Below are positions 1 to 64,000 of a DNA stretch of 64,000 nt, in pieces. Under the pieces are notes generated by a model. It had not been told where the DNA came from. It did not search any database and saw nothing but the letters and a program-made list of their open reading frames with translations. The stretch lies in assembly GCF_900095855.1 (NCBI RefSeq), contig NZ_FMIY01000001.1, forward strand, positions 1 through 64,000, read 5' to 3'. Each line of letters starts with the position of its first letter. Positions within the stretch are counted from its first letter, which is position 1. A program made the position numbers and the translations under genes. Source of the stretch: Megasphaera coli (GTDB lineage Bacteria > Bacillota > Negativicutes > Veillonellales > Megasphaeraceae).

Positions 1-91
1 CCTTACTTTCGTAAGACCTCGCACTCTGGCGTTTTTTTGGTATTGTATTGTTCAGTTTTCAAAGGTCTTTTCGCCTTGCGGCGACTTGCTT
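1..91 (-). other. Probable rRNA operon leader
   Basis: Read on the minus strand, this AT-rich stretch carries the motif TTTGAAAACTGAACA (63-49). That motif is typical of the non-coding leader and spacer parts of Firmicute rRNA operons. It lies directly downstream of two consensus promoters and runs off the left edge, so an rRNA operon on the minus strand probably begins outside the window. No mature rRNA sequence is visible here, so this is inference. Confidence 0.6.
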
Positions 92-121
92 ATCTTACCA
101 AATTTCTTCCCCTTATGTCAA
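92..121 (-). promoter_or_regulatory. Probable rRNA promoter P2
   Basis: A perfect -35 TTGACA (121-116), an 18-base spacer and -10 TAAGAT (97-92) on the minus strand. It is the second of two tandem sigma-70 promoters feeding the leader at the left edge, an arrangement common for rRNA operons. Confidence 0.6.
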
Positions 122-184
122 GGCCGGTTCAGTAAGATCACACCAATTCGTTCTTGCTCCACGTCGAACCGAATTAGTTTTTAA

Positions 185-213
185 ATAATAGCACGCAGCC
201 ATGTTCTTGTCAA
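185..213 (-). promoter_or_regulatory. Probable rRNA promoter P1
   Basis: A perfect -35 TTGACA (213-208), 17-base spacer and near-consensus -10 TATTAT (190-185) on the minus strand, about 90 bases upstream of P2. Nothing on the minus strand between here and the left edge is coding. Between this promoter and base 437 I see only AT-rich non-coding sequence. Confidence 0.65.
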
Positions 214-437
214 CGAATCCATTTATATGTTAATGTAATGTCTCGCCTTTATTCATATGAAAATTACATGACCTACTATCCCCTGTATATAAGTCCTGAT
301 TTATACACATATTATACAATCCGGTATAATCAATCGTCCAAACTTTTTTTCGTTTTCAATTTTTTAACGTTTTTTTAAGAAGTACTCTAAACAAAATACC
401 GCAAGTTGCAGGAACTAATGATAATGACCTGTAAGTT

Positions 438-446
438 TGCTATAAT
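438..446 (+). promoter_or_regulatory. Extended -10 promoter
   Basis: TGC followed by a perfect TATAAT, with no good -35. It sits about 60 bases upstream of the start codon of the membrane-anchored DnaQ-fold gene and is its likely promoter. Confidence 0.5.
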
Positions 447-506
447 ATAAAAGCACTTATATTTTTATACTCACTTACCGTCCTTATTCGCTGAAAGGAT
501 TGTTCC

Positions 507-1472
507 ATGGACTCATTACTTCATCTCGGAGGCACGGCTTTAACTCTGGTTTTTGTGGCTGCCGTTCTCTATTCCCTCTATTCCAATATAAAAAAGCGCG
601 ATAACGCCGAAAAAAGAGACAAGGCCTTGGCTCATCGCAAGCATGTGAAGACGGAAAATCTCCATAGCCACGATCTCAAGGGGCAGGGCGGATACATTCG
701 CTACAACACCGACATCAAAGGCTATACACACCGTTTCCCGCGGCGCTTCACGGCCATTTCGCTGTCCCTCGCGACAAAGCAGCCTTATTCCATTTACAAG
801 CTCGCCTTCGCCGACTTTGAAGACGGAGAGTTAAAGGACCGTCATTATTTTTATGTTCAGCCCCCTGAAAACAACTTGTCCGAAGTAACGGACCCGGACG
901 TAAGCTGGCCCGTTTTGGCAAAGGCAGACAAGTTCGGCGAGTACTGGAACGCCGGCGTAAATAAATTGTTTATCGACACGGTTCTCGTCGCCCATAACGC
1001 CCCCTTTGTCATAGGCTGTATTCTTCACGCATTGGACGTGTACAAGATCGATGCACCGCGTCTTCAATTCATCGACACCTTGGAAACGGCAAAAAGCCTC
1101 TACAACTTTAACTCCAATTCACTTCCCGCCATTTGCGACGAAGCAAAGCTGGATTTTGAAGAAAATAACGAGCTGAGCGAAGCCATTGCAGCCGGTCAGT
1201 TTCTGCTGCTCTCACACAGGGACTATCCTACGGCCTTGCCGCGTATCTACTCCACAGGACAAGGGCCGACGGAAGAAGATATTATGGCCGCTGCCATTGC
1301 CGTCATAGAACGGGAGGAAGGAACTCCCGAAGAAATGTTCGCACCCGCTCCCGTCGATGAAGCTCTCCTCGCCGCGATGCTGTCCAAGGGATATATTACA
1401 CACGGCCGGCAGAAAGGCACGTACTACGCAACGGACGAAGGCCTTGACTTCAGCGAAGGCTTATATGGCTAA
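507..1472 (+). CDS. Membrane-anchored degenerate DnaQ-like exonuclease-fold protein
   Basis: 321 residues. Residues 10-26 form one hydrophobic anchor, followed by a basic linker. Residues about 80-236 follow the pattern of a DnaQ/epsilon-type 3'-5' exonuclease: a strand where Exo I should be, a VAHNAPF motif (161-167) for Exo II, and a C-terminal helix for Exo III. The catalytic acids appear lost. The usual DxE of Exo I reads S85-x-S87, the aspartate after HNAxF is V168, and the Exo III His/Asp pair reads N220/E225. I infer a non-catalytic, perhaps nucleic-acid- or protein-binding role. The C-terminus (about 255-321) resembles nothing I know. An AAAGGA site 8 bases before ATG supports the start. 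The gene is monocistronic and convergent with the hydrolase behind a shared terminator. The fold call is moderately sure; the function is unknown. Confidence 0.6.
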   Translation: MDSLLHLGGTALTLVFVAAVLYSLYSNIKKRDNAEKRDKALAHRKHVKTENLHSHDLKGQGGYIRYNTDIKGYTHRFPRRFTAISLSLATKQPYSIYKLAFADFEDGELKDRHYFYVQPPENNLSEVTDPDVSWPVLAKADKFGEYWNAGVNKLFIDTVLVAHNAPFVIGCILHALDVYKIDAPRLQFIDTLETAKSLYNFNSNSLPAICDEAKLDFEENNELSEAIAAGQFLLLSHRDYPTALPRIYSTGQGPTEEDIMAAAIAVIEREEGTPEEMFAPAPVDEALLAAMLSKGYITHGRQKGTYYATDEGLDFSEGLYG

Positions 1473-1480
1473 GATATAAA

Positions 1481-1510
1481 GAAATCCGCAGCACGCTGCG
1501 GATTTCTTTA
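1481..1510. terminator. Bidirectional terminator
   Basis: Perfect 11-bp stem (1481-1491 with 1496-1506), 4-base loop, then TTTATTG. It lies between convergent genes and has A/T-rich flanks on both sides, so it can serve both. Confidence 0.85.
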
Positions 1511-1514
1511 TTGT

Positions 1515-2246
1515 TTATTCCTTTATCTTTTTGTCCAGCCATTGTACGGCATCGCCCATCATGTTGGTCGTCACAAAATGACCGAGACCTTCATACGTAA
1601 TTATTTCGCAGTCAATATGATGCTGCCGCAGTTTGTCCGCATACATGACTTGAGCCGCGCCGTCAACAACATCATCGGCACCGCCGCTTAAAAGAAGGAC
1701 CGTCTTTTTTTTCAGGGAATCCATCTTATAATACGGGTCCACACGGTCAATGGCGGCAATCATATCCGTATACTCCGACTGCCAATCCAACTTATGGGCA
1801 GCGCGGAACCTCCGTTCCGACTCATTCCACCAACCGGATCCGTTCATGGAGACGGCGCCGCGAACGGCTTTTTCCGTCGCCAACACACCGAGAGCCGTAA
1901 TACCGCCCATGGAATGCCCCATGACAAAGAAAGGCGTCTTGAACCGCCGTTCCCGCATATATGCCACCAGCTGCGGTGCTTCCTGCAGGTTGGCTAAAAC
2001 GGCCTGCCAAAAGAAAGGATATGCCGCCTTGCTGTCGTAGTCAATGGAGCCGCGCTCACCGTGGTACAAGGCATCGGGAACGAGGACGGCATAGCCGTAA
2101 GCCGCAAGAATGCGTGCGCGTAAGACCTGCAATTCTTTCGCCGACGACCAGCCGTGATAAAAAAGGACGGTTCCCTTCACGCAGTCGCCCGGTTCCACAA
2201 AAAGGCACGGTACGGAATCTACGGTAATTCGCTCTTCATTTATCAT
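1515..2246 (-). CDS. Alpha/beta hydrolase (esterase)
   Basis: 243 residues with the alpha/beta-hydrolase core of a cytoplasmic esterase or dienelactone-hydrolase-like enzyme. The oxyanion-hole region YHGWSS is at 30-35. The nucleophile elbow GHSMGG puts the catalytic serine at about 112. Acid and histidine are probably the aspartates in GGADD (about 190) and GLGHF (about 221). There is no signal peptide. The ATG overlaps the stop of the upstream gene (TGATG), so translation is probably coupled, and this is the last gene of the trpS operon before the shared terminator. The physiological ester is unknown. Confidence 0.8.
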   Translation of the reverse strand: MINEERITVDSVPCLFVEPGDCVKGTVLFYHGWSSAKELQVLRARILAAYGYAVLVPDALYHGERGSIDYDSKAAYPFFWQAVLANLQEAPQLVAYMRERRFKTPFFVMGHSMGGITALGVLATEKAVRGAVSMNGSGWWNESERRFRAAHKLDWQSEYTDMIAAIDRVDPYYKMDSLKKKTVLLLSGGADDVVDGAAQVMYADKLRQHHIDCEIITYEGLGHFVTTNMMGDAVQWLDKKIKE

Positions 2247-2650
2247 CAGTGCCGCTTCCTTCTATAGGCCAAAGGAGGCTGCCACAATTCGGACCAGACA
2301 AAGCCCGCCTGCAGCCGTTTTTGTCCGGCCGTCAGCTTCCCCCAAGGACGAAGACGTCCCGTTTTCCTGACCGATATTGCCGGTCCGGCTTCGCTCACGG
2401 GCGCCGGCGGTTCCGCTTTAAAAGCGTACACCGCCTCAGCCTGTTCTGCCGCTTCGCCCTGCCGCTCAGGCAGCTCTGTTGCGGCGGTCGGTTTCTTTTT
2501 ACGCTCAGTCTTCTTAGCCGGCACTTTTACCGGCTGCTCGTTTCCGCGCGGCTGCCGGCCGCGCGTCGGATAGCGCCGTTTCTTACGAAGCACTTCAGAA
2601 CCGATGGAAAAAATGACCATGATGAGGATTGCGGCAGTTGTAAAATCCAT
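2246..2650 (-). CDS. Small membrane-anchored basic protein, unknown function
   Basis: 134 residues. One N-terminal membrane segment (about residues 4-20) is followed directly by a strongly basic patch (RKKRRYPTRGRQPRG) and a low-complexity Lys/Pro/Glu/Ala tail. The anchor followed by a positive stretch suggests the tail stays in the cytoplasm. I recognise no domain. It lies 8 bases after floA and overlaps the hydrolase start, so it is co-transcribed with nfeD-floA. A membrane scaffold accessory role is possible but only inferred from position. Confidence 0.6.
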   Translation of the reverse strand: MDFTTAAILIMVIFSIGSEVLRKKRRYPTRGRQPRGNEQPVKVPAKKTERKKKPTAATELPERQGEAAEQAEAVYAFKAEPPAPVSEAGPAISVRKTGRLRPWGKLTAGQKRLQAGFVWSELWQPPLAYRRKRH

Positions 2651-2658
2651 ACCATCAC

Positions 2659-3690
2659 CTACTTCGTATCGATTTCCGTCGGCTTGCCGTCGTCTTCCGT
2701 TATGCCCGCGCCGTCAGGCATGCCTGCTGCGGCAACGGCCTTACGCATCTTCGTATCTGCCTGAATATTGCTCATGTTATAGTAATCCATTACGCCGAGA
2801 TTGCCTTCACGCAGCGCCTGTGCCATAGCGAGGGGAACTTCCGCCTGCGCTTCGACGACCTTTGCCTGCATTTCCTGCGTATAGGCATGCATTTCCTGTT
2901 CTTTCGCCACGGCCATGGCACGGCGTTCTTCCGCCTTCGCCTGGGCAATGCGCTTATCCGCTTCAGCCTGGTCCGTTTGAAGACGCGCACCGATATTACG
3001 ACCTACGTCGACATCGGCAATATCGATAGATAAAATTTCAAAGGCTGTTCCCGCGTCAAGACCCTTATTCAATACGGTCTTGGAAATTTCATCGGGATTT
3101 TCCAATACCTGCGAATGATCGCCTGCAGAACCGACGCTCGTGACAATGCCTTCGCCGACGCGGGCGATAACCGTCGCTTCCCCGGCACCGCCGACAAGGC
3201 GATCAATGTTGGCACGAACGGTGACGCGAGCCCGTACTTTCAGTTCAATCCCGTTTTGAGCCACTGCCGAAATAAAAGGCGTTTCAATGACTTTCGGATT
3301 GACGCTCATCTGCACGGCTTCCAACACATCGCGGCCGGCCAGGTCGATGGCGCAGGCCCGTTCAAAAGTCAGGGACATTGTGGCGCGATGAGCCGCAATA
3401 AGCGCATCTACAACGCGGTCCACATCACCGCCCGCCAGATAGTGTGCTTCCAGCTGATTGGCGTTCACGTCGAGTCCGGCCTTGTTGGCCTTAACCAAGG
3501 GAAGAATGATCTTGGACGGCACGACACGGCGCAAGCGCATGCCGATAAGATTGAAGATTCCCACACTGACACCTGCCGCTCTGGCGGAAATCCAGAGGCC
3601 GACGGGTACAAAATGAAGAAAAAGGGAAATGATGATGACCGCACCTATAATAAGGATAAGCGGCAATGCAATAATACTTACCATATACAA
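2659..3690 (-). CDS. floA: Flotillin-like protein FloA
   Basis: 343 residues, close to the 330 or so usual for the FloA (YqfA) branch of the SPFH family, which scaffolds ordered membrane microdomains. A hydrophobic N-terminal hairpin (about 5-30) anchors the protein. The conserved core is easy to see: [64 protein letters not shown]. It is followed by a coiled-coil stretch rich in Ala/Glu/Gln (about 235-300) and [20 protein letters not shown]. It starts 12 bases after nfeD, the partner it accompanies in Bacillus and many other bacteria. The conserved order with the NfeD protease makes the assignment secure. Confidence 0.95.
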
Positions 3691-3702
3691 ACCCTCCTAA
3701 AC

Positions 3703-5001
3703 TTATTTATTTTTGATAACAGGCTCGACAATCACCCGTGTACCTTCTACCTGAATGACACGGACTTCCGTGTCCTTATCGATAAATTCACCGCCCGATA
3801 CGGCATCAACCCGTTCTTTGCCGATGCGTACGGTGCCGGACGGACGAAGAATCGTTATCGTTTTGCCTTCTTCATAAAGATATTTACTCTTATCTTCCTG
3901 TGACGAATAGCCTTTTTCCCGAGTCGAACGATTATGAAGCGTAACCTTGGCAAGAAAACGGCTCTTCGGCAGCCGCTTTCCCAAAAGTATAAAAAGAAGA
4001 ACCGCAAAGACTATGCTGCCTGCCAGAATATATAAAGCCGACATATCGGCGCCGAGCATAAAGAAAAGGCTGCCGAAAACCATGACGACTCCGGCAAGGC
4101 CGAAGACGCCGACGCTCGGAGTGACCAGTTCAATGCCGATAAAGACGGCACCCAATACGAAGAGAGCAATAAGCTTCATGGAATTGAACCATGATTCATC
4201 GCTGCCGCCTAACAGGAGAGCTCCCATGACGACGGCCATGCCCAAGCCGGCGCCGATGCCGCCCATTTTAATTTCAATGACCAAGGCGCTTAAAATAAGG
4301 GCAACCAAAATCATACGCACAATAGGCTGCCGCAGGATACCGACAAACATATCGCGCGGCTCCATCTCGTCACTGACAACGGTTGCTTCTCCCAAGCTGT
4401 AAAGGCGCAGAGCCTCCGTTTCGGAATCGGCCGTGCCTTCGGAAAGATTCAGCGCCCGCGCCTGAACATCGGTCAGCGCCAATATCTGCCCTGCATCGGC
4501 ATAGCCGTAATAGCCCAGCGTTTTATCGACCATCGCTTCGGCAAGGAGGGGATTTTTCCCTGTTGCCGCGGCAGTCGCGCTGAAATCCGCCTTTAAGGCG
4601 GCAATATTTTTTTCCGTCGCCGGTATGGGTTCTGCCGCGCCTATACTGCTGCCGGGCGCCATGACGATATGGCGGCAGGACAGGGCGATAAGTGCCCCTG
4701 CCGACCAGGCACGCGATGAAACATAGGCGATAGTGGGCACATTCGTTTGCTGCAGCATATCGCGGATCTTCAAAGCGCTCTCCACTTCGCCGCCGAGCGT
4801 ATTGATTTCAACGACAACAGCCTTGTCGCCTTCATCTTCGGCGGCAGTAAGACTCCGCCGCACCAGGGCGACCCGGGCATTGTCAATTTCGCCGGATACG
4901 TGTACAATGCGCACCGTATCGGCGGCACTTACAGGCAATGCCGCAAAAAAGGCGAACATCAAAGAAAGTATAGTTAGAAAAACACGTGATTTTTTCAACA
5001 T
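3703..5001 (-). CDS. NfeD-family membrane-bound serine protease
   Basis: 432 residues from the chosen start. A signal peptide (about 1-26, ending PVSA) precedes a ClpP-class protease domain (about 30-200) with INTLGGEVESA, AYVSSRAWSAGALIALS (nucleophile serine in WSAG) and GSSIGAAEP. Four or five membrane helices follow (about 220-340), then a C-terminal OB-fold NfeD domain (about 375-432). Long NfeD proteins cleave stomatin/flotillin-type partners, fitting its place before floA. A longer reading begins at 5031, overlapping the yfbR stop as ATGA, but only the ATG at 5001 has a strong site (AGGTGG, 6-7 bases away) and gives a normal signal peptide. Confidence 0.92.
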   Translation of the reverse strand: MLKKSRVFLTILSLMFAFFAALPVSAADTVRIVHVSGEIDNARVALVRRSLTAAEDEGDKAVVVEINTLGGEVESALKIRDMLQQTNVPTIAYVSSRAWSAGALIALSCRHIVMAPGSSIGAAEPIPATEKNIAALKADFSATAAATGKNPLLAEAMVDKTLGYYGYADAGQILALTDVQARALNLSEGTADSETEALRLYSLGEATVVSDEMEPRDMFVGILRQPIVRMILVALILSALVIEIKMGGIGAGLGMAVVMGALLLGGSDESWFNSMKLIALFVLGAVFIGIELVTPSVGVFGLAGVVMVFGSLFFMLGADMSALYILAGSIVFAVLLFILLGKRLPKSRFLAKVTLHNRSTREKGYSSQEDKSKYLYEEGKTITILRPSGTVRIGKERVDAVSGGEFIDKDTEVRVIQVEGTRVIVEPVIKNK

Positions 5002-5027
5002 AATATCCACCTGTAAGACCTTTTTAC

Positions 5028-5606
5028 TCATGAATTCATCTTATCGAGAGACAGGAGAAATGCCGGCGCGTATTCGGTCATAAAGCAGTCCACTTCGGGC
5101 ATGTGCAGGCACTTCAGTTTGTTTTCAATGCCTGCAAAGGCTTCATTAAACTCCGTGTTTCCCGCATGCTTTTCCTGCAGGCATTTTAAGTAGGCGCTGA
5201 GTGTATCCGCCGCCTTCACGAGAGGCCAAACGGGATCGTTTTCAGCATCGAGAATGAGCGATTCATATGGAGCGCGCAGGTCTTCCGGCAGGGATTCGAT
5301 AAGCCTGCGGCCGGCCAACTTTTCCACTTCGCGGTAAGTCTTACGCATGAGAGGTGTAAAGTATTTTACAGGCGTCGGCATGTCACCTGTAAAGATCTCC
5401 GTCACATCGTGGTACATGGCGAGAACCGCCGCCCGCTGCGGGTCAACCTTGCCGCCGAAGCGCACGTTGCGTAAGACGCAGAGATGAAAGGCAATCATGG
5501 CCGTCTGCAAGGTGTGTTCCTGAATATTTTCATCCTGCGTATTGCGCATTAAGCCCCAACGGCGAATATACTTCATACGGCTGAGCATGGCAAAAAAGTG
5601 ACTCAT
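5028..5606 (-). CDS. yfbR: 5'-deoxynucleotidase, YfbR family (HD domain)
   Basis: 192 residues, close to the 199 of E. coli YfbR, a metal-dependent phosphohydrolase that removes phosphate from dNMPs. Opening SHFFAMLSRMKYIRRWGLMRN and the HD metal site are clear: EHTLQ (about 31), YHDVTEIFTGDMPTPVKYF (about 71-88) and KAADTLSAYLKCL (about 136-148). The SD GAGGAGG lies before the ATG. It starts 11 bases after the trpS stop, so it is probably on the trpS transcript. No functional link to trpS is evident. It probably takes part in nucleotide pool control. Confidence 0.93.
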   Translation of the reverse strand: MSHFFAMLSRMKYIRRWGLMRNTQDENIQEHTLQTAMIAFHLCVLRNVRFGGKVDPQRAAVLAMYHDVTEIFTGDMPTPVKYFTPLMRKTYREVEKLAGRRLIESLPEDLRAPYESLILDAENDPVWPLVKAADTLSAYLKCLQEKHAGNTEFNEAFAGIENKLKCLHMPEVDCFMTEYAPAFLLSLDKMNS

Positions 5607-5617
5607 ATGACGCCTCC

Positions 5618-6601
5618 TCAGCGATATAAGCCTATGGCATGAAGAACTTTTTCATACGTCACTGCCGCCTTGGCCCGCGCTTTTTCAGCGCCCTGTGTAA
5701 GGATTTCATCCAACTCGGGCGCACCGATCATCTCTTCATAGCGCTGTTGAATGGGTTCCAACACGGAAACAACCGCATCGGCCACATCTTTTTTAAAGGT
5801 ACCGTAGCCTTTATCCGCGTATTCCCGCTCTATCGTTTCATGACTCTTATCCGTAACGGCCGCAAAGATGTCCATTAAATTGGATATACCCGGCTTTGCC
5901 TGCACGTCATAACGAACGGCATTGTCGCTGTCCGTTTGAGCCCGTTTTATTTTCTTTTCAATATCCTTCGGTGCATCGAGGAGATAAACCGTAGCCGTCC
6001 GGTTTTCGTCGGACTTGCTCATCTTCTTCGTCGGCTCCTGCAGACTCATGACGCGAGTGCCGTCCTGGCCGAGAAGAATATCGGGGATCGTAAAAACTTC
6101 GCCGTACAGCCGATTAAAGCGTTGCGCCAGGTCGCGTGTAATCTCCATGTGCTGCTTTTGGTCGTCTCCTACGGGTACAAGATTTGTCTGATACAAAAGG
6201 ATATCAGCGGCCATAAGAGGCGGATACGCCAAGAGGCCTGCCGGAATGGAGTCGCCCCGTTTTGCGGCCTTATCCTTATACTGAGTCATCCGTTCCAGTT
6301 CACCCACATACGATAAGGTCGTCATAATCCAGCCAAGCTGCACGTGTTCGGGCACTTCGGACTGCACAAAGAGTGTAGCCTTCTGTGGATCCAGTCCGGC
6401 TGCCAAATAAATGGCCGCCAGCTGCCGCGTCCGTTCATGAAGCATGGCCGGCTCCTGCGGAACCGTAATGGCATGCTGATTGACAACACAGTAGTAGCAT
6501 TCATTGCCGTCCTGCATCTTTGAGAAATTACGCAAGGCGCCTAAATAATTCCCTAATGTAAGTTCTCCGCTCGGCTGAATACCCGAGAAAATAATCGACA
6601 T
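5618..6601 (-). CDS. trpS: Tryptophanyl-tRNA synthetase
   Basis: 327 residues. Class I aminoacyl-tRNA synthetase that charges tRNA-Trp in the cytoplasm. The HIGH-like signature appears as PSGELTLGNYLGALRNF near residues 8-24 and KMSKS as KKMSKSDENR near 192-201. GDDQKQHMEITRDLAQRFN is also typical. The ATG at 6601 is chosen because GAGGAGG lies 6 bases before it; an in-frame start further upstream would fall in the leader hairpin. It is the first gene of a six-gene minus operon. Expression is probably controlled by the leader terminator described separately. Confidence 0.97.
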   Translation of the reverse strand: MSIIFSGIQPSGELTLGNYLGALRNFSKMQDGNECYYCVVNQHAITVPQEPAMLHERTRQLAAIYLAAGLDPQKATLFVQSEVPEHVQLGWIMTTLSYVGELERMTQYKDKAAKRGDSIPAGLLAYPPLMAADILLYQTNLVPVGDDQKQHMEITRDLAQRFNRLYGEVFTIPDILLGQDGTRVMSLQEPTKKMSKSDENRTATVYLLDAPKDIEKKIKRAQTDSDNAVRYDVQAKPGISNLMDIFAAVTDKSHETIEREYADKGYGTFKKDVADAVVSVLEPIQQRYEEMIGAPELDEILTQGAEKARAKAAVTYEKVLHAIGLYR

Positions 6602-6621
6602 AATAGCCTCCTCATAATTAC

Positions 6622-6658
6622 AAAAAAAGCCTTCCACCCCTCTGGCAGGGACGAAAGG
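6622..6658 (-). terminator. Attenuator terminator in the trpS leader
   Basis: On the minus strand a 12-bp stem with G-U pairs (6658-6647 with 6641-6630), 5-base loop, then seven T. It lies inside the trpS 5' leader, between the promoter and the ribosome-binding site, so it must be read through for trpS to be expressed. The 5' arm CGTCCCT resembles the usual T-box terminator arm, but no AGGGTGGNACCGCG box is present and the leader is only about 105 bases. Confidence 0.75.
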
Positions 6659-6713
6659 AGTTTTGTTCCGCGTTATCGGCGCTTACAACCGTTCGCGAAT
6701 ATTTCTTTTATAA

Positions 6714-6742
6714 ATTCTAGCCGCTTTCACAAACACTGTCAA
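6714..6742 (-). promoter_or_regulatory. trpS operon promoter
   Basis: TTGACA (6742-6737), 17-base spacer, TAGAAT (6719-6714). It predicts a transcript start near 6707 and a leader of about 105 bases ahead of trpS. Confidence 0.8.
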
Positions 6743-6889
6743 GCTTGGTCACCTCATTGACACTGTCAAAAATATTTTATCTTTTTCTGTTCTCTTTATA
6801 TGGTATAATTGGACATACACCACATTTATAATTTATACCTTTATTGTGGTCTTTACTATACCGTCGGTTATCCGACGCAGGAGAAACAC

Positions 6890-9800
6890 ATGAAAGACTT
6901 ACTCCATATCGGCATCGATATCGGCTCTACGACCGTAAAGATTGCCGTACTCAATAATGTAAAACAATGCCTTCACGCCTGCTACGTGCGGCACTACACG
7001 GACATTCGCGGCAAGGTGTTGGAGCTTTTGGAAAATGCCTTTGAAGTATTCGGAGACAGACAGATTTCCATTGCCATGACCGGCTCCGGCGGCATGGCCT
7101 TGGCCGAACATCTGCACATTCCTTTCATTCAGGAAGTCATTGCCGGTACCAAAGCAGTCCGCACATACCATCCCCAATCGGACGTAATCATCGAATTGGG
7201 CGGTGAAGACGCGAAAATTACGTACCTCACGGGCGGCAACGAGCACCGCATGAACGGAGCCTGCGCCGGCGGTACGGGCGCCTTCATCGATCAAATGGCG
7301 ACACTCCTCCACACGGATGCCTTAGGCCTCAACGAGATGGCAAAACAGGCCGACACGCTCTACCCCATTGCGGCCCGTTGCGGCGTATTTGCCAAGACGG
7401 ACATTCAAGCTCTCTTAAATGAAGGCGCAAGCAAGGAAAACGTAGCCGCATCCGTCTTCCAGTCCATTGTTTTACAAACGATTACGGGTCTTGCCTGCGG
7501 CCGTCCCATTAAGGGAACGGTTTGCTTTCTCGGCGGGCCGCTCACCTTTTTGCCGCAGCTGCGCAAGCAGTTCGCCACAACCCTCAACCTGGGTGAAAAT
7601 GGAACGGTTGCGCCGGAAAATGCACAAGTCTATGTAGCCATCGGCGCCGCACTGGGCAGCTTTGACGAAAAACCGCAATCCTTCATGGCCCTCATGAACC
7701 GCATCCGCAACGTGGACGACTCGTCCCTGCCTAAAACGGACCGCATTGAACGCCTCTTTAATTCGCCTGAAGAGCTGCAGGCCTTTCGCAACAGACACGG
7801 CAAGAACACGGTCCCTACAGGCAACCTGTCCGCATACAGCGGCCCTTGTTACCTCGGCCTCGATGCCGGTTCGACGACAATTAAAGCCGTTCTCATGGGC
7901 GATAACAACGAAATCCTCTATTCTCATTACCAAAACAATGAAGGCAGTCCGCTTACGGCGGCGAAGTCGATTATTTCCGAAATCTATTCGAACCTGCCGA
8001 AAAACGCCTTCATCGCCAAGACCGGCATTACGGGCTACGGCGAATTTCTCTTAAAGGAAGCTCTTCACATCGACTTGGGTGAAGTGGAAACGATTGCCCA
8101 CTACCAGGCGGCGGCCCATTTCTGCCCGGACGTCGATTTCATTCTTGATATCGGCGGCCAAGACATGAAGTGTTGCCGTTTAAAAGACGGCCACATTGAG
8201 GACATCATCTTAAACGAAGCATGTTCAGCCGGTTGCGGTTCTTTTCTCGACACATTCGCAAAATCCTTAAAAATGTCCATTCACGAGTTTTCCGAAGCGG
8301 CCCTCCTCGCGAAAGAGCCGATTGACCTCGGCTCGCGCTGCACTGTCTTCATGAACTCTAAAGTAAAGCAGGCGCAAAAGGAAGGCTCCACGATGGCGGA
8401 TATTTCAGCCGGCCTGTCCTACTCAGTCATAAAAAATGCGCTGTATAAAGTTATTAAAGTAAAAGACCCGTCCAAGCTGGGCAAGCACATTGTCGTTCAA
8501 GGCGGCACCTTCTATAATGACGCTGTCCTGCGCGCATTTGAACAGCTTTTGGGCCGCGAAGTCATCCGTCCGTCCATTGCCGGCCTTATGGGCGCCTACG
8601 GTATGGGCCTTATTTGCCGGCAGGCCTACTGCGAAGACGGCGTGCCGTCTACACTCCTTGACATGGAAGGTATCCGCAATCTCAGCATTGCCACATCCAT
8701 TCGTCATTGCGGCCTTTGCTCGAATAATTGCCTGCTCACGGTAAATACCTTTAACGACGGCCGATTCTTCATTACGGGCAACCGCTGCGAACGCGGCGCC
8801 GCCGGTTCTTCCGCCAAGCGGACGAAAGTATTGCCGAACCTGTACAAGCAAAAATACAACCGTCTGTTTATGCATTATAAACCCTTATCCGACGCGCCGC
8901 GCGGTTCCGTCGGCATTCCGCGGGTACTCAACATGTATGAGGACTATCCCTTCTGGTTTACCTTTTTTACCCGCCTCGGTTACCGCGTAATTCTGTCGGA
9001 CCAATCGTCTAAAGAGCTGTACGGAAAAGCTATCGATACAATTCCGTCCGATTCGGCCTGCTATCCGGCCAAGCTCGTTCACGGGCATATTGAAAACCTC
9101 TTGGAGAAAAAGGTCGACCGCATCTTCTATCCGTGCATTCAAAACGGTCCGCTTGAAGGCGGCAAGGACAATAACTTCAACTGCCCTATGGTCATGAGCT
9201 ACCCTGAAGTTATCAAGCATAATATGAACGAACGCCTGACGGAAACGCAGACACCCTTTATCACCCCTTTTCTGCCCTTGTACGATAAAAAACGCATCGT
9301 CAAACGCCTGGCAGAAGAGCTGCGGGATTGGGGACTCGGCAAGGCGGAAATAAAAGAGGCGGCTCTTGCCGCCTGGGCAGAGGAAGAAAGGTTCAAAAAC
9401 GACTACTACGAGCTCACTAAGAAAACACTGACCAAACTGGAAAAATCCGGTGACCGTGCCGTTGTCCTGAGCGGCCGTCCCTATCATTTGGATCCGGAAA
9501 TCAATCACGGTATCCCGGAGCTCATCAACAGTCTCGGCCTGGCCGTTCTCACGGAAGACGGGGTCGCACCGCTCGGCCAATTTCCGGGCAAGCTCCGCGT
9601 TGTCGACCAGTGGTCTTACCACTCGCGCCTCTACAGAGCGGCCCAATATGTATCACTGCACAGCAACTTGGAGCTCGTCGAACTGAATTCCTTCGGCTGC
9701 GGCCTCGACTCCATCGTCGCCGACCAGGTGCAGGAAATTTTGGCGCACGGCAATAAAATTCATACTCTCCTAAAAATAGACGAAGGATCCAACCTCGGAG

Positions 9801-11194
9801 CCATCCGCATCCGGCTTCGCTCCCTGCTTTTCGTCATGAACCACCGCAAACAGATGACTGCGCCCGTCAGCGAGCTCTATTCGTACAAAAAAGCAATTTT
9901 CACGAAAGAAGCGAAAAAAACGCACACTATTTTGGCGCCGGAAATGACGCCCATTCACTTCCCGCTCTTTAAGGCCGCTTTCCGCCACGAGGGCTATAAT
10001 ATCGAGATCCTGTCTCATCAGGGACAGGAAGCTATCGACACGGGCCTTTCCTTTATTCACAACGACGCGTGTTATCCGGCTATCATGTCTCTCGGCCAGA
10101 TTATGACGGCTCTCCGCTCGGGGAAGTACGATCTCGAACACACATCGGTCATCGTTTCGCAGACCGGCGGTTGTTGCCGGGCGACAAACTATATCGGTAT
10201 GCTGCGCAAGGCTCTGGCCGATGCGAATATGCCGAAAATCCCCATTATTTCGCTTAATACGAAGGGGCTTAACAAGCAGCCCGGTTTTAAACCGAAAATC
10301 GGTTTCTGGCATCGCCTGCTTCAAGGGATGATTTACGGAGATGCCCTGCAGCAAGTGCTGTACCGCACGCGACCTTACGAAAAAGTGCGCGGTACGGCGG
10401 AAGCGCTCTTCCAAAAGTGGCAGGACAAACTGTCCGGCGACCTTATAAAAGCCGATGTTCACACGTTTAAAGAAAATATTCGCAACCTCATTGCCGACTT
10501 CGACAGACTGCCCATTTGGGAAGACCTGAAAAAGCCGCGCATCGGCATTGTCGGTGAAATTTATGTCAAATTTCACCCGATTGCCAATAATCAGATTGTC
10601 AAAATGATCGAAGAAGAGGGCGGTGAAATCATAGTTTCCGGCTTGGCTGATTTTTTCTATTACGGTCTGCTGGACAATCAATTCCGCCACAAATATCTCT
10701 CAGGCTCTTTCCTGTCGTCTCTGGCCGGCAAGACGGCAATCCGTCTTCTCGACTGGTACCGCAAGCCTTATGCCGATGCCGTCGCCAATAGCAAACGCTT
10801 CGATAAGATTACGTCCATTTACGATATCGCCAAAGAAGCAAAGGAATATCTCTCCCTCGGTCACGTAGCCGGCGAAGGTTGGTTCCTTACGGGCGACATG
10901 ATCGACCTCATCCACCGCGGCGCAAAGAACGTTGTTTGCCTCCAGCCTTGGGCCTGCCTGCCGAACCACGTTACCGGCAAGGGAATGATCAAGACCTTAA
11001 AGGCCGCTTTCCCGGAGACAAACATCGTCGCCATCGACTATGACCCGGGTGCCAGCGCCGTCAACCAGACGAACCGTCTGAAACTGATGCTGACAACAAC
11101 CTTTGAAAGCATCCGCGAGCCGTCCGCGGAGACGGAAAAACCTTTACTTCCGTTCCTGCAGGGTGTCCGCATTAACGGTTCGTTAAAAGAATAA
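6890..11194 (+). CDS. Fused 2-hydroxyacyl-CoA dehydratase activase-related protein
   Basis: 1434 residues. Two ASKHA-type BadF/HgdC ATPase modules stand in tandem. The first has GIDIGSTTVKIAV, LGGEDAKITY and NGACAGGTGAFIDQMA within about the first 290 residues. The second has GLDAGSTTIKAVL, DIGGQDMKCC and NEACSAGCGSFLDTFA (about 325-590). The C-terminal half carries a Cys cluster (HCGLCSNNC, GNRCERG) and HgdB-like parts with CQTGGCCRATNY and CLQPWACLPN. Related activases drive ATP-dependent electron transfer from a 4Fe-4S cluster to radical dehydratases in amino-acid fermentation. No dehydratase subunits lie nearby, so the partner is unknown. The ATG follows AGGAGAAACAC. An in-frame upstream extension to 6809 lacks this site and was not used. 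Confidence 0.88.
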   Translation: MKDLLHIGIDIGSTTVKIAVLNNVKQCLHACYVRHYTDIRGKVLELLENAFEVFGDRQISIAMTGSGGMALAEHLHIPFIQEVIAGTKAVRTYHPQSDVIIELGGEDAKITYLTGGNEHRMNGACAGGTGAFIDQMATLLHTDALGLNEMAKQADTLYPIAARCGVFAKTDIQALLNEGASKENVAASVFQSIVLQTITGLACGRPIKGTVCFLGGPLTFLPQLRKQFATTLNLGENGTVAPENAQVYVAIGAALGSFDEKPQSFMALMNRIRNVDDSSLPKTDRIERLFNSPEELQAFRNRHGKNTVPTGNLSAYSGPCYLGLDAGSTTIKAVLMGDNNEILYSHYQNNEGSPLTAAKSIISEIYSNLPKNAFIAKTGITGYGEFLLKEALHIDLGEVETIAHYQAAAHFCPDVDFILDIGGQDMKCCRLKDGHIEDIILNEACSAGCGSFLDTFAKSLKMSIHEFSEAALLAKEPIDLGSRCTVFMNSKVKQAQKEGSTMADISAGLSYSVIKNALYKVIKVKDPSKLGKHIVVQGGTFYNDAVLRAFEQLLGREVIRPSIAGLMGAYGMGLICRQAYCEDGVPSTLLDMEGIRNLSIATSIRHCGLCSNNCLLTVNTFNDGRFFITGNRCERGAAGSSAKRTKVLPNLYKQKYNRLFMHYKPLSDAPRGSVGIPRVLNMYEDYPFWFTFFTRLGYRVILSDQSSKELYGKAIDTIPSDSACYPAKLVHGHIENLLEKKVDRIFYPCIQNGPLEGGKDNNFNCPMVMSYPEVIKHNMNERLTETQTPFITPFLPLYDKKRIVKRLAEELRDWGLGKAEIKEAALAAWAEEERFKNDYYELTKKTLTKLEKSGDRAVVLSGRPYHLDPEINHGIPELINSLGLAVLTEDGVAPLGQFPGKLRVVDQWSYHSRLYRAAQYVSLHSNLELVELNSFGCGLDSIVADQVQEILAHGNKIHTLLKIDEGSNLGAIRIRLRSLLFVMNHRKQMTAPVSELYSYKKAIFTKEAKKTHTILAPEMTPIHFPLFKAAFRHEGYNIEILSHQGQEAIDTGLSFIHNDACYPAIMSLGQIMTALRSGKYDLEHTSVIVSQTGGCCRATNYIGMLRKALADANMPKIPIISLNTKGLNKQPGFKPKIGFWHRLLQGMIYGDALQQVLYRTRPYEKVRGTAEALFQKWQDKLSGDLIKADVHTFKENIRNLIADFDRLPIWEDLKKPRIGIVGEIYVKFHPIANNQIVKMIEEEGGEIIVSGLADFFYYGLLDNQFRHKYLSGSFLSSLAGKTAIRLLDWYRKPYADAVANSKRFDKITSIYDIAKEAKEYLSLGHVAGEGWFLTGDMIDLIHRGAKNVVCLQPWACLPNHVTGKGMIKTLKAAFPETNIVAIDYDPGASAVNQTNRLKLMLTTTFESIREPSAETEKPLLPFLQGVRINGSLKE

Positions 11195-11205
11195 GAAAAC
11201 ATGAA

Positions 11206-11235
11206 ACCGGGGCTCGCCGCTTGGCGAGTCCCGGT
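11206..11235. terminator. Terminator hairpin
   Basis: A 13-bp stem with one G-T pair and a GCTT loop, just after the activase stop. There is no long T tract. It sits between convergent genes and probably serves both. Confidence 0.65.
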
Positions 11236-11261
11236 CTCTATATGCGTACGCATGTCGTTTT

Positions 11262-11927
11262 TTATAATTCAACGCTTGTGCCGGGTTCTATGACCAAGCC
11301 CCGTTGACCGTACTCATCGGCTAAGCGCCGTACAAATTCCTGCGGTTCCGCATCAATGGCGGGCCACGTTTTATAATGAACGGGCACGGTCACATCCGCT
11401 TTGATATACGATGCCGCCAGGAGGGCATCATCTATTCCCATAGTGTACGTGTCACCGATAGGAAGGAGAGTATAGTCGATCTTGCCGAACCGACTTAAAA
11501 GGCCCATGTCACTGAAGAACGCCGTATCACCGGCATAGTAAACGGTCTTGCCGAAAAAGGTAATGAGCGCGCCTGCCGCATGACCGCCGGGGACACCGGA
11601 GCCGTGTAAGGCTTGAACCATTCGGATAGTTCCGAACGGAAAGGCTCCCTTGCCGCCGAGATGCATCACCCTTGTCTCCAAACCCGCTTCTGCCGCTTTG
11701 CGCGCCACCTCGGGCGTCGATATAAACAAGGCATTATTCCGCATACCGATGCTGTCGCTGTCTCCATAGTGATCATCATGGCCGTGACTGACAAAGATGT
11801 ATTGACACGTAATATCTTCCGCCTTGGCAACATCCCACGTGTTTCCCGTAAAAAACGGGTCCACAAGAAGTGTTATTTCTTCCTGTCTTAAGGCAAAACA
11901 GGAATGACCGTAGTACATAAATTCCAT
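11262..11927 (-). CDS. UPF0173 metal-dependent hydrolase (metallo-beta-lactamase fold)
   Basis: 221 residues. This small cytoplasmic metallo-beta-lactamase superfamily protein has the UPF0173 layout: YYGHSCFAL at the start, LVDPFFTGN, metal motif SHGHDDHYGD (about 52-61), YAGDTAFFSDM and a late VPVHYKTWPAID. Substrates of this family are not established. The ATG at 11927 has a very strong AAGGAGGAG site; the longer frame to 11963 has none. It faces the MFS gene divergently, so control regions overlap. Confidence 0.9.
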   Translation of the reverse strand: MEFMYYGHSCFALRQEEITLLVDPFFTGNTWDVAKAEDITCQYIFVSHGHDDHYGDSDSIGMRNNALFISTPEVARKAAEAGLETRVMHLGGKGAFPFGTIRMVQALHGSGVPGGHAAGALITFFGKTVYYAGDTAFFSDMGLLSRFGKIDYTLLPIGDTYTMGIDDALLAASYIKADVTVPVHYKTWPAIDAEPQEFVRRLADEYGQRGLVIEPGTSVEL

Positions 11928-12057
11928 ATTTTTCTCCTCCTTACCGCCCATACTTGCCCGCACGTCTGCAAGTCCTTTTCAAACACGGCTTCATCAGTAA
12001 ACCTCATCACTGTATTTATTATAAAGTCCGATCCGTCAAAAAGGAAGAACCGCAATC

Positions 12058-12086
12058 TTGCCAGAACGGCACGCGGTTCGTATAAT
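12058..12086 (+). promoter_or_regulatory. Promoter of the MFS gene
   Basis: TTGCCA (12058-12063), 17-base spacer, perfect TATAAT (12081-12086), 40 bases before the chosen start codon. Confidence 0.75.
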
Positions 12087-12125
12087 AAATTACGGCATAC
12101 TATACGATTAGGAAAGAGTGAAACT

Positions 12126-13316
12126 ATGAACTGGAAAACCTGTCTTGCCGTTCTGACGTGCAATATCCTTTTTATGGCGGCAAGTTATACGATGATCATG
12201 CCTTTTTTGCCGGTCTATTTGACGTCCGAGTTAGGCGTGCAGGCGGCAGATGTCCACCTTTGGTCGGGTGCGGTTTTCTCTTCCTCATTTCTAATCAGCG
12301 CCGTAATGGCTCCCATCTGGGGCAAAATGGCCGATACAAAGGGAAAACGCCTTATGGCGCTGCGTGCCAGTTTTCTTTTGGCTATCAGCTATTTCCTGGG
12401 CGGTATCGTCACAACACCGTTGCAACTTATATTCGTACGTATGTTTCAAGGCTTCGCCTCCGGTCTCTGGCCTATGGAACTGGCCATCATGACTATCTAT
12501 GCACCTCCGCAGAAATTGGGGCTTTGCCTCGGCATTATGCAGGGCACCCTTACGGCCGGAAGTATTGTCGGCCCCCTGTTCGGCGGTGTTTTAGCCGGTA
12601 TTTTCGGCATGAGAGTTTCTTTTTATCTGGCGGCAATCGCGCTTTTTATCAATTTTCTTCTGCTCTTCTTTTTCATATCCGAACCGCCTCATGCGGTTAT
12701 CTCCGAGGAAACTTATAATGAGACGGAATCCTTCAGTCTCCGCAAGGCGCCCGTTGTACGCGACATGCTCTTCTTTGCCGTCTTTGTTCAAATGGTTATC
12801 TTCCTCGTTCAACCCGTAATGGCTACATACGTGGAAGAGCTGGCGGGGCATTCCGACAATATCGTCTTGACAGCGGGACTGGTCTTCTCTTTAAGCGGCT
12901 TTTCCGGCGCTGTAACGGCTCCGCTCTGGGGGCGTTTCGGCCAACGCAAGGGGTTTTATACATCCCTTATTGCCGCCCTCACGACCGCAGGGATTGCCTT
13001 TGTCATGCAGTCTTTACCGCGGACGCTTTATCTCTTCGCAGCCGCTCAATTTACGGTCGGCCTTTTCTTCTCCGGCATAAACCCGTCCATTAACGCAATC
13101 TTGGCAAAGACGACAACAGATAATACAAAAGGCCATGTTTTCGGCCTGCTCTTTTCGGCTCAGCAAATCGGCGCCGTCATCGGACCGATTTTAGGCGCCG
13201 CCATTGCCACCTGGCTGGGCATGCGCTACATCTATATCGCCTGCGGCTGCATCCTTATCGCCATCAGTATTATAGTACGCCGCCATAAATCCGACCTTCG
13301 TTCAGCGGGAATTTAA
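12126..13316 (+). CDS. MFS efflux transporter, MdtG-like
   Basis: 396 residues with about twelve membrane helices. The opening NWKTCLAVL... MIMPFLPVYL, the A-motif region APIWGKMADTKGKRLMALR (loop 2-3) and the repeat in the second half (APLWGRFGQRKGF) follow the drug:proton antiporter family that includes E. coli MdtG, which exports fosfomycin and deoxycholate. The actual substrate here cannot be read from sequence. The ATG at 12126 has an AGGAAAGAG site and follows a near-consensus promoter. A longer in-frame reading upstream is hydrophilic and would precede the promoter. The gene is monocistronic. Confidence 0.88.
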   Translation: MNWKTCLAVLTCNILFMAASYTMIMPFLPVYLTSELGVQAADVHLWSGAVFSSSFLISAVMAPIWGKMADTKGKRLMALRASFLLAISYFLGGIVTTPLQLIFVRMFQGFASGLWPMELAIMTIYAPPQKLGLCLGIMQGTLTAGSIVGPLFGGVLAGIFGMRVSFYLAAIALFINFLLLFFFISEPPHAVISEETYNETESFSLRKAPVVRDMLFFAVFVQMVIFLVQPVMATYVEELAGHSDNIVLTAGLVFSLSGFSGAVTAPLWGRFGQRKGFYTSLIAALTTAGIAFVMQSLPRTLYLFAAAQFTVGLFFSGINPSINAILAKTTTDNTKGHVFGLLFSAQQIGAVIGPILGAAIATWLGMRYIYIACGCILIAISIIVRRHKSDLRSAGI

Positions 13317-13329
13317 ACTACATACACAA

Positions 13330-13362
13330 AACCGCGCATTTTTCGGAATGCGCGGTTTTTTC
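13330..13362. terminator. Bidirectional terminator
   Basis: Perfect 11-bp stem (13330-13340 with 13347-13357), 6-base loop, T tract on the plus strand and an A-rich start that gives T residues on the minus strand. It separates the MFS gene from pyc. Confidence 0.9.
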
Positions 13363-13370
13363 GTTTATGC

Positions 13371-16300
13371 TTATCCTTCAATTTCTACGAGGCAGTCGCC
13401 GCTGATAATAGCCTGTCCTTTGGTCACATGAATTTCTCCGACCGTCCCGTCCAAAGGCGACGTAATTGTCGTTTCCATCTTCATGGCTTCCGTTACGATC
13501 AGAGGCTCGCCTTTCTTTACCTTCTGGCCTTTCGTAACCAGAATATTTACAACCGAACCGGACAAGGTGGCACCCACATCTCCCGGTTTGGAGGGATCCG
13601 CTTTTTTCTTGGCAACCGTATGCATATCCACGCTCTTATCTTGAACGCGAATTTCCCGTTCCGCGCCGTTAAACATAAAGGTAATCGTACGTACTCCGTC
13701 GTCATCAGGATCGCTGATATTGACCAAAGTAATAACGAGATCTTTACCTTCTTCAATGGCCACGTGAATTTCTTCATTCTTCGCCATGCCGAAGAAGAAT
13801 GTCGGCGTATCGAGGACGCTTACATCACCGAATTCCTTAAATCGTTCACTGTAGTCCGCAAATACTTTCGCATACTGGCAGTACGCGTTGACGTCTTCCG
13901 GTGTGTGATTGTAGCCGGCATCGTCAAGCTTCTTGGCAATGGCTTCAAAATCCGCTGCCGGCAGGGCTTTGCCGGGACGTTCCGTCAACGGCTTTTTGCC
14001 TTTGAGGATAATTTTCTGCAGCTTCTCCGGGAAGCCCTGATAGGGAATACCGATTCGCCCTTCAAAGAACTCAACGACAGACTGCGGGAAGTCGAGCGTG
14101 TCGCCTCTGTCGTAAATATCCTTTTCCGTCAAGTCATTCTGCACCATGAACAAAGTCATATCGCCGACGACTTTGGACGACGGCGTTACCTTAATGATAT
14201 CGCCGAACATCATGTTCACGTCATGATACATCTTCTTAACTTCATTCCACCGCTCGCCCAGACCGACGGCCTTCGCCTGCTGCCGCAGGTTGGAGAACTG
14301 ACCGCCCGGCATTTCATGCTGATACACTTCCGTATTGGAATAGGGTTCGGCTTTGTCGACGCCTTTGTAGTACGGCCGTACGGTCGCCCAGTAGCGGGAC
14401 ATTTCTTCCATAGCGTCAATATTCATTTCCGGCTGCCGTTCTTTGCCGCTGAGCGCATAATAAAGCGTATTCATGCTCGGCTGGCTCGTACCGCTCGCCA
14501 TGGATGAGAAGGCAACGTCCACAATATCGACGCCCGCATCAATAGCGCGGCAATAGGTCGTTACGCCGTTGCCGGAACCGTCATGCGTATGCAGGTGAAT
14601 GGGCAAAGAAACCGCGTCCTTCAGAGCCGAAACAAGGCGATATGCCGCTTCGGGTTTGAGCAGGCCCGCCATATCCTTGATAGCGATGATATTCGCACCC
14701 GCATTTTGCAGTTCCTTTGCCATATTGATATAGTAATTGAGATCGTATTTTGCCCGCGACGGGTCGAGAATGTCGCCGGTGTAGCAAAGAGCGACTTCAG
14801 CGATTTTACCCGTTTCGCGAACGGCCTGAACCGTTTCGTACATATTATCCAAGCTGTTCAGACTGTCGAATATACGAAAAACGTCGATACCGTTTTTTGC
14901 GGACAAGTCAACGAAGTTCTTGACTACATTGTCGGGATAGCTCGTATAGCCGACGGCATTGGCACCGCGGATGAGCATTTGCAGGAGAATATTCGGCGCG
15001 AGTTTGCGCATTTCACGGAGGCGTACCCACGGGTCTTCATAGAGGAAGCGGTAAGCCACGTCGAAGGTCGCACCACCCCAACATTCAAAAGAAAACATGC
15101 CGGGCAGCTTCTTTGCCGTCGCTTCCAAAACGCGCAGCATATCGATAGAGCGAACGCGCGTCGCCATAAGCGACTGGTGCGCGTCGCGCATGGTCGTATC
15201 CGTGAAGAGTATCTTCTTTTGATCCAAAATCCACCGGGAGAATTTTTCCGCCCCCAAGGAGTCAAAAATCTGTTTCGTCCCGTCCGGATAATCACTCTTA
15301 GGCGTTACGGGAAGCTCCAGGTGTTCGAAATCCGGTTTTGCCTGATGCCCCGCGGCGGCATAGCCGTTAATCGTCGTGTCGGCAATGTATTTCAGGAGTT
15401 TCGTGCCGCGGTCATGCGTAACGGGCAGCTTGAAGAGCTCCGGATGTTCGTCAATGAAGTTGACATCATAATTTCCGTTCATAAAGAGCGGGCTGCTCAA
15501 TACGTTAATGAGAAAACCTATATTCGTCTTAACGCCGCGAATGCGGAATTCTTTCAGCACGCGAATCATCTTCTGTACGGCGCCGGCATGGGTCAGGTTA
15601 TAGGTCGTCGCTTTGACGAGAAGGGAATCATAATAAGGCGTAATAATAGAACCCGTATAAGCATTTCCGCTGTCGAGACGCACACCGAAACCGCCGCCGC
15701 TGCGGTAGGCAATAATTTTTCCCGAGTCGGGCATAAAGCCGTTCAACGGATCCTCCGTCGTAATACGGCATTGAATGGCGTTGCCCAGGCAATGAATAGA
15801 CTCCTGGCCGGGCAGGCCGATTTCTTCGCTGCCCAATTGGTACCCTTCGGCAACCTTAATCTGCGTCTGCACGATGTCGATGCCCGTAACCATTTCCGTA
15901 ACCGTGTGTTCAACCTGCACACGCGGGTTTACTTCAATGAAGTAGAATTTTTCATCACTCGTTACGAGAAATTCTACCGTGCCGGCATTGACATAGTTGA
16001 CATTTTTCATCAACTTGATAGCCGCATCGCAAATATCCCGGCGCAACTCCTTCGATAAGGAGAAGGCAGGGGCGATTTCAACAACCTTCTGATGACGCCG
16101 CTGAATGGAGCAGTCCCGTTCAAAGAGGTGAACGACATTACCGTGTTCATCTCCCATAATCTGCACTTCGATGTGTTTCGGATTAATAATGCATTTTTCC
16201 AAGTAAATCTCGTCGTTACCGAAGGCCAGCTTCGCTTCCGACTTAGCCCGTTCATATGCGTCCTGCAGGTCGGCCATTTTGTCTACCATACGCATGCCGC

Positions 16301-16805
16301 GGCCGCCGCCGCCGTTAACCGCCTTGAGCATAATGGGCAGTCCCACCTCTTTGGCAAAGCGTTCCACTTCGGCATAATTCATAACCGGGCCGTCGCTGCC
16401 CGGTATGTATTGAATGCCGGCTCTCTTCGCCTGAATGCGGGCGTTGATTTTATCACCGAACATGATGAGATGTTCCACTTTGGGTCCGATAAAAATGATG
16501 TCTTCTTCAGCGCAGCGCTTCGCGAGCTCCGCATTCTCCGACAAGAACCCGTAGCCGGGATGAATCGCGTCCACATCATGCTCATGAGCGATGCGGATAA
16601 TATCCTCAATATCCAAATACGCGTCGACCGGTTTTTTACCCTTTCCGACTAAATAAGACTCATCGGCACGAAAACGGTGCAATGACAGTGAATCTTCTTT
16701 AGAATAAACGGCTACTGTGCGTATGCCCAATTCATTACAGGCACGGAAGACGCGAATAGCGATTTCACCGCGATTGGCCACCAAAACCGAATTAATCTTT
16801 TTCAT
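13371..16805 (-). CDS. pyc: Pyruvate carboxylase
   Basis: 1144 residues, the full single-chain length. The enzyme makes oxaloacetate from pyruvate, bicarbonate and ATP and feeds the reductive branch to succinate/propionate as well as biosynthesis. The biotin carboxylase domain (about 1-455) opens VLVANRGEIAIRVFRA and has a glycine-rich ATP loop GGGGRGMRMV. The carboxyltransferase TIM barrel (about 530-810) has FTDTTMRDAHQSLMATR and HTHDGSGNG. The C-terminal biotinyl domain (about 1075-1144) has the attachment site EAMKMET. AGGAGG precedes the ATG. It is monocistronic between its own extended -10 promoter and a terminator. Nothing is missing. Confidence 0.98.
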   Translation of the reverse strand: MKKINSVLVANRGEIAIRVFRACNELGIRTVAVYSKEDSLSLHRFRADESYLVGKGKKPVDAYLDIEDIIRIAHEHDVDAIHPGYGFLSENAELAKRCAEEDIIFIGPKVEHLIMFGDKINARIQAKRAGIQYIPGSDGPVMNYAEVERFAKEVGLPIMLKAVNGGGGRGMRMVDKMADLQDAYERAKSEAKLAFGNDEIYLEKCIINPKHIEVQIMGDEHGNVVHLFERDCSIQRRHQKVVEIAPAFSLSKELRRDICDAAIKLMKNVNYVNAGTVEFLVTSDEKFYFIEVNPRVQVEHTVTEMVTGIDIVQTQIKVAEGYQLGSEEIGLPGQESIHCLGNAIQCRITTEDPLNGFMPDSGKIIAYRSGGGFGVRLDSGNAYTGSIITPYYDSLLVKATTYNLTHAGAVQKMIRVLKEFRIRGVKTNIGFLINVLSSPLFMNGNYDVNFIDEHPELFKLPVTHDRGTKLLKYIADTTINGYAAAGHQAKPDFEHLELPVTPKSDYPDGTKQIFDSLGAEKFSRWILDQKKILFTDTTMRDAHQSLMATRVRSIDMLRVLEATAKKLPGMFSFECWGGATFDVAYRFLYEDPWVRLREMRKLAPNILLQMLIRGANAVGYTSYPDNVVKNFVDLSAKNGIDVFRIFDSLNSLDNMYETVQAVRETGKIAEVALCYTGDILDPSRAKYDLNYYINMAKELQNAGANIIAIKDMAGLLKPEAAYRLVSALKDAVSLPIHLHTHDGSGNGVTTYCRAIDAGVDIVDVAFSSMASGTSQPSMNTLYYALSGKERQPEMNIDAMEEMSRYWATVRPYYKGVDKAEPYSNTEVYQHEMPGGQFSNLRQQAKAVGLGERWNEVKKMYHDVNMMFGDIIKVTPSSKVVGDMTLFMVQNDLTEKDIYDRGDTLDFPQSVVEFFEGRIGIPYQGFPEKLQKIILKGKKPLTERPGKALPAADFEAIAKKLDDAGYNHTPEDVNAYCQYAKVFADYSERFKEFGDVSVLDTPTFFFGMAKNEEIHVAIEEGKDLVITLVNISDPDDDGVRTITFMFNGAEREIRVQDKSVDMHTVAKKKADPSKPGDVGATLSGSVVNILVTKGQKVKKGEPLIVTEAMKMETTITSPLDGTVGEIHVTKGQAIISGDCLVEIEG

Positions 16806-16876
16806 GAAAGCTTACCTCCTGCTGTCAGTAGAAATGGTCTACAATTTTCTTGCATAATGGTACACCGTATTCTTAC

Positions 16877-16885
16877 ATTATAGCA
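16877..16885 (-). promoter_or_regulatory. Promoter of pyc
   Basis: TGC plus TATAAT, an extended -10, on the minus strand. A weak TTTGTT -35 would lie 17 bases upstream, inside the loop and arm of the tatC terminator. Confidence 0.55.
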
Positions 16886-16891
16886 AAAGAA

Positions 16892-16912
16892 CCGCCCCCA
16901 ACAAAGGGGCGG
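16892..16912 (-). terminator. Terminator of the tat operon
   Basis: A GC-only 7-bp stem (CCGCCCC with GGGGCGG) followed on the minus strand by TTCTTTT, directly after tatC. It overlaps the likely -35 region of pyc. Confidence 0.7.
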
Positions 16913-16937
16913 CGCTAATAAATACTGTATACAAGAT

Positions 16938-17645
16938 TTATTTTCTCATCACGACGCGAACAATAAACAGGCTCATTTCATACAAAACGATAAGCGGCAC
17001 GGCAATCATAGTCTGCGTAAAAATATCCGTCGTCGGCGAAACTATCGCCGCAAAGATAAAAGAAACGACAATGAGGATTTTCCGCTTCGACCGCAAGAAA
17101 GCGCTCGAGACGATACCCAGCCTGGCCAAAAAAATGACAATGAGCGGCAGCTCGAAGATAAAACCGAAGGGCAGGGTCAAGGCCATAAGAAAGGACAGGT
17201 ATGCTTCCAAAGAAAACAGGGGCTGCAGCGATTGCGATGCAAAACTCATGAAAAAACCGACTGCCGCCGGGATGACGAAGCAATAGGCAAAAACGAGACC
17301 TCCGTAAAAAAGGACAATCGCCGACGGCAAAATCAAAAGGGCCGCCCGCTTTTCATCGGGCCACAGGGCCGGCGCAACAAAAGCCCACAATTCGTAGAGA
17401 AGAAGGGGCAAGGTTATGAGGACACCTGCAAAAACGGCGATTTCCAGGTATGTAAAGAAGACTTCCGCCGGATTCATGAAATAGAGCTTCCCTGCCGGCG
17501 CCGAAAGAAGAGCGATGATTTCGTCCACGTACGAATAGGCAAAGAACGAGGCTGTCCCTACGGCAATAAGGCATATAATGATTCGTTTTCTGAACTCCTG
17601 CAAGTGATCGCGCAAGGGCATTTCCTGCTTACTCTGTTCTGCCAC
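16938..17645 (-). CDS. tatC: Sec-independent protein translocase TatC
   Basis: 235 residues, six membrane helices. TatC is the receptor of the twin-arginine pathway and binds the RR signal of folded cargo. The family opening LRDHLQEFRKRI (about 11-22), the periplasmic loop with LYFMNPAEVFFTYLE and the later PFGFIFELPL are present. Its start lies inside the end of tatA (17-base overlap), so translation is coupled. A Tat substrate, the TTG-started phosphoesterase near 37.7 kb, is in this window. Confidence 0.95.
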   Translation of the reverse strand: MAEQSKQEMPLRDHLQEFRKRIIICLIAVGTASFFAYSYVDEIIALLSAPAGKLYFMNPAEVFFTYLEIAVFAGVLITLPLLLYELWAFVAPALWPDEKRAALLILPSAIVLFYGGLVFAYCFVIPAAVGFFMSFASQSLQPLFSLEAYLSFLMALTLPFGFIFELPLIVIFLARLGIVSSAFLRSKRKILIVVSFIFAAIVSPTTDIFTQTMIAVPLIVLYEMSLFIVRVVMRK

Positions 17646-18036
17646 CGTCCCGCTCCTGTTCTGCTGCCCGTGTTTCTATCCGCTCTTTCTGCACTGCGGC
17701 CGTCTCATTTTCGTCGGACCGGTCGCGCTTTGCCGGTGCCGTCACATCATTTGTCACACTCACTGCAGCCGCAGCCGCCTCTTCTTCGCGCAACAGCTCC
17801 TGCGCTTCGGAAAATTTCTTCATGGCATCCTTTACTTCCACCAACTCTATATCGACGGCCCTCTTACCGTTCTCTTTCGTATCCGCCGCCGCTTCGACAA
17901 GTTCATTGCCGGCTTTTTTTATTTCATTAATACTTTTACCCAACGTGCGGGCGATTTCAGGCAGCTTGTCCGGTCCGAACACGATGAGCGCAACAATGAA
18001 AACCAACACCATCTCGCTCATACCCACATTAAACAT
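17629..18036 (-). CDS. tatA: Twin-arginine translocase subunit TatA/TatB
   Basis: 135 residues. One N-terminal membrane helix (about 6-20) is followed by the FGPDKLPEIARTLGKSINEIKKA hinge and amphipathic helix (split here in two by function, residues about 21-45). A long charged Ala/Glu/Arg tail follows. The tail and the FGPDKLPE motif are TatB-like, yet no second TatA-type gene is near, so it may serve both roles as in minimal TatAC systems. SD AAAGGAGG precedes the ATG. The extended -10 lies about 35 bases upstream. Whether another tatA exists elsewhere cannot be seen. Confidence 0.9.
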   Translation of the reverse strand: MFNVGMSEMVLVFIVALIVFGPDKLPEIARTLGKSINEIKKAGNELVEAAADTKENGKRAVDIELVEVKDAMKKFSEAQELLREEEAAAAAVSVTNDVTAPAKRDRSDENETAAVQKERIETRAAEQERDGGRTE

Positions 18037-18070
18037 GACCGCACCCCTCCTTTAAAGCTTCTACTCGCTC

Positions 18071-18079
18071 AGTATAGCA
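18071..18079 (-). promoter_or_regulatory. Promoter of the tat operon
   Basis: Extended -10 TGC-TATACT on the minus strand, about 35 bases before the tatA start codon; the -35 is weak. Confidence 0.5.
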
Positions 18080-18124
18080 TACGCCGGAGCGGCCGCAAAC
18101 AAATTGTTTGAGAAAGATTTTACG

Positions 18125-18155
18125 GGCAAAATAAAAACAGCACCGTAGGTGCTGT
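18125..18155 (-). terminator. Terminator after tRNA-Leu
   Basis: Perfect 8-bp stem (ACAGCACC with GGTGCTGT) and 3-base loop, followed on the minus strand by TTTTATTTT. Confidence 0.85.
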
Positions 18156-18161
18156 CTCCAG

Positions 18162-18246
18162 TGGTGCCGGAGGTGGGACTTGAACCCACACGACTGTTCA
18201 TCGCTTGATTTTGAGTCAAGTGCGTCTGCCATTCCGCCACTCCGGC
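18162..18246 (-). tRNA. tRNA-Leu(CAA)
   Basis: 85 bases including an encoded CCA end. The acceptor stem GCCGGAG/CTCCGGC closes perfectly. The anticodon arm is CTTGA-CTCAAAA-TCAAG, giving anticodon CAA, and a long variable arm marks a class II tRNA. The T arm GTGGGTTCAAGTCCCAC is intact. Its own promoter and terminator flank it. Confidence 0.96.
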
Positions 18247-18274
18247 ATATATTGTGCATTAACACAGTGATTAT

Positions 18275-18302
18275 TGTATACTATGCGAACTACATCCGTC
18301 AA
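18275..18302 (-). promoter_or_regulatory. Promoter of tRNA-Leu
   Basis: TTGACG (18302-18297), 16-base spacer, TATACA (18280-18275); shifting to TACAAT gives an 18-base spacer. Confidence 0.6.
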
Positions 18303-18349
18303 GGAGGAATTTTTACCGCCGAAAGCGGATTCCGCAGCTTCCTCCTTAA
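18301..18349 (-). terminator. Hairpin after the first symporter gene
   Basis: AAGGAGGAA and TTCCTCCTT form a 9-bp outer stem that encloses a smaller GC-rich hairpin. It follows the symporter stop codon on the minus strand. There is no T tract, so it may be a terminator or an mRNA-end stabiliser. Confidence 0.45.
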
Positions 18350-18370
18350 CGAATGACGGCTTGTATATAT

Positions 18371-19756
18371 TTATCGTTCCGCGTCGGTAACGACCTTTAT
18401 ATCCTGCTCAGTCGTTTCTTTTTCTTTAATATACGCGAAGTAGGCCTTTGTTTCGGCAACGACAACACTGCTCAGACCGATAAGGGCAATAAGATTCGGG
18501 ATCGCCATCAGGCCGTTGACGATATCGGCGAGAATCCAGATGACATCAAGTTTAACGAAGGCACCGCAAGCAACGAGAATAATAAAGACAATACGGTACG
18601 GCATGATCCCCTTGACTCCTACGAGGTAGGCAATGCAGCGTTCGCCGTAATAATTCCAGCCAAGAATGGTCGTAAAAGCGAACAGTGTAAGCCCTACGCA
18701 AAGGATGAGGCTTCCCATCTGCGGATATGCCTGCTGAAAAGCCATATTGGTCAATGCCGCCCCGTTCACATCGCCAGTCCAGGAACCGCTGATAACAAGC
18801 ACCAGTCCCGTCAGCGTACAAATAATAATTGTGTCGATGAAGGTCCCCGTCATGGATACGAGCCCCTGTTCGGCAGGCCATTTCGTCTTGGCGGCGGCCG
18901 CTACAATAGGAGCACTGCCGAGGCCGGATTCATTGGAAAATACACCGCGGGCCACACCGTTACGCATGGCCACAAGGACTGTAGCGCCGAGGAAGCCGCC
19001 GGCAGCAGCCGTCGGGGTAAAGGCGGCCGTAACGATTTCCGCCAAAGCCGCCGGAACCTGCGCTCTAAAAATGACGAGGAAGCCAACGGTAACGGCGATA
19101 TAAATGGCCGCCATAGCCGGTACAACTTTGGATGCCGTCCTGGCAATGGATTGGAGCCCGCCGATGGTAACGGCTGCAACGACAAGCGTCAAAGCGGCGG
19201 CCGTATAAGGAACGGGAATATCCGTCGCAAGCTGCGTGATTTCGACAATCGCATTTACCTGCGCAAAGGTCCCGATACCGAAGAATGCGACAAGAACACC
19301 GAAGAACGCAAAAATAACCGCTAAAGGCTTAAACTTCTTACCGAGGCCTCTTTCAATATAATACATCGGGCCGCCGGCGATGTCGCCGTTTTTGTCAACC
19401 GTCCTGTACTTGACAGCCAGACATCCTTCGGCATACTTCGTCGCCATACCGACAAAAGCGGCCACCCACATCCAAAAGACGGCCCCCGGTCCGCCGGCAT
19501 GAACAGCTGTTGCGACACCGACGATGTTTCCCGTCCCTACAGTGGCCGCCAAAGCCGTACACAGAGCCTTAAAGCTGTCAATGTCACCGTCACCGCGGTT
19601 TTCGGCGGCAAAGATCAATTTCAAGGCACGAGGCAGCCTGAAGAGTTGAATAAGACTCAGGCGAACCGTCAGTATGATCCCCGTCCCGATAAGAAGGAGC
19701 AGCAAGGGCGGCCCCCAAATAAAACTGTCTACGGCATTCAACATGTCTACATTCAT
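18371..19756 (-). CDS. Sodium:alanine/glycine symporter (AGCS family)
   Basis: 461 residues, about ten membrane helices. AGCS transporters take up alanine or glycine with sodium. The conserved stretches are visible: ALCTALAATVGTGNIVGVATA, GGPGAVFWMWVAAF, KYAEGCLAVKYR, GGPMYYIERGLG, and GVARGVFSNESGLGSAPIVAAAA. It is monocistronic. Upstream lies a tandem glycine riboswitch with a terminator, so glycine is the likely substrate or the compound being sensed for disposal. A second, riboswitch-free family member is at 46.3-47.7 kb. Confidence 0.93.
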   Translation of the reverse strand: MNVDMLNAVDSFIWGPPLLLLLIGTGIILTVRLSLIQLFRLPRALKLIFAAENRGDGDIDSFKALCTALAATVGTGNIVGVATAVHAGGPGAVFWMWVAAFVGMATKYAEGCLAVKYRTVDKNGDIAGGPMYYIERGLGKKFKPLAVIFAFFGVLVAFFGIGTFAQVNAIVEITQLATDIPVPYTAAALTLVVAAVTIGGLQSIARTASKVVPAMAAIYIAVTVGFLVIFRAQVPAALAEIVTAAFTPTAAAGGFLGATVLVAMRNGVARGVFSNESGLGSAPIVAAAAKTKWPAEQGLVSMTGTFIDTIIICTLTGLVLVISGSWTGDVNGAALTNMAFQQAYPQMGSLILCVGLTLFAFTTILGWNYYGERCIAYLVGVKGIMPYRIVFIILVACGAFVKLDVIWILADIVNGLMAIPNLIALIGLSSVVVAETKAYFAYIKEKETTEQDIKVVTDAER

Positions 19757-19785
19757 TTTAAATCGACTCCCTTTTTCTTAAAATA

Positions 19786-19817
19786 AAAAACCTGTCACCG
19801 TATACTCCGGAGACAGG
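19786..19817 (-). terminator. Terminator of the glycine riboswitch
   Basis: CCTGTC...GACAGG stem with inner TCCG/CGGT pairing (19817-19791), followed on the minus strand by TTTTTTATTTT, between the aptamers and the symporter start. It is the expression platform of the riboswitch. Confidence 0.85.
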
Positions 19818-19860
19818 AAAAAGGAAAACGTATCTATATACGTCACGTCGCAATAGATCG

Positions 19861-20030
19861 TTTCACGCTCTGTCCTTTTGCCTGAGAGATAAGAAATACT
19901 GTGTATTTCGTGCACCTTCGGCGCCCGTTAGGGACTCTCCAGAGATATGTCCGCACATGGTCTTCGTCCGTATAGGACACCTGAGAGTTTAACTCCTTCG
20001 GTAGACAGCCGAGTCTTCTCCCACATGCTT
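19861..20030 (-). ncRNA. Tandem glycine riboswitch
   Basis: Two gcvT-type aptamers can be read on the minus strand. The first has GGAGAAGACTCGG, CTACCGAAGGAG and AACTCTCAGG. The second has CTGGAGAGTCC, GCGCCGAAGGTGC and ATCTCTCAGGCAAAAGGACAG. This is the classic tandem layout joined by a short linker. With the terminator just downstream, glycine binding probably prevents termination and switches the Na+/alanine-glycine symporter on, as for most members of this class; the ON sense is family knowledge. Confidence 0.95.
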
Positions 20031-20055
20031 CATCCATCTATATTCGGTTGTTGCC

Positions 20056-20084
20056 ATTATAAATCAAGGCTTGTATTTATGCAA
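20056..20084 (-). promoter_or_regulatory. Promoter of the glycine-riboswitch transcript
   Basis: TTGCAT (20084-20079), 17-base spacer, perfect TATAAT (20061-20056). The -35 lies within a hairpin (AAGGCTTG, 20066-20073, with CAAGCCCTT, 20082-20090) that also looks like the terminator of surE. Confidence 0.65.
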
Positions 20085-20153
20085 GCCCTTTTCTTTAAAG
20101 GACAGTGTCAATTTGTTATTGCAATTTACAATGTCCCTTTACTTTACCAATCT

Positions 20154-20924
20154 TCAATGACCGTTGTGAATCAAGTTCTCCACCGTCTCCATAACCGCCG
20201 TTGCCGTCTGTTGCCAGCGCAGAGGCGTCACGGTTATATGGCCTTCGCGAATATGAGCTACATCCGTGTTCTTCGGCGCATCGGTCATGTCTATATCACC
20301 GACGACGCGGAAGCAGGCAGCTCCGTCGAGATCGCTTTTCTTCAAGATTACATTATTGTATATCTGCACGGTCTGGGGCACGACGACAACGTTTTCCAAC
20401 GTAATCTCTCCGTTACGGGCCGGCACGTTCAGATTTAAGATGCCCGGAAATTTTCCGCCCACAATAACACTGTCAATCAGCTTCGTAACGAGATATGCCG
20501 TTTCCATACACCGCTTTTCATTCATCCTGCCGAGGGATGCCGCAATGGCCGGCACCTGATAGTAAAGGCCTTCCATAGCTGCCGACACGGTACCGGAATA
20601 AAGAACGTCACTGCCCAGGTTATACCCGTCGTTAATGCCGGAAATGATAAGATCCGGTAAGTTATCCGTAAGGAAAAACTCCATAGCCGCTTTCACGCAG
20701 TCTACAGGCGTACCGTTGACAGCTATTTTACGCACATTGGCATATTCGCTTTCCAACTCGCGCCAATAGAGATTCTTATTAATTGTCATGGAATGTGACG
20801 CGGCACTTCGCTGGCCGACCGGCGCGACAATGGTTACCTTTTCGGCGTAGGCGGCCGTCACCTTTTCCAAAATCCGTATGCCCCGTGCCGACACGCCGTC
20901 GTCGTTGGTCAATAAAATATGCAT
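20154..20924 (-). CDS. surE: 5'/3'-nucleotidase SurE
   Basis: 256 residues, normal SurE length. The metal-binding opening ILLTNDDGVSARGI (about 3-16), APVGQRSAASHSMT with the phosphate-site serine, and NGTPVDCVKAA plus SGINDGYNLG are all present. SurE is a cytoplasmic, metal-dependent phosphatase acting on nucleoside monophosphates and stress-linked phosphates. It begins 10 bases after the GT2 gene and is the last gene of the five-gene envelope operon. Confidence 0.96.
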   Translation of the reverse strand: MHILLTNDDGVSARGIRILEKVTAAYAEKVTIVAPVGQRSAASHSMTINKNLYWRELESEYANVRKIAVNGTPVDCVKAAMEFFLTDNLPDLIISGINDGYNLGSDVLYSGTVSAAMEGLYYQVPAIAASLGRMNEKRCMETAYLVTKLIDSVIVGGKFPGILNLNVPARNGEITLENVVVVPQTVQIYNNVILKKSDLDGAACFRVVGDIDMTDAPKNTDVAHIREGHITVTPLRWQQTATAVMETVENLIHNGH

Positions 20925-20934
20925 ATAGTCGCTC

Positions 20935-22191
20935 CTATTTTTTATTTTCCTTGCGCAACAACTTCGTATTACCGTAAGAAACGGCCCGCGTATGTATAGT
21001 ATGACTCCACTTCATATCATGTCTATCTCTGAAACCGAGGAAATTTACGGGAATCCAGCTGTACATGAACAAAGGATATACAATGAGATAAAGCCACGAT
21101 TTTAACGGTACTTTTATTTGCAGCAGCACAATAACGGGAATCGCGTATTGGGCTATAAAGAGAAACGTCCAAATTTCCATGGGTACGAGCTGATTCAGTA
21201 TATTCGTATAAAACGGATAAAAGGACGTATTAATGTACGACAGAAAGGCATATATAGTCGACATCATCATAAAAAACGGTTGCGACAACGTGATGATGCC
21301 GTCAAGCATGCGAATATTTCCGGTCCGTATACCTTTGGTAAAAAGTTTCGGTATAAACCGTTCGCCGCAGTCACACTGCCCTTGAGCCCATCGCTTGCGC
21401 TGCCGCCACGAGGGCCAAAAGGAGACGACCTTTTCATCGTAAATAATGGCGTCATGAGCCCAACAGGTTCGCACACCTTCGAGAAGAATTTTCATGGAAA
21501 ATTCCATATCCTCCGTCAGGCAATCACAGCCCCAACCGTATCTTCTGACGACATCCGTCGCAATACACATGCCCGTGCCGCCCAAGGCCGTCGACAGGCC
21601 GATATTATATTTAGCCCGATGCCACATGTGGTTAATGAGCCAAAAGGCGATGGAAAAGGTGCCGGCAATCCATGAGTCCGTCGGATTCTTAGAATCCATA
21701 TACCCTTGAATGACCTTTTCTCCCTTACACAGGTGGTTGTTCATTTCGCGCAAAAACTCGGGATGAACCAAATTGTCCGCATCAAAAACGACAAAGGCGT
21801 CATACTGCTTTTCCTGCTGCAAAAGTCGCTCAAACATCCAATCCATGGCATAACCCTTGCCGACATCTTCCGCATTGACGCGCACTTTGACAAAAGCACC
21901 GCAGCTCTCGCAAACTTCGGCCGTCCTGTCCGTACAATTATCGGCGACGACATAAATATCATACATGTGGCGCGGATAATTGAGGTCATAAAGGTTGTCA
22001 ATAAGTGCCCCTACAACCAGCTCTTCATTGTGGGCGCAAATGACGACCGCAAAGGTATGCCGCGGCGGTGCCATGGTCTTATCTTCTTTTTTGATTAAGC
22101 CGAAAAGAGCAAGCACAAAATAATATAACGTATAAAAGACGATAATTACTTGTACCGGAATCATCAGCAAATCCGCTATATATTCCATCAA
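20935..22191 (-). CDS. Membrane glycosyltransferase, family 2
   Basis: 418 residues. An N-terminal membrane helix precedes a GT-A domain (about 45-270) with AVVICAHNEELVVGALIDNLYDL, VFDADNLVHPEFL (the DxD metal site) and TEDMEFSMKIL. QRKRWAQGQ (about 267-275), the processive-type Q/RxxRW motif, follows. Three or so C-terminal helices finish it. The layout is that of poly-GlcNAc or cellulose-synthase-like polymerising transferases, but no accessory export genes are present. It lies between pssA and surE with 10-base gaps, so an envelope glycolipid or polysaccharide role is likely. The substrate is unknown. Confidence 0.85.
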   Translation of the reverse strand: MMEYIADLLMIPVQVIIVFYTLYYFVLALFGLIKKEDKTMAPPRHTFAVVICAHNEELVVGALIDNLYDLNYPRHMYDIYVVADNCTDRTAEVCESCGAFVKVRVNAEDVGKGYAMDWMFERLLQQEKQYDAFVVFDADNLVHPEFLREMNNHLCKGEKVIQGYMDSKNPTDSWIAGTFSIAFWLINHMWHRAKYNIGLSTALGGTGMCIATDVVRRYGWGCDCLTEDMEFSMKILLEGVRTCWAHDAIIYDEKVVSFWPSWRQRKRWAQGQCDCGERFIPKLFTKGIRTGNIRMLDGIITLSQPFFMMMSTIYAFLSYINTSFYPFYTNILNQLVPMEIWTFLFIAQYAIPVIVLLQIKVPLKSWLYLIVYPLFMYSWIPVNFLGFRDRHDMKWSHTIHTRAVSYGNTKLLRKENKK

Positions 22192-22201
22192 AACTCCCGG
22201 T

Positions 22202-22870
22202 TTACACGCGCATTCCGTTCATAGCCGTGTTAATCAATCCGAATACAATATATAAGGCGAAGGGCAGTGTAATAACCAGATGCCAGTCGTAGAAGACAAT
22301 GGCTGCACCGATGAGGAGCGTAGCGGCTAAGGCCGACTTGTGCAATATATCCGCACTCTGCCCTTTAAAATCGGGGTGATGAATTTTGCTGACCAAATCA
22401 TAACCTACAAGCACCATTAACACCGCAACCAAGGCAGGAGGCAGCTGAACGCCCGAAAGGACGTATGTCGCAAAGAGACAGCCGCCGTTAGGAATGGGCA
22501 TGCCCTGAAAATATCCGTGGACGATACTCGTATTTATGTTAAATCGGGCAAGTCTGATACCGCCGAGAGCAGCGTAAATGAGAACAGGTATGACCGCAAC
22601 CCAGCCTAATGTATGAAGCGTGTAGTTATAGACCAAAAAAGCCGACGCTGCGCCGAAAGAAACGCAGTCCGCCAATGAGTCGAGTTCTTTGCCGAAGTCA
22701 CCGCTCACACCGAGAGCACGTGCGGACCTGCCGTCCATGGCATCACAGAGCATGGCGAAAAAGATACAAAGAGCCGCCCAGAAAAAATTGCCCTGTGCGG
22801 ACAATATCATACTGAGTACGCCGAAACATAAATTACCGGATGTAAATAAGCAGGGAATTACATTTTTCAT
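22202..22870 (-). CDS. pssA: CDP-diacylglycerol-serine O-phosphatidyltransferase
   Basis: 222 residues, about seven membrane helices. The CDP-alcohol phosphatidyltransferase signature D-G-x2-A-R-x8-G-x3-D-x3-D is seen in MDGRSARALGVSGDFGKELD (about 45-64), followed by SLAD. The enzyme makes phosphatidylserine, the precursor that the Psd gene just upstream decarboxylates. Its start overlaps the psd stop (ATGA), so the two are translationally coupled and the pathway is complete: CDP-DAG to PS to PE. Confidence 0.93.
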   Translation of the reverse strand: MKNVIPCLFTSGNLCFGVLSMILSAQGNFFWAALCIFFAMLCDAMDGRSARALGVSGDFGKELDSLADCVSFGAASAFLVYNYTLHTLGWVAVIPVLIYAALGGIRLARFNINTSIVHGYFQGMPIPNGGCLFATYVLSGVQLPPALVAVLMVLVGYDLVSKIHHPDFKGQSADILHKSALAATLLIGAAIVFYDWHLVITLPFALYIVFGLINTAMNGMRV

Positions 22871-23514
22871 TCTACGATCCTCCCGATTACCGATTCTCCG
22901 CCGCGAACGCGATCGCCCTTTTTGACGAAAATCTCCACATTATCCTGTACATATACTTCAATACAGGAACCGAATTTTATCATGCCGTACAACTGGCCGT
23001 GCTCCAACACGTCGCCCAAGGTAACCCACGACACGACACGCCGCGCCAGGACGCCTGCAATGAGCGTGATCAAAAATTTTGTCTTGCCGTTGTCTATGCC
23101 CAAAGAATACCGTTCGTTCTCATAGCCTACGCCTTCTTTATAAGCAGGACGAAAACGGCCGCACGTATATTGTTGAAATTTAATGATGCCCGACAGGGGC
23201 GTACGATTTACGTGGGCATCGAAGATGGACAGAAAAATAACGATACGGCGGCATTCCTGCCCTAAATACAAGTCCTCATTCACCTTCCCGACACTGACAA
23301 CCGTACCGTCCGCCGGTGATACAAGGAGCGCTTCGTCGGCAGGAATAATACGATGGGGATTGCGAAAAAAATACATAAAATATGCCGCCAATACAAAGGG
23401 CACGACGGCAACGTACAAATTCATGAAATACGCCGCTGCCAGGGCCAATATAAGCGGCACGGCAATAAAAATATACCCGTCTTCAATGATAAAGGGTTTT
23501 TTCATCTCGTTCAC
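22867..23514 (-). CDS. psd: Phosphatidylserine decarboxylase, short (archaeal-type) family
   Basis: 215 residues. Two N-terminal membrane segments (about 13-50) precede the decarboxylase core with VSPADGTVVSVGKV, IFLSIFDAHVNRTPLSG and the late self-cleavage site IKFGSCIEV. In this family cleavage at Gly-Ser (about residue 184) makes the pyruvoyl cofactor. The site is FGS rather than the LGST of the E. coli type, as usual in the short branch. The product is phosphatidylethanolamine, which is also the donor for the EptA-like enzyme at 50.5 kb. Its start overlaps the stop of the wecG-like gene. Confidence 0.92.
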   Translation of the reverse strand: MNEMKKPFIIEDGYIFIAVPLILALAAAYFMNLYVAVVPFVLAAYFMYFFRNPHRIIPADEALLVSPADGTVVSVGKVNEDLYLGQECRRIVIFLSIFDAHVNRTPLSGIIKFQQYTCGRFRPAYKEGVGYENERYSLGIDNGKTKFLITLIAGVLARRVVSWVTLGDVLEHGQLYGMIKFGSCIEVYVQDNVEIFVKKGDRVRGGESVIGRIVE

Positions 23515-24248
23515 CTCGCCCCGGAATTTTTGCCGAACTTCACGGCAGCGACAAACTTGGGCAATGCCAACATACGCAAAGCTCTGCTCGGCTCTTTATA
23601 CAAGCGGAAAAGCCATTCGAGGCGGTGTTTCTGCATCCACGCAGGCGCCCGGCATACCTTCCCGGCGAGAACGTCGAAGGTACCTCCCACACCCATGCAA
23701 ACGCACGGTCCCAGTTCATACCGATGCTTGCTGATCCATTTTTCCTGCTTCGGTACGCCCAAGGCGACGAAGAGAATCTGCGTACCCGAGTTTCGTATGT
23801 CTTCAATAATATTTTTTTCTTCCTCCGCCGTAAAAAAGCCGGAGTGAATGCCCGCAACGGAAAGTTTACCGACAACCTTCTCCATATTGGCGGCGGCTAA
23901 TTCGGCAATACCCGGCGCGCCGCCGAAGAAATAAACCTTCGTCCCCTTGGCGGCACCGGCCTCCATGAGACTGCACGCCAAATCCACGCCGGCAACGCGT
24001 TCTTTAAAGCACTTGCCTTGCTGCTCCGCCGCCCATAGAACGCCGGCGCCGTCAGGAACAACCATATCGGCATCCTGTAAAATCCGCGCCAGTTCCTCGT
24101 CTTCACGGGCTTTTATCAACATTTCCGCGTTGGCTGTAGCAATAGACGCGGCTCTTCCTTCTTCAATGCACTGAAATACAAAGTCCGTCGCCTCCCGCAT
24201 GGAAACATTTTGTACGGGTATGGACAATATTTCGATAGCGTCGTTCAT
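23511..24248 (-). CDS. WecG/TagA/CpsF-family glycosyltransferase
   Basis: 245 residues, the standard length of GT26. Diagnostic stretches are ATANAEMLIKAREDEEL, VPDGAGVLWAAE, LFVALGVPKQEKWI and MGVGGTFDVLAGKVCRAPAWMQKHRLEWLFRL. Members transfer N-acetylmannosamine or related sugars onto a polyprenyl-linked GlcNAc during synthesis of envelope polymers. It is the first gene of the operon wecG-like, psd, pssA, GT2, surE and follows guaB by 16 bases, so guaB may be upstream on the same transcript. Confidence 0.92.
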   Translation of the reverse strand: MNDAIEILSIPVQNVSMREATDFVFQCIEEGRAASIATANAEMLIKAREDEELARILQDADMVVPDGAGVLWAAEQQGKCFKERVAGVDLACSLMEAGAAKGTKVYFFGGAPGIAELAAANMEKVVGKLSVAGIHSGFFTAEEEKNIIEDIRNSGTQILFVALGVPKQEKWISKHRYELGPCVCMGVGGTFDVLAGKVCRAPAWMQKHRLEWLFRLYKEPSRALRMLALPKFVAAVKFGKNSGAR

Positions 24249-24264
24249 GACGACCCTCCGCTTC

Positions 24265-25782
<1,518 letters not shown>

Positions 25783-25829
25783 TTATAACGGATAATCGAC
25801 ATTATGTATATATTACATTACGTTATGAC

Positions 25830-27863
25830 TTAATTGTCGAGGATTTTCGTAAAATCGGCACCGAAACGGATTTTTAACATGTCCACCGCTTTTTCTTCAT
25901 TACCGAACTTGCGTAAATACGAGGCCGCCGCTTCCCGCGCCGGTACGAGCAGGTCCGCATCACCGATGACGTCGGCAACATGCAGATCCGGCAGGCCGTG
26001 CTGCATGTAGCCGAAAAGCTGTCCCGAGCCGCGCAGGAGCAGGTCCTTTTCCGACAAGGTGAATCCGTCGTAAACGGTTTCCATCCATTTCAGGCGCAGC
26101 CGCGTCTCTTTCGTGCCACCTTTAGCCATGAGAATGCAGTAAGCCTGCAAATTGCCGCGGCCGACGCGTCCCCGCAGCTGGTGCAGCTGCGCCAGGCCGA
26201 AGCGCTCCGCCCCGTCAATGAGAATGAGTGTCGCCTTCGGGACGCTGATGCCCACCTCAATGACGCTCGTCGCGACAAGGATATCTATGCGGCCTGCGCG
26301 AAAGCTTTCCATAACCGTCTCTTTTTCTTTTCCTGCCATGCGGCCGTGCACGAGACCGCATACACGCGACTTAAAAACATGATGCTGCAAATCTTCATAC
26401 ATAGCCGTTGCCGCCTGCAGATCCGCCTGTTCCGATTCTTCCACGAGGGGGCAGACAACATAACACTGCCGCCCTTCTGCAATTAACTTCTCCATGAACG
26501 CATATATGCGCTGCCGCATACCTTCGCCTACGGCATAGGTTTTGACCGGTTTTCGCCCCGGCGGCATTTCCCGAATGGACGACACGTCGAGGTCGCCGTA
26601 AACGGACAGCGCCAAGGTACGCGGAATGGGCGTGGCCGTCATGAAGAGTGTGTGCACGTTATACCCCTTGTCGCGCAGTGCCGCACGTTGGCCGACGCCG
26701 AAACGATGCTGTTCATCCGTCACGACGAGGGCAAGACTTGCAAAAACCACATCCTTTTGAATGAGAGCGTGCGTGCCGATGAGGATATCGATGTTCCGCA
26801 CGGCCAAGTCTTCCAAAAGCTCCCGCCGTTCACCGGCACCGATACGCCCTGTCAGCAAGGCAATTTTCACGGGTAAATGTGCAAAAAGACGGACAAATTC
26901 TTCATAGTGCTGAGTCGCCAATATTTCCGTCGGTGCCATAAGCGCCCCCTGATAACCGCTTTCTACGGCCTTGGCCAAGGCGAGGGCGGCGACTACGGTC
27001 TTGCCCGAGCCTACATCCCCCTGGACGAGGCGTCGCATGGGGCTTGACCTTTCCAAGTCGTTTTGTATATCCGAAAAGGCGGAAACCTGATCCTTTGTCA
27101 AAGAAAAAGGCAGGTTTTCTATAAGGCCCTTAACGAGACTTCCGTTCGGTCCGAATTTAACGGCACGACCGGCCTTTTCCCTCTGCCGCTTCAAAAGTAA
27201 GCCCACCTGGAGTGAAAAGAGCTCCTCAAAGGCAAGCTTTCGCCGTGCCTCGCGCAAGGCCTCAAAGGATGCCGGAAAATGAACCGTCTTATATGTATAT
27301 GCGTCGACAACATTGCCCGTAACCTCGGCCGACAAAAGCTCCGGCAATTCGCCTGCATATTCCTGTAAATTGGCAAACACGTATGTCACGGCACGGCGAA
27401 AATCCGATTGATAGAGGCCGTCCGTAAGGGCATAAATCGGTACAAGGCCGCCTGCTTCCGCTCTTCCCGCTTCCGCTTCAGGCGCGTTCATCTGCAACTT
27501 GCCGTAAGCCCGTTCAACCTTGCCGAAAGCATGAAGAATCATGTCCTTGCGGAACTGCCGCTTCTTAAAAGACTGATTAAACCAGACGAGTTCCATGGCA
27601 CCCGTACCGTCGCTGATGATTACTTTCAAGAGCGACATACCGCGGCGGGGCCGCAGTTCCTGAACGGCTAGGACCGTCCCGTTAATGAGGACGGCACGAT
27701 CCTCTTTCCCCGTCAAATCGCCGATGCGGAAAATACGCGAACGATCTTCATATGCCCGCGGAAAATATTGTATCAAGTCGCCTACCGTATAGACGCCGAC
27801 TTTTGTAAAAAGCACCGCTTTTTGTTTGCCTATTCCCTTTATCGTCGTAATTGATTGAGCCAT
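25830..27863 (-). CDS. recG: ATP-dependent DNA helicase RecG
   Basis: 677 residues, the normal RecG length. The wedge/OB domain (about 50-150) is followed by helicase lobes with Walker A GDVGSGKTVVA (about 284-294), motif II DEQH, TATPIPRTLALS (motif III) and TSVIEVGISVPKAT, plus the late QLHQLRGRVGRG and the RecG C-terminal LLLRGSGQLFGYMQHG. It regresses stalled forks and migrates Holliday junctions. It is divergent from rpmB and probably monocistronic. Confidence 0.97.
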   Translation of the reverse strand: MAQSITTIKGIGKQKAVLFTKVGVYTVGDLIQYFPRAYEDRSRIFRIGDLTGKEDRAVLINGTVLAVQELRPRRGMSLLKVIISDGTGAMELVWFNQSFKKRQFRKDMILHAFGKVERAYGKLQMNAPEAEAGRAEAGGLVPIYALTDGLYQSDFRRAVTYVFANLQEYAGELPELLSAEVTGNVVDAYTYKTVHFPASFEALREARRKLAFEELFSLQVGLLLKRQREKAGRAVKFGPNGSLVKGLIENLPFSLTKDQVSAFSDIQNDLERSSPMRRLVQGDVGSGKTVVAALALAKAVESGYQGALMAPTEILATQHYEEFVRLFAHLPVKIALLTGRIGAGERRELLEDLAVRNIDILIGTHALIQKDVVFASLALVVTDEQHRFGVGQRAALRDKGYNVHTLFMTATPIPRTLALSVYGDLDVSSIREMPPGRKPVKTYAVGEGMRQRIYAFMEKLIAEGRQCYVVCPLVEESEQADLQAATAMYEDLQHHVFKSRVCGLVHGRMAGKEKETVMESFRAGRIDILVATSVIEVGISVPKATLILIDGAERFGLAQLHQLRGRVGRGNLQAYCILMAKGGTKETRLRLKWMETVYDGFTLSEKDLLLRGSGQLFGYMQHGLPDLHVADVIGDADLLVPAREAAASYLRKFGNEEKAVDMLKIRFGADFTKILDN

Positions 27864-27975
27864 TATATCCCTACATGTATCATAAGTCGGAGCCGAAAGT
27901 CGCTCCTTGTTATTTTTTCGTTTCTATTGTACCATACTCTTGTACACTGAAGCATGAAGAGAAAGGGTCGAATAC

Positions 27976-28004
27976 TTGCCTTGACTCACTTTTTGTGATA
28001 TGAT
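27976..28004 (+). promoter_or_regulatory. Promoter of rpmB
   Basis: TTGCCT (27976-27981), 17-base spacer, TATGAT (27999-28004), 40 bases before rpmB. A closer TTGACT is only 12 bases from the -10 and was not used. Confidence 0.55.
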
Positions 28005-28044
28005 TCCAATGTTGTACTGTAACACTGCAAGGAGGTGTGTAGTC

Positions 28045-28236
28045 ATGGCAAATTATTGTGAAGTTTGCGGCAAAGGTACTATGAGCGGTATGAACGTCAG
28101 TCATTCCCACTTGAAAACAAAGAGAACGTGGAAGCCCAATATCCAAAGAGTACGTGCCATCGTAGACGGCGAAGTAAAACGGATTAACGTCTGCACTCGT
28201 TGCCTTCGTTCCGGCAAAGTACAACGCGATGCGTAG
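28045..28236 (+). CDS. rpmB: 50S ribosomal protein L28
   Basis: 63 residues. The protein has MANYCEVCGKGTMSGMNVSH, HLKTKRTWKPNIQ and VNCTRC-type ending INVCTRCLRSGKV. Two Cys pairs (CEVC, CTRC) make this the zinc-binding form of L28. The ATG follows the very strong AGGAGGTG site; an upstream extension is not coding. It sits divergent from recG and is followed by a strong terminator, so it is expressed alone. Confidence 0.97.
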   Translation: MANYCEVCGKGTMSGMNVSHSHLKTKRTWKPNIQRVRAIVDGEVKRINVCTRCLRSGKVQRDA

Positions 28237-28244
28237 CTCAATAT

Positions 28245-28282
28245 AAAAAGAGATGATTCGCAAGGAGTCATCTCTTTTTATT
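28245..28282 (+). terminator. Terminator of rpmB
   Basis: Perfect 12-bp A/T-flanked stem (28245-28256 with 28268-28279) that ends in its own T tract. Confidence 0.9.
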
Positions 28283-28294
28283 ATGCACTCATAT

Positions 28295-28325
28295 AAAAAG
28301 GGTCGCACCTGTCGGCACGGCCCTC
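28295..28325 (-). terminator. Terminator of the ccpN-ppsR operon
   Basis: On the minus strand GGGCCGTGCC and GGTGCGACCC form an imperfect GC-rich stem, followed by TTTTTATAT, just after the ppsR stop. Confidence 0.65.
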
Positions 28326-28330
28326 TTTGT

Positions 28331-29152
28331 TTATTCGTCATATAATTCTTTATTTCGTTTGACAATATCCAAAATAAGGTTGGCCGTTTCCTCAATGGCT
28401 TTAGCCGATACGTCGATAACCGGGCAATGAAGGCGGCGCATGACGTTTTGGGCGTACTCCAGTTCTTCGTTTATCCGTTCCACATTGGCATAGCTTGCAT
28501 CCGGCTCCAGGCCCATCGTACGGAGCCGTTCGGAACGAATAAAGTTGAGCTTAAAGGGATCGATAATGAGGCCGACGATTTTCCGTGCCGGTATTTCAAA
28601 AAGTTCCTGCGGCAACGGCACTTCCGGAACCAAGGGCAGATTGGCCGCTTTGACTCGCTTACCGGCTAAATACATGGATAAGGGAGTTTTAGACGTACGC
28701 GAGACACCGATAATAACAACGTCGGCCTTCAAGAAACCCATCGGATTTTTTCCGTCGTCAAATTTAACGGCGAACTCAATGGCGTCGACACGCTTAAAAT
28801 ATTCTCCGTCCAGCCGGTGAATCATGCCGGCCTTCATCGTCGGCACCGTATTGGTTAACGTACCGATGCCGTTCATCATGGGTCCGATAATATCGACGAC
28901 AGAAATATGCGTGCCTGCGGTCAGAGCCTGCAGCTTTTTACGTAGGGCCGGTGAAATGATCGTATAACAAATCATGGCATTTTCGTCAATGGCTTTTTTT
29001 ACTATTTCTTCTATTTGCTGCTCTGAACGAATATAAGGCATGCGAACGATATGAAATTCCTGTTTGTCATATTGGCTTGCCGCCGCACGGGCAACGCGTT
29101 CCGCCGTCTCGCCGAGTGAATCGGAACAAGCGTAAATAACGGGTTTGTCCAT
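28331..29152 (-). CDS. ppsR: PEP synthase regulatory kinase/phosphorylase (DUF299 family)
   Basis: 273 residues. Opening YACSDSLGETAERVARAAASQ and the P-loop-like GVSRTSKTPLSMYLA (149-163) mark the bifunctional regulators that phosphorylate (ADP-dependent) and dephosphorylate (Pi-dependent) the catalytic-site threonine of PEP synthase or pyruvate phosphate dikinase. Because ppsA, and not ppdK, lies 2.2 kb upstream, the PEP synthase partner is the better call. It starts directly after the ccpN-like gene (no gap), a pairing known from Bacillus (ccpN-yqfL). Confidence 0.93.
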   Translation of the reverse strand: MDKPVIYACSDSLGETAERVARAAASQYDKQEFHIVRMPYIRSEQQIEEIVKKAIDENAMICYTIISPALRKKLQALTAGTHISVVDIIGPMMNGIGTLTNTVPTMKAGMIHRLDGEYFKRVDAIEFAVKFDDGKNPMGFLKADVVIIGVSRTSKTPLSMYLAGKRVKAANLPLVPEVPLPQELFEIPARKIVGLIIDPFKLNFIRSERLRTMGLEPDASYANVERINEELEYAQNVMRRLHCPVIDVSAKAIEETANLILDIVKRNKELYDE

Positions 29153-29803
29153 TTATTCTCTCCTCCCCATGGCGCAGTCCGCGAAGATGCGCGTAATGTT
29201 GGTCTTGGAAATACGTCCTAAAACATGAAGCTCCTTCTTTTTCGTCTTTTCGTCTTCCGCGACGCGGACAACGGGAATGCAGTCCACTTCATAATCAAGC
29301 AGCCTTTGGGCCGCCACGATGGCCGTCTCACCGCTTTCTGCGTAAATAATTTTACTGACCGGCGTCATGACCATGCGCACCGGCAGGGAGCGCAAGTCAT
29401 TATTTCCCATAGCCGCCTTGAGCAAATCCTTGCGCGACACGAGACCGACGAGGACATCGTCGGAAGCGACAAACACGGTCCCCACGTCTTCCGTAAAAAT
29501 AGCGATGACCGCATCATAGGCCGTCGCCTTTTCGCCGACAATGACGGGCTGCGAGAGATAGGTGTTGACCTTTATTTCCATAAGCGTGCGGGACAACAGA
29601 TCTTCTTCCTTATGGCCTGTAAAGAAGTAGCCCAGCTTCGGCCGCGCGCCAATAAGACCGAGCATCATTAAAATAGCCAAATCCGACCGCAAGGCCGCCC
29701 TTGTCACGTGCAGCTGCGCCGCTATGTGCTGCCCCGTTATAGGGCTGCTTGTACGTACAATTTCCAAAATTCGTTCCTGTCGCTCAGATAGCACGCATTT
29801 CAC
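29153..29803 (-). CDS. CcpN-like repressor with HTH and two CBS domains
   Basis: 216 residues. The N-terminal winged-helix part (about 1-65: ERQERILEIVRTSSPITGQHIAAQLHVTRAALRSDLAIL, split across helices) precedes two CBS domains (about 80-205), which bind adenine nucleotides. The architecture is that of CcpN, which represses gluconeogenic genes in Bacillus. Here the genes nearby are ppsR and ppsA, so control of PEP formation is a reasonable inference. The upstream 186 bases hold the end of the autotransporter terminator and an AT-rich promoter region that I cannot resolve confidently. Confidence 0.88.
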   Translation of the reverse strand: MKCVLSERQERILEIVRTSSPITGQHIAAQLHVTRAALRSDLAILMMLGLIGARPKLGYFFTGHKEEDLLSRTLMEIKVNTYLSQPVIVGEKATAYDAVIAIFTEDVGTVFVASDDVLVGLVSRKDLLKAAMGNNDLRSLPVRMVMTPVSKIIYAESGETAIVAAQRLLDYEVDCIPVVRVAEDEKTKKKELHVLGRISKTNITRIFADCAMGRRE

Positions 29804-29908
29804 CTCCTGCGCACAAAATCAGTATATGCTGTTGTTATTTATATTACTATATTTATACGTAAATTAAAAGTATGCAGACCATATCGGCATATACTCATTT
29901 GCATAACG

Positions 29909-29947
29909 AGAGAATCCCGCTGCTCACAGCGTGAGCGGACGGGATTC
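29909..29947 (-). terminator. Terminator of the autotransporter gene
   Basis: GAATCCCG and CGGGATTC form the outer stem and GCTCAC/GTGAGC the inner one. It lies after the stop codon of the autotransporter on the minus strand. Confidence 0.65.
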
Positions 29948-29989
29948 ATCTTATCCGGCAAAAGGCTATACCGTCTCTCGCACCTTATC

Positions 29990-31213
29990 TTAATTCATGC
30001 CGATATGCCTGGACATGGCTTCGAGCTTCTGCTGCAGCATGTCAAGTTGTTCCTGCTGCTTTTCGTTGGCCTTCCTCAAGGCCTCATTTTCCTTGACTAA
30101 TCGGTTCAGCACTTCCGGCTCCTGCCCGGAAAGCATCTTTCCCTGCGCCTTATCGCCGCTGCCGATTTTGATCGTTGCCCCGACATTATACATTTTTTCA
30201 CCGTTGCCGAAAGCCGCGCCGGCATGGAGGAGGAGATTTTTGTCCGTAAAGTGGGCAATACCCAGGGCTGTTGCCGTCTTACCGCTGTAATGACCGACGG
30301 CTGCCATGATTTGCGTAGGTGCCGCCGCATCATACTGCAATGTCTGCAAACCGCCGATGGCTGCCGAAAGAGCACCGACCTTGTCGAGACGACCGTCAAG
30401 CTGCTGCACTTGCCGCTGCGTTTGTACCTGCATGCTTTCCACGCCGGCAATACGGTTATCGACACGGCCGATTTCCTGCGCCGTCTGTGCCTGACCGGCA
30501 GCTACGACGGTCAAGGCCTTTTCTTCCACCGTTTTCAATTGAATTACGTTTACGGCATCCGTATCATCCGTTCCGGCGGCAACACCGATGATTTGCCGCG
30601 TAATTTCGCTTGCACTTGAACCGACAGAAACAGGCCCGCGTGTAGACTGCCAAGCTGATGTCGTCTTTCCGTCAGCCAAATACCCGGCACGTCCGGCATC
30701 GATATCTCCCGTTTCGGAACGGGCGCCCAAGGCTACACTGCCGTTTCCCCTGGATTTGGAGAAATAGCCGACCGATACGCTTTCATCACCGCGGCTGTCC
30801 GCATAGGAGCCGATAGCGACATCTCCTGTTCTATTCATGCCGGCCGATGCGTTGCTGCCGACGACGACAGCGTTTTTAGACCCCGTTGCTCCCGTTAATT
30901 GTCCTACAAGGGTAGACCCCTCTCCGGCTCCGCCGGAGCTGTTTCCCAACACGGTCGTATCACGGCCCAAATCATCCATTGTGCCGTGATGTCCGTAGCC
31001 TATGGCGAGTACATTTTTATTACTCCACCCTGTGCTTGCAATTCCTTGATTAGTTCCGATAAAAATTCCATTTTGATCACTATCAAATTTAACTTCCGGG
31101 GTCGTGCCCGTTTCGGGTATTGCTGCATAAACGGCATTCGCACTGCACACCAGTGTCGCTAAAACTGCGGCCGTTACCATTTTCATACTTGCGGTTTTCC
31201 TGAACATGTTCAT
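29990..31213 (-). CDS. Trimeric autotransporter adhesin, YadA-like
   Basis: 407 residues. A signal peptide (about 1-31, ending VYA) is followed by a short YadA-type head of repeating units (VVGSNASAG, VAIGSYADSRG, VSVGYFSKSRG, VALGARSETG; about 115-170). A neck (AVNVIQLK, about 225), a coiled-coil stalk (about 230-285) and a four-strand membrane anchor (about 288-352: AAVGHYSGKTATALGIAHF, LLHAGAAFG, YNVGATIKIG) follow. Three copies would form one outer-membrane barrel. Unusually, about 50 residues follow the anchor, with a heptad coiled coil (LNRLVKENEALRKANEKQQ). The family function is adhesion. It proves an outer membrane. It is monocistronic. Confidence 0.9.
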   Translation of the reverse strand: MNMFRKTASMKMVTAAVLATLVCSANAVYAAIPETGTTPEVKFDSDQNGIFIGTNQGIASTGWSNKNVLAIGYGHHGTMDDLGRDTTVLGNSSGGAGEGSTLVGQLTGATGSKNAVVVGSNASAGMNRTGDVAIGSYADSRGDESVSVGYFSKSRGNGSVALGARSETGDIDAGRAGYLADGKTTSAWQSTRGPVSVGSSASEITRQIIGVAAGTDDTDAVNVIQLKTVEEKALTVVAAGQAQTAQEIGRVDNRIAGVESMQVQTQRQVQQLDGRLDKVGALSAAIGGLQTLQYDAAAPTQIMAAVGHYSGKTATALGIAHFTDKNLLLHAGAAFGNGEKMYNVGATIKIGSGDKAQGKMLSGQEPEVLNRLVKENEALRKANEKQQEQLDMLQQKLEAMSRHIGMN

Positions 31214-31244
31214 AACAAAGATCTCCTTAAATTATATTTATGAA

Positions 31245-31294
31245 ACCGGCTCCGAGATATAAAGAAAGGTACTTCTATATCTTGAAGCCGGTTT
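31245..31294 (-). terminator. Terminator of ppsA
   Basis: AACCGGCT/AGCCGGTT outer stem and AGATATA/TATATCT inner stem, directly after the ppsA stop on the minus strand, followed by an A/T-rich run. Confidence 0.65.
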
Positions 31295-31316
31295 ACAAGA
31301 CATATTTATTTTACAG

Positions 31317-33710
31317 TTACCAATTATAATCTTCCGTATCCGCTCTGCCCCTGCCGGTGAGAGAATCCATAAGGATGCGCTGTTCGATTTGAGCTACGCT
31401 CTTGCGTGTAGCCGCAACTACATCGGGGTTGACGGAAATGGAATCGATACCGCTCTTAATCAGGAATTCCGTAAAGTCCGGATATACGCTCGGCGCCTGA
31501 CCGCAAATGGAAACGGTCTTGCCTTCTTTATGAGCCACTTCGATGAGATGGCGAATAGCCCGTTTAACGGCGAGATTCCGTTCGTCAAAGAGAGGAGCTA
31601 CCGTTTCGTTATCCCTGTCGCAGCCCATGACGAGCATGGTCAAATCGTTGGAACCGATGGAATACCCGTCAACAAATTTATTGAACTGATCCGCCAAAAT
31701 AATATTGGACGGAATTTCCGCCATGAGCCATACTTTGAAATCCGGCCCGCGGTGTAATCCTTCCGCATCCATGAGGGATACAATCCGTTCCATTTCGTCA
31801 ACGCGGCGGCAGAAAGGAACCATGACATTCAAATTCTTAAGGCCGAACTCTTCACGTACTTTACGGACCGCTCTCAATTCCAACTTGAAAGCCTCAATGT
31901 ACTTGGGATCATAGTATCGTGAAGCACCGCGCCAACCGAGAAGAGCACTGCTTTCCACGGGCTCGAATTTATCGCCGCCTTTAAGATCGCGGTACTCGCT
32001 GGACTTAAAGTCGCTGAAGCGCAGCGTTACCGGGCGGGGCGCCATAGCCTGGCACATCTTGCGGATACCTTCGGCCAACTGGTCGACAACCCGTTCGGGA
32101 TGACCGATTTCGATGAGATAGAGCGGATGCTCATGAATGAAAGTCGTCCAAATGAATTCTTCCCGCATGAGCCCGATGCCGTCGCAGGGTAATACACTGT
32201 ATTTTTCCGCCATATCGGGATTGCCGAGATTCATGTAAATTTTCGTTCCCGTAACGGGTGCCGCTTCCGCAACGGTTACGGAACCGCCCTGCGCAGCCCC
32301 TTCCTGCGGTTTGACGAGATCTTCCACATAGCCTTCGTAGACGACACCGTTCGTCGCGTCAACCGTAATTTCCGTACCGTCCTTAATCGTAGTCGTCGCT
32401 TCCGTGCTGCGGCTCTTTGTACCGACAATGCAGGGAATTCCCAGCTCGCGGCTGACGATGGAGGCGTGGCAGGTCATACCGCCGGCATCCGTGACAATTG
32501 CCTTAGCTTTTTTCATGGCCGGAACCCAATCGGGCGCCGTCATGGTCGTGACGAGAATTTCGCCGTCCTTAAACTCGCCGATGCGGGACGGATCCAAGAT
32601 GACATGCGCTTTACCTGCAGCGCGTCCCGGGCTGGCAGGCAATCCTTTTACTACGATTACGCGTTCCGTTGTCGTTTCCATAGCATCTCCTTGTACAGCG
32701 CCTTTGCCGTCTTTATTCTTTTTGGACCAAACCGTTTCCGGGCGGGCCTGCAAGAGCCAAATCTTGCCGTTCCGTTCGTCAACGCCCCATTCCATATCCA
32801 TGTAGCAGCCGTAATGCTTTTCAATGGCTTTGGCATAAGATGCCAGTTCCCTGACCTGTTCTTCCGTCAAAACCTGCACCTTTTGCAATTCCTTCGGCAC
32901 AGGCAGTTCTTCACAATCACCGCCTGCTTTGCGTACGAGTTGAATCGGCTTCGTATTAATCATCTTCGAAACGATGGACAGGTCATCTTTTTTCACGCGG
33001 AAGTTATCGGGCGTAACCGTTCCCTGTACGACGTATTCACCAAGACCCCAGGCACCTTCGATGGTAATGGTCGAGTCATCACCGGTGACGAGGTCGACCG
33101 TAAACATAACGCCGGAGCTCTTGGAAAAAACCATCATCTGTACGGCAGCGCTGAGGGCGACTTCAAGATGATCAAATCCCTTCTTCGTGCGGTAATAAGT
33201 GGCTCTGTCCGTAAAGGTCGAGGCATAACATTCCTTTACTTTTTGAATAACCATGTCCGCGCCCTTGACATTCAAATATGTATCCTGTTGGCCCGCAAAG
33301 CTGGCATCAGGCAAATCTTCCGCCGTGGCGCTGGAACGAACAGCAACGAACGGTTCCGCTTCGCCCACCTTTTTACCCAGTTCATCATAACTTTTTCTGA
33401 TGGATTCAGCCAACTCCTGCGGCATGTCGGCCGCGCAAATGGCGTCACGCACCTTCGCCGTAACGATACGGAGCTGTACAGGGTCTTCCACATCCGTCAA
33501 TTCTTTCAATAATTCTTCTATTTTCTTATCGAGGCCCGTTTTCCGCATGAAATATCTGTAGCCTGCAGCCGTTGTCGCAAATCCGTAAGGAACGGGCACG
33601 TTTGTAGCCGATGTTAATTCTCCTAAAGAAGAAGATTTACCGCCTACAATATTCACATCTTCCCGGCGCAGCTCATCAAACCATAAAACAAATGCAGTAT
33701 TTCTGTCCAT
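31317..33710 (-). CDS. ppsA: Phosphoenolpyruvate synthase
   Basis: 797 residues, the usual length. It makes PEP from pyruvate, ATP and water, the entry to gluconeogenesis from lactate or pyruvate. The N-terminal ATP-grasp part opens VGGKSSSLGELTS and includes AVRSSATAEDLPDASFAGQQDTYLN (split between about residues 125-150). The swivelling domain holds the phospho-histidine in GGMTCHASIVSRELGIP (about 410-426), with the regulatory threonine just before CH. The PEP-binding barrel ends with SICGQAPSVYPDF. ppsR, its likely regulator, lies downstream in the same direction beyond the autotransporter. It has its own promoter. Confidence 0.97.
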   Translation of the reverse strand: MDRNTAFVLWFDELRREDVNIVGGKSSSLGELTSATNVPVPYGFATTAAGYRYFMRKTGLDKKIEELLKELTDVEDPVQLRIVTAKVRDAICAADMPQELAESIRKSYDELGKKVGEAEPFVAVRSSATAEDLPDASFAGQQDTYLNVKGADMVIQKVKECYASTFTDRATYYRTKKGFDHLEVALSAAVQMMVFSKSSGVMFTVDLVTGDDSTITIEGAWGLGEYVVQGTVTPDNFRVKKDDLSIVSKMINTKPIQLVRKAGGDCEELPVPKELQKVQVLTEEQVRELASYAKAIEKHYGCYMDMEWGVDERNGKIWLLQARPETVWSKKNKDGKGAVQGDAMETTTERVIVVKGLPASPGRAAGKAHVILDPSRIGEFKDGEILVTTMTAPDWVPAMKKAKAIVTDAGGMTCHASIVSRELGIPCIVGTKSRSTEATTTIKDGTEITVDATNGVVYEGYVEDLVKPQEGAAQGGSVTVAEAAPVTGTKIYMNLGNPDMAEKYSVLPCDGIGLMREEFIWTTFIHEHPLYLIEIGHPERVVDQLAEGIRKMCQAMAPRPVTLRFSDFKSSEYRDLKGGDKFEPVESSALLGWRGASRYYDPKYIEAFKLELRAVRKVREEFGLKNLNVMVPFCRRVDEMERIVSLMDAEGLHRGPDFKVWLMAEIPSNIILADQFNKFVDGYSIGSNDLTMLVMGCDRDNETVAPLFDERNLAVKRAIRHLIEVAHKEGKTVSICGQAPSVYPDFTEFLIKSGIDSISVNPDVVAATRKSVAQIEQRILMDSLTGRGRADTEDYNW

Positions 33711-33772
33711 GTGTGATTACCTCCAATGAAATGTCTTTGGTAAATACCTGTTTTAATTTTCCTCGCTTATAT

Positions 33773-33800
33773 AGTATACAATTCAACCTTCTCCTGTCAA
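33773..33800 (-). promoter_or_regulatory. Promoter of ppsA
   Basis: Perfect TTGACA (33800-33795), 16-base spacer, TATACT (33778-33773). The 320 bases between ppsA and the PBP gene hold only this promoter and the divergent one near 33.96 kb. Confidence 0.75.
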
Positions 33801-33955
33801 TATTTTTGCAGTAATCGAGGTTTTTATTTTTATTAGTATATGCTATTTATTTTATAGCTCCATATCTATGCCTGGATGATGAAAAAAGATGTTTCGATTC
33901 TTTCCATTTCTCGCGATTAACAGGGCTTTTTCTGTATTCCCATCATATGTATATA

Positions 33956-33964
33956 TGCTATAAT
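33956..33964 (+). promoter_or_regulatory. Promoter of the PBP gene
   Basis: Extended -10 TGC-TATAAT, 67 bases before the start codon; the -35 is poor. Confidence 0.55.
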
Positions 33965-34031
33965 AGGAACGATAATATTCCGACGATATGCGTTATCGCT
34001 ATCCTATTGGATTATACCGGAGGAGGATATA

Positions 34032-36071
34032 ATGTATATACCCAGACACAGGGCCAAGCGCGCGAAGAAAAGAGGACCGCTCCATTCCGTTCGCGTCATA
34101 GCGGCTCTGTTACTCGTCGTCGTTGCAGGCCTCATGTTCGGCTATATATTCGCGGCCTATCAAAGCTTGCCGGAAGTGGGCAATAACATGCGTCCCGCCG
34201 TTTCATCACAAGTTTTTGACGGCCAGGGTCGACTGATAACGATTTTACATTCCGATCAGAACAGGCTGCCTATCGATATCAACAAGGTACCGCAAAACCT
34301 GCAGAACGCCTTTATTGCTGCTGAAGACAATCGTTTTTACGACCATATCGGCATCGACCCCATCGGCATACTGCGTGCCGTCGTCACAAACCTGACGAAC
34401 CGTGGCATCGCCCAAGGGGGGAGTACGATTACGCAGCAGCTCGCCAAAAACGCCTTCCTCACGCAGGACCAGACGCTGAAACGTAAAATTCAGGAAGCCA
34501 TGCTGGCACTGGAGCTGGAACGCAAGTACAGCAAGAAAGAAATATTGGAACTGTACATGAACCAGATTTACTTCGGCCGCGGCGCCTACGGTATTCAGAC
34601 GGCGGCACAGACGTACTTCGACAAAGACGTAAGCGAATTGAATTTAGCGCAATGCGCCCTCCTTGCCGGCTTGCCGAAGAGCCCGAACTATTACTCCTCC
34701 AGTCAAAGTGAAGCGGCGGCACGCAAGAATGTAGTCATCGGACAAATGGAAAAGTACGGCTATATTTCTCACGATCAGGCGGAAAAAGCCAAAAGCACGG
34801 ACCTAGAATTCAAGCAGAAAGCAGCCAACAACTCACCGGATGAAACGGCATACTTCATTGACTACGTCGCTCAGGAAGTCGCCCAAAAATACGGTGACGA
34901 CGCACTGTATAAAGAAGGACTTAAAATCTACACTTCCCTTGATACGGATAAGCAGCATGCCGCCGTCAAAGCCCTGGAAAATCTGCCGGAAACGCATACG
35001 GACGGACAGGGCTTAACACAGCCGCAAGGCGCCATCATTTCCATCAACCCGAAAAACGGTCACATCTTAGCCATGGTCGGCGGCCGCGGACAGGACAGCT
35101 TCAACCGCGCCAGCATGGCCGTACGCCAACCGGGCTCCTCATTCAAACCCTTCGTCTATATGACGGCGCTGCAGCACGATATGACGCCTGAAACGGTAAT
35201 GGAAGATAAAAAAGTGACCTATGGCGACTGGTCACCGAACAATGCGGACAACTCCTACAGAGGCAGCATACCCTTACACCTGGCACTCGCACTCTCCGTC
35301 AACACGATTGCCGTGCAGCTGGCTGACAAAGTGGGGCCGTCCAATGTCATTGCCAATGCCAAAAAAATGGGAATTACAACCCTTGTGGAAGACGGCAGCC
35401 CGAACGACAACAACTTGGCGGCAGCTGCGCTCGGCGGCTTGACCAAAGGCGTAACACCTCTGGAAATGGCAAGTGCTTACGGAACGTTTGCCAATAAAGG
35501 CGTCCACGTCAAGCCGACGGCAATCGTCAAAATTCTCGATCGCAACGGCAATGTACTGGAGGACAACTCCTCGGACAGTGACATGCAAAAAACACAGGTT
35601 ATGTCCGAAAAGGAAGCATATGAAATGACGTCCATGCTTGAAGAAGTGATTAATCACGGTACCGGTACGGCCGCTTCTATCGGCCGCGCCGCAGCCGGAA
35701 AAACGGGTACGACCGATGATAACCATGACGCCTGGTTTATCGGCTATACGCCGGATATCGTAACGGCGGTCTGGGTCGGCGATGATACAGGCGATCAAAG
35801 CCTCGGCGAAGTTTACGGCGGTACCGTGCCGGCACAAATTTGGCACGATTATATGACCTCGGCCGTAAGCGACTCACCTGCCGACGACTTTGACGTGCCT
35901 GCCGGCATGGGGCGGATTTCCTACAAACCGCCGCCGAAAAAAGAAGAAGTAAAGGAAGAAAAGAAAGACGATAAAAAGGACGCCGGTAAAGAAGAAACAG
36001 TAAAAGAACCCGACCAAAAAGACTCGGTAAAAGAAACTCCTAAGCAACCGGCTAATAAAAAGAAACGCTAA
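34032..36071 (+). CDS. Class A penicillin-binding protein (PBP1A type)
   Basis: 679 residues. A basic cytoplasmic tip and one membrane helix (about 20-42) lead to the GT51 glycosyltransferase domain with AAEDNRFYDHIGIDPIGI (catalytic Glu) and GGSTITQQLAKN. The transpeptidase domain (about 320-600) has the catalytic serine in GSSFKPF, then SVN and KTGTT. The enzyme polymerises and crosslinks peptidoglycan in the periplasm. The last 60 residues are a Lys/Glu/Pro-rich tail of low complexity. GGAGGAGG lies before the ATG. It is monocistronic and divergent from ppsA. Confidence 0.95.
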   Translation: MYIPRHRAKRAKKRGPLHSVRVIAALLLVVVAGLMFGYIFAAYQSLPEVGNNMRPAVSSQVFDGQGRLITILHSDQNRLPIDINKVPQNLQNAFIAAEDNRFYDHIGIDPIGILRAVVTNLTNRGIAQGGSTITQQLAKNAFLTQDQTLKRKIQEAMLALELERKYSKKEILELYMNQIYFGRGAYGIQTAAQTYFDKDVSELNLAQCALLAGLPKSPNYYSSSQSEAAARKNVVIGQMEKYGYISHDQAEKAKSTDLEFKQKAANNSPDETAYFIDYVAQEVAQKYGDDALYKEGLKIYTSLDTDKQHAAVKALENLPETHTDGQGLTQPQGAIISINPKNGHILAMVGGRGQDSFNRASMAVRQPGSSFKPFVYMTALQHDMTPETVMEDKKVTYGDWSPNNADNSYRGSIPLHLALALSVNTIAVQLADKVGPSNVIANAKKMGITTLVEDGSPNDNNLAAAALGGLTKGVTPLEMASAYGTFANKGVHVKPTAIVKILDRNGNVLEDNSSDSDMQKTQVMSEKEAYEMTSMLEEVINHGTGTAASIGRAAAGKTGTTDDNHDAWFIGYTPDIVTAVWVGDDTGDQSLGEVYGGTVPAQIWHDYMTSAVSDSPADDFDVPAGMGRISYKPPPKKEEVKEEKKDDKKDAGKEETVKEPDQKDSVKETPKQPANKKKR

Positions 36072-36074
36072 AAG

Positions 36075-36118
36075 CAAAAAAAGAGGTTCGTTCCCGACGG
36101 AGCGAATCTCTTTTTTGC
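36075..36118 (+). terminator. Terminator of the PBP gene
   Basis: A-rich 5' arm, AAAAAAGAG...CTCTTTTTT pairing with an inner TTCG/CGAA, and a T tract. It also serves the convergent cytX gene. Confidence 0.85.
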
Positions 36119-36125
36119 TATAAAT

Positions 36126-37283
36126 TTATTTACGTATCAGCTTATGCAGGAGAGCACTGCAAACCATAATGACAATGACGACCGGGAAGGTAACCCCCAA
36201 GGGCGTATCCGCGTCGAGAACATAACGATAAAGAGCGAATCCGCCGATCCACAGCACCATGTTTAAAATATTTACGTTCTCATCCCGCCTGTCTTCGCGA
36301 AGGATAAAATAATTGGTCAACAATATGGCCGTCATGGGTGCAAAGACGGAGCCGATGAGGTATAAGAAGTCCTGCAGCCGTCCCGCATCAGTCCAAACGG
36401 CCAAGGCGACGCCGAGAATGCAGGCAACGAGAGCCGCTCCTTTTTCGGAAAAAGCGGTGCAGACGGACTTACAGCTGATGCCGGCCGACAAAGTGTCCAG
36501 GAAGGTCGTCGTTACGGTGGACAATAAAATAATTAAAATAGCCGACACACCCATACCTGCCTGTGCCATAATGTCCGCCAAATTATCATTTCCCGCATAT
36601 AAGACAGCGCCCATGCCGATGAAAAACATCCAGCAGCTGGCCGCAAAGTAAGTAATGCAGCTGCCGGCCGTCGCCTTAACGGGCGACTTGGCATATCGCG
36701 TGTAATCGGCAATGACGGGCAGCCACGATAAAGGCATGGCGACGGCAAGTTCCACGGCACCGCCGAAAGTAATGGTACCGTTTATGCCGTGCAGGCCGCC
36801 GCGAAAGATAACATGAGACAAAAAGAGGGTCAATACGAAGAGGGCGGCCATAACAAAGACATTGATTTTGCCCAAGTTTTTCACGCCCACGACGATCCAC
36901 AAAGCAATGCCGGCGCCGACGACAGCGCTCCATAAGACATTGCCTAAAGGAACCAGGGCTTCGGCCGCAACAGCGGCAGTAGTAATCATAACTGCCGTCC
37001 AACCGATAAGCTGGATTACATTGAGCAGGGCAAACCATTTGCCGCCGTTGCGGCCGAATGCCATCTGCACTGTTTCCATGGCACTTAACCCCGTTTTCGC
37101 ACCGATAAGTCCGGCAGCATACATAACGATACCGCCGATAACGTGACCTAACAAAATGGCAATTGCCCCTTGCTCAAACCCCAAAGGCGCAACAAGCATC
37201 CCCGTTAATATTTCAGCAATAGAAATGCCGGCGCCGAACCAAAGCAAGCTGTTGTTTATAACCGATGTTTTTCCGTTTTCCAT
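36126..37283 (-). CDS. cytX: Hydroxymethylpyrimidine/cytosine permease, CytX-like (NCS1)
   Basis: 385 residues, about twelve membrane helices. It opens NSLLWFGAGISIAEILTGMLVAPLG, the pattern of the NCS1 permeases assigned to the thiamine precursor hydroxymethylpyrimidine. A TPP riboswitch with its own terminator sits directly upstream, so it is a thiamine-related uptake gene; the exact substrate is inferred from that. The start at 37283 follows AAAGGAG; the in-frame upstream extension runs through the riboswitch terminator and is not coding. It is monocistronic. Confidence 0.9.
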   Translation of the reverse strand: MENGKTSVINNSLLWFGAGISIAEILTGMLVAPLGFEQGAIAILLGHVIGGIVMYAAGLIGAKTGLSAMETVQMAFGRNGGKWFALLNVIQLIGWTAVMITTAAVAAEALVPLGNVLWSAVVGAGIALWIVVGVKNLGKINVFVMAALFVLTLFLSHVIFRGGLHGINGTITFGGAVELAVAMPLSWLPVIADYTRYAKSPVKATAGSCITYFAASCWMFFIGMGAVLYAGNDNLADIMAQAGMGVSAILIILLSTVTTTFLDTLSAGISCKSVCTAFSEKGAALVACILGVALAVWTDAGRLQDFLYLIGSVFAPMTAILLTNYFILREDRRDENVNILNMVLWIGGFALYRYVLDADTPLGVTFPVVIVIMVCSALLHKLIRK

Positions 37284-37303
37284 ACACTTCTCCTTTAGGC
37301 ACA

Positions 37304-37334
37304 AAAAAAGCGGCCATCTCAAAATGACCGCGAA
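37304..37334 (-). terminator. Terminator of the TPP riboswitch
   Basis: GCGGTCATTTTGAGATGGCCGC hairpin on the minus strand, followed by seven T, between the aptamer and the cytX SD. Confidence 0.88.
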
Positions 37335-37335
37335 A

Positions 37336-37424
37336 CTGCCGTTCTTTCCTACGGTGGGATTATCCACATCAGGTTCCGGGTCGAAGCTAATACTTCCTCT
37401 CAGCCGTTAAGCTCCCCTATTGAA
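37336..37424 (-). ncRNA. TPP riboswitch (THI element)
   Basis: On the minus strand GGGGAGC, GCTGAGAGG, CTTCGACCC, GGAACCTGATGTGGATAAT and CCCACCGTAGGAAAG follow the THI-box order exactly. Thiamine pyrophosphate binding should favour the downstream terminator and turn cytX off. Confidence 0.96.
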
Positions 37425-37643
37425 TTCTGTTTTCAGTATACCATGATTCATATGGGTGTCAATGCTTTTCGTCCCTTTTTCAAGGTCTCATAAATACTGC
37501 CTCAGATGCTTGTCCGACAATGTGTCAAATACCGGGCCAAATAAAAATCATCTCCGGCGAGGCGCCGCATTATCAGTTTTTCCAAGGTACCGTTCTTGCC
37601 TTTACCTGTAAAATTTTTCCATAATTATTTTACACTGACTACA
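37425..37643. other. Intergenic region with no gene
   Basis: This A/T-rich region between the riboswitch and the phosphoesterase promoter holds no gene I can support. The riboswitch promoter on the minus strand should lie in 37430-37480, where TTGACA (37458-37453) is a good -35 with a weak TATACT-like -10 (about 37440-37435). Confidence 0.5.
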
Positions 37644-37672
37644 TTGACAAATTTGACACGGTGTCATATTAT
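37644..37672 (+). promoter_or_regulatory. Promoter of the phosphoesterase gene with palindromic operator
   Basis: Perfect TTGACA (37644-37649), 17-base spacer, TATTAT (37667-37672). The spacer contains the perfect palindrome TGACAC-G-GTGTCA (37653-37665), placed where a bound repressor would block polymerase. No candidate regulator is obvious next door. Confidence 0.7.
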
Positions 37673-37715
37673 ACACTTACATTTTTTATTATTTTTATTA
37701 AAAGAAGGTATCATC

Positions 37716-39035
37716 TTGAAGCAGTTAACGCGCAGGGATTTTCTGAAAGCAACAGGCGCCGCCGTCGTCGCAGCCGCTTTCGGTGTATATGAATTCATAC
37801 CGGGGACGAAGTCGGTCGCGAAGCAGGCTGTAAAAGCTACAAAAGCCACGGCTGCTCATTATAAGCTGACAAGTGACGTCGATGCAGCCAATATCCGCCA
37901 GGTCATTACGGCGGACAGCCGCACGTCCCGCACAATTATGTGGCAATCGTCTTACGATGAAGCGGAAGCGGTCGTCGAATATCGTCTGAAAGACGCGGAA
38001 GATACGCTGACCGTAAGCGCAACGGACACACAGTTCAGCGACGGCGGCGGACAGACCTATATCCACAGCGCCGCCATCAGCGGCCTGACCCCCGGCACGG
38101 ACTACGAATACCGGGTCGGCTATGCGGACAAACGGAGCAGCTGGCTGCCTCTGAAAACGGCAGACGGAACCGATTTCAAGGCTCTCATTTTCCCGGACTC
38201 CCAATCGGCCGACTACAGCGTTTGGCGTAATACGGCCATGCCGGCTTGGGAACGCAATCAAGATGCCCGTTTTTTCATCAATATCGGTGACCTCGTCGAC
38301 AACGGGCAGGCCGATTACCAGTGGAATGCCTGGTTCGATGCCTGTGAAGACATGATTCGCCGTATTCCCGTCGTTCCCTTGGACGGCAATCACGAAATGT
38401 ACGACTTGGATTGGCAAATGCACATGCCCCTATCTTATACACATCTCTTTGAATTGCCGAAAAACGGTCTGCCCGATTATCCTAATCAATTCTATTCCTT
38501 CGACTGGGGCGATATTCATTTTACCGTCTTGGACACGCAGTTTACGGAATTAAAAGACTTTGAGCCCAATCTGCTCGAAGATGAAGTGGCCTGGTTTAAA
38601 GAAGATATGGAAAAAACGAAGGCGCCGTGGAAAATCGTCCTCATGCACAAAGACGTGCTCCAATACTCGTTCAACCCGGAAACACGGCCGACGGCCCGTG
38701 AAGAAGGGTTTTCCGATGAAGGAAAAATCTTTATGCCCCTTTTCGACCGGTATGGCGTGGACGTCGTCCTTTCAGGCCACTTGCACACATACCGCAACCG
38801 CGGCCGAATCAGAAATTTTAAACGCGACGAAACGGGTACGCTGTATCTTCTTACCGGCGTTGCCGGGGATGTACGCTACCCGAGCCTGTGGAAGCGGCAT
38901 TCCCTTGATATCTATGTCCCGCCGCAGCCGGAAACGGACAATTACATGACCATGGAAGCCACGGCAAACTCCGTCCGCTTCCGTTGCTTCTTGCCGGACG
39001 GCACGCTCCTCGATACGGCAGAAATAAGAAAGTAA
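37716..39035 (+). CDS. Tat-exported purple-acid-type metallophosphoesterase
   Basis: 439 residues from a TTG start. The Tat signal is at the very N-terminus: LTRRDFLKATGAAVVAAAFG (about 4-23), with the twin arginine and hydrophobic core. A fibronectin-like purple acid phosphatase N-domain (about 60-150, TIMWQSSYDEAEAVVEYRL) precedes the metallophosphoesterase domain with GDLVDNGQ, PLDGNHEMYD, MHKD and SGHLHTY. It should work outside the cytoplasmic membrane on phosphate esters. TTG is chosen because AGAAGGT lies 6-7 bases before it and gives a standard Tat signal. The ATG 120 bases upstream precedes the promoter's -10 and is not usable. Confidence 0.88.
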   Translation: MKQLTRRDFLKATGAAVVAAAFGVYEFIPGTKSVAKQAVKATKATAAHYKLTSDVDAANIRQVITADSRTSRTIMWQSSYDEAEAVVEYRLKDAEDTLTVSATDTQFSDGGGQTYIHSAAISGLTPGTDYEYRVGYADKRSSWLPLKTADGTDFKALIFPDSQSADYSVWRNTAMPAWERNQDARFFINIGDLVDNGQADYQWNAWFDACEDMIRRIPVVPLDGNHEMYDLDWQMHMPLSYTHLFELPKNGLPDYPNQFYSFDWGDIHFTVLDTQFTELKDFEPNLLEDEVAWFKEDMEKTKAPWKIVLMHKDVLQYSFNPETRPTAREEGFSDEGKIFMPLFDRYGVDVVLSGHLHTYRNRGRIRNFKRDETGTLYLLTGVAGDVRYPSLWKRHSLDIYVPPQPETDNYMTMEATANSVRFRCFLPDGTLLDTAEIRK

Positions 39036-39139
39036 CCAATTTCAGGGCCTTTACCTATAGTAATACGCAGGAAGTATGTTATAATATGGCTAGCAAAAGA
39101 TTACCAACTTAGTATAAATAACGGGAGGCATATTATATC

Positions 39140-39340
39140 ATGGCCATTACAAGAGACACCAATATTATTGAAGCGGTTCAGAAATATCCGCAAATCATTG
39201 AAATCTTTCAGGACTACGGCTTGGGCTGTGTAGGCTGCATGGCTTCTCACTTTGAAACCATCGGTGAAGGCGCCGGTGCCCACGGCATTGATGTAGACGC
39301 TTTGATTGCGGATCTGAATGACTGCATTGCGGAAGCATAA
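39140..39340 (+). CDS. DUF1858 small redox-type protein
   Basis: 66 residues. The DUF1858 domain covers nearly the whole protein, with GLGCVGCMASHFETIGEGAGAHG (cysteine pair CVGC at about 30-33, in two parts). The family is often found near hybrid cluster or Fe-S proteins and is called a putative disulfide oxidoreductase, but its role is not settled. GGGAGG lies 12 bases before the ATG. It is expressed alone, with a strong terminator behind it. Confidence 0.88.
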   Translation: MAITRDTNIIEAVQKYPQIIEIFQDYGLGCVGCMASHFETIGEGAGAHGIDVDALIADLNDCIAEA

Positions 39341-39356
39341 GTAAAAATAATACATC

Positions 39357-39387
39357 TAAAAGACGAACGGCGGTTCGTCTTTTTTTG
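39357..39387 (+). terminator. Terminator of the DUF1858 gene
   Basis: AAAGACGAAC and GTTCGTCTTT form a 10-bp stem with a 4-base loop, then more T. Confidence 0.9.
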
Positions 39388-39484
39388 TTGCGCCCGCTCA
39401 AACTTTTATTTGACAAGCCGCCTGTTCAGGTTTAGTATTTCAGTAAAATTATTTGACTATTTATTACTATTAAAAGGACCGACT

Positions 39485-39949
39485 ATGACCGTTACCGCAA
39501 AGACAAAGGATTTAAATCGCATGTATACGAGACTTAGAGATACGCAATTTTCATTATATGAAAACTATGCCCGAAAACGCGGCCTCCAATCAAAGTCCCT
39601 CTTAATTCTGCTTTGGCTGTATCACACACCCGGCGGGATTTCACAGCATTCCATTGCGATGCGCACGTATTCAACCAAGCAGGTCGTCAACGCGACCGTA
39701 AAATCATTTGCCCGAAAAGGCTACATTGCCGTTACGGCTTCAGCCGAAGACAAGCGAAAAAAACTGCTTACCTTAACGGACACGGGCCGGGACTTTGCGG
39801 CTTCCGTCATCGAGCCCATGGATAAAGCCGAAGAAAAAGCCCTGGCCCGCTTGACGGCCGAACAGCAGGAAACTCTCGTGCAAACAACGGCGCTCTTCGC
39901 GGAAAAATTGACGGAAGAGCTGATGCTTTTAGCCAACCGAAAGGACTGA
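39485..39949 (+). CDS. MarR-family regulator
   Basis: 154 residues. A winged helix is seen at about 35-100 (GISQHSIAMRTYSTKQVVNATVKSF, wing with EDKRKKLLTLTDTGRDF), typical of MarR. The ATG follows AAAAGGA. The NmrA-like gene starts 5 bases after its stop, so it heads a four-gene operon with an OpuC-type transporter. MarR-like GbsR/OpcR proteins repress choline and glycine betaine uptake in Bacillus, so local repression sensing an osmolyte is a fair inference. Confidence 0.88.
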   Translation: MTVTAKTKDLNRMYTRLRDTQFSLYENYARKRGLQSKSLLILLWLYHTPGGISQHSIAMRTYSTKQVVNATVKSFARKGYIAVTASAEDKRKKLLTLTDTGRDFAASVIEPMDKAEEKALARLTAEQQETLVQTTALFAEKLTEELMLLANRKD

Positions 39950-39954
39950 TAGCG

Positions 39955-40827
39955 ATGAAACTCACTATTACGGCCGCGACAGGCCGGCTGGGCACACACG
40001 TCGTAAGCGAAGCGCTGCGGCATTTTCAAACGGACGAAATCCGTTTAGCCGTACGAAACCCGCAAAAAGCCGCAGCATACGCGGAGCAGGGACTTGAAGT
40101 CGTCAAGGCGGACTACTTACAGCCGGAAACGCTTGTGCCTGCCTTCCATAATACGGAAATACTCATTTACATCCCCAGCATTACGCATCCCAGTATTGTC
40201 CGCGTGCCGGAAACGGAAAATGTCATCACCGCGGCGGAACGGGCAAAGGTAAAACACGTCATCTTTGTCGGTTTCTTCGCCGATCAGGATACGAATCCTT
40301 TCCATATGGCCCCCTTTTTCGGATACACGAACCGCCGCTTCGCCTGCAGCAGTCTTTCGTATACGATTATAAAAAACGCCATGTATACGGATCCCCTCAT
40401 ACCGTACTTGCCCGAATTGCAGACTATGGGAAAACTGATTTATCCCGTACCGCACGGCACGATATCCTTTATTTCCCGCGCCGAAAGCGCTGCGGCCATT
40501 ATTAAAGCGGCAAGGGACAGTCATTACTTGGAAAAGACATACACACTCACGCAGGAACGAAACTATACGATGCCTGAACTGGCGGATATTCTCACTGCCG
40601 TAGGCGGCAAAAAAATCGCTTTCTCGCCTGTAAGTACGGCCGCCTTTGCGCAAAAGTACGATACGCCGAAAGGCTTCGGCATTGTCCTGGCGTCCCTCTA
40701 CGAAGCTGCCGAAAGAGGACTTTTAAATACGGTTACGGACGATTTTCGCCTGATTACGGGGCGGCCGGCCAAAGACCTTCGTACCGTTCTGACGGAAGAT
40801 TACGCGCGTATACGGGAGAGCGGCTGA
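39955..40827 (+). CDS. NmrA-like NAD(P)-binding protein
   Basis: 290 residues. A Rossmann start ITAATGRLGTHVVSEAL (about 4-20), LAVRNPQKAAAYAEQGLEVVKADY and PETENVITAAERAKVKHVIFVGF show an atypical short-chain dehydrogenase of the NmrA/QorB type. QorB reduces quinones; NmrA itself is a redox-sensing regulator. Catalytic residues of classical SDRs are not present. Its stop overlaps the ATG of the ABC ATPase (TGATG), so it is translationally coupled to the transporter, which is unusual for osmolyte operons. Confidence 0.85.
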   Translation: MKLTITAATGRLGTHVVSEALRHFQTDEIRLAVRNPQKAAAYAEQGLEVVKADYLQPETLVPAFHNTEILIYIPSITHPSIVRVPETENVITAAERAKVKHVIFVGFFADQDTNPFHMAPFFGYTNRRFACSSLSYTIIKNAMYTDPLIPYLPELQTMGKLIYPVPHGTISFISRAESAAAIIKAARDSHYLEKTYTLTQERNYTMPELADILTAVGGKKIAFSPVSTAAFAQKYDTPKGFGIVLASLYEAAERGLLNTVTDDFRLITGRPAKDLRTVLTEDYARIRESG

Positions 40828-41561
40828 TGTTTACGCTGGATAAGGTTTATAAATCGTACGGTTCCTCTACGGCTCTGCAGGAAACAACCTTGAAAATTGA
40901 TGACGGCGAGTTTTTTGTCCTCGTCGGCGCAAGCGGCGGCGGCAAGACAACATTTCTCAAACTGTTGAACCGTCTGCTCGAGCCCACAGGCGGCACCATT
41001 TTGCGAGACAACAGGGATATTCGTTCCATCCCGCTGCGCGATCTGCGCCTTGATACGGGATACGTGCTGCAGCAAATCGCGCTCTTTCCCAACCTGACGG
41101 TTGCCGAAAACATTGCCCTTGTCCCGACGATGAAAGGCCTTGCGAAAAAAGAGATTGCCCGCTTGACGGAAAAATGGCTTCACATTCTCGGACTGGATCC
41201 CTCCATATATGCCCGTCGTTACCCGCGCGAATTATCGGGCGGTCAACAGCAACGCGTCGGCATTATTCGTTCCCTTATCGGCCAACCGCGTATTCTTCTC
41301 ATGGACGAACCCTTCAGTGCCTTGGATCCCATTTCCCGCAGCCAATTGCGGGAAATGGTAAAACGGCTGCACCGGGAATTTCATTTGTCCGTCGTATTCG
41401 TCACCCACGATATCGGCGAGGCGTGCTATTTGGGCACCCGACTTTGTATCATGGAAAACGGCACCGTTATTCAAATCGGCACGGCCGAAGAAATTAAAGC
41501 GAATCCGGGGAACGACTTTGTTAAGAACCTTTTCGCCTTAGGAGACAAGTTCCATGACTAG
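40827..41561 (+). CDS. OpuC-type osmolyte ABC transporter ATPase
   Basis: 244 residues. Walker A is GASGGGKTT (about 34-42), the Q-loop is [13 protein letters not shown], the signature LSGGQQQR, Walker [13 protein letters not shown], and the switch histidine lies in VTHDI. It matches the ATPases of glycine betaine/carnitine/choline importers, but lacks the C-terminal CBS domains of OpuCA and ProV. That CBS-less form occurs in many lineages. It overlaps the next gene by 8 bases. Confidence 0.9.
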
Positions 41562-43062
41562 CTTATTCACCACCCTGGCCGAACGGCAATATGACTTGTA
41601 TGTCGCCTTGCTGCAGCATCTGCAGCTCTCACTGAGTGCACTTTTTCTGGCCGTTCTCATCGCCTTGCCGGTCGGTATTGTCCTGGCGTGCCGTAGTACA
41701 GCGGCGGCGGAATTTATCTTGCAGCTTACCGGTATCATGCAGACCGTCCCGTCCCTGGCTATTCTGGGCCTTATGATTCCCCTTCTCGGCATCGGTGTCC
41801 TGCCCGCCTTGACGGCACTCGTCATTTATGCCCTCTTCCCGATTCTGCAAAGTACGGTTACGGGCCTGCATGAAATAGACCCGTCCTTGCAGGAAGCGGG
41901 CGAAGCCTTGGGCATGACGAAATGGGAAAAGCTGAAAAATTACGAGTTGCCCTTAGCCCTGCCCATGATTACTGCGGGGATTCGTACGGCTGCCGTCATG
42001 ATCATCGGCACGGCTACCCTGGCCGCCCTCATCGGCGCCGGCGGCTTGGGTTCCTTTATTCTCCTCGGGATCGACCGCAACGACAGCGCCTTAATTCTCA
42101 TAGGCGCCGTCGTTTCCGCCTTGTTGGCGGTTATTTTCAACAGTATTTTGCATTTCCTCGAACATCGTTCGCTGCGGTACCTGGCCTATTTCTTTGCCGT
42201 CGCCCTCTTAGGCTTGGCCCTTTCCTTCGTTCCCCTGACGGCCAAAAGCAATACCCTTGTCATTGCCGGAAAGCTCGGACCGGAGCCGGAAATTCTGATT
42301 AATATGTATAAGGAACTCATTGAGCATGACACCTCGTTCCCGGTCGAAGTAAAGCCGAATTTCGGCAAGACCTCTTTCCTCTACGAAGCCCTGAAAAACG
42401 GCGATATCGACATATATCCCGAATTTACGGGAACCGTTACGGCTTCTTTATTAAAAGACGGGCCGGCCCCTTCCAACGATGCACGCACGGTCTATGAACA
42501 GGCGCGGGACGGTATAAAGGCCCAAGATAATCTCATTTTCCTGGAACCGATGTCCTATGAAAACACGTATGCCGTCGCCGTGCCCCGCGTTTATGCGGAG
42601 GCAAACGATTTAAAGACCATTTCCGATTTACACAAGGTGGAGAGCGGCGCCGTCGCCGGCTTCACCTTGGAATTTGCAGACCGTGAAGACGGTAACCGCG
42701 GCCTCCAATCATTGTACGGTTTGACGCTGAATGTGAAAACGATGGAACCTTCCCTCCGCTATCAGGCTATTGCAAGCGGTGCCGTTACTATAACAGATGC
42801 GTATTCGACGGACAGCGAACTCGTAGAGTACGATCTGGTCACCCTGCAGGATGACAAACACCTCTTCCCACCCTATCAGGGCGCACCCCTCTTACGGGAA
42901 GAAACGCTGAAAGTACATCCGGAACTGAAAACGTCCCTGGAAAAACTGGCCGGCCGCATTACGGAAGAAGAAATGCGTACTATGAATTACGATGTCCGTG
43001 TCAACGGCCGCAGTGCTCATGATGTGGCCGTCGAGTACTTGCAATCCCGCGGACTGATTTAA
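41554..43062 (+). CDS. Fused permease and osmolyte-binding protein (OpuCB-OpuCC type)
   Basis: 502 residues. The permease part (about 1-215) has six helices and the ABC EAA-type loop [22 protein letters not shown]. Residues about 225-502 form an OpuAC/ProX-type binding domain: [47 protein letters not shown]. The last helix of the permease half anchors the binding domain outside. Such fusions carry compatible solutes such as glycine betaine, carnitine or choline. Together with the ATPase it forms a complete two-gene importer. Confidence 0.92.
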
Positions 43063-43082
43063 TTCGACCCGGATAAAACAAG

Positions 43083-43117
43083 AGAGGCGTACTGTCGAGA
43101 TAACGAGCACGCCTCTA
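43083..43117. terminator. Hairpin between convergent osmolyte and ileS genes
   Basis: AGAGGCGT and ACGCCTCT form a perfect 8-bp stem around an 18-base loop, without a T tract. Confidence 0.55.
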
Positions 43118-43131
43118 TATCTTTCTCAAGT

Positions 43132-45933
43132 TTATTTATTTTCCAATACATTCACGCAGCGGCGGCAAAGGGGTGGATGCTCACGGTCTTTGCCGACTGT
43201 CACGTCATGAGTCCAGCAGCGTTCGCATTTATCATACTGCGACGGTTCCACGACAACCCGCATGTCCGGATGGTCTTCGCCGGCAACGGCATTACCCGGC
43301 GCGCTGCCGTTTACAAGCCGCACTTCACTGACAATGAGAAGTGTTGCCAAGCGGTCTTCCATCTCTTTCAGGAAATCGTACGTCGTACCGTCCGTATAAA
43401 TCGTAACGGCCGCGTCGAGGGAATGACCGATTTTGCGTTCCCGGCGGGCGCCTTCGAGGATTCTCGTCAAATCGCCTCTATACGAGAGAAATTCGGTCCA
43501 GCGGGCAGCCCGCGTTTCATCCAAATATTCCTTGTGAAACTTCGGCCACTCCGTCAGGAGGACGCTTTCTTCCTTGCCCGAAACGTTCGGCATGAACTGC
43601 CAAACTTCTTCCGCCGTAAAGGAAAGAACGGGAGAAACGATTTTGACCAGCGTATCTAAAATAATGTGCATGGCCGTCTGCGCACTGCGGCGGGACGGTG
43701 CGTCTTCTTTTTCCGTATACATGCAGTCCTTCATGACGTCGAGGTAAATAGAACTGAGGTCGACGGTGCAGAAGTTGTGAATTGCATGGTACATGACATG
43801 GAACTGGTAGTCTTCATATGCGGCCGTAACCGTTTCGAGGACCTGTTCCAGCCGCAGGAGAGCCCACTTGTCGATTTCCGTCATATTTTCATAAGCGACC
43901 GCATCCCGTTCGGGGTCGAAATCGCTGATGTTCCCCAAGAGGAAACGGAAGGTGTTGCGAATCTTGCGATATACGTCGCCGAGCTGCTTCAAAATCTTCG
44001 GCGACAACCGTACATCACCCTGATAATCGGCGGACGACACCCAAAGGCGCATGACGTCGGCACCGTACTGGTCAATGACTTCCTGCGGCGCCACCGTGTT
44101 GCCTACGGACTTACTCATCTTACGGCCTTCTCCGTCAACCGTAAAGCCGTGTGTCAGGACGGACTTGTACGGCGCATATCCGTTAATGGCGACGGACGTG
44201 AGCAGAGATGAATTGAACCAGCCGCGATGCTGATCGGAACCTTCAAGATACATTTCGCAAGGATAGTCCAGTTCCGGATCGTGCTTCAACACGCCCTGGT
44301 GCGTACAACCGCTGTCGAACCAGACGTCCATAATATCCGTTTCCTTGCGGAAGTCTTCACAGCCGCATTCCGGACATTTATAGCCGGGCGGCAGTAATTC
44401 TTTTTCGTCGTGAGCCCACCACGCATCGGATCCTTCAACCGCAAAGACTTCCTGCAAGTGCGAAATAGTATCGTCATTAATGGTCGGCTTGCCGCATCCT
44501 CGGCAATAGAAGATGGGAATGGGCACGCCCCATACACGTTGACGGGAAATACACCAGTCACCGCGATCGCGAATCATATTATAAATGCGGTCATGACCCC
44601 AGGACGGAATCCAACGTACCCGGTCGATGGCTTCCAGGGCTTTTTTGCGGTATCCGTCGACGGAGGAAAACCATTGTTCCGTCGCACGGTAAATAATGGG
44701 ATTCTTACAACGCCAGCAATGGGCATATTGATGGCGCAAGGAACCTTTGGCAAAAAGAGCGCCGCAAGCTGCGAGTTCTTTAATCATTTCCACGTTCATA
44801 TCCAAGGCGAATTTGCCTTCATAGCCGGGCACAACACTCGTGTACTTGCCGTCCGGACCAACCGTACCGAGCGGTCCGAGGCCCCAGGCGGCGTACTTCT
44901 TGCAGACTTCAAAGTCTTCCGCGCCGTGATCCGGAGCCGTATGTACGAGACCCGTACCGGCTTCGAGCGTAACATGTTCGCCGAGAATAACGGGAACGCG
45001 CCGTTTCTCATAGAAGGGATGACGGAACACGAGGCCTTCAATTTGTTTCCCTGTCATGACGTCGGGAAGAACGGCGTACTCCGTAATCTTAGCCGCTTCC
45101 ATCGTACCTGCGACCAGTTCTTTTGCCATCAGGAAAGCAGCATCGCCTATAACAACCCAAGCGTACTCGATTTCTTCGTTGGCACAGATAGCCACATTGG
45201 CCGGAATAGTCCACGGCGTCGTCGTCCAAATCAGTGCATACGCATGATCGAGGTCAAAGCCGGCCGGCGCATGTTTTCCCAAGTCGACCGCTTTGAATCG
45301 CACGTAAATGGAGTTGGATTTGACCTCTTTATATTCGATTTCCGCTTCGGCTAGAGCCGTTTCACAGTGAGGGCACCAGTATACGGATTTCAAGCCTTTA
45401 TAGATGTGGCCGTTCTTGGCCATTTGGCCGAAAACACCGATCTGTGCCACCTCTACATGTTTCGCCAAGGTGAGGTACGGATTGTCCCAGTCACCGAGAA
45501 CGCCGAAGCGAATAAAATCGGCCTTTTGTTCGGCCACCCGTTCAAGAGCGTAATCATGACACCGCTTGCGTAAGTCGAGGGGCGCCATTTCATGACGATT
45601 GAGACCCGTTTCCTTAATGACGGCGTGCTCGATAGGCAGTCCGTGCGTATCCCAGCCGGGCACGTACTTCGTATAATAACCGTTCTGCGTCTTATACTTT
45701 AAAATAATATCTTTCAGCACTTTATTCAAAGCATGTCCGATATGCAGTTTGCCGTTCGCATAAGGAGGGCCGTCATGGAGAATAAATTTCTGCGCGCCTT
45801 CCCGTTTTTGTAAGCGTTTCCGATAAATGTCGTGCTCCTGCCAGAATTTCAAAAATTCCGGTTCCCGCTTCGGTAAATTGCCGCGCATGGGAAATTCCGT
45901 TTCCGGCAAATGTAAGGTCTTGCTGTAGTCCAT
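43132..45933 (-). CDS. ileS: Isoleucyl-tRNA synthetase
   Basis: 933 residues. The HIGH region is GPPYANGKLHIGHALNKVLKD (about 56-76, read as PPYANGKLHIGH), the KMSKS loop is GRKMSKSVGN, editing (CP1) features TTTPWTIPAN, and a C-terminal zinc site pairs CERCW with CRRC. This is the bacterial type usual in Firmicutes. The ATG at 45933 follows GGAGGAGG; the longer frame runs through the T-box terminator. Upstream lies a complete T-box with an isoleucine specifier, so uncharged tRNA-Ile should turn it on. Confidence 0.98.
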   Translation of the reverse strand: MDYSKTLHLPETEFPMRGNLPKREPEFLKFWQEHDIYRKRLQKREGAQKFILHDGPPYANGKLHIGHALNKVLKDIILKYKTQNGYYTKYVPGWDTHGLPIEHAVIKETGLNRHEMAPLDLRKRCHDYALERVAEQKADFIRFGVLGDWDNPYLTLAKHVEVAQIGVFGQMAKNGHIYKGLKSVYWCPHCETALAEAEIEYKEVKSNSIYVRFKAVDLGKHAPAGFDLDHAYALIWTTTPWTIPANVAICANEEIEYAWVVIGDAAFLMAKELVAGTMEAAKITEYAVLPDVMTGKQIEGLVFRHPFYEKRRVPVILGEHVTLEAGTGLVHTAPDHGAEDFEVCKKYAAWGLGPLGTVGPDGKYTSVVPGYEGKFALDMNVEMIKELAACGALFAKGSLRHQYAHCWRCKNPIIYRATEQWFSSVDGYRKKALEAIDRVRWIPSWGHDRIYNMIRDRGDWCISRQRVWGVPIPIFYCRGCGKPTINDDTISHLQEVFAVEGSDAWWAHDEKELLPPGYKCPECGCEDFRKETDIMDVWFDSGCTHQGVLKHDPELDYPCEMYLEGSDQHRGWFNSSLLTSVAINGYAPYKSVLTHGFTVDGEGRKMSKSVGNTVAPQEVIDQYGADVMRLWVSSADYQGDVRLSPKILKQLGDVYRKIRNTFRFLLGNISDFDPERDAVAYENMTEIDKWALLRLEQVLETVTAAYEDYQFHVMYHAIHNFCTVDLSSIYLDVMKDCMYTEKEDAPSRRSAQTAMHIILDTLVKIVSPVLSFTAEEVWQFMPNVSGKEESVLLTEWPKFHKEYLDETRAARWTEFLSYRGDLTRILEGARRERKIGHSLDAAVTIYTDGTTYDFLKEMEDRLATLLIVSEVRLVNGSAPGNAVAGEDHPDMRVVVEPSQYDKCERCWTHDVTVGKDREHPPLCRRCVNVLENK

Positions 45934-45954
45934 TGTCTTTCCTCCTCCAAAAAA

Positions 45955-46192
45955 AAATAACATCTTCATCCCCAAAGGGACGAAGATGTAATCACCGCGG
46001 TACCACCCTATTGGCTGCAAACGCAGCCGCTCAATGTTGTTAACGGGGACTTCCCGGCAACCGGCTCACGGCTGCGGCTCCAAAGTGATCCGTCAAAACC
46101 CGCTTCCGTCGATCTCCCACCGTCACCGACTCGCTGGCGAAGCTGTCGCCTTAACCGTCTTTTTCATCGCTTTTACATATACTTCTATATAT
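45955..46192 (-). ncRNA. T-box leader of ileS
   Basis: On the minus strand the leader contains the AG-box-like GCGAGTCGG, GGTGGGAG, then GGATCACTTTGGAGC with isoleucine specifier ATC (46089-46087). The T-box AGGGTGGTACCGCG lies at 46009-45996. The terminator is ACATCTTC...GAAGATGT (45989-45960) followed by a run of T. All elements are in canonical order. Uncharged tRNA-Ile should stabilise the antiterminator. Confidence 0.95.
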
Positions 46193-46198
46193 AGCCGT

Positions 46199-46227
46199 AT
46201 TGTAGCGGCATTTACAGCCTTTGTCAA
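46199..46227 (-). promoter_or_regulatory. Promoter of the ileS T-box transcript
   Basis: Perfect TTGACA (46227-46222), 17-base spacer, TACAAT (46204-46199). Expected start near 46192. Confidence 0.85.
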
Positions 46228-46269
46228 GATGGTGCTTCTATACGGGTGCCGCCTCTATGCCGTGCATTG

Positions 46270-47685
46270 TTATTTCCAGTAATCCAGATTTGCGTCATCG
46301 AGACCGATATTTTTAGCCAGAAAGACAGGATTTTGACCGGCCATTTTCTGCTTTTCATAATCCTTCATCGCCTTTACGGCTACGCCGCCCAAAATGGCAC
46401 AGGACGGTATATTAATAAGACACATGAAGGCCATGAAAATGTCGGCCACATCCCAAGCTGCCGCCATGGACATACCGGCACCGACAAAAATAATGATCGC
46501 AGCTATAATACGGTAGCAGACCATGAAAGTCGTACTCGGCACTTTCTTATGAAGAAAGTTCAGGCAGTTATCGACATAGAAGAGGTTGCCGATAAGTGTG
46601 GAGAATGCAAAGAGAACCATGCATACCGTAATAAGGACAGGGCCGTAGCCGCCGAACTCGGCAATCATGGCCTGCTGCACGTAGACCGCACCGGCGGCCC
46701 CTTTCGTGATGGGCACGCCCGAGCACAGGCACATCATAGCCGTTGCCGAGCAAATGAGCAGTGTGTCGAGGAATACCGAGAGCATCTGTACGAGGCCCTG
46801 CTTGACAGGGTGACTTACATCGGCCGTAGCCGCCGCATTCGGGGCGGAACCGATGCCGGCTTCATTCGAATAAAGGCCGCGTTTTACGCCGTACATAAGG
46901 CAAGAGCCGGCAATACCGCCGAAGATGGACCGAAAATCGAAGGCATCGGTAAAAATCATCATAAAAACGTCCGGCAAAATTGTAATATGCGTTACAATGA
47001 CAAAAATCGCCGCCAGTACATAAATGCCGCCCATGAGCGGCACAATCCAAGCGGTCACGCGGACAATACGTCTGCCGCCGCCGAGGATGCAATAGCCCAC
47101 AAGAACAGCCAGGACTGCACCGATAATCCAGGACGTCCTGCCGGGTTGATAAAAATCGTATACCGCAAAGGTCGACTGCAAATTAAATGATGCCAAGAGA
47201 TTAAAGCCGACTGCATACGTTAAAATCAGAAAGAATGCAAAGGCCGCGCCGAGAAAACGACTGTGCAGAGCCGTTTCGATATAGTAAGCCGGGCCGCCGT
47301 AGCTGCCGCCGTGCTCGTCACGGCGCTTGTAAATCTGTGCGAGCGTACTTTCAATGAAAGCACTGGCGCCGCCGATAAGAGCCATGAGCCACATCCAGAA
47401 GACACTGCCCGGACCGCCGAGACAAATAGCCGTAGAAATACCGATAATATTTCCCGTACCTACGCGGGACGCCGTCGATACCATGAGCGCCTGAAAGGAC
47501 GAAATAGATTTTTCTTCCCGAGGCTTTTCCATGACAACGCGAATACTCTCTCCGAACATACGTAATTGCACAAGCTTCGTGCTCCAGGAAAAATAAAAGC
47601 CCGCAATTACCAAGATAACAACGAGAACGGGATAATAGAGGACACTGTCCAGGTAATCCAGCTCGTTTAAAATCAATGCGGTCAT
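46270..47685 (-). CDS. Sodium:alanine symporter, second copy (AGCS family)
   Basis: 471 residues with the AGCS pattern: STASRVGTGNIIGISTAICLGGPGSVFWMWL (about 70-100, in two motifs), AFIESTLAQIYK, GGSYGGPAYYIETAL, and GVKRGLYSNEAGIGSAPNAAA. It differs clearly from the copy at 18.4 kb (VGTGNI here preceded by SR rather than AT). No riboswitch precedes it; it has a plain strong promoter. Substrate probably alanine or glycine; the two copies may be specialised for different conditions. Monocistronic. Confidence 0.92.
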   Translation of the reverse strand: MTALILNELDYLDSVLYYPVLVVILVIAGFYFSWSTKLVQLRMFGESIRVVMEKPREEKSISSFQALMVSTASRVGTGNIIGISTAICLGGPGSVFWMWLMALIGGASAFIESTLAQIYKRRDEHGGSYGGPAYYIETALHSRFLGAAFAFFLILTYAVGFNLLASFNLQSTFAVYDFYQPGRTSWIIGAVLAVLVGYCILGGGRRIVRVTAWIVPLMGGIYVLAAIFVIVTHITILPDVFMMIFTDAFDFRSIFGGIAGSCLMYGVKRGLYSNEAGIGSAPNAAATADVSHPVKQGLVQMLSVFLDTLLICSATAMMCLCSGVPITKGAAGAVYVQQAMIAEFGGYGPVLITVCMVLFAFSTLIGNLFYVDNCLNFLHKKVPSTTFMVCYRIIAAIIIFVGAGMSMAAAWDVADIFMAFMCLINIPSCAILGGVAVKAMKDYEKQKMAGQNPVFLAKNIGLDDANLDYWK

Positions 47686-47727
47686 ACGAACACTCCTTTT
47701 TATTAAAATTCGTTTTCACATACAGAA

Positions 47728-47756
47728 ATTATAATATCTATTACCGTAATCGTCAA
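47728..47756 (-). promoter_or_regulatory. Promoter of the second symporter gene
   Basis: TTGACG (47756-47751), 17-base spacer, perfect TATAAT (47733-47728), about 40 bases before the start codon. Confidence 0.8.
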
Positions 47757-47968
47757 TAAATATTCACTTTATTTCTCTAAAGCATATTGTCCGGTTTAAA
47801 TTATGATATTTGATTTAATTTATAATTCAGGTGCAAAATCTTTATGTTATAAGTTTTTACTCGCTATTACTCGGATATTTTCCTGCACAAAGCTTATTTC
47901 TTCTTTCCCGCATTATGAAATTATTGTGTTCGTCCAAAGAAAAATATATTCGCTTTTTATACTTTCAA
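47757..47968. other. AT-rich intergenic region with no gene
   Basis: Low-GC sequence between two divergent genes. A short open frame exists here, but it lacks a ribosome-binding site and has no protein-like composition, so I see only spacer and promoters. Confidence 0.6.
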
Positions 47969-47998
47969 TTGGTCAATCTCCTAAAATAATGGTATAGT
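47969..47998 (+). promoter_or_regulatory. Promoter of the sirtuin gene
   Basis: TTGGTC (47969-47974), 18-base spacer, TATAGT (47993-47998). Confidence 0.5.
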
Positions 47999-48048
47999 GG
48001 AATAAAAACTGACGCCGTTTACCCATTATTTGTATAGGAGAATATATC

Positions 48049-48771
48049 ATGACCGACACGGAACGTTTTGCCAAGCTCATTGACAGCTCTCACAACATCG
48101 TCTTTTTCGGCGGCGCCGGAGTCTCTACGGAAAGCGGCATTCCCGACTTTCGCAGTGTTGACGGCCTCTATAATCAGCATTATAAGTTTCGCCCCGAAAC
48201 GATCTTGAGCCACACCTTTTACAAAAATAATAAGAGCGAATTTTATCGTTTTTACCACGACAAAATGCTCTGTCTTGATGCGAAGCCCAATGCGGCCCAC
48301 TTAAAATTGGCGGAGCTGGAAAAAGCAGGAAAATTGAAAGCCGTTATTACGCAGAATATCGACGGTCTCCATCAAAAAGCGGGCAGTAAGAACGTCCTGG
48401 AACTTCACGGCAGCGTACACCGCAACTACTGCGAGCACTGCCGCAAGTTTTTTGACGCCGAGTATATGAAAGCGGCCGAAGGTATTCCTATGTGCGACGC
48501 TTGCGGCGGTCCTATAAAACCGGACGTCGTCCTCTACGAAGAAAGTTTGGATGACTCGGTCATTACGGCTACCATCCGGTATATCAGTCAGGCCGACATG
48601 CTCATCATCGGCGGTACGTCTCTTGTCGTCTATCCGGCAGCCGGGCTTATACATTACTACAAGGGCAATAAACTCGTCCTCATCAACAAGGGCGCAACGG
48701 ACATGGACGACAGTGCCGACCTTGTCCTTCGCGAGCCTATCGGCGAAGTATTCAGTACCATTTCCGTGTAA
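48049..48771 (+). CDS. cobB: NAD-dependent protein deacylase, Sir2 family
   Basis: 240 residues. The NAD site is GGAGVSTESGIPDFRS (about 23-38), QNIDGLHQKAG follows, the catalytic histidine lies in ELHGS, and a zinc site is formed by CEHC and CDAC (about 125-150). KPDVVLYEE and GGTSLVVYPAAG complete the fold. It removes acetyl or other acyl groups from lysines and probably tunes acyl-CoA enzymes. The protein is monocistronic and ends in an unusually perfect palindromic terminator. The symbol follows the common bacterial name; srtN is the Bacillus name. Confidence 0.94.
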   Translation: MTDTERFAKLIDSSHNIVFFGGAGVSTESGIPDFRSVDGLYNQHYKFRPETILSHTFYKNNKSEFYRFYHDKMLCLDAKPNAAHLKLAELEKAGKLKAVITQNIDGLHQKAGSKNVLELHGSVHRNYCEHCRKFFDAEYMKAAEGIPMCDACGGPIKPDVVLYEESLDDSVITATIRYISQADMLIIGGTSLVVYPAAGLIHYYKGNKLVLINKGATDMDDSADLVLREPIGEVFSTISV

Positions 48772-48773
48772 AC

Positions 48774-48823
48774 AAACGAATGACCGCCCTTGCCGCTGCA
48801 GCGGCAAGGGCGGTCATTCGTTT
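48774..48823. terminator. 50-base perfect palindrome, terminator
   Basis: The whole stretch is a perfect inverted repeat of 25 bp per arm with TGCA at the centre, no mismatch and no loop in DNA. It ends in TTTA on the plus strand and AAA on the 5' side. It follows the sirtuin stop directly and probably ends that transcript. Confidence 0.8.
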
Positions 48824-48919
48824 ATGTGGTCAAAATGTAGTCAAACCGCTCAAGATTAAACGTAGTCAGCAAAAAACAAGCGCCTTACGAAATGTCCGTA
48901 AAGCGCTTTACTGTCAGCA

Positions 48920-49005
48920 TGGTGCGGTTGATGGGACTTGAACCCATACGAACTTACGTTCACTACCCCCTCAAAGTAGCGCGTCTGCCGTTCCGCCACA
49001 ACCGC
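48920..49005 (-). tRNA. tRNA-Leu(GAG)
   Basis: 86 bases with encoded CCA. Acceptor GCGGTTG/CAACCGC, anticodon arm CTACT-TTGAGGG-GGTAG giving anticodon GAG, a long variable arm and a normal T arm (ATGGGTTCAAGTCCCAT). Confidence 0.95.
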
Positions 49006-49017
49006 ATATAAAATTGA

Positions 49018-49093
49018 TGGTGCTCAGGGACGGAATTGAACCGCCGACACGGGGATTTTCAGTCCCCTGCTCTACCGACTGAGCTACCTGAGC
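49018..49093 (-). tRNA. tRNA-Phe(GAA)
   Basis: 76 bases with encoded CCA. Acceptor GCTCAGG/CCTGAGC, anticodon arm GGGGA-CTGAAAA-TCCCC giving GAA, T arm GCGGTTCAATTCCGT. Confidence 0.96.
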
Positions 49094-49098
49094 AAATA

Positions 49099-49174
49099 TG
49101 GCGACCTCGATCGGATTTGAACCGACGATCTTCGCCGTGACAGGGCGACATGTTAACCGCTACACCACGAGGCC
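49099..49174 (-). tRNA. tRNA-Asp(GTC)
   Basis: 76 bases with encoded CCA. Acceptor GGCCTCG/CGAGGTC (one G-T pair), anticodon arm TCGCC-CTGTCAC-GGCGA giving GTC. It is the first gene of the tRNA-Asp, -Phe, -Leu cluster. Confidence 0.96.
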
Positions 49175-49217
49175 GTTTCATACTCTCAAGGCGACGTAAT
49201 CGCCCCGAACAAATTGG

Positions 49218-49247
49218 ATTATACCATAGACGCACAGATCTTGGCAA
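49218..49247 (-). promoter_or_regulatory. Promoter of the tRNA cluster
   Basis: TTGCCA (49247-49242), 18-base spacer, perfect TATAAT (49223-49218), about 45 bases before tRNA-Asp. Confidence 0.7.
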
Positions 49248-49311
49248 GATTATATCTTGGAATGAGGGCCATGCAAAGAGGCATTCTCTTTTTGCATGGC
49301 CTTACATCTAT

Positions 49312-50337
49312 TTACCACGGTTTTTGCATCATTGCAGCTGCCGCTTTGCCTTCCATGAGAGCCTTGCCGATAGTGGCGGGGCCTACGTTGGCATCGCCGG
49401 CAATGTAGACATTTTCCAAATTCGTCCGGAAGTTATCCTCGATAGCCAGTGTTTCGTCGAGAACGGACAAGTCCACCTTCTGCCCGATAGCCATGATAAT
49501 GAGATCCGCCGGCAGGACGTATTCGGAACCGGGAATTTCATGGGGCGAACGACGTCCCGATTCATCAGGTTCGCCCAATTCCATCTTGATAACCTCGGCA
49601 CCTGTGACATTGCCTTCGGTATCGCGGATGATTTCTTTAATGTTGCTGAGAAATTCCAGGTCGACATGTTCATTTCTGGCATCGCGGATCTCACTTTTGT
49701 TTGCCGGCATTTCCGCTTCCGACCGCCTATACACGACAGTTACCCTGTCAATGATACGAATGAGCGATCGGGCGCAGTCCATGGCAACATTACCGCCGCC
49801 CCAGACGACAGCTTCCTTGTACTTTTTATAATCGTCCTGTTTGCCGAGGATATTCAAATCGTAGAGGAGCGTAAGCCCTGCACCAAGCCCCTGTCCGACA
49901 GTGAAATCATAAGTGTTTTCAATTTGTGCGCCCGTTGCAATGAGAACCTTATCGTAGTTTTGCCGCAGTTCGGCAAATGCTTTGCCGTCAATTTTCGTGT
50001 CAAAATGAAAGGTAATGTTCGCATCCTTTGTCATAACGTCATAAACCTTATCCAAAAAGGCTTTGGACATGCGATATTCGGGAATCCCCGTATAAATAGC
50101 GCCGCCGATACGGCTTTCTTTATCAAATATGTCTACGCTGTACCCGTTCTTCGATAATTCCTGTGCAGCCGTATATCCTGCCGGCCCTGCGCCGATAACG
50201 GCAACTTTTTTTCCTGTATCACTCACTGAACAAACACTCCCTTCAGACTTGGTACTCCAACCGTTTATCAAGCTTTTTACCGGATCAAACCGGAGTTCCT
50301 TACTTTTCCAGTGTACCATACTATGAAATATACGCAA
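49312..50337 (-). CDS. FAD/NAD(P)-dependent oxidoreductase, GltD-like core
   Basis: 341 residues as given. A FAD-binding dinucleotide fold starts at KKVAVIGAGPAGYTAAQEL (about 43-62). The NAD(P) fold is WGGGNVAMDCARSL (about 188-202), and the C-terminal FAD contact is VYIAGDANVGPATIGKAL. This matches the GltD/PreT flavoprotein core but lacks the N-terminal two 4Fe-4S module. A partner may supply electrons; none is adjacent. The start is uncertain. The TTG at 50337 and ATG at 50319 lack binding sites; GTG at 50226 follows GGGAG. A well-placed ATG at 50343 is followed at once by TAG in the same frame. Confidence 0.8.
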   Translation of the reverse strand: MRIFHSMVHWKSKELRFDPVKSLINGWSTKSEGSVCSVSDTGKKVAVIGAGPAGYTAAQELSKNGYSVDIFDKESRIGGAIYTGIPEYRMSKAFLDKVYDVMTKDANITFHFDTKIDGKAFAELRQNYDKVLIATGAQIENTYDFTVGQGLGAGLTLLYDLNILGKQDDYKKYKEAVVWGGGNVAMDCARSLIRIIDRVTVVYRRSEAEMPANKSEIRDARNEHVDLEFLSNIKEIIRDTEGNVTGAEVIKMELGEPDESGRRSPHEIPGSEYVLPADLIIMAIGQKVDLSVLDETLAIEDNFRTNLENVYIAGDANVGPATIGKALMEGKAAAAMMQKPW

Positions 50338-50359
50338 CTACATATTATCAATCCTTAAT

Positions 50360-50388
50360 ATTATAAAATCATCTATTTTGTGAACGCA
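50360..50388 (-). promoter_or_regulatory. Possible promoter of the FAD oxidoreductase
   Basis: A perfect TATAAT (50365-50360) on the minus strand with a weak TGCGTT 17 bases upstream. The transcript would start near 50353. Confidence 0.45.
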
Positions 50389-50457
50389 TACTGCAATCCC
50401 GTCTATATAAATTGGCAATCATTTCGAGAAATACTAGGTTATTTACATGCATTGCTG

Positions 50458-50463
50458 TATAAT
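50458..50463 (+). promoter_or_regulatory. Possible promoter of the phosphoethanolamine transferase
   Basis: Perfect TATAAT about 47 bases before the chosen start; no convincing -35. Confidence 0.4.
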
Positions 50464-50509
50464 AAGTTCGGTATGTATCGATTTTACCTATTATAAGGAG
50501 CCTTTCTGC

Positions 50510-52345
50510 ATGACACGGACAAGCGCGTTATCTGTACAGGCTGATGCAGGCGCGTATACGAAAAAACGAATTTTCTCGCTAATCACCGTTTTTATTATCA
50601 TTTATGCACTTTGCGTACAATGGCAATTTTTCGTTTCTCTCGGTCTCGGCGAAGACAACATAGCCGATATGATTTGGGGACTTGTTCCGGCTGTCGGCGC
50701 AGTTGTCCTCTCGTTGGCATTATATATAAAAAAACTGTCCTGGCGAAACATCCTGCCGCCGGCAATCACCGGCATATCGTGGATCGTTACGGGACCTCTC
50801 CTCAGTTATAAGACGCTCATAAACGGCAATACTATTTATTTAAATAATATTTACGATATTTATAACGGGCTCTTTCTCTTTGCCGTTCTTTTCTGTCTCT
50901 CCATGGCAGTGAAGCAGTATATTCACCGCGTTATCGGCGCAGCGCTTTTGACAATAATCTATTTTGCGGCCATTTTTGTCAATCTCATTCAATGGGCCTA
51001 TTATGACCTGTACGGTTCCTGCATCACCACATCGGGATCACTCATTCTTTTTCAGACCGGCCCGGCGGAAACGCTGGAATACCTACATTCTCTCGGTCCG
51101 GCCATGATTGCCGGTGCGACCTTTACTTTGCTCGTTATTGTGCTGTTTTTCTTTTTAACGCACTATACATTGCCACCGCTGCCGAAAACAACGGTCTACC
51201 GCAAGATACTGCCCGTTTTATCTCTTCTTATTATCATACCGTCGGTCTGGATGCTCTGCGACGAACTCCTGCCCAACTCTTTCCCCATACGGACCTTTCT
51301 CGACACTAAAGACTACTTGGACCGCTCCCGCCTTTACGCGGCAAACCACGACAGCAAGTTCGCCGCCCTGCAAGCCGTGCAATTGAACCCTGCAATCGGG
51401 CCCAACACGGTCATCGTCATCATCGGAGAATCGGAGACGCGCACACTGATGAACGCCTATAATCCGGCGGCACCGAAAAATACGCCGTGGCTGACGTCTG
51501 TAAAAGACGACTCTCATTTCACCTTATTCACGAACGTTTACAGTTGCGTCTGGTATACGGTTCCCGTATTGGAACACGCCCTGACGGAATCGAATTTCTA
51601 CAATGACAAAGAATTTAACGAATCTATTTCTATCGTTGACATGGCAAAAAAAGCCGGCTATAGGACATATTGGTTCAGTAACCAAGGCTCTGTCGGCGTT
51701 GCGGATACACCCATTTCCCTTATTGCCAATACGGCGGACGTAGCCGAATGGGTCGATAGAGACCTGAAGGAATCCACCTTGGACAGTGCCTTGCTGCACT
51801 TCCTTAAAAATGTCAATCCTAATGAGAAAAATTTCATTGTCCTTCATATCATGGGCAGCCACATTGAATATCGCAACCGCTATCCTGCGGAGTTCCAACA
51901 CTTTAATGACGGCAAGATAAATCAGGAAGCGGACTACGACAATACAATCCTTTATACGGATTGGTTCCTGTCGCAAGTCTTCGGCTACGCCGAGGCTCAT
52001 CTTCACTTGGATGCACTCCTCTATTTCTCCGACCACGGTTCCGACCCGAATATTGCCCGCCAGCCCGACGGCGCAAGCTTCAAGGTCCTGCGCATTCCCA
52101 TGTTCATCTACTTATCCGACGACTACATGCGGCGCAACCCGGAAATCACGGCGGCACTCAAGTCCCATGAAAACGCCTATTTTACGAACGATCTCGTCTA
52201 CGAACTCGTTTGCGGTCTCCTCAACATAAAGTCGCCCAACTACGACGATTCCATCAGTCTCGCTTCGTCTAAGTGGCATTGGGAAAAGAAAGACCTCGTC
52301 ACACGCTTCGGCAAAACTCCCTTAACGGAAGATACGGAATATTAA
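50510..52345 (+). CDS. EptA-like phosphoethanolamine transferase (sulfatase fold)
   Basis: 611 residues. Five membrane helices (about 20-235) precede a periplasmic alkaline-phosphatase/sulfatase-fold domain. The metal-binding and nucleophile region reads IVIIGESETRTLMNAYNP (about 302-319, threonine nucleophile in ETR), and the late metal motif is SDHGSDPN. The enzyme moves phosphoethanolamine from phosphatidylethanolamine, made by the psd/pssA genes of this window, to lipid A or core sugars. That lowers surface charge and often raises resistance to cationic peptides. The ATG follows AAGGAG. The cupin gene starts 14 bases downstream on the same strand. Exact acceptor unknown. Confidence 0.88.
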   Translation: MTRTSALSVQADAGAYTKKRIFSLITVFIIIYALCVQWQFFVSLGLGEDNIADMIWGLVPAVGAVVLSLALYIKKLSWRNILPPAITGISWIVTGPLLSYKTLINGNTIYLNNIYDIYNGLFLFAVLFCLSMAVKQYIHRVIGAALLTIIYFAAIFVNLIQWAYYDLYGSCITTSGSLILFQTGPAETLEYLHSLGPAMIAGATFTLLVIVLFFFLTHYTLPPLPKTTVYRKILPVLSLLIIIPSVWMLCDELLPNSFPIRTFLDTKDYLDRSRLYAANHDSKFAALQAVQLNPAIGPNTVIVIIGESETRTLMNAYNPAAPKNTPWLTSVKDDSHFTLFTNVYSCVWYTVPVLEHALTESNFYNDKEFNESISIVDMAKKAGYRTYWFSNQGSVGVADTPISLIANTADVAEWVDRDLKESTLDSALLHFLKNVNPNEKNFIVLHIMGSHIEYRNRYPAEFQHFNDGKINQEADYDNTILYTDWFLSQVFGYAEAHLHLDALLYFSDHGSDPNIARQPDGASFKVLRIPMFIYLSDDYMRRNPEITAALKSHENAYFTNDLVYELVCGLLNIKSPNYDDSISLASSKWHWEKKDLVTRFGKTPLTEDTEY

Positions 52346-52359
52346 AGGAGATGAAATTC

Positions 52360-52722
52360 ATGAAAAGCTTTGTAAAAAATGAACTGCCCGTCATCAAAAA
52401 AGAAAATGCCTCCGGCGGCAAAGGCTATATCCTGATCAAGCGTCTCCTCGACGAAACGGAATTAAACGGAAAATGCGGGCTTTATGCTCAGGTCACCATT
52501 CCTCCGGGCTGTTCACTGGGAATTCACGAGCACAAAGGTGAAAGCGAAACTTATTACATCCTGTCCGGCCGCGGTACGTATCACGATAACGGCACGGATC
52601 GCCCGATCGGACCCGGCGATGTGACCTTTACTCCCGACGGCTGCACGCACGGACTGGATAATACGGGTGACGAAGATATCGTCTTTATGGCGCTCATTAT
52701 ATTTGACAACCTTCGTTCATAA
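52360..52722 (+). CDS. Small cupin-domain protein
   Basis: 120 residues, a single cupin barrel with SLGIHEHKGESETYYILSGRG (metal ligands His, His, Glu in HEHKGESE, about 52-60) and a second histidine in TPDGCTHGLDNTGDE. Such short cupins are sugar-binding, dioxygenase-like or unknown. The second of two in-frame ATGs is used since AAAGGAG lies 9 bases before it. It is probably co-transcribed with the phosphoethanolamine transferase; a link in function is not evident. Confidence 0.85.
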   Translation: MKSFVKNELPVIKKENASGGKGYILIKRLLDETELNGKCGLYAQVTIPPGCSLGIHEHKGESETYYILSGRGTYHDNGTDRPIGPGDVTFTPDGCTHGLDNTGDEDIVFMALIIFDNLRS

Positions 52723-52780
52723 AGCAACCCCGTTTCTCATATGCTTACTTCCGGAATGCGTATTTTGCATTTCAAATATC

Positions 52781-52808
52781 TTGACAACGCAATATATTAT
52801 GCTATACT
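52781..52808 (+). promoter_or_regulatory. Promoter of the small-ORF/structured RNA unit
   Basis: Perfect TTGACA (52781-52786), 16-base spacer, TATACT (52803-52808). A transcript would start near 52815. Confidence 0.75.
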
Positions 52809-52839
52809 GTAGGCAAATAATAGAAATGAGGTGATTCCC

Positions 52840-52953
52840 TTGGAAATAGAACCGGTTAGTGAATTCCCGCGTACGATAAACTATTCCTCTATAGACTCGC
52901 GGGATCACGTTTTGACAGGACACAGCGACACGCAACAGCCTTACAGCCAATAA
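52840..52953 (+). CDS. 37-residue small ORF, acidic (unknown)
   Basis: Starts at TTG, 6-7 bases after GAGGTGA, a strong anti-SD match. The peptide opens MEIEPVSEFPRTINYSSIDS and ends QPYSQ; it is polar and acidic with no membrane segment. The SD region GTGATTCCC can pair with GGGATCAC (52901-52908) inside the ORF, so its own message may hide the start. A competing hairpin frees it. Without comparison to relatives, translation is unproven; it may be part of a structured RNA. Confidence 0.4.
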   Translation: MEIEPVSEFPRTINYSSIDSRDHVLTGHSDTQQPYSQ

Positions 52954-53003
52954 AAGGCGGCATACGTCAAGCCGCAAATAACAAAACAGGAGGTGTACGT
53001 AAG

Positions 53004-53066
53004 GTGAGGCGGTTCGCTCGTCCTTACTTCGTACTCTGCAAAAGAGGATTTGCAGTTAACATATAG
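53004..53066 (+). CDS. 20-residue small ORF, cationic (unknown)
   Basis: Starts at GTG, 10 bases after a perfect AGGAGGTG. The peptide reads MRRFARPYFVLCKRGFAVNI, with five basic and several aromatic residues and one cysteine, so it is cationic and amphipathic. The start codon lies in the arm of a hairpin with the SD just outside. It follows the 37-residue ORF by 50 bases. A toxic or membrane-active peptide, a leader peptide or chance are all possible. Confidence 0.35.
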   Translation: MRRFARPYFVLCKRGFAVNI

Positions 53067-53238
53067 CATCTTAACTGTTTGTTTTCTTGCAGCCGGAAGA
53101 ACGTTATCCGGCAATGCCACTTCTGAGTGTTATGTTATAGCAGAACGTAGTATCATTGCATGTATTCGGTTATAGTGAGTGTTATATGTAGTAAGTCCAT
53201 TATATTAAAGAAGTAATAAGGTTAGGTAATGTATTAAA

Positions 53239-53288
53239 AAGTCCCTTCGGTAAACATATGTCGAGTGTTTGCCGAAGGGCTTCTTTTG
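53239..53288 (+). terminator. Terminator of the structured unit
   Basis: CCCTTCGG/CCGAAGGG stem extended by AAACA/TGTTT and AAG/CTT, then CTTCTTTTGG. Confidence 0.85.
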
Positions 53289-53294
53289 GTTTAC

Positions 53295-53347
53295 AAAGAG
53301 GCCGTAACGCAAACAGTGAAAACTCTCTGCTGCGTTACGGCCTCTTT
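53295..53347. terminator. Bidirectional terminator
   Basis: Perfect 17-bp stem (53295-53311 with 53331-53347) around a 19-base loop, followed by T. It is the end of the sigma-54 activator gene on the minus strand and backs up the structured unit. Confidence 0.88.
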
Positions 53348-53372
53348 TTGTCCTCTTATACCCTTTTTCCAA

Positions 53373-55406
53373 TTAGTTTTTATTGTCTTTTTTAGAGATA
53401 CCGCAAGCTTTCATCTTTTTGTACAATGTCGGCCTACTGATGCCCAGCTCGTTGGCTACGCGAGAAACATTATATTCATATTGCTGTAAAAGGGCTATAA
53501 GCCTCTCTTTCTCAGCCCCGTTCTTTGCCGACCCCGGCGCTTGCTTTTTCTTTTTTTGGAACTTATCGGGCAAATCACCCAACTCGATACGACCGTTTTC
53601 ACTCAGTATGACTGCGTGCTCAATGACATTTTCCAATTCCCGAATATTTCCGGGCCAGGCATATTCGTTAAATACACGCACTACTTCAGTCGAGCAGGCC
53701 CGTACCATTTTTTCATATTTCCGATTATAAAGATCGATGAAATAATCGGTCAAATATGCAATATCGCCCGGACGCTCTCGCAAAGACGGCAGCATGACTG
53801 TAAAGACATTCAGGCGGTAATATAAGTCGGAACGAAATGTACGGTTTTCCAACTGTTTTTCCAAATCCTGATTGGTAGCGGAAATAATGCGTACGTCAAT
53901 TTTCTTCGCTTTACGGCTGCCGATGCGAACGACCTCTTTTGCCTGTAAGACGCGCAATAAAGTCACCTGCACGTCATAAGGCATATCGCCGATTTCATCA
54001 AGAAACAGCGTGCCGCCGTCGGCCAATTCAAATTTACCGGGTCGACCGTTTTTATCGGCCCCCGTAAAGGCGCCCGGTTCATAGCCGAATAACTCGCTCT
54101 CAATTAAAGCTCGCGGAATAGCGCCGCAGTTAATGGCAATAAAAGGACCGCCTGCACGCGGGCCTGCATTATGTACAGCTTGGGCAAAGAGCTCTTTTCC
54201 CGTACCGCTCTCTCCCAAAAGCAATATAGGCGTATCATGGGCCGCCGCGACTTTGGCAATCCGCTTTACTTCGCTTATTTCTTCAGACCTGCCGATAATC
54301 CTGTCAAACGTATATGTCGCCTGCAAATACACGAGGTTTAACGCGGTTTTGTGAATACTGTTCTGCTTGCAAACTTGAATAATATACTCCGCCCCCTGTT
54401 CATCCGCATCTCCGCCCATCGTATTGACGAACAAATACAGGGAAGAGCGGGTATGATACATGTCCCTGTGTTTCGCCGAATTGGACAGAGCGTATTGGAA
54501 GGTCTTGCCGTCAGCTGTATTTCGCCTGATTATGTCCACCGTAATGTCGGCATCCAAATAAGCAAATACATTTGTTCCGACAACATCCGCCTCTTCTTTT
54601 TTTATTCCCAGGAGTACAACCGCCGCCCGGTTAATCATTTTTATACGGCCTGCATTATCTATATAAATTAAGCCTGAATTTACATTTTCCACAGTGCGCT
54701 TCAGCCTGTGATTCACATGTGTCACGACGGCATTTAATTCCTTCATTCGCAAATTGGCTTCACGCAAACGTATTTGCTGCGAAATAGCTTCTGCCGCAAT
54801 AATAACCAGCCCCAACGTATGGACATGCGAATCCCACCAATGACCGGAAACGGCTAAAAAGCCGATAGGGACCTCTTTATTCAAGTCAATGATCGGACAA
54901 GCCGCACCGGCCAGGTTATCATCGACAGGCGAAGCATGCTCCGTAGCAACAAGCATAAATGGCTTCTTCATTAAATATTCCAAATGGAACAAACCGCAAT
55001 AAGGCACATCACTCCCCCTGTCGGAGCCTTCAACCAAACCCGTTGCCGTCAGCTCTGCCAACATTTCCGGCGACCCTACCAATTTTATAATAACGCCCTT
55101 ATCATCCAACAAGGTCAGCCAAAAACTCTTTTGCTGTAAAAACGAGTGTAATTTTTTCATATACGGAATAGCTACATCCAATAATCGTTTCGACCTCTCC
55201 AGATGTGCTTGCAAATTACGGACCGTCGGCTTTTGAGAATAAGGCTCTCTAAACGGGCTGTTGTATGATAACTTCCATCCTTTCAAAATTTCTTCACGAA
55301 CTCCTGTAATGCCGTCAGCAGACCCTGTTTTAAAATATTGCTCCCGCATTTTGCCTACGTGCAAAATATTTTCCGGTGTAAACAATTTTGCTGTTTCCCT
55401 AGACAT
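53373..55406 (-). CDS. Sigma-54-dependent activator (AcoR/RocR-like)
   Basis: 677 residues. The N-terminal half has a GAF-like sensory part (about 60-200) and a PAS domain (about 210-320). The central AAA+ domain has Walker A GESGTGKELFAQ, the sigma-54 contact loop GAFTGA and Walker B GGTLFLDEIGD. The C-terminal Fis-type helix-turn-helix is NVSRVANELGISRPTLYKKM. There is no receiver domain, so a small molecule is probably sensed. Its target is very likely the BKACE operon lying just upstream on the same strand, which has a -24/-12 promoter and paired operator repeats. The second of two close ATGs is used since AGGAG lies 7 bases before it. Confidence 0.93.
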   Translation of the reverse strand: MSRETAKLFTPENILHVGKMREQYFKTGSADGITGVREEILKGWKLSYNSPFREPYSQKPTVRNLQAHLERSKRLLDVAIPYMKKLHSFLQQKSFWLTLLDDKGVIIKLVGSPEMLAELTATGLVEGSDRGSDVPYCGLFHLEYLMKKPFMLVATEHASPVDDNLAGAACPIIDLNKEVPIGFLAVSGHWWDSHVHTLGLVIIAAEAISQQIRLREANLRMKELNAVVTHVNHRLKRTVENVNSGLIYIDNAGRIKMINRAAVVLLGIKKEEADVVGTNVFAYLDADITVDIIRRNTADGKTFQYALSNSAKHRDMYHTRSSLYLFVNTMGGDADEQGAEYIIQVCKQNSIHKTALNLVYLQATYTFDRIIGRSEEISEVKRIAKVAAAHDTPILLLGESGTGKELFAQAVHNAGPRAGGPFIAINCGAIPRALIESELFGYEPGAFTGADKNGRPGKFELADGGTLFLDEIGDMPYDVQVTLLRVLQAKEVVRIGSRKAKKIDVRIISATNQDLEKQLENRTFRSDLYYRLNVFTVMLPSLRERPGDIAYLTDYFIDLYNRKYEKMVRACSTEVVRVFNEYAWPGNIRELENVIEHAVILSENGRIELGDLPDKFQKKKKQAPGSAKNGAEKERLIALLQQYEYNVSRVANELGISRPTLYKKMKACGISKKDNKN

Positions 55407-55550
55407 AATCATGCTCCTGTTATAATAGCAACAGCCTTTTCCGAATCATACTGCCGTTAATTGAATATAACAGCATCTGCCATCAGTATACTCTAAAAGA
55501 AACAAAGAAATCCACGGAAAACGGTATTTAACTGCGCTCTTCCATGAAAA

Positions 55551-55588
55551 GCACCCGCATACCGAATTTCGCGGCCATGCGGGTACTA
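55551..55588 (-). terminator. Terminator of the BKACE operon
   Basis: ACCCGCAT and ATGCGGGT form a perfect 8-bp stem around a 16-base loop, followed on the minus strand by GCTTTTC, after the atoE-like stop. Confidence 0.7.
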
Positions 55589-55610
55589 CTATATCGTTCT
55601 TCGTATTTTC

Positions 55611-56999
55611 TTACCAACCTAAGGGAAAGATCAGGAAGTACAGGGAACCTGCAATCCCGGAAAATAACCACAACAAGAAAGTGAAAGGGAGAATATCTTG
55701 GAACTTTATTTTAAACGCGGCCAAATATGCCAAAGCCCAAAACGGTTGGATCAAGTTGGCAACCTGTGCACCCGTACCGTAAGCGTTAATGACCTGATAA
55801 ACGGGAACACCCAATTGTTGTGCGGCAGGAACGAGATACGGCGCTTCAATTACAAACTTCGAACCTGCCGAAGGAACGAAGAAATCCATAATTCCCGTAT
55901 AGACGAAGACAATCCACGGATAGGTTTCAACCGTAGCAATGGAAATAAACCAGTGTGTAATGATTTCGGAAAAGCCGGAATAACTGATAATTCCAAATAT
56001 GCCGGCATACAAGGGAAATTGGATAACAACACCGTAAATCGTACTCGCACCGGTCTTTACGGATTCGACAAAGCTGGCAGGACTTTCATGTAAAAGCATT
56101 GCTAAACCGAAGAAGGTGTAATTGATCGTGTTCAAATTAATTTTGGCGGCCCCTTCGGTAATAAGCAAATTGCCGACCCAAAGTAAAATTAAAATACCTG
56201 CCAGAAAGGTGAGTATCCGCGACTGTTCCATACGCTGTGCCGGTGTCGGCTTTACATTTTTCGCCACACTCGGTGCAGGCTTCGTAAATTCTTCATACAG
56301 GTCTTCCGAAATTTCTACGGCATATTCCTTTTTAGGTTTAATAAGTAAGTAAATAAGAGGCAGGCAAAGCAACTCAAATACCAAAAAAGTCATCATGAAC
56401 GGCGAGAGCGACGTGTGTGTAATGGGAACGACGCCCATAACATTTTCCAGAAAATTTCCCGGCGTTGCCGATAACAAGGGTGCCGCCTGCGATATGCCGT
56501 TGGCCATAATGTTCATGCTTGTATAAGCAATGGCTACAATATACGGGTAATGAAGGCCCATTCCTTTTTTGCGGATTGCAATTTCCTTACCCATAATAAT
56601 GGTCAGCATGAGTCCCATACCCCAGTGAATCCAGGAAATAATACCCGTAATCAGGGCAAAAACAATAATTGTAGCCTTAGGCGTCTTAGGAATGTCAATG
56701 AGCTTAACAATACCTCTTTTTACGGGTTTAGCATCGGAAATAACGAATCCGGTTACCATCATAATGCTCATTTGCATGGCAAAGGTCAAAAGCGACCAAA
56801 AGCCTTTTGCATAGTCATCTACTAATTGCCACGGCCCGTGTTCCGTAAAAATCAAGGAAAGCGTAAAAACCAGGACAGTTAAGATTAACACAAATACCAT
56901 GGAATCCGGAATCCAGCGCAAGCTCCAATTGGTAAATGCATCCATAATCCGCTCTTTTCTGCTCAAAGCGGCTGCAGCACCGGTATTAGGTTGTGCCAT
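55611..56999 (-). CDS. Short-chain fatty acid transporter, AtoE family
   Basis: 462 residues, about twelve membrane helices. WSLRWIPDSMVFVLILTVLVF near the start, GFWSLLTFAMQMSIMMVTGF, ISWIHWGMGLM and DFFVPSAGSKFVIEAPYL are characteristic of AtoE (butyrate/acetoacetate permease). It is the last gene of the sigma-54 operon, 6 bases after the dehydrogenase stop codon region, with the ATG 8 bases from AGGAGG. It presumably imports the acid the operon degrades, or handles the acetoacetate released by BKACE. Confidence 0.92.
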   Translation of the reverse strand: MAQPNTGAAAALSRKERIMDAFTNWSLRWIPDSMVFVLILTVLVFTLSLIFTEHGPWQLVDDYAKGFWSLLTFAMQMSIMMVTGFVISDAKPVKRGIVKLIDIPKTPKATIIVFALITGIISWIHWGMGLMLTIIMGKEIAIRKKGMGLHYPYIVAIAYTSMNIMANGISQAAPLLSATPGNFLENVMGVVPITHTSLSPFMMTFLVFELLCLPLIYLLIKPKKEYAVEISEDLYEEFTKPAPSVAKNVKPTPAQRMEQSRILTFLAGILILLWVGNLLITEGAAKINLNTINYTFFGLAMLLHESPASFVESVKTGASTIYGVVIQFPLYAGIFGIISYSGFSEIITHWFISIATVETYPWIVFVYTGIMDFFVPSAGSKFVIEAPYLVPAAQQLGVPVYQVINAYGTGAQVANLIQPFWALAYLAAFKIKFQDILPFTFLLWLFSGIAGSLYFLIFPLGW

Positions 57000-57025
57000 A
57001 TGAAGGTCCTCCTGTTTCAATCATC

Positions 57026-57949
57026 TTATTTGTCATAAAGCATCTTTATCAGATACGAGTTCAAATTACCGTTTTCCCGCTTAATGGACGTATCATCCCA
57101 TGTATAAAATCCGGAACCCGATTTGAATCCCAGTTTTCCTTCATCCTTCATTTTCACAAGAAGCGGTGACGGTTCATGAGAATCGCAAAGAGATTTTAAA
57201 ATATACTTATGAATGTTATAGGTCAGGTCGGTACCGACCATGTCCGAGTTAACGAGAGGCGGCAGCTGCGGCAAACGCAAGCCGAAACTGTATTTAACGG
57301 CCTTATCCACCGTTTCCGCGTCGGCAATCCCCTGCTCGACAATATAAACGGCTTCCCGCCACAATGCATGCTGCAGCCGATTGGCTACAAATCCGGGAAC
57401 ATCCTTTTGACATATAATCGGCTGTTTCCCTATATCCGCCAACAAATCATATATGATCTGAACCGTTTCTTCCGAAGAGTCTTGAGCCTTAATAACTTCA
57501 ACAAGGGGAATAAGTGTGGCCGGATTCCAAAAGTGAGTACCTACAAAACGCGCTTTATGCTTTATGAGCGCGCTGATTTCCGTCGGACTCATGACGGAAG
57601 AATTGGTGCAGAAAATCGTATCCTCCCTGCAAAGCGTTTCCAGTTTTTCAAATACATGCTGCTTTAACTCCATATCTTCGAAAACGGCTTCCACTACTAC
57701 ATCGACGGTCTTGCAAAAAGACTCCGTCAAGTCATTGACAAAATGAATACGACTGCGCTGTACCGCCGCCTCTTCGGCTGAAATAACATTTTTTTCAACA
57801 AACTCGTCCAAGGATGCTTTTACTTTTCCCAAGGTATTATCGTCTTTAATATCATATAAAAAGACATCATATTCCGTCTTTCGCGAAAAAACTTGTGCAA
57901 TACCGCGCCCCATGAGTCCTGCCCCGTAGACTAAAATATTCTTTTTCAT
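57026..57949 (-). CDS. 3-hydroxyacyl-CoA/3-hydroxyacid dehydrogenase
   Basis: 307 residues. The NAD fold opens VYGAGLMGRGIAQVFS (about 6-21). SVMSPTEIS, RFVGTHFWNPATLIPLVEVI and VPGFVANRLQHALWREAVYIVEQGIA mark the 3-hydroxyacyl-CoA dehydrogenase superfamily, C-terminal half included. L-carnitine dehydrogenase and related 3-hydroxyacid dehydrogenases have the same fold and sit beside BKACE genes. The typical Asn-Pro replaces the HFFNP of beta-oxidation enzymes (here HFWNPATL), which favours a non-CoA or unusual substrate. It lies 12 bases after BKACE. Confidence 0.88.
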   Translation of the reverse strand: MKKNILVYGAGLMGRGIAQVFSRKTEYDVFLYDIKDDNTLGKVKASLDEFVEKNVISAEEAAVQRSRIHFVNDLTESFCKTVDVVVEAVFEDMELKQHVFEKLETLCREDTIFCTNSSVMSPTEISALIKHKARFVGTHFWNPATLIPLVEVIKAQDSSEETVQIIYDLLADIGKQPIICQKDVPGFVANRLQHALWREAVYIVEQGIADAETVDKAVKYSFGLRLPQLPPLVNSDMVGTDLTYNIHKYILKSLCDSHEPSPLLVKMKDEGKLGFKSGSGFYTWDDTSIKRENGNLNSYLIKMLYDK

Positions 57950-57961
57950 GCTCAGTTCTCC

Positions 57962-58828
57962 TCAATGTGATGTTTTATTGGCCAATGCCGTCTTATTTTC
58001 TACACCCAGAATTTGACGCGCTTCATCAGGTGTAGCCACTTCTTTTCCGGCTAAGCGGATAAGATTGACGGCACGTTTTACAAATTCCGCATTACTCTTG
58101 GCCAATACGCCTTTTTTCATCATGACATTGTCTTCCATACCGACGCGAAGATGTCCGCTCATTGCAAGTGTAGCCAGCATAATTGCCATCTGACCGTGCC
58201 CGATACCGACAGCTCCCCACGTTGCATTTTCCGGCAGCAAGCTGCGCATCCAAACCAAGTTGGATACGGTTGCATCAATCCCGCCTTTAACGCCCATGAC
58301 AATTTGGAAATGAAGAGACCCTTCTTTAAGGAAACCTCGCTTCTGTAAATCCAAGGCATTGTAAATCATGCCGGGGTCAAACACTTCAATTTCCGGCTTT
58401 ACGTCATGGCGCTGCATTTCGGTTCCCAATTTTTCCAAAAATTGCGGCGTATTTTCAAAAACGCAGGTGCGCTGCCAGTTCATGGTCCCGCAGTCATAGG
58501 AACCGATTTCGGGATGAAGCTCCTGAATCGGTTTCATGCGCACATCGTCGGGCCAACCCGTACCGCCTGACGTCGTTAAATTCAAGACGATATTCGACTT
58601 GGGGCGAACACCTTTTACAACTTCCTCAAATTTCTCGTAAGCCATAGATGCCTTGTGCTCATCATCTCGCACATGTATGTGCGCAATGCTTGCACCCGCT
58701 TCAGCACAAGCCAGAATATCTTCAATAATTTCCGGCGGATCGAGGGGTACGGCCGGATTATGCTGTTTCTGCGGGTATGCACCTGTCGTAGCAACTGTCA
58801 ACATAATCTTATCGGATAAATCGTTCAT
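57962..58828 (-). CDS. Beta-keto acid cleavage enzyme (BKACE/Kce family)
   Basis: 288 residues, a TIM barrel. TTGAYPQKQHNPAVPLDPPEI, AEAGASIAHIHVRDDEHKAS (zinc histidines in HIHVRD, about 46-50), NLTTSGG and VGIGHGQMAIMLATLAMSGH with the late DNVMMKKG are family marks. BKACE enzymes react a 3-keto acid with acetyl-CoA to give acetoacetate and a new acyl-CoA. Kce in lysine fermentation is the prototype. The other lysine genes (kamA, kamDE, kdd, kal) are not here, so the substrate is probably a different 3-keto acid made by the neighbour dehydrogenase. It is the first gene of the operon, with AGGAGG before the ATG. Confidence 0.92.
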   Translation of the reverse strand: MNDLSDKIMLTVATTGAYPQKQHNPAVPLDPPEIIEDILACAEAGASIAHIHVRDDEHKASMAYEKFEEVVKGVRPKSNIVLNLTTSGGTGWPDDVRMKPIQELHPEIGSYDCGTMNWQRTCVFENTPQFLEKLGTEMQRHDVKPEIEVFDPGMIYNALDLQKRGFLKEGSLHFQIVMGVKGGIDATVSNLVWMRSLLPENATWGAVGIGHGQMAIMLATLAMSGHLRVGMEDNVMMKKGVLAKSNAEFVKRAVNLIRLAGKEVATPDEARQILGVENKTALANKTSH

Positions 58829-58896
58829 TTTCTTTTCCTCCTATCAGCTCTATTGCAATCCATTCATAGTTTGAGGATTGTTTCTGCTATATAGTC

Positions 58897-58914
58897 ATGA
58901 AACTTTCGTGCCAA
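58897..58914 (-). promoter_or_regulatory. Sigma-54 promoter of the BKACE operon
   Basis: TTGGCACGAAAGTTTCAT on the minus strand matches the -24 element TTGGCACG perfectly; the -12 element reads TTTC in place of TTGC, with the right spacing. It lies about 70 bases before the BKACE start codon. Confidence 0.75.
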
Positions 58915-58950
58915 TCTCAAATGCCGTAATGCAGCCGTTTTCTCAGTATG

Positions 58951-59002
58951 AAAAGTGTAAAGTGACTTTACACTTTTACAGGTTGTAAAGCACAAGTTTA
59001 CA
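58951..59002. promoter_or_regulatory. Activator-binding sites upstream of the BKACE operon
   Basis: A perfect inverted repeat AAAAGTGTAAAG-TGA-CTTTACACTTTT (58951-58977, 12-bp arms) and a second one, TGTAAA-N7-TTTACA (58984-59002), share the core TGTAAA/TTTACA. They sit about 40-90 bases upstream of the -24 element, right for an enhancer-binding protein. The sigma-54 activator nearby is the likely ligand. Confidence 0.75.
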
Positions 59003-59039
59003 GTTTTATGCTGTAAGGTTCCGGTCCGAATACACGCAA

Positions 59040-59083
59040 AAATGCCCCGTTCACGCTGTTTGCATGAACGGGGCATTTAAATT
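59040..59083 (-). terminator. Terminator after the trpA relic
   Basis: Perfect 14-bp stem (59040-59053 with 59065-59078), followed on the minus strand by TTTTTGCG. It follows the trpA relic and separates it from the sigma-54 operon. Confidence 0.9.
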
Positions 59084-59122
59084 TACCCAAACCGCTTTAC
59101 CTGTACTTTTCTCATTTCTATT

Positions 59123-59520
59123 TTATTCTTTCGCCTTTTCCACTGCTTCTTTCATCATCTTCACATAGTCGTAAATGTACGGACCGGCTTCAGCGCCGTG
59201 TTCCGCAATGATGTCTACGATAGCGCTGCCGACGATGACGCCGTCCGCTATTCGGGCAACGGTCTCGGCTTGTACGGGTGTATTGATGCCGAAGCCCACT
59301 GCCGCCGGAGTGTCCGTAACGGAACGGACGTGCCGAATAATTTCGCTTAGATCCGTTGTAATTTCCGCGCGCGTTCCCGTAACACCGAGAGACGACACGA
59401 TATAAAGAAAGCCGCCGCTTGTCCGGGCAATTTTCCAAATCCGTCCACACGACGTCGGTGCAATCATGGAGATAAGGGAAACCCCAATTCATGTTTCTTT
59501 ATTTTATCTAGCGTCTCTGC
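59123..59520 (-). pseudogene. trpA: Relic of trpA (tryptophan synthase alpha, C-terminal part)
   Basis: The intact frame (59467-59123, 114 residues) is the C-terminal part of TrpA: SMIAPTS, FLYIVSSLGVTGTRAEITTDL, TDTPAAVGFGINTPVQAE, IADGVIVGSAIVDII. Upstream, ETLDKIKKHELG continues the TrpA reading in another frame, so a base is missing near 59482 in a GGGG/TTTCCC run. Further upstream the similarity stops. About 60% of the gene, with its catalytic acids, is gone. The old terminator survives. No other trp biosynthesis gene is left here. It cannot make an active subunit. Confidence 0.8.
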
Positions 59521-59585
59521 AAATATCTTATTTGGCCAAAACCCTAGCCTCTTTTTTTCTTCTCCTACGCTCAAAATATAATTCT

Positions 59586-59752
59586 TTATTTAATAAAACT
59601 TGCAACTACCAATACTAATGTCCCAATACTTGCCGACACAATACTCGTCAATACAATAATCGATTCCGCGGAATCTTCGCTTCCATTAAATTACAATGCC
59701 ACGCCTACTATAACACTATCAGTACTTATAATATAATGCTCTTTATCCTAAC
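59586..59752 (-). pseudogene. Possible relic of a membrane transporter gene
   Basis: The minus strand reads STDSVIVGVAL, stop, FNGSEDSAESIIVLTSIVSAS and IGTLVLVVASFIK, stop: a hydrophobic end resembling the last helix of an auxin-efflux-carrier/malonate-type permease. It has an internal stop, no start and lower GC than its neighbours. This is a weak call; it may be chance AT-rich sequence. Nothing else is seen between the trpA relic and panE. Confidence 0.3.
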
Positions 59753-59763
59753 TTAAATACATA

Positions 59764-60672
59764 TTATACACCCGTATGTTTCAAGGCTTCGTAGAATCGT
59801 TCCGATACGGGAACGGGCACATGCAGCTTATGGGCCAACCGCACGAGGTAACCGCTGAAGGTTTCCACTTCGGTTCTGCGTCCGGACATGACATCGCGGG
59901 CCATGGAACTCGTCGAGTTTTTATCGTTCCGCGGTCCCATGATTTTTTCATATATTGACTGCGGCAGATCTGCCGCCAGGCTTACGCCGTCCGCAACGGC
60001 AACGGCATAAGCTTCGTCAATGAGATCACGAAATTCGGTCAGCCGCTCGCCTTGCGAAAGATCGGCAATGTTCGCCTTATAGTAGGCTGTAATGACGTTA
60101 TAAGCGCAGTTGAGAATGTATTTGCTCCATGCGGCGGCCTGCATATCCTCGGGAATAAAGCAGGTCATCTCGCCGGGATGATGGAGCAGGGCTCGCACCC
60201 TTTCGGCCGCTCCCGCCGTCTTCGAGCTTACACCCATACGGGCAAAGCCGCCGCTTTCCGTAATGGAATAGTCGTCGTTGAATAAAGATGTAATGTACAT
60301 GACCGAATCGACGACGATGCCGTGCGAAAGTATCTCCGCCGTAACGGCGGCATGATCCAGTCCGTTCATGACGGGAACGACGAGCGTCTTCTCGCCGATA
60401 CACGGCTCTACGGAACGAAGCGCTTCGACAAGAGAATAATTTTTGACACACACGAAGACGATGTCCGCCATGCCGATTATTGCGGCATCATCCGTCACGG
60501 CGGGATGAAAAACATGCTCTCCCATATAGGCGCTGTGCAGAACAAGCCCTTTATGCCGAAGTGCTTCCTTACGCCCTCCTCTGGCGACGAGTGTCACGTC
60601 TTCGTCGTTCTTACACAAAACGGACGCAACGTAACCGCCTACACCGCCGATACCGATGACAACACATTTCAT
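59764..60672 (-). CDS. 2-dehydropantoate 2-reductase (PanE/ApbA family)
   Basis: 302 residues. The NADPH fold opens VVIGIGGVGGYVASVLC (about 3-19), the catalytic lysine region is VFVCVKNYSLVEAL, and the C-domain has WSKYILNCAYNVITAYY and SSMARDVMSGRRTEVETFSGYLVRL. It reduces ketopantoate to pantoate for coenzyme A, or is one of several related reductases. The ATG at 60672 follows GGGAGG; the longer frame upstream overlaps the promoter region and was not used. Probably monocistronic. Confidence 0.88.
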   Translation of the reverse strand: MKCVVIGIGGVGGYVASVLCKNDEDVTLVARGGRKEALRHKGLVLHSAYMGEHVFHPAVTDDAAIIGMADIVFVCVKNYSLVEALRSVEPCIGEKTLVVPVMNGLDHAAVTAEILSHGIVVDSVMYITSLFNDDYSITESGGFARMGVSSKTAGAAERVRALLHHPGEMTCFIPEDMQAAAWSKYILNCAYNVITAYYKANIADLSQGERLTEFRDLIDEAYAVAVADGVSLAADLPQSIYEKIMGPRNDKNSTSSMARDVMSGRRTEVETFSGYLVRLAHKLHVPVPVSERFYEALKHTGV

Positions 60673-60768
60673 ATATACCTCCCGGAAAGATTCCGCAAAT
60701 ACATGCGGGATTGATACGGAAATCATGAATCTCTTTCATTATATCACAATCATTTCTATGCTATAATA

Positions 60769-60777
60769 AGGTCAATC
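60769..60777 (+). promoter_or_regulatory. Promoter of the M48 protease gene
   Basis: Extended -10 TGC-TATAAT 36 bases before the start codon, with a weak -35. Confidence 0.55.
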
Positions 60778-60812
60778 GTATAATCACAGGCATATATACA
60801 GGAGGCTTTTAT

Positions 60813-61904
60813 ATGAATGGGAACTCGCTGAAACATGCTATAAAGTCAAGTGTTATGGCCGGCGCCTTGGCATTTTCTTTTGCTGCGGCTCTGCCGGCAA
60901 CTCAGCCCGCACAGGCTATCGACTGGGCAGGCCTTGCCGGCGCGGGCGTGCAATACATCGAATTGGAAAAGGAATTAAAATATCTCGATAATCAAGGGCG
61001 CAACGAATTCTTTGAACAATTGAAGCAAAAGTACGGCGTCAATACGGATCCGCAGGCAAACGCCATGTTGGACCGCATTATGACACGCCTGTCCGCCTCC
61101 ATTGCGAAATCCGATCCGTCCATTACGAAAAAACCGTACAATTACTTCGTCAATAACGACACGAGCTTTAACGCCTTCTGCACCATCGGACATAACCTCA
61201 GCATCAACATCGGTGCTTTTGAACCGCTCAATTATAATGAAAACGAAATCGCCTTCGTTCTCGCCCATGAATTGGGTCACGGCCAAAAAGGCCATCCTAT
61301 TCAGGGCATTCGTAAACAAATGCCTCTCGTTTTGGCAAGCGCGGCCGTCGGCGGCAACTATTCGAGCCAACTCGTGGCCGGCATTTTGGCGCAAGTCGGC
61401 TCGGCAAAATTAATTACAAAGCCTATGGAAAAGCAAGCCGACGAGCTGGCTTTCGGCTATGCCGTAGGGGCCGGCTACAACATCGGTGCCGGCGCCGCCG
61501 TATGGCAACGCGTCCTCGACAAAAATCCCGGTGAATCAGGCGGCGGTTTGTCCGATCTCTTCAATGATCATCCCACCACCGTTTCTCGCCGCGATAAGTA
61601 CAGCAAAGATATTACGGAATGGAGCAGCAAGGTCGTCAAGGTCAATGCCGACACGGGTATGATATCCCTGCACGGCAAGGACTGGTATCAACCGGAAGAC
61701 ATTGCTGCCATGAGCGGTAAAGAACGGGCGTATCTTATTGCGGGCAATCTCTCCGCCGTGTATCACGACGGCAAAAAGCCGGCATCCGGCGACGTCCGTA
61801 CGGGCAGCGACAATCTTCTTTATGTAGGCGAACAGCCGATTATGGATTTGGCGCCTGTCAAAAACCCGTCCAAAATAACGGAAAATCTGAAAAAACTCAT
61901 TTAA
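60813..61904 (+). CDS. Exported M48-family zinc metalloprotease
   Basis: 363 residues. A signal peptide (about 1-35, ending AQA) leads to a mature protease with zinc motif HELGH (H152-H156) and a third ligand in EKQAD (about E206). IDWAGLAGAGVQYIELEKELKYLD at the start and the LINEGE-type family layout resemble outer-membrane/periplasmic quality-control proteases such as BepA and LoiP, here without a TPR domain. It likely works in the periplasm on misfolded envelope proteins; the role is inferred. AGGAGG precedes the ATG. The NYN gene follows after 30 bases. Confidence 0.87.
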   Translation: MNGNSLKHAIKSSVMAGALAFSFAAALPATQPAQAIDWAGLAGAGVQYIELEKELKYLDNQGRNEFFEQLKQKYGVNTDPQANAMLDRIMTRLSASIAKSDPSITKKPYNYFVNNDTSFNAFCTIGHNLSINIGAFEPLNYNENEIAFVLAHELGHGQKGHPIQGIRKQMPLVLASAAVGGNYSSQLVAGILAQVGSAKLITKPMEKQADELAFGYAVGAGYNIGAGAAVWQRVLDKNPGESGGGLSDLFNDHPTTVSRRDKYSKDITEWSSKVVKVNADTGMISLHGKDWYQPEDIAAMSGKERAYLIAGNLSAVYHDGKKPASGDVRTGSDNLLYVGEQPIMDLAPVKNPSKITENLKKLI

Positions 61905-61934
61905 TTACAACTCGAAGGAGAGTCTGCAACCGGT

Positions 61935-62783
61935 ATGAACCAAGAGATGAAATTGGCCGTTCTCATTGACGCCGAAAATATTTCCAACAAATACATTGAT
62001 GTAATTCTTTCGGAAGCGAATAACCTCGGCAATATCGTCTATAAACGAATTTACGGCAACTGGACGACACCGCAAATGTCATCGTGGCGAAATATTATTC
62101 TTGACAACGCCATTCAGCCGATTCAACAATACAGCAATACTATTCGCAAAAACTCATCCGACTCGGCCCTGATTATCGATACGATGGATTTACTCTACCA
62201 AAGTGAGCTCGATGCCTTTTGCATAGTCTCGTCCGACAGCGATTTTACGCGTCTTGCGTCAAGGCTGCGGGAATCGCAAAAATACGTCCTCGGCATGGGC
62301 GAAAGCAAAACGCCCCGTTCCTTTATTTCGGCGTGTAATAAGTTCCTCTACCTCGACGTGTTGTGGGAAGAATCGGAAGAAGAACACCACCACGAAGAAG
62401 ACGCGACGGCGACACAGGCCGAAAAAAGCCACGCCTCTCAGCTGCCGCTTCCTGCCGACGGCGGTTCCGCCTTTGACAGAACCCTCGGCAAGGATCCTTC
62501 CACCATAAAACAGGCTCTCATCAAGCTGACCGAAGAAAATTCGGATGAAGACGGATGGATTTTCTCGGGGACTCTCGGCAATCTTTTGAATAAGCAGTTT
62601 TCCGACTTTGATGTCCGTAACTTCGGCTTCAAAAAGTTCGTCCCTTTCATTGAATCTCTTGACCTCTTTGATGTCTACACAATGACGGATGAAAAGAATA
62701 CAGCCATCAAACACAATTATTTTCGCGTCAAAGCGGATAAAAAAAAGTACAAGCACAGATCGACTTACAAAAAATCAAAGTAA
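61935..62783 (+). CDS. NYN-domain putative RNase with LOTUS/OST-HTH domain
   Basis: 282 residues. The N-terminal NYN/PIN-like domain (about 5-140) has VLIDAENISNKYID, DSALIIDTMDLLY and FCIVSSDSDFTRLASRLRE with the conserved acidic residues of MARF1-like nucleases. An acidic, His-rich linker (about 150-180, EEHHHEED) follows. The C-terminal OST-HTH/LOTUS domain (about 185-262) has GWIFSGTLGNLLNKQF, thought to bind RNA. A single-chain RNA-processing or defence-type nuclease is likely, but targets in bacteria are unknown. The SD GAAGGAG is 14 bases from ATG, rather far. It may share the M48 transcript. Confidence 0.87.
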   Translation: MNQEMKLAVLIDAENISNKYIDVILSEANNLGNIVYKRIYGNWTTPQMSSWRNIILDNAIQPIQQYSNTIRKNSSDSALIIDTMDLLYQSELDAFCIVSSDSDFTRLASRLRESQKYVLGMGESKTPRSFISACNKFLYLDVLWEESEEEHHHEEDATATQAEKSHASQLPLPADGGSAFDRTLGKDPSTIKQALIKLTEENSDEDGWIFSGTLGNLLNKQFSDFDVRNFGFKKFVPFIESLDLFDVYTMTDEKNTAIKHNYFRVKADKKKYKHRSTYKKSK

Positions 62784-62797
62784 AATTCAAGCAAAAA

Positions 62798-62849
62798 ACC
62801 GTATGCATCGACGGCGATAATGAAGCCCCTTGCATACGGTCTTTCTTTT
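62798..62849 (+). terminator. Terminator after the NYN gene
   Basis: ACCGTATGCA and TGCATACGGT form a perfect 10-bp stem around a 23-base loop, followed by CTTTCTTTTT. Confidence 0.85.
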
Positions 62850-62997
62850 TATAATGTGTCAATTTCCTAATTTGCGGCGCAGTATTTGCAGGAAAGTATT
62901 CTTTTATCCCCTTGGTGGGCTTGTTCGTTTCTTTTTTTTCCTGCATACTGACAAGTATAAAAATAATATTATAAATTTTAAATATCAAGGTCGGTTC

Positions 62998-63936
62998 ATG
63001 AATTTTTATTTTTTCCGTTCGCTCTTACACCTTATTATCATACTCTTCGGCGTCTCCCTCATCTCTTTCGCACTCATGCATATCGGTACAATCGATACGG
63101 TCGATTTGCTTTACAGCCAATATGGCGGCACGACGGAAGAGCCCCTTACGGCAAAACGGATTGCCCTTGGCTTGAATGAGCCCATAGTCACGCAATATAT
63201 TCACTGGATTTCTCAAATCTGCAGCGGTGACTTCGGCACGTCTTTCGTCTCGGGCAGGCCGGTCAGTGAAATTTTGGCGGCCAAAATTCCCGGTACGGCC
63301 CTGCTCATGCTCACATCAACCGCACTGTCCGTCTGCCTTTCCCTGCCTTTAGGAATTATAAGTGCCGTAAAAAAAGACCGCTTTCCCGATTACGGCTGCC
63401 GGATCTTTTCTTTTATAGGCACGTCTCTGCCCGATTTTTGCATCGGCCTGCTGATTCTATACTGCTTGGTTGCGCAAGGTTCGGGAAAGGAGCTTTTTTC
63501 ACCGTCATTACCGATCTTGCCGACGTTGACCCTGTCCGTCGTCATTTCCGCAAAATATACGCGCCAAATACGCGCTCTCTTTTTGGAAGAACTGAATAAA
63601 TCCTACGTAAAAGCGGCACTGGCCCGAGGCATTCCGCCCCGCTTTATCTGGATGCATTATATTTTACCGGCTCTCACGGCACCGCTGCTGACTATCCTCG
63701 CCTTATCCGTCGGTTCTCTTCTTGGCGGAACGGCCGTCGTAGAGACCATATTTCGCTGGGACGGCCTCGGCAGGGCAGCGGTCGAAGCTATTTCTCTGCG
63801 CGATTATCCGATCATTCAGGCCTATGTACTCTGGTCAACGTCAGTATACGTAAGCGCCAACTTTTTAGCCGATATGTTGGGGCGCAAAATCAATCCCGGC
63901 CGTGCTGACACGAGGGAAAAAGAGGTATTGTCATGA
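62998..63936 (+). CDS. ABC permease, DppB/NikB family
   Basis: 312 residues, six membrane helices. The family opening (FRSLLHLIIILFGVSLISFALMHI), GLNEPIVTQYIHWISQICSGDFGTSF and the late EAA loop ALARGIPPRFIWMHYILPALTAPLLT are clear. It is the first permease of a peptide or nickel importer. The ATG at 62998 has only AAGGT before it; the longer upstream frame starts inside the NYN terminator. The next gene overlaps its stop. Substrate cannot be told without the binding protein. Confidence 0.9.
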   Translation: MNFYFFRSLLHLIIILFGVSLISFALMHIGTIDTVDLLYSQYGGTTEEPLTAKRIALGLNEPIVTQYIHWISQICSGDFGTSFVSGRPVSEILAAKIPGTALLMLTSTALSVCLSLPLGIISAVKKDRFPDYGCRIFSFIGTSLPDFCIGLLILYCLVAQGSGKELFSPSLPILPTLTLSVVISAKYTRQIRALFLEELNKSYVKAALARGIPPRFIWMHYILPALTAPLLTILALSVGSLLGGTAVVETIFRWDGLGRAAVEAISLRDYPIIQAYVLWSTSVYVSANFLADMLGRKINPGRADTREKEVLS

Positions 63937-64000
63937 CCTTGCACAAGCGCTTTTACTTCTTGGCAGGACTTATTGGTGCGGAACTTCTTTTTTCTCTTTG
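63933..64000 (+). CDS. Start of the next permease gene (truncated by window end)
   Basis: An ATG overlapping the previous stop (ATGA) opens MTLHKRFYFLAGLIGAELLF and runs off the window. A basic start followed by a hydrophobic helix and the coupling suggest the second permease (DppC/NikC type). Only 22 residues are visible, so this rests on position. Confidence 0.65.
   Translation, partial: MTLHKRFYFLAGLIGAELLFSL

Follow-up and report, generated by a model that had tools for sequence, protein, structure and literature searches.

A putative structured RNA of Megasphaera coli and its relation to a cupin transcription unit

In Megasphaera coli, a locus on the plus strand (52781-53288 of a window of 64,000 nucleotides, the whole stretch of DNA that was analyzed) carries the signals of a transcription unit but no open reading frame (ORF) of ordinary size, which raises the question of what is made from it and where it comes from. 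The locus was compared with its counterparts in a sample of 15 genomes of the genus, its own included (G000; 1.71 Mb, about 90% complete, with the window on contig 2). We hold, with modest confidence, that it is the orthologue of a unit composed of promoter, leader, cupin ORF, 3'UTR and terminator, in which the ORF was lost while a predicted transcript of approximately 470 nt persisted as a structured RNA that is essentially non-coding and perhaps regulatory through its terminator loop. The original prediction for this locus, made from the letters of the window, had described a self-contained unit with built-in control and missed what we regard as the main point, namely this orthology to a cupin transcription unit minus its ORF, with leader and terminator kept.

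Signals and coding potential of the unit

The consensus promoter, the strong terminator, the two Shine-Dalgarno (SD) sequences with their tiny ORFs and the two neighboring genes named in the original prediction are all present (Table 1). Its estimate of at least seven hairpins was fair, as the consensus fold with Anaeroglobus geminatus F0357 (G014) comprises 14 helices, and the second start codon does sit in a stem, being mostly paired (mean probability 0.81). The whole unit folds at -139.4 kcal/mol (z -4.05), and none of 100 shuffles was equally low; taken alone, the hairpin within ORF1 is a weak signal, with local fold z of -2.6, -0.5 and -0.9 in three species. Promoter-like sites are not enriched in the surrounding 3 kb (five found, 5.0 expected from shuffles). 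The unit is probably not spacer, as is supported by its conservation beyond neutral sites in one relative and by the covariation of its end hairpin in 12 aligned sequences.

Table 1. Features of the locus and of its surroundings in the window.
Feature	Position	Strand	Remarks
Promoter TTGACA-16-TATACT	52781-52808	+	11 of 12 consensus matches; TG ahead of -10 (extended -10)
Ultra-long SD leader	52821-52838	+	about 15 bp with the whole 16S 3' tail; -19.7 to -19.9 kcal/mol
SD1	52828-52838	+	
ORF1	52840-52953	+	TTG start at 52840; 37 codons; first codons resemble the lost cupin start (MEIE...)
Hairpin within ORF1	52859-52908	+	3' strand (52901-52908) can alternatively pair with SD1
Apical loop of the ORF1 hairpin, CUAUUCCUCU	52881-52890	+	unchanged in A. 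geminatus; a single difference in M. micronuciformis
Second SD, AGGAGGTG	52988-52995	+	letters unchanged in A. geminatus
ORF2	53004-53066	+	GTG start at 53004; 20 codons; frameshifted in A. geminatus, nucleotides kept
Long hairpin	53037-53091	+	consensus fold with A. geminatus has 19 bp here; z about -5 in local windows
Hairpin	53092-53112	+	6-bp stem kept, loop diverged in A. geminatus
Terminator hairpin	53243-53279	+	15 pairs; 9-nt loop UAUGUCGAG at 53257-53265; closing pairs C-G and A-U
Inverted repeat, terminator-like hairpin	53295-53347		between the unit and the convergent gene
Upstream cupin gene	52360-52722		
Convergent sigma-54 activator gene	53373-55412		closest family PrdR, proline reductase regulator (NF041552); 395 bits, under the cut-off of 795
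Sulfatase-family membrane protein gene	50447-52345		resembles phosphoethanolamine transferase CptA, with a score under the curated cut-off
Glycine riboswitch aptamer	19860-19952	-	56 bits

The short ORF, an SD that can pair with part of it and the competing hairpin bring to mind a leader or attenuator that regulates a gene downstream in cis, and a long ORF following the unit is indeed co-directional in five cupin-bearing genomes. The pairing of SD1 with 52901-52908, in which the original prediction saw built-in control, exists and competes with the hairpin at 52859-52908, but its energy is no better than that of shuffles (p 0.26); it can form in three species and exceeds chance in none of them (p 0.22 and 0.09 in the two relatives), and SD1 sequestration was rejected as a conserved switch. 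Moreover, a strong terminator closes the unit in M. coli, A. geminatus and Megasphaera micronuciformis F0359 (G004), and the gene that follows is convergent, not co-directional as a leader-peptide attenuator would require. An attenuator is consequently extremely improbable. The gene convergent to the unit in A. geminatus is one that we take to resemble a proline-reductase component.

A second alternative is a small-protein gene, in which ORF1 and perhaps ORF2 are translated and the peptide is the product. The SD is extremely strong, the start is kept, and the ORF1 products of M. coli and A. geminatus align with a score of 114 against 20 when shuffled, as any conserved DNA would. The 18 nucleotide changes in ORF1 between these two species fall on codon positions one to three as 4, 5 and 9, so that third positions change most; nevertheless, this excess is not significant (p 0.11), and 9 of the 12 changed codons alter the residue or the stop, so that the synonymous bias proposed as the mark of a peptide is not supported. 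ORF2 undergoes a one-base frameshift in A. geminatus while the nucleotides past the shift stay nearly the same, and it is thus probably not a conserved peptide. Neither ORF has a match in Pfam or NCBIfam up to E 1, in agreement with the earlier statement that the unit holds no ordinary gene. In the other nine of the ten pairs among the five cupin-less units described below, alignment of the ORF1 products does not rise above that of shuffles (p 0.12 to 0.98). Translation may occur, but the sequences do not support conservation of a peptide beyond the pair of M. coli and A. geminatus, and we consider a small-protein gene unlikely. The strongly hydrophobic peptide typical of type I toxin-antitoxin systems is not found, the average hydropathy of the ORF1 products ranging from -0.72 to -1.39 in the five units and that of ORF2 being 0.22.

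Cupin-bearing and cupin-less units in the genus

A DNA search of 60 genomes, the own one included, returned beyond the window the unit of A. geminatus (80% over 409 query nucleotides) and the leader of M. micronuciformis. Within the genus sample, an intact cupin of 108 amino acids stands behind a like promoter, leader and start context in nine of the 15 genomes (G003, G005, G006, G007, G008, G009, G011, G012 and G013), followed by a 3'UTR, which measures 193-212 nt ahead of the terminator in six of these nine units, and by the terminator. Units devoid of an intact cupin were found in five genomes, those of M. coli, A. geminatus, M. micronuciformis, G002 and Veillonellaceae bacterium Marseille-P2974 (G001). 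A search of all 15 genomes found no unit in G010, and the unit is therefore dispensable in one reduced genome. M. cerevisiae DSM 20462 has a unit identical to that of G011, and Megasphaera sp. UW_MP_MEG1_1 has one identical to that of G007. In the four pairs that have comparable genes, the 4-fold sites of the cupin coding part agree somewhat better than the 4-fold sites of the gene that follows.

The M. coli unit shares with the cupin units of the genus the promoter, leader and start context as well as a terminator with a 9-nt UGUC loop. A profile of the cupin-bearing units matched it at promoter and leader (unit nucleotides 3-77; nhmmer, E 3.8e-6) and at the terminator (E 8.5e-5), and matched A. 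geminatus at the same two places (E 1.3e-6 and 8.4e-4); in G002, too, leader and terminator were the only parts that matched. The same profile search gave zero matches in M. micronuciformis, whose unit is tied to the family by its leader, its terminator and its position after a cupin. An intact cupin ORF is absent from the M. coli unit, for which the best six-frame match of the cupin HMM had an E of 2.9 and lay on the reverse strand. Likewise, cupin remnants were sought within the bodies of the M. coli, A. geminatus, M. micronuciformis and G002 units, and the six-frame HMM search gave nothing better than this E of 2.9; a likeness of ORF2 to YYILSGEGEY, noticed by eye only, was dropped. The unit of Marseille-P2974 aligns end to end with cupin units (592 nt, E 6e-27) and its cupin frame is broken, and by this alignment it is an intermediate in which the lost gene is still visible. 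A mobile origin was also considered and rejected: the unit has no match in plasmids or phages, and two short patterns had no exact match in IMG/VR.

On an rpoC tree of 14 of the 15 genomes (G003 left out), the cupin-less M. coli, A. geminatus, M. micronuciformis and G002 form one clade (100/100) and Marseille-P2974 falls elsewhere. The cupin-less label requires two changes on this tree, and a single change suffices in 0% of 200 bootstrap trees; the strongly supported branches by themselves force just one change, and a single loss is compatible with the unsettled fork that holds Marseille-P2974. Cupins are an ancient family, for which reason two losses are read as likelier, and the tree likewise favors two losses over one, so that the cupin was probably lost twice in the genus.

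M. coli, A. geminatus and M. micronuciformis have a cupin paralogue just upstream of the unit, in line with a gene of the sulfatase family, and the unit of G002 is adjoined by a cupin as well; with a paralogue next door, the unit's own cupin could become redundant. The same circumstance would suit a transcribed pseudogene, in which the cupin decayed after duplication while expression signals and terminator linger with no function. Cupin debris in Marseille-P2974, a unit body that cannot be recognized between A. geminatus and M. micronuciformis, and a tree with which a single cupin loss is compatible all agree with such a decay. However, leader and terminator loop are kept in all five cupin-less units even though neutral sites are near saturation. 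Between M. coli and A. geminatus, the identity at 4-fold sites is 40% in the sulfatase gene (223 sites) and 53% in rpoC (372 sites), and that of the neighboring cupin DNA is 67%, whereas the unit is 75.6% identical over 513 aligned positions (43% with shuffled letters), ranging from 0.92 down to 0.52 per 100-column window. This patchiness is as expected under uneven constraint. We regard the pseudogene as a serious, if improbable, explanation, and the orthologue retained as an RNA remains our preferred reading.

Conserved ends and a changing body

In the original prediction compensatory changes were named as the support to be expected for an RNA, and they are clear in the terminator. An alignment of 12 of the 14 units (the near-duplicates G003 and G013 were dropped) has 91.7% of its cells paired, and both partners have changed in 10 of the 14 pairs. 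Its covariation score of 0.62 exceeds those of slid versions (at most 0.23) and of shuffles (at most 0.22; none of 500 reaches 0.62); a version slid by +1 has nine pairs with changes on both sides, near the real ten, but far lower fractions of paired cells and far lower covariation. While the stem changes, a 9-nt loop closed by A-U on C-G is present in 14 of 14 units and carries UGUC in 13, the exception being UGUA in G008. The covariance model of this terminator (R1) has its best match at this locus in 14 of the 15 genomes, which, as 12 of these units were used to build R1, shows that no genome holds a rival hairpin rather than that the hairpin is present; the M. coli terminator, one of these 12 sequences, scores 50.7 bits.

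Convergent neighbors in M. coli, A. geminatus and M. micronuciformis, as well as a longest downstream ORF that is convergent in Marseille-P2974, G002, G007, G008 and G011, would also fit a shell kept for its terminator alone, for instance to separate convergent genes. Nevertheless, the function of a terminator does not require a fixed loop sequence, and here a loop that hardly varies sits on a covarying stem; in addition, the leader is kept as well and the neighbor is not convergent in five cupin-bearing genomes. A mere terminator shell is hence very unlikely, and from the near-fixation of the loop on a covarying stem we infer that the loop has a function of its own.

Pairing of the loop elsewhere in the same RNA was considered and discarded, as a consistent partner is lacking in the 14 units. 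With up to one mismatch, the loop motif has off-locus matches in Marseille-P2974, M. micronuciformis, G005 and G007. R1 gave many further weak off-locus matches and a second model, R2, matched in six genomes of other genera; at the six places inspected by eye, none of the off-locus matches had a 9-nt loop. A second terminator of G007 (C33:18075-18116) has an 8-nt loop, UGUGUCCA, and the closing bases CA/UG of the conserved one.

At the other end of the unit, the leader faces the 3' tail of the 16S rRNA, GGATCACCTCCTTTCT, which is present twice in the M. coli genome behind what we take to be the 16S end motif. In each of the 14 units, leader and tail pair at an energy between -18.8 and -22.9 kcal/mol. 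When every second position of the window was scanned for 18-mers holding GG or GAG, the M. coli leader was the strongest 16S-tail site found on either strand (next best -18.6), and the sites upstream of 57 long open stretches of the window reach -16.2 at best, with a median of -8.8. Of 12 stretches that match the leader pattern, four belong to records of Clostridioides difficile. One of them (L050, 1410-1466, minus strand), presumably located behind the end of a DnaJ gene, has a promoter, a similar SD, an ORF of 38 codons, a long tail with no obvious gene and an end hairpin, but its terminator loop differs from that of the genus; this likeness is perhaps convergent and may reflect only complementarity to the 16S rRNA.

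Between these two ends, the body is far less uniform. Of the 103 pairs in the consensus fold of M. coli and A. geminatus, 89 are unchanged and 14 differ in ways that keep the pairing, 10 of them in one partner and 4 in both; none is broken. Its z is -7.8 (shuffles within column classes), a value obtained from two sequences only and to which the terminator adds over the whole length; locally z is near -5 at 53037-53112 and near 0 in several windows. The rpoC tree groups A. geminatus with M. micronuciformis (90/90), yet the unit of A. geminatus resembles that of M. coli: its identity to the M. micronuciformis unit is at the shuffled level (0.430 against 0.428), and that between M. coli and M. 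micronuciformis is 0.483 against 0.424. Either M. micronuciformis lost the body or M. coli and A. geminatus exchanged it, so that the body either changes rapidly in one lineage or was exchanged in another. Conservation of the body thus derives from one species pair, and the unrecognizable body of M. micronuciformis tempers the proposal of an RNA. The letters by which the UUCCUCU hairpin loop could face AGAGGA (53043-53048), a pseudoknot candidate, were seen by eye in three species.

The cupin-bearing units have a block of their own in the 3' part, GAGGUUAAAGAUACCAGAACC (GAGGUUAAAGWWACCAGAACC), present in six of the nine and in Marseille-P2974. Among 380 genomes of the class, these seven have it with up to one mismatch, each in a single copy; it has diverged in G009, G012 and G013, is partial in G002 and is not recognizable in M. 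coli (searched with up to one mismatch), A. geminatus or M. micronuciformis. For this reason the latter three, together with the near-duplicates G003 and G013, were left out of the 3'-module alignment, which holds 9 of the 14 units. R2 scores 39 bits on M. coli (53198-53285), below the score of R1 for the terminator alone, and misses M. micronuciformis. In the six of nine cupin-bearing units compared, the 3'UTR outside the terminator is on the whole little structured (z -1.1; lowest single window -3.3). The cupin 3'UTR of the genus (L025, L031, L032 and L035) carries conserved, mostly unpaired blocks, GAGGUUAAAGAUACCAGAACC and UAUGAAUCCUAUAAC, plus UUCGARCUUUUCGAA, and by sequence the cupin 3'UTR is a candidate element in its own right.

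Possible function and comparable systems

The covariance search against Rfam 15 bears out the claim that no known RNA family fits: the unit has no match at the gathering threshold, and tRNAs and the glycine riboswitch are the only families within the window. Relaxing the limit to E 5 brought up two miRNA models for the unit (17.6 and 19 bits), both well short of threshold. The search also covered relatives; a match of ncr1175 to a cupin-unit locus (L031) reached 32.8 of 60 bits, corresponded to two GC-rich hairpins and was rejected. The M. coli genome, about 90% complete, holds no match for Hfq or CsrA, and a pairing RNA would consequently work independently of them or with another chaperone.

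Bacterial small RNAs derived from mRNAs, in particular from their 3'UTRs, are a known class. Like the unit, they comprise an mRNA 3' end and a Rho-independent terminator with conserved unpaired sequence. Their host ORF is usually kept, or the small RNA acquires a promoter close to the 3' end; in the unit, by contrast, the protein part is expendable and the whole transcription unit, including promoter and SD, is kept while only the ORF is lost. RNAIII of Staphylococcus is a dual-function RNA of about 500 nt with a short ORF and many hairpins, and like the unit it has a hairpin loop rich in pyrimidines that can pair with SDs, but for the unit no conserved peptide was found beyond one species pair, and it matches no Rfam family at threshold. 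The STAB-SD of Bacillus cry genes, a 5' mRNA stabilizer with a strong SD, shares with the unit a very strong SD near the 5' end. In contrast to STAB-SD, the leader is complementary to almost all of the 16-nt 16S tail, and the ORF behind the leader changes or is lost. Small RNAs from degraded genes are known in principle (PMC5896051), and there, as in the unit, a coding locus becomes an RNA locus. The unit differs in that the gene is a chromosomal one, for a cupin, whose loss probably happened twice within the genus while the ancestral leader and terminator loop were kept. No treatment of small RNAs of Megasphaera or its relatives was found in the literature searched, as judged by titles and abstracts.

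In the orthologue that we propose, the unit would be transcribed, and its ultra-long SD would place a ribosome, or a 30S subunit, close to the 5' end, so that the RNA may be protected or coupled to translation. The body would then fold, and the exposed UAUGUC terminator loop would meet a partner RNA or protein and act in trans. In the sub-clade of M. coli, the hairpin loop CUAUUCCUCU / UUCCUCU may provide a second site for pairing with a partner. We may also hypothesize a genus-wide RNA family in which the message is replaceable, with anti-16S leader and terminator loop under selection and the part between them, be it a cupin, a broken cupin or a new hairpin body, turning over. Such a 30S-tethered regulator would dock on the 16S 3' tail by its leader, while its terminator loop would recruit an RNA or protein partner to the ribosome, but this wider proposal is unlikely.

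What appears to be new in the retained unit is a chromosomal message minus its ORF, probably lost twice, with both ends fixed. To our knowledge, the birth of regulatory RNAs from messages has mostly been inferred from isolated cases. Here, one locus in one genus would present three stages, an intact cupin message, a message with a broken cupin and a message-sized RNA devoid of a cupin, all with their ends kept. If these ends function on their own, their function is to be expected already in the cupin-bearing species, and an ultra-long SD with no conserved product would offer a natural test of the roles that SD sequences may have besides the start of translation.
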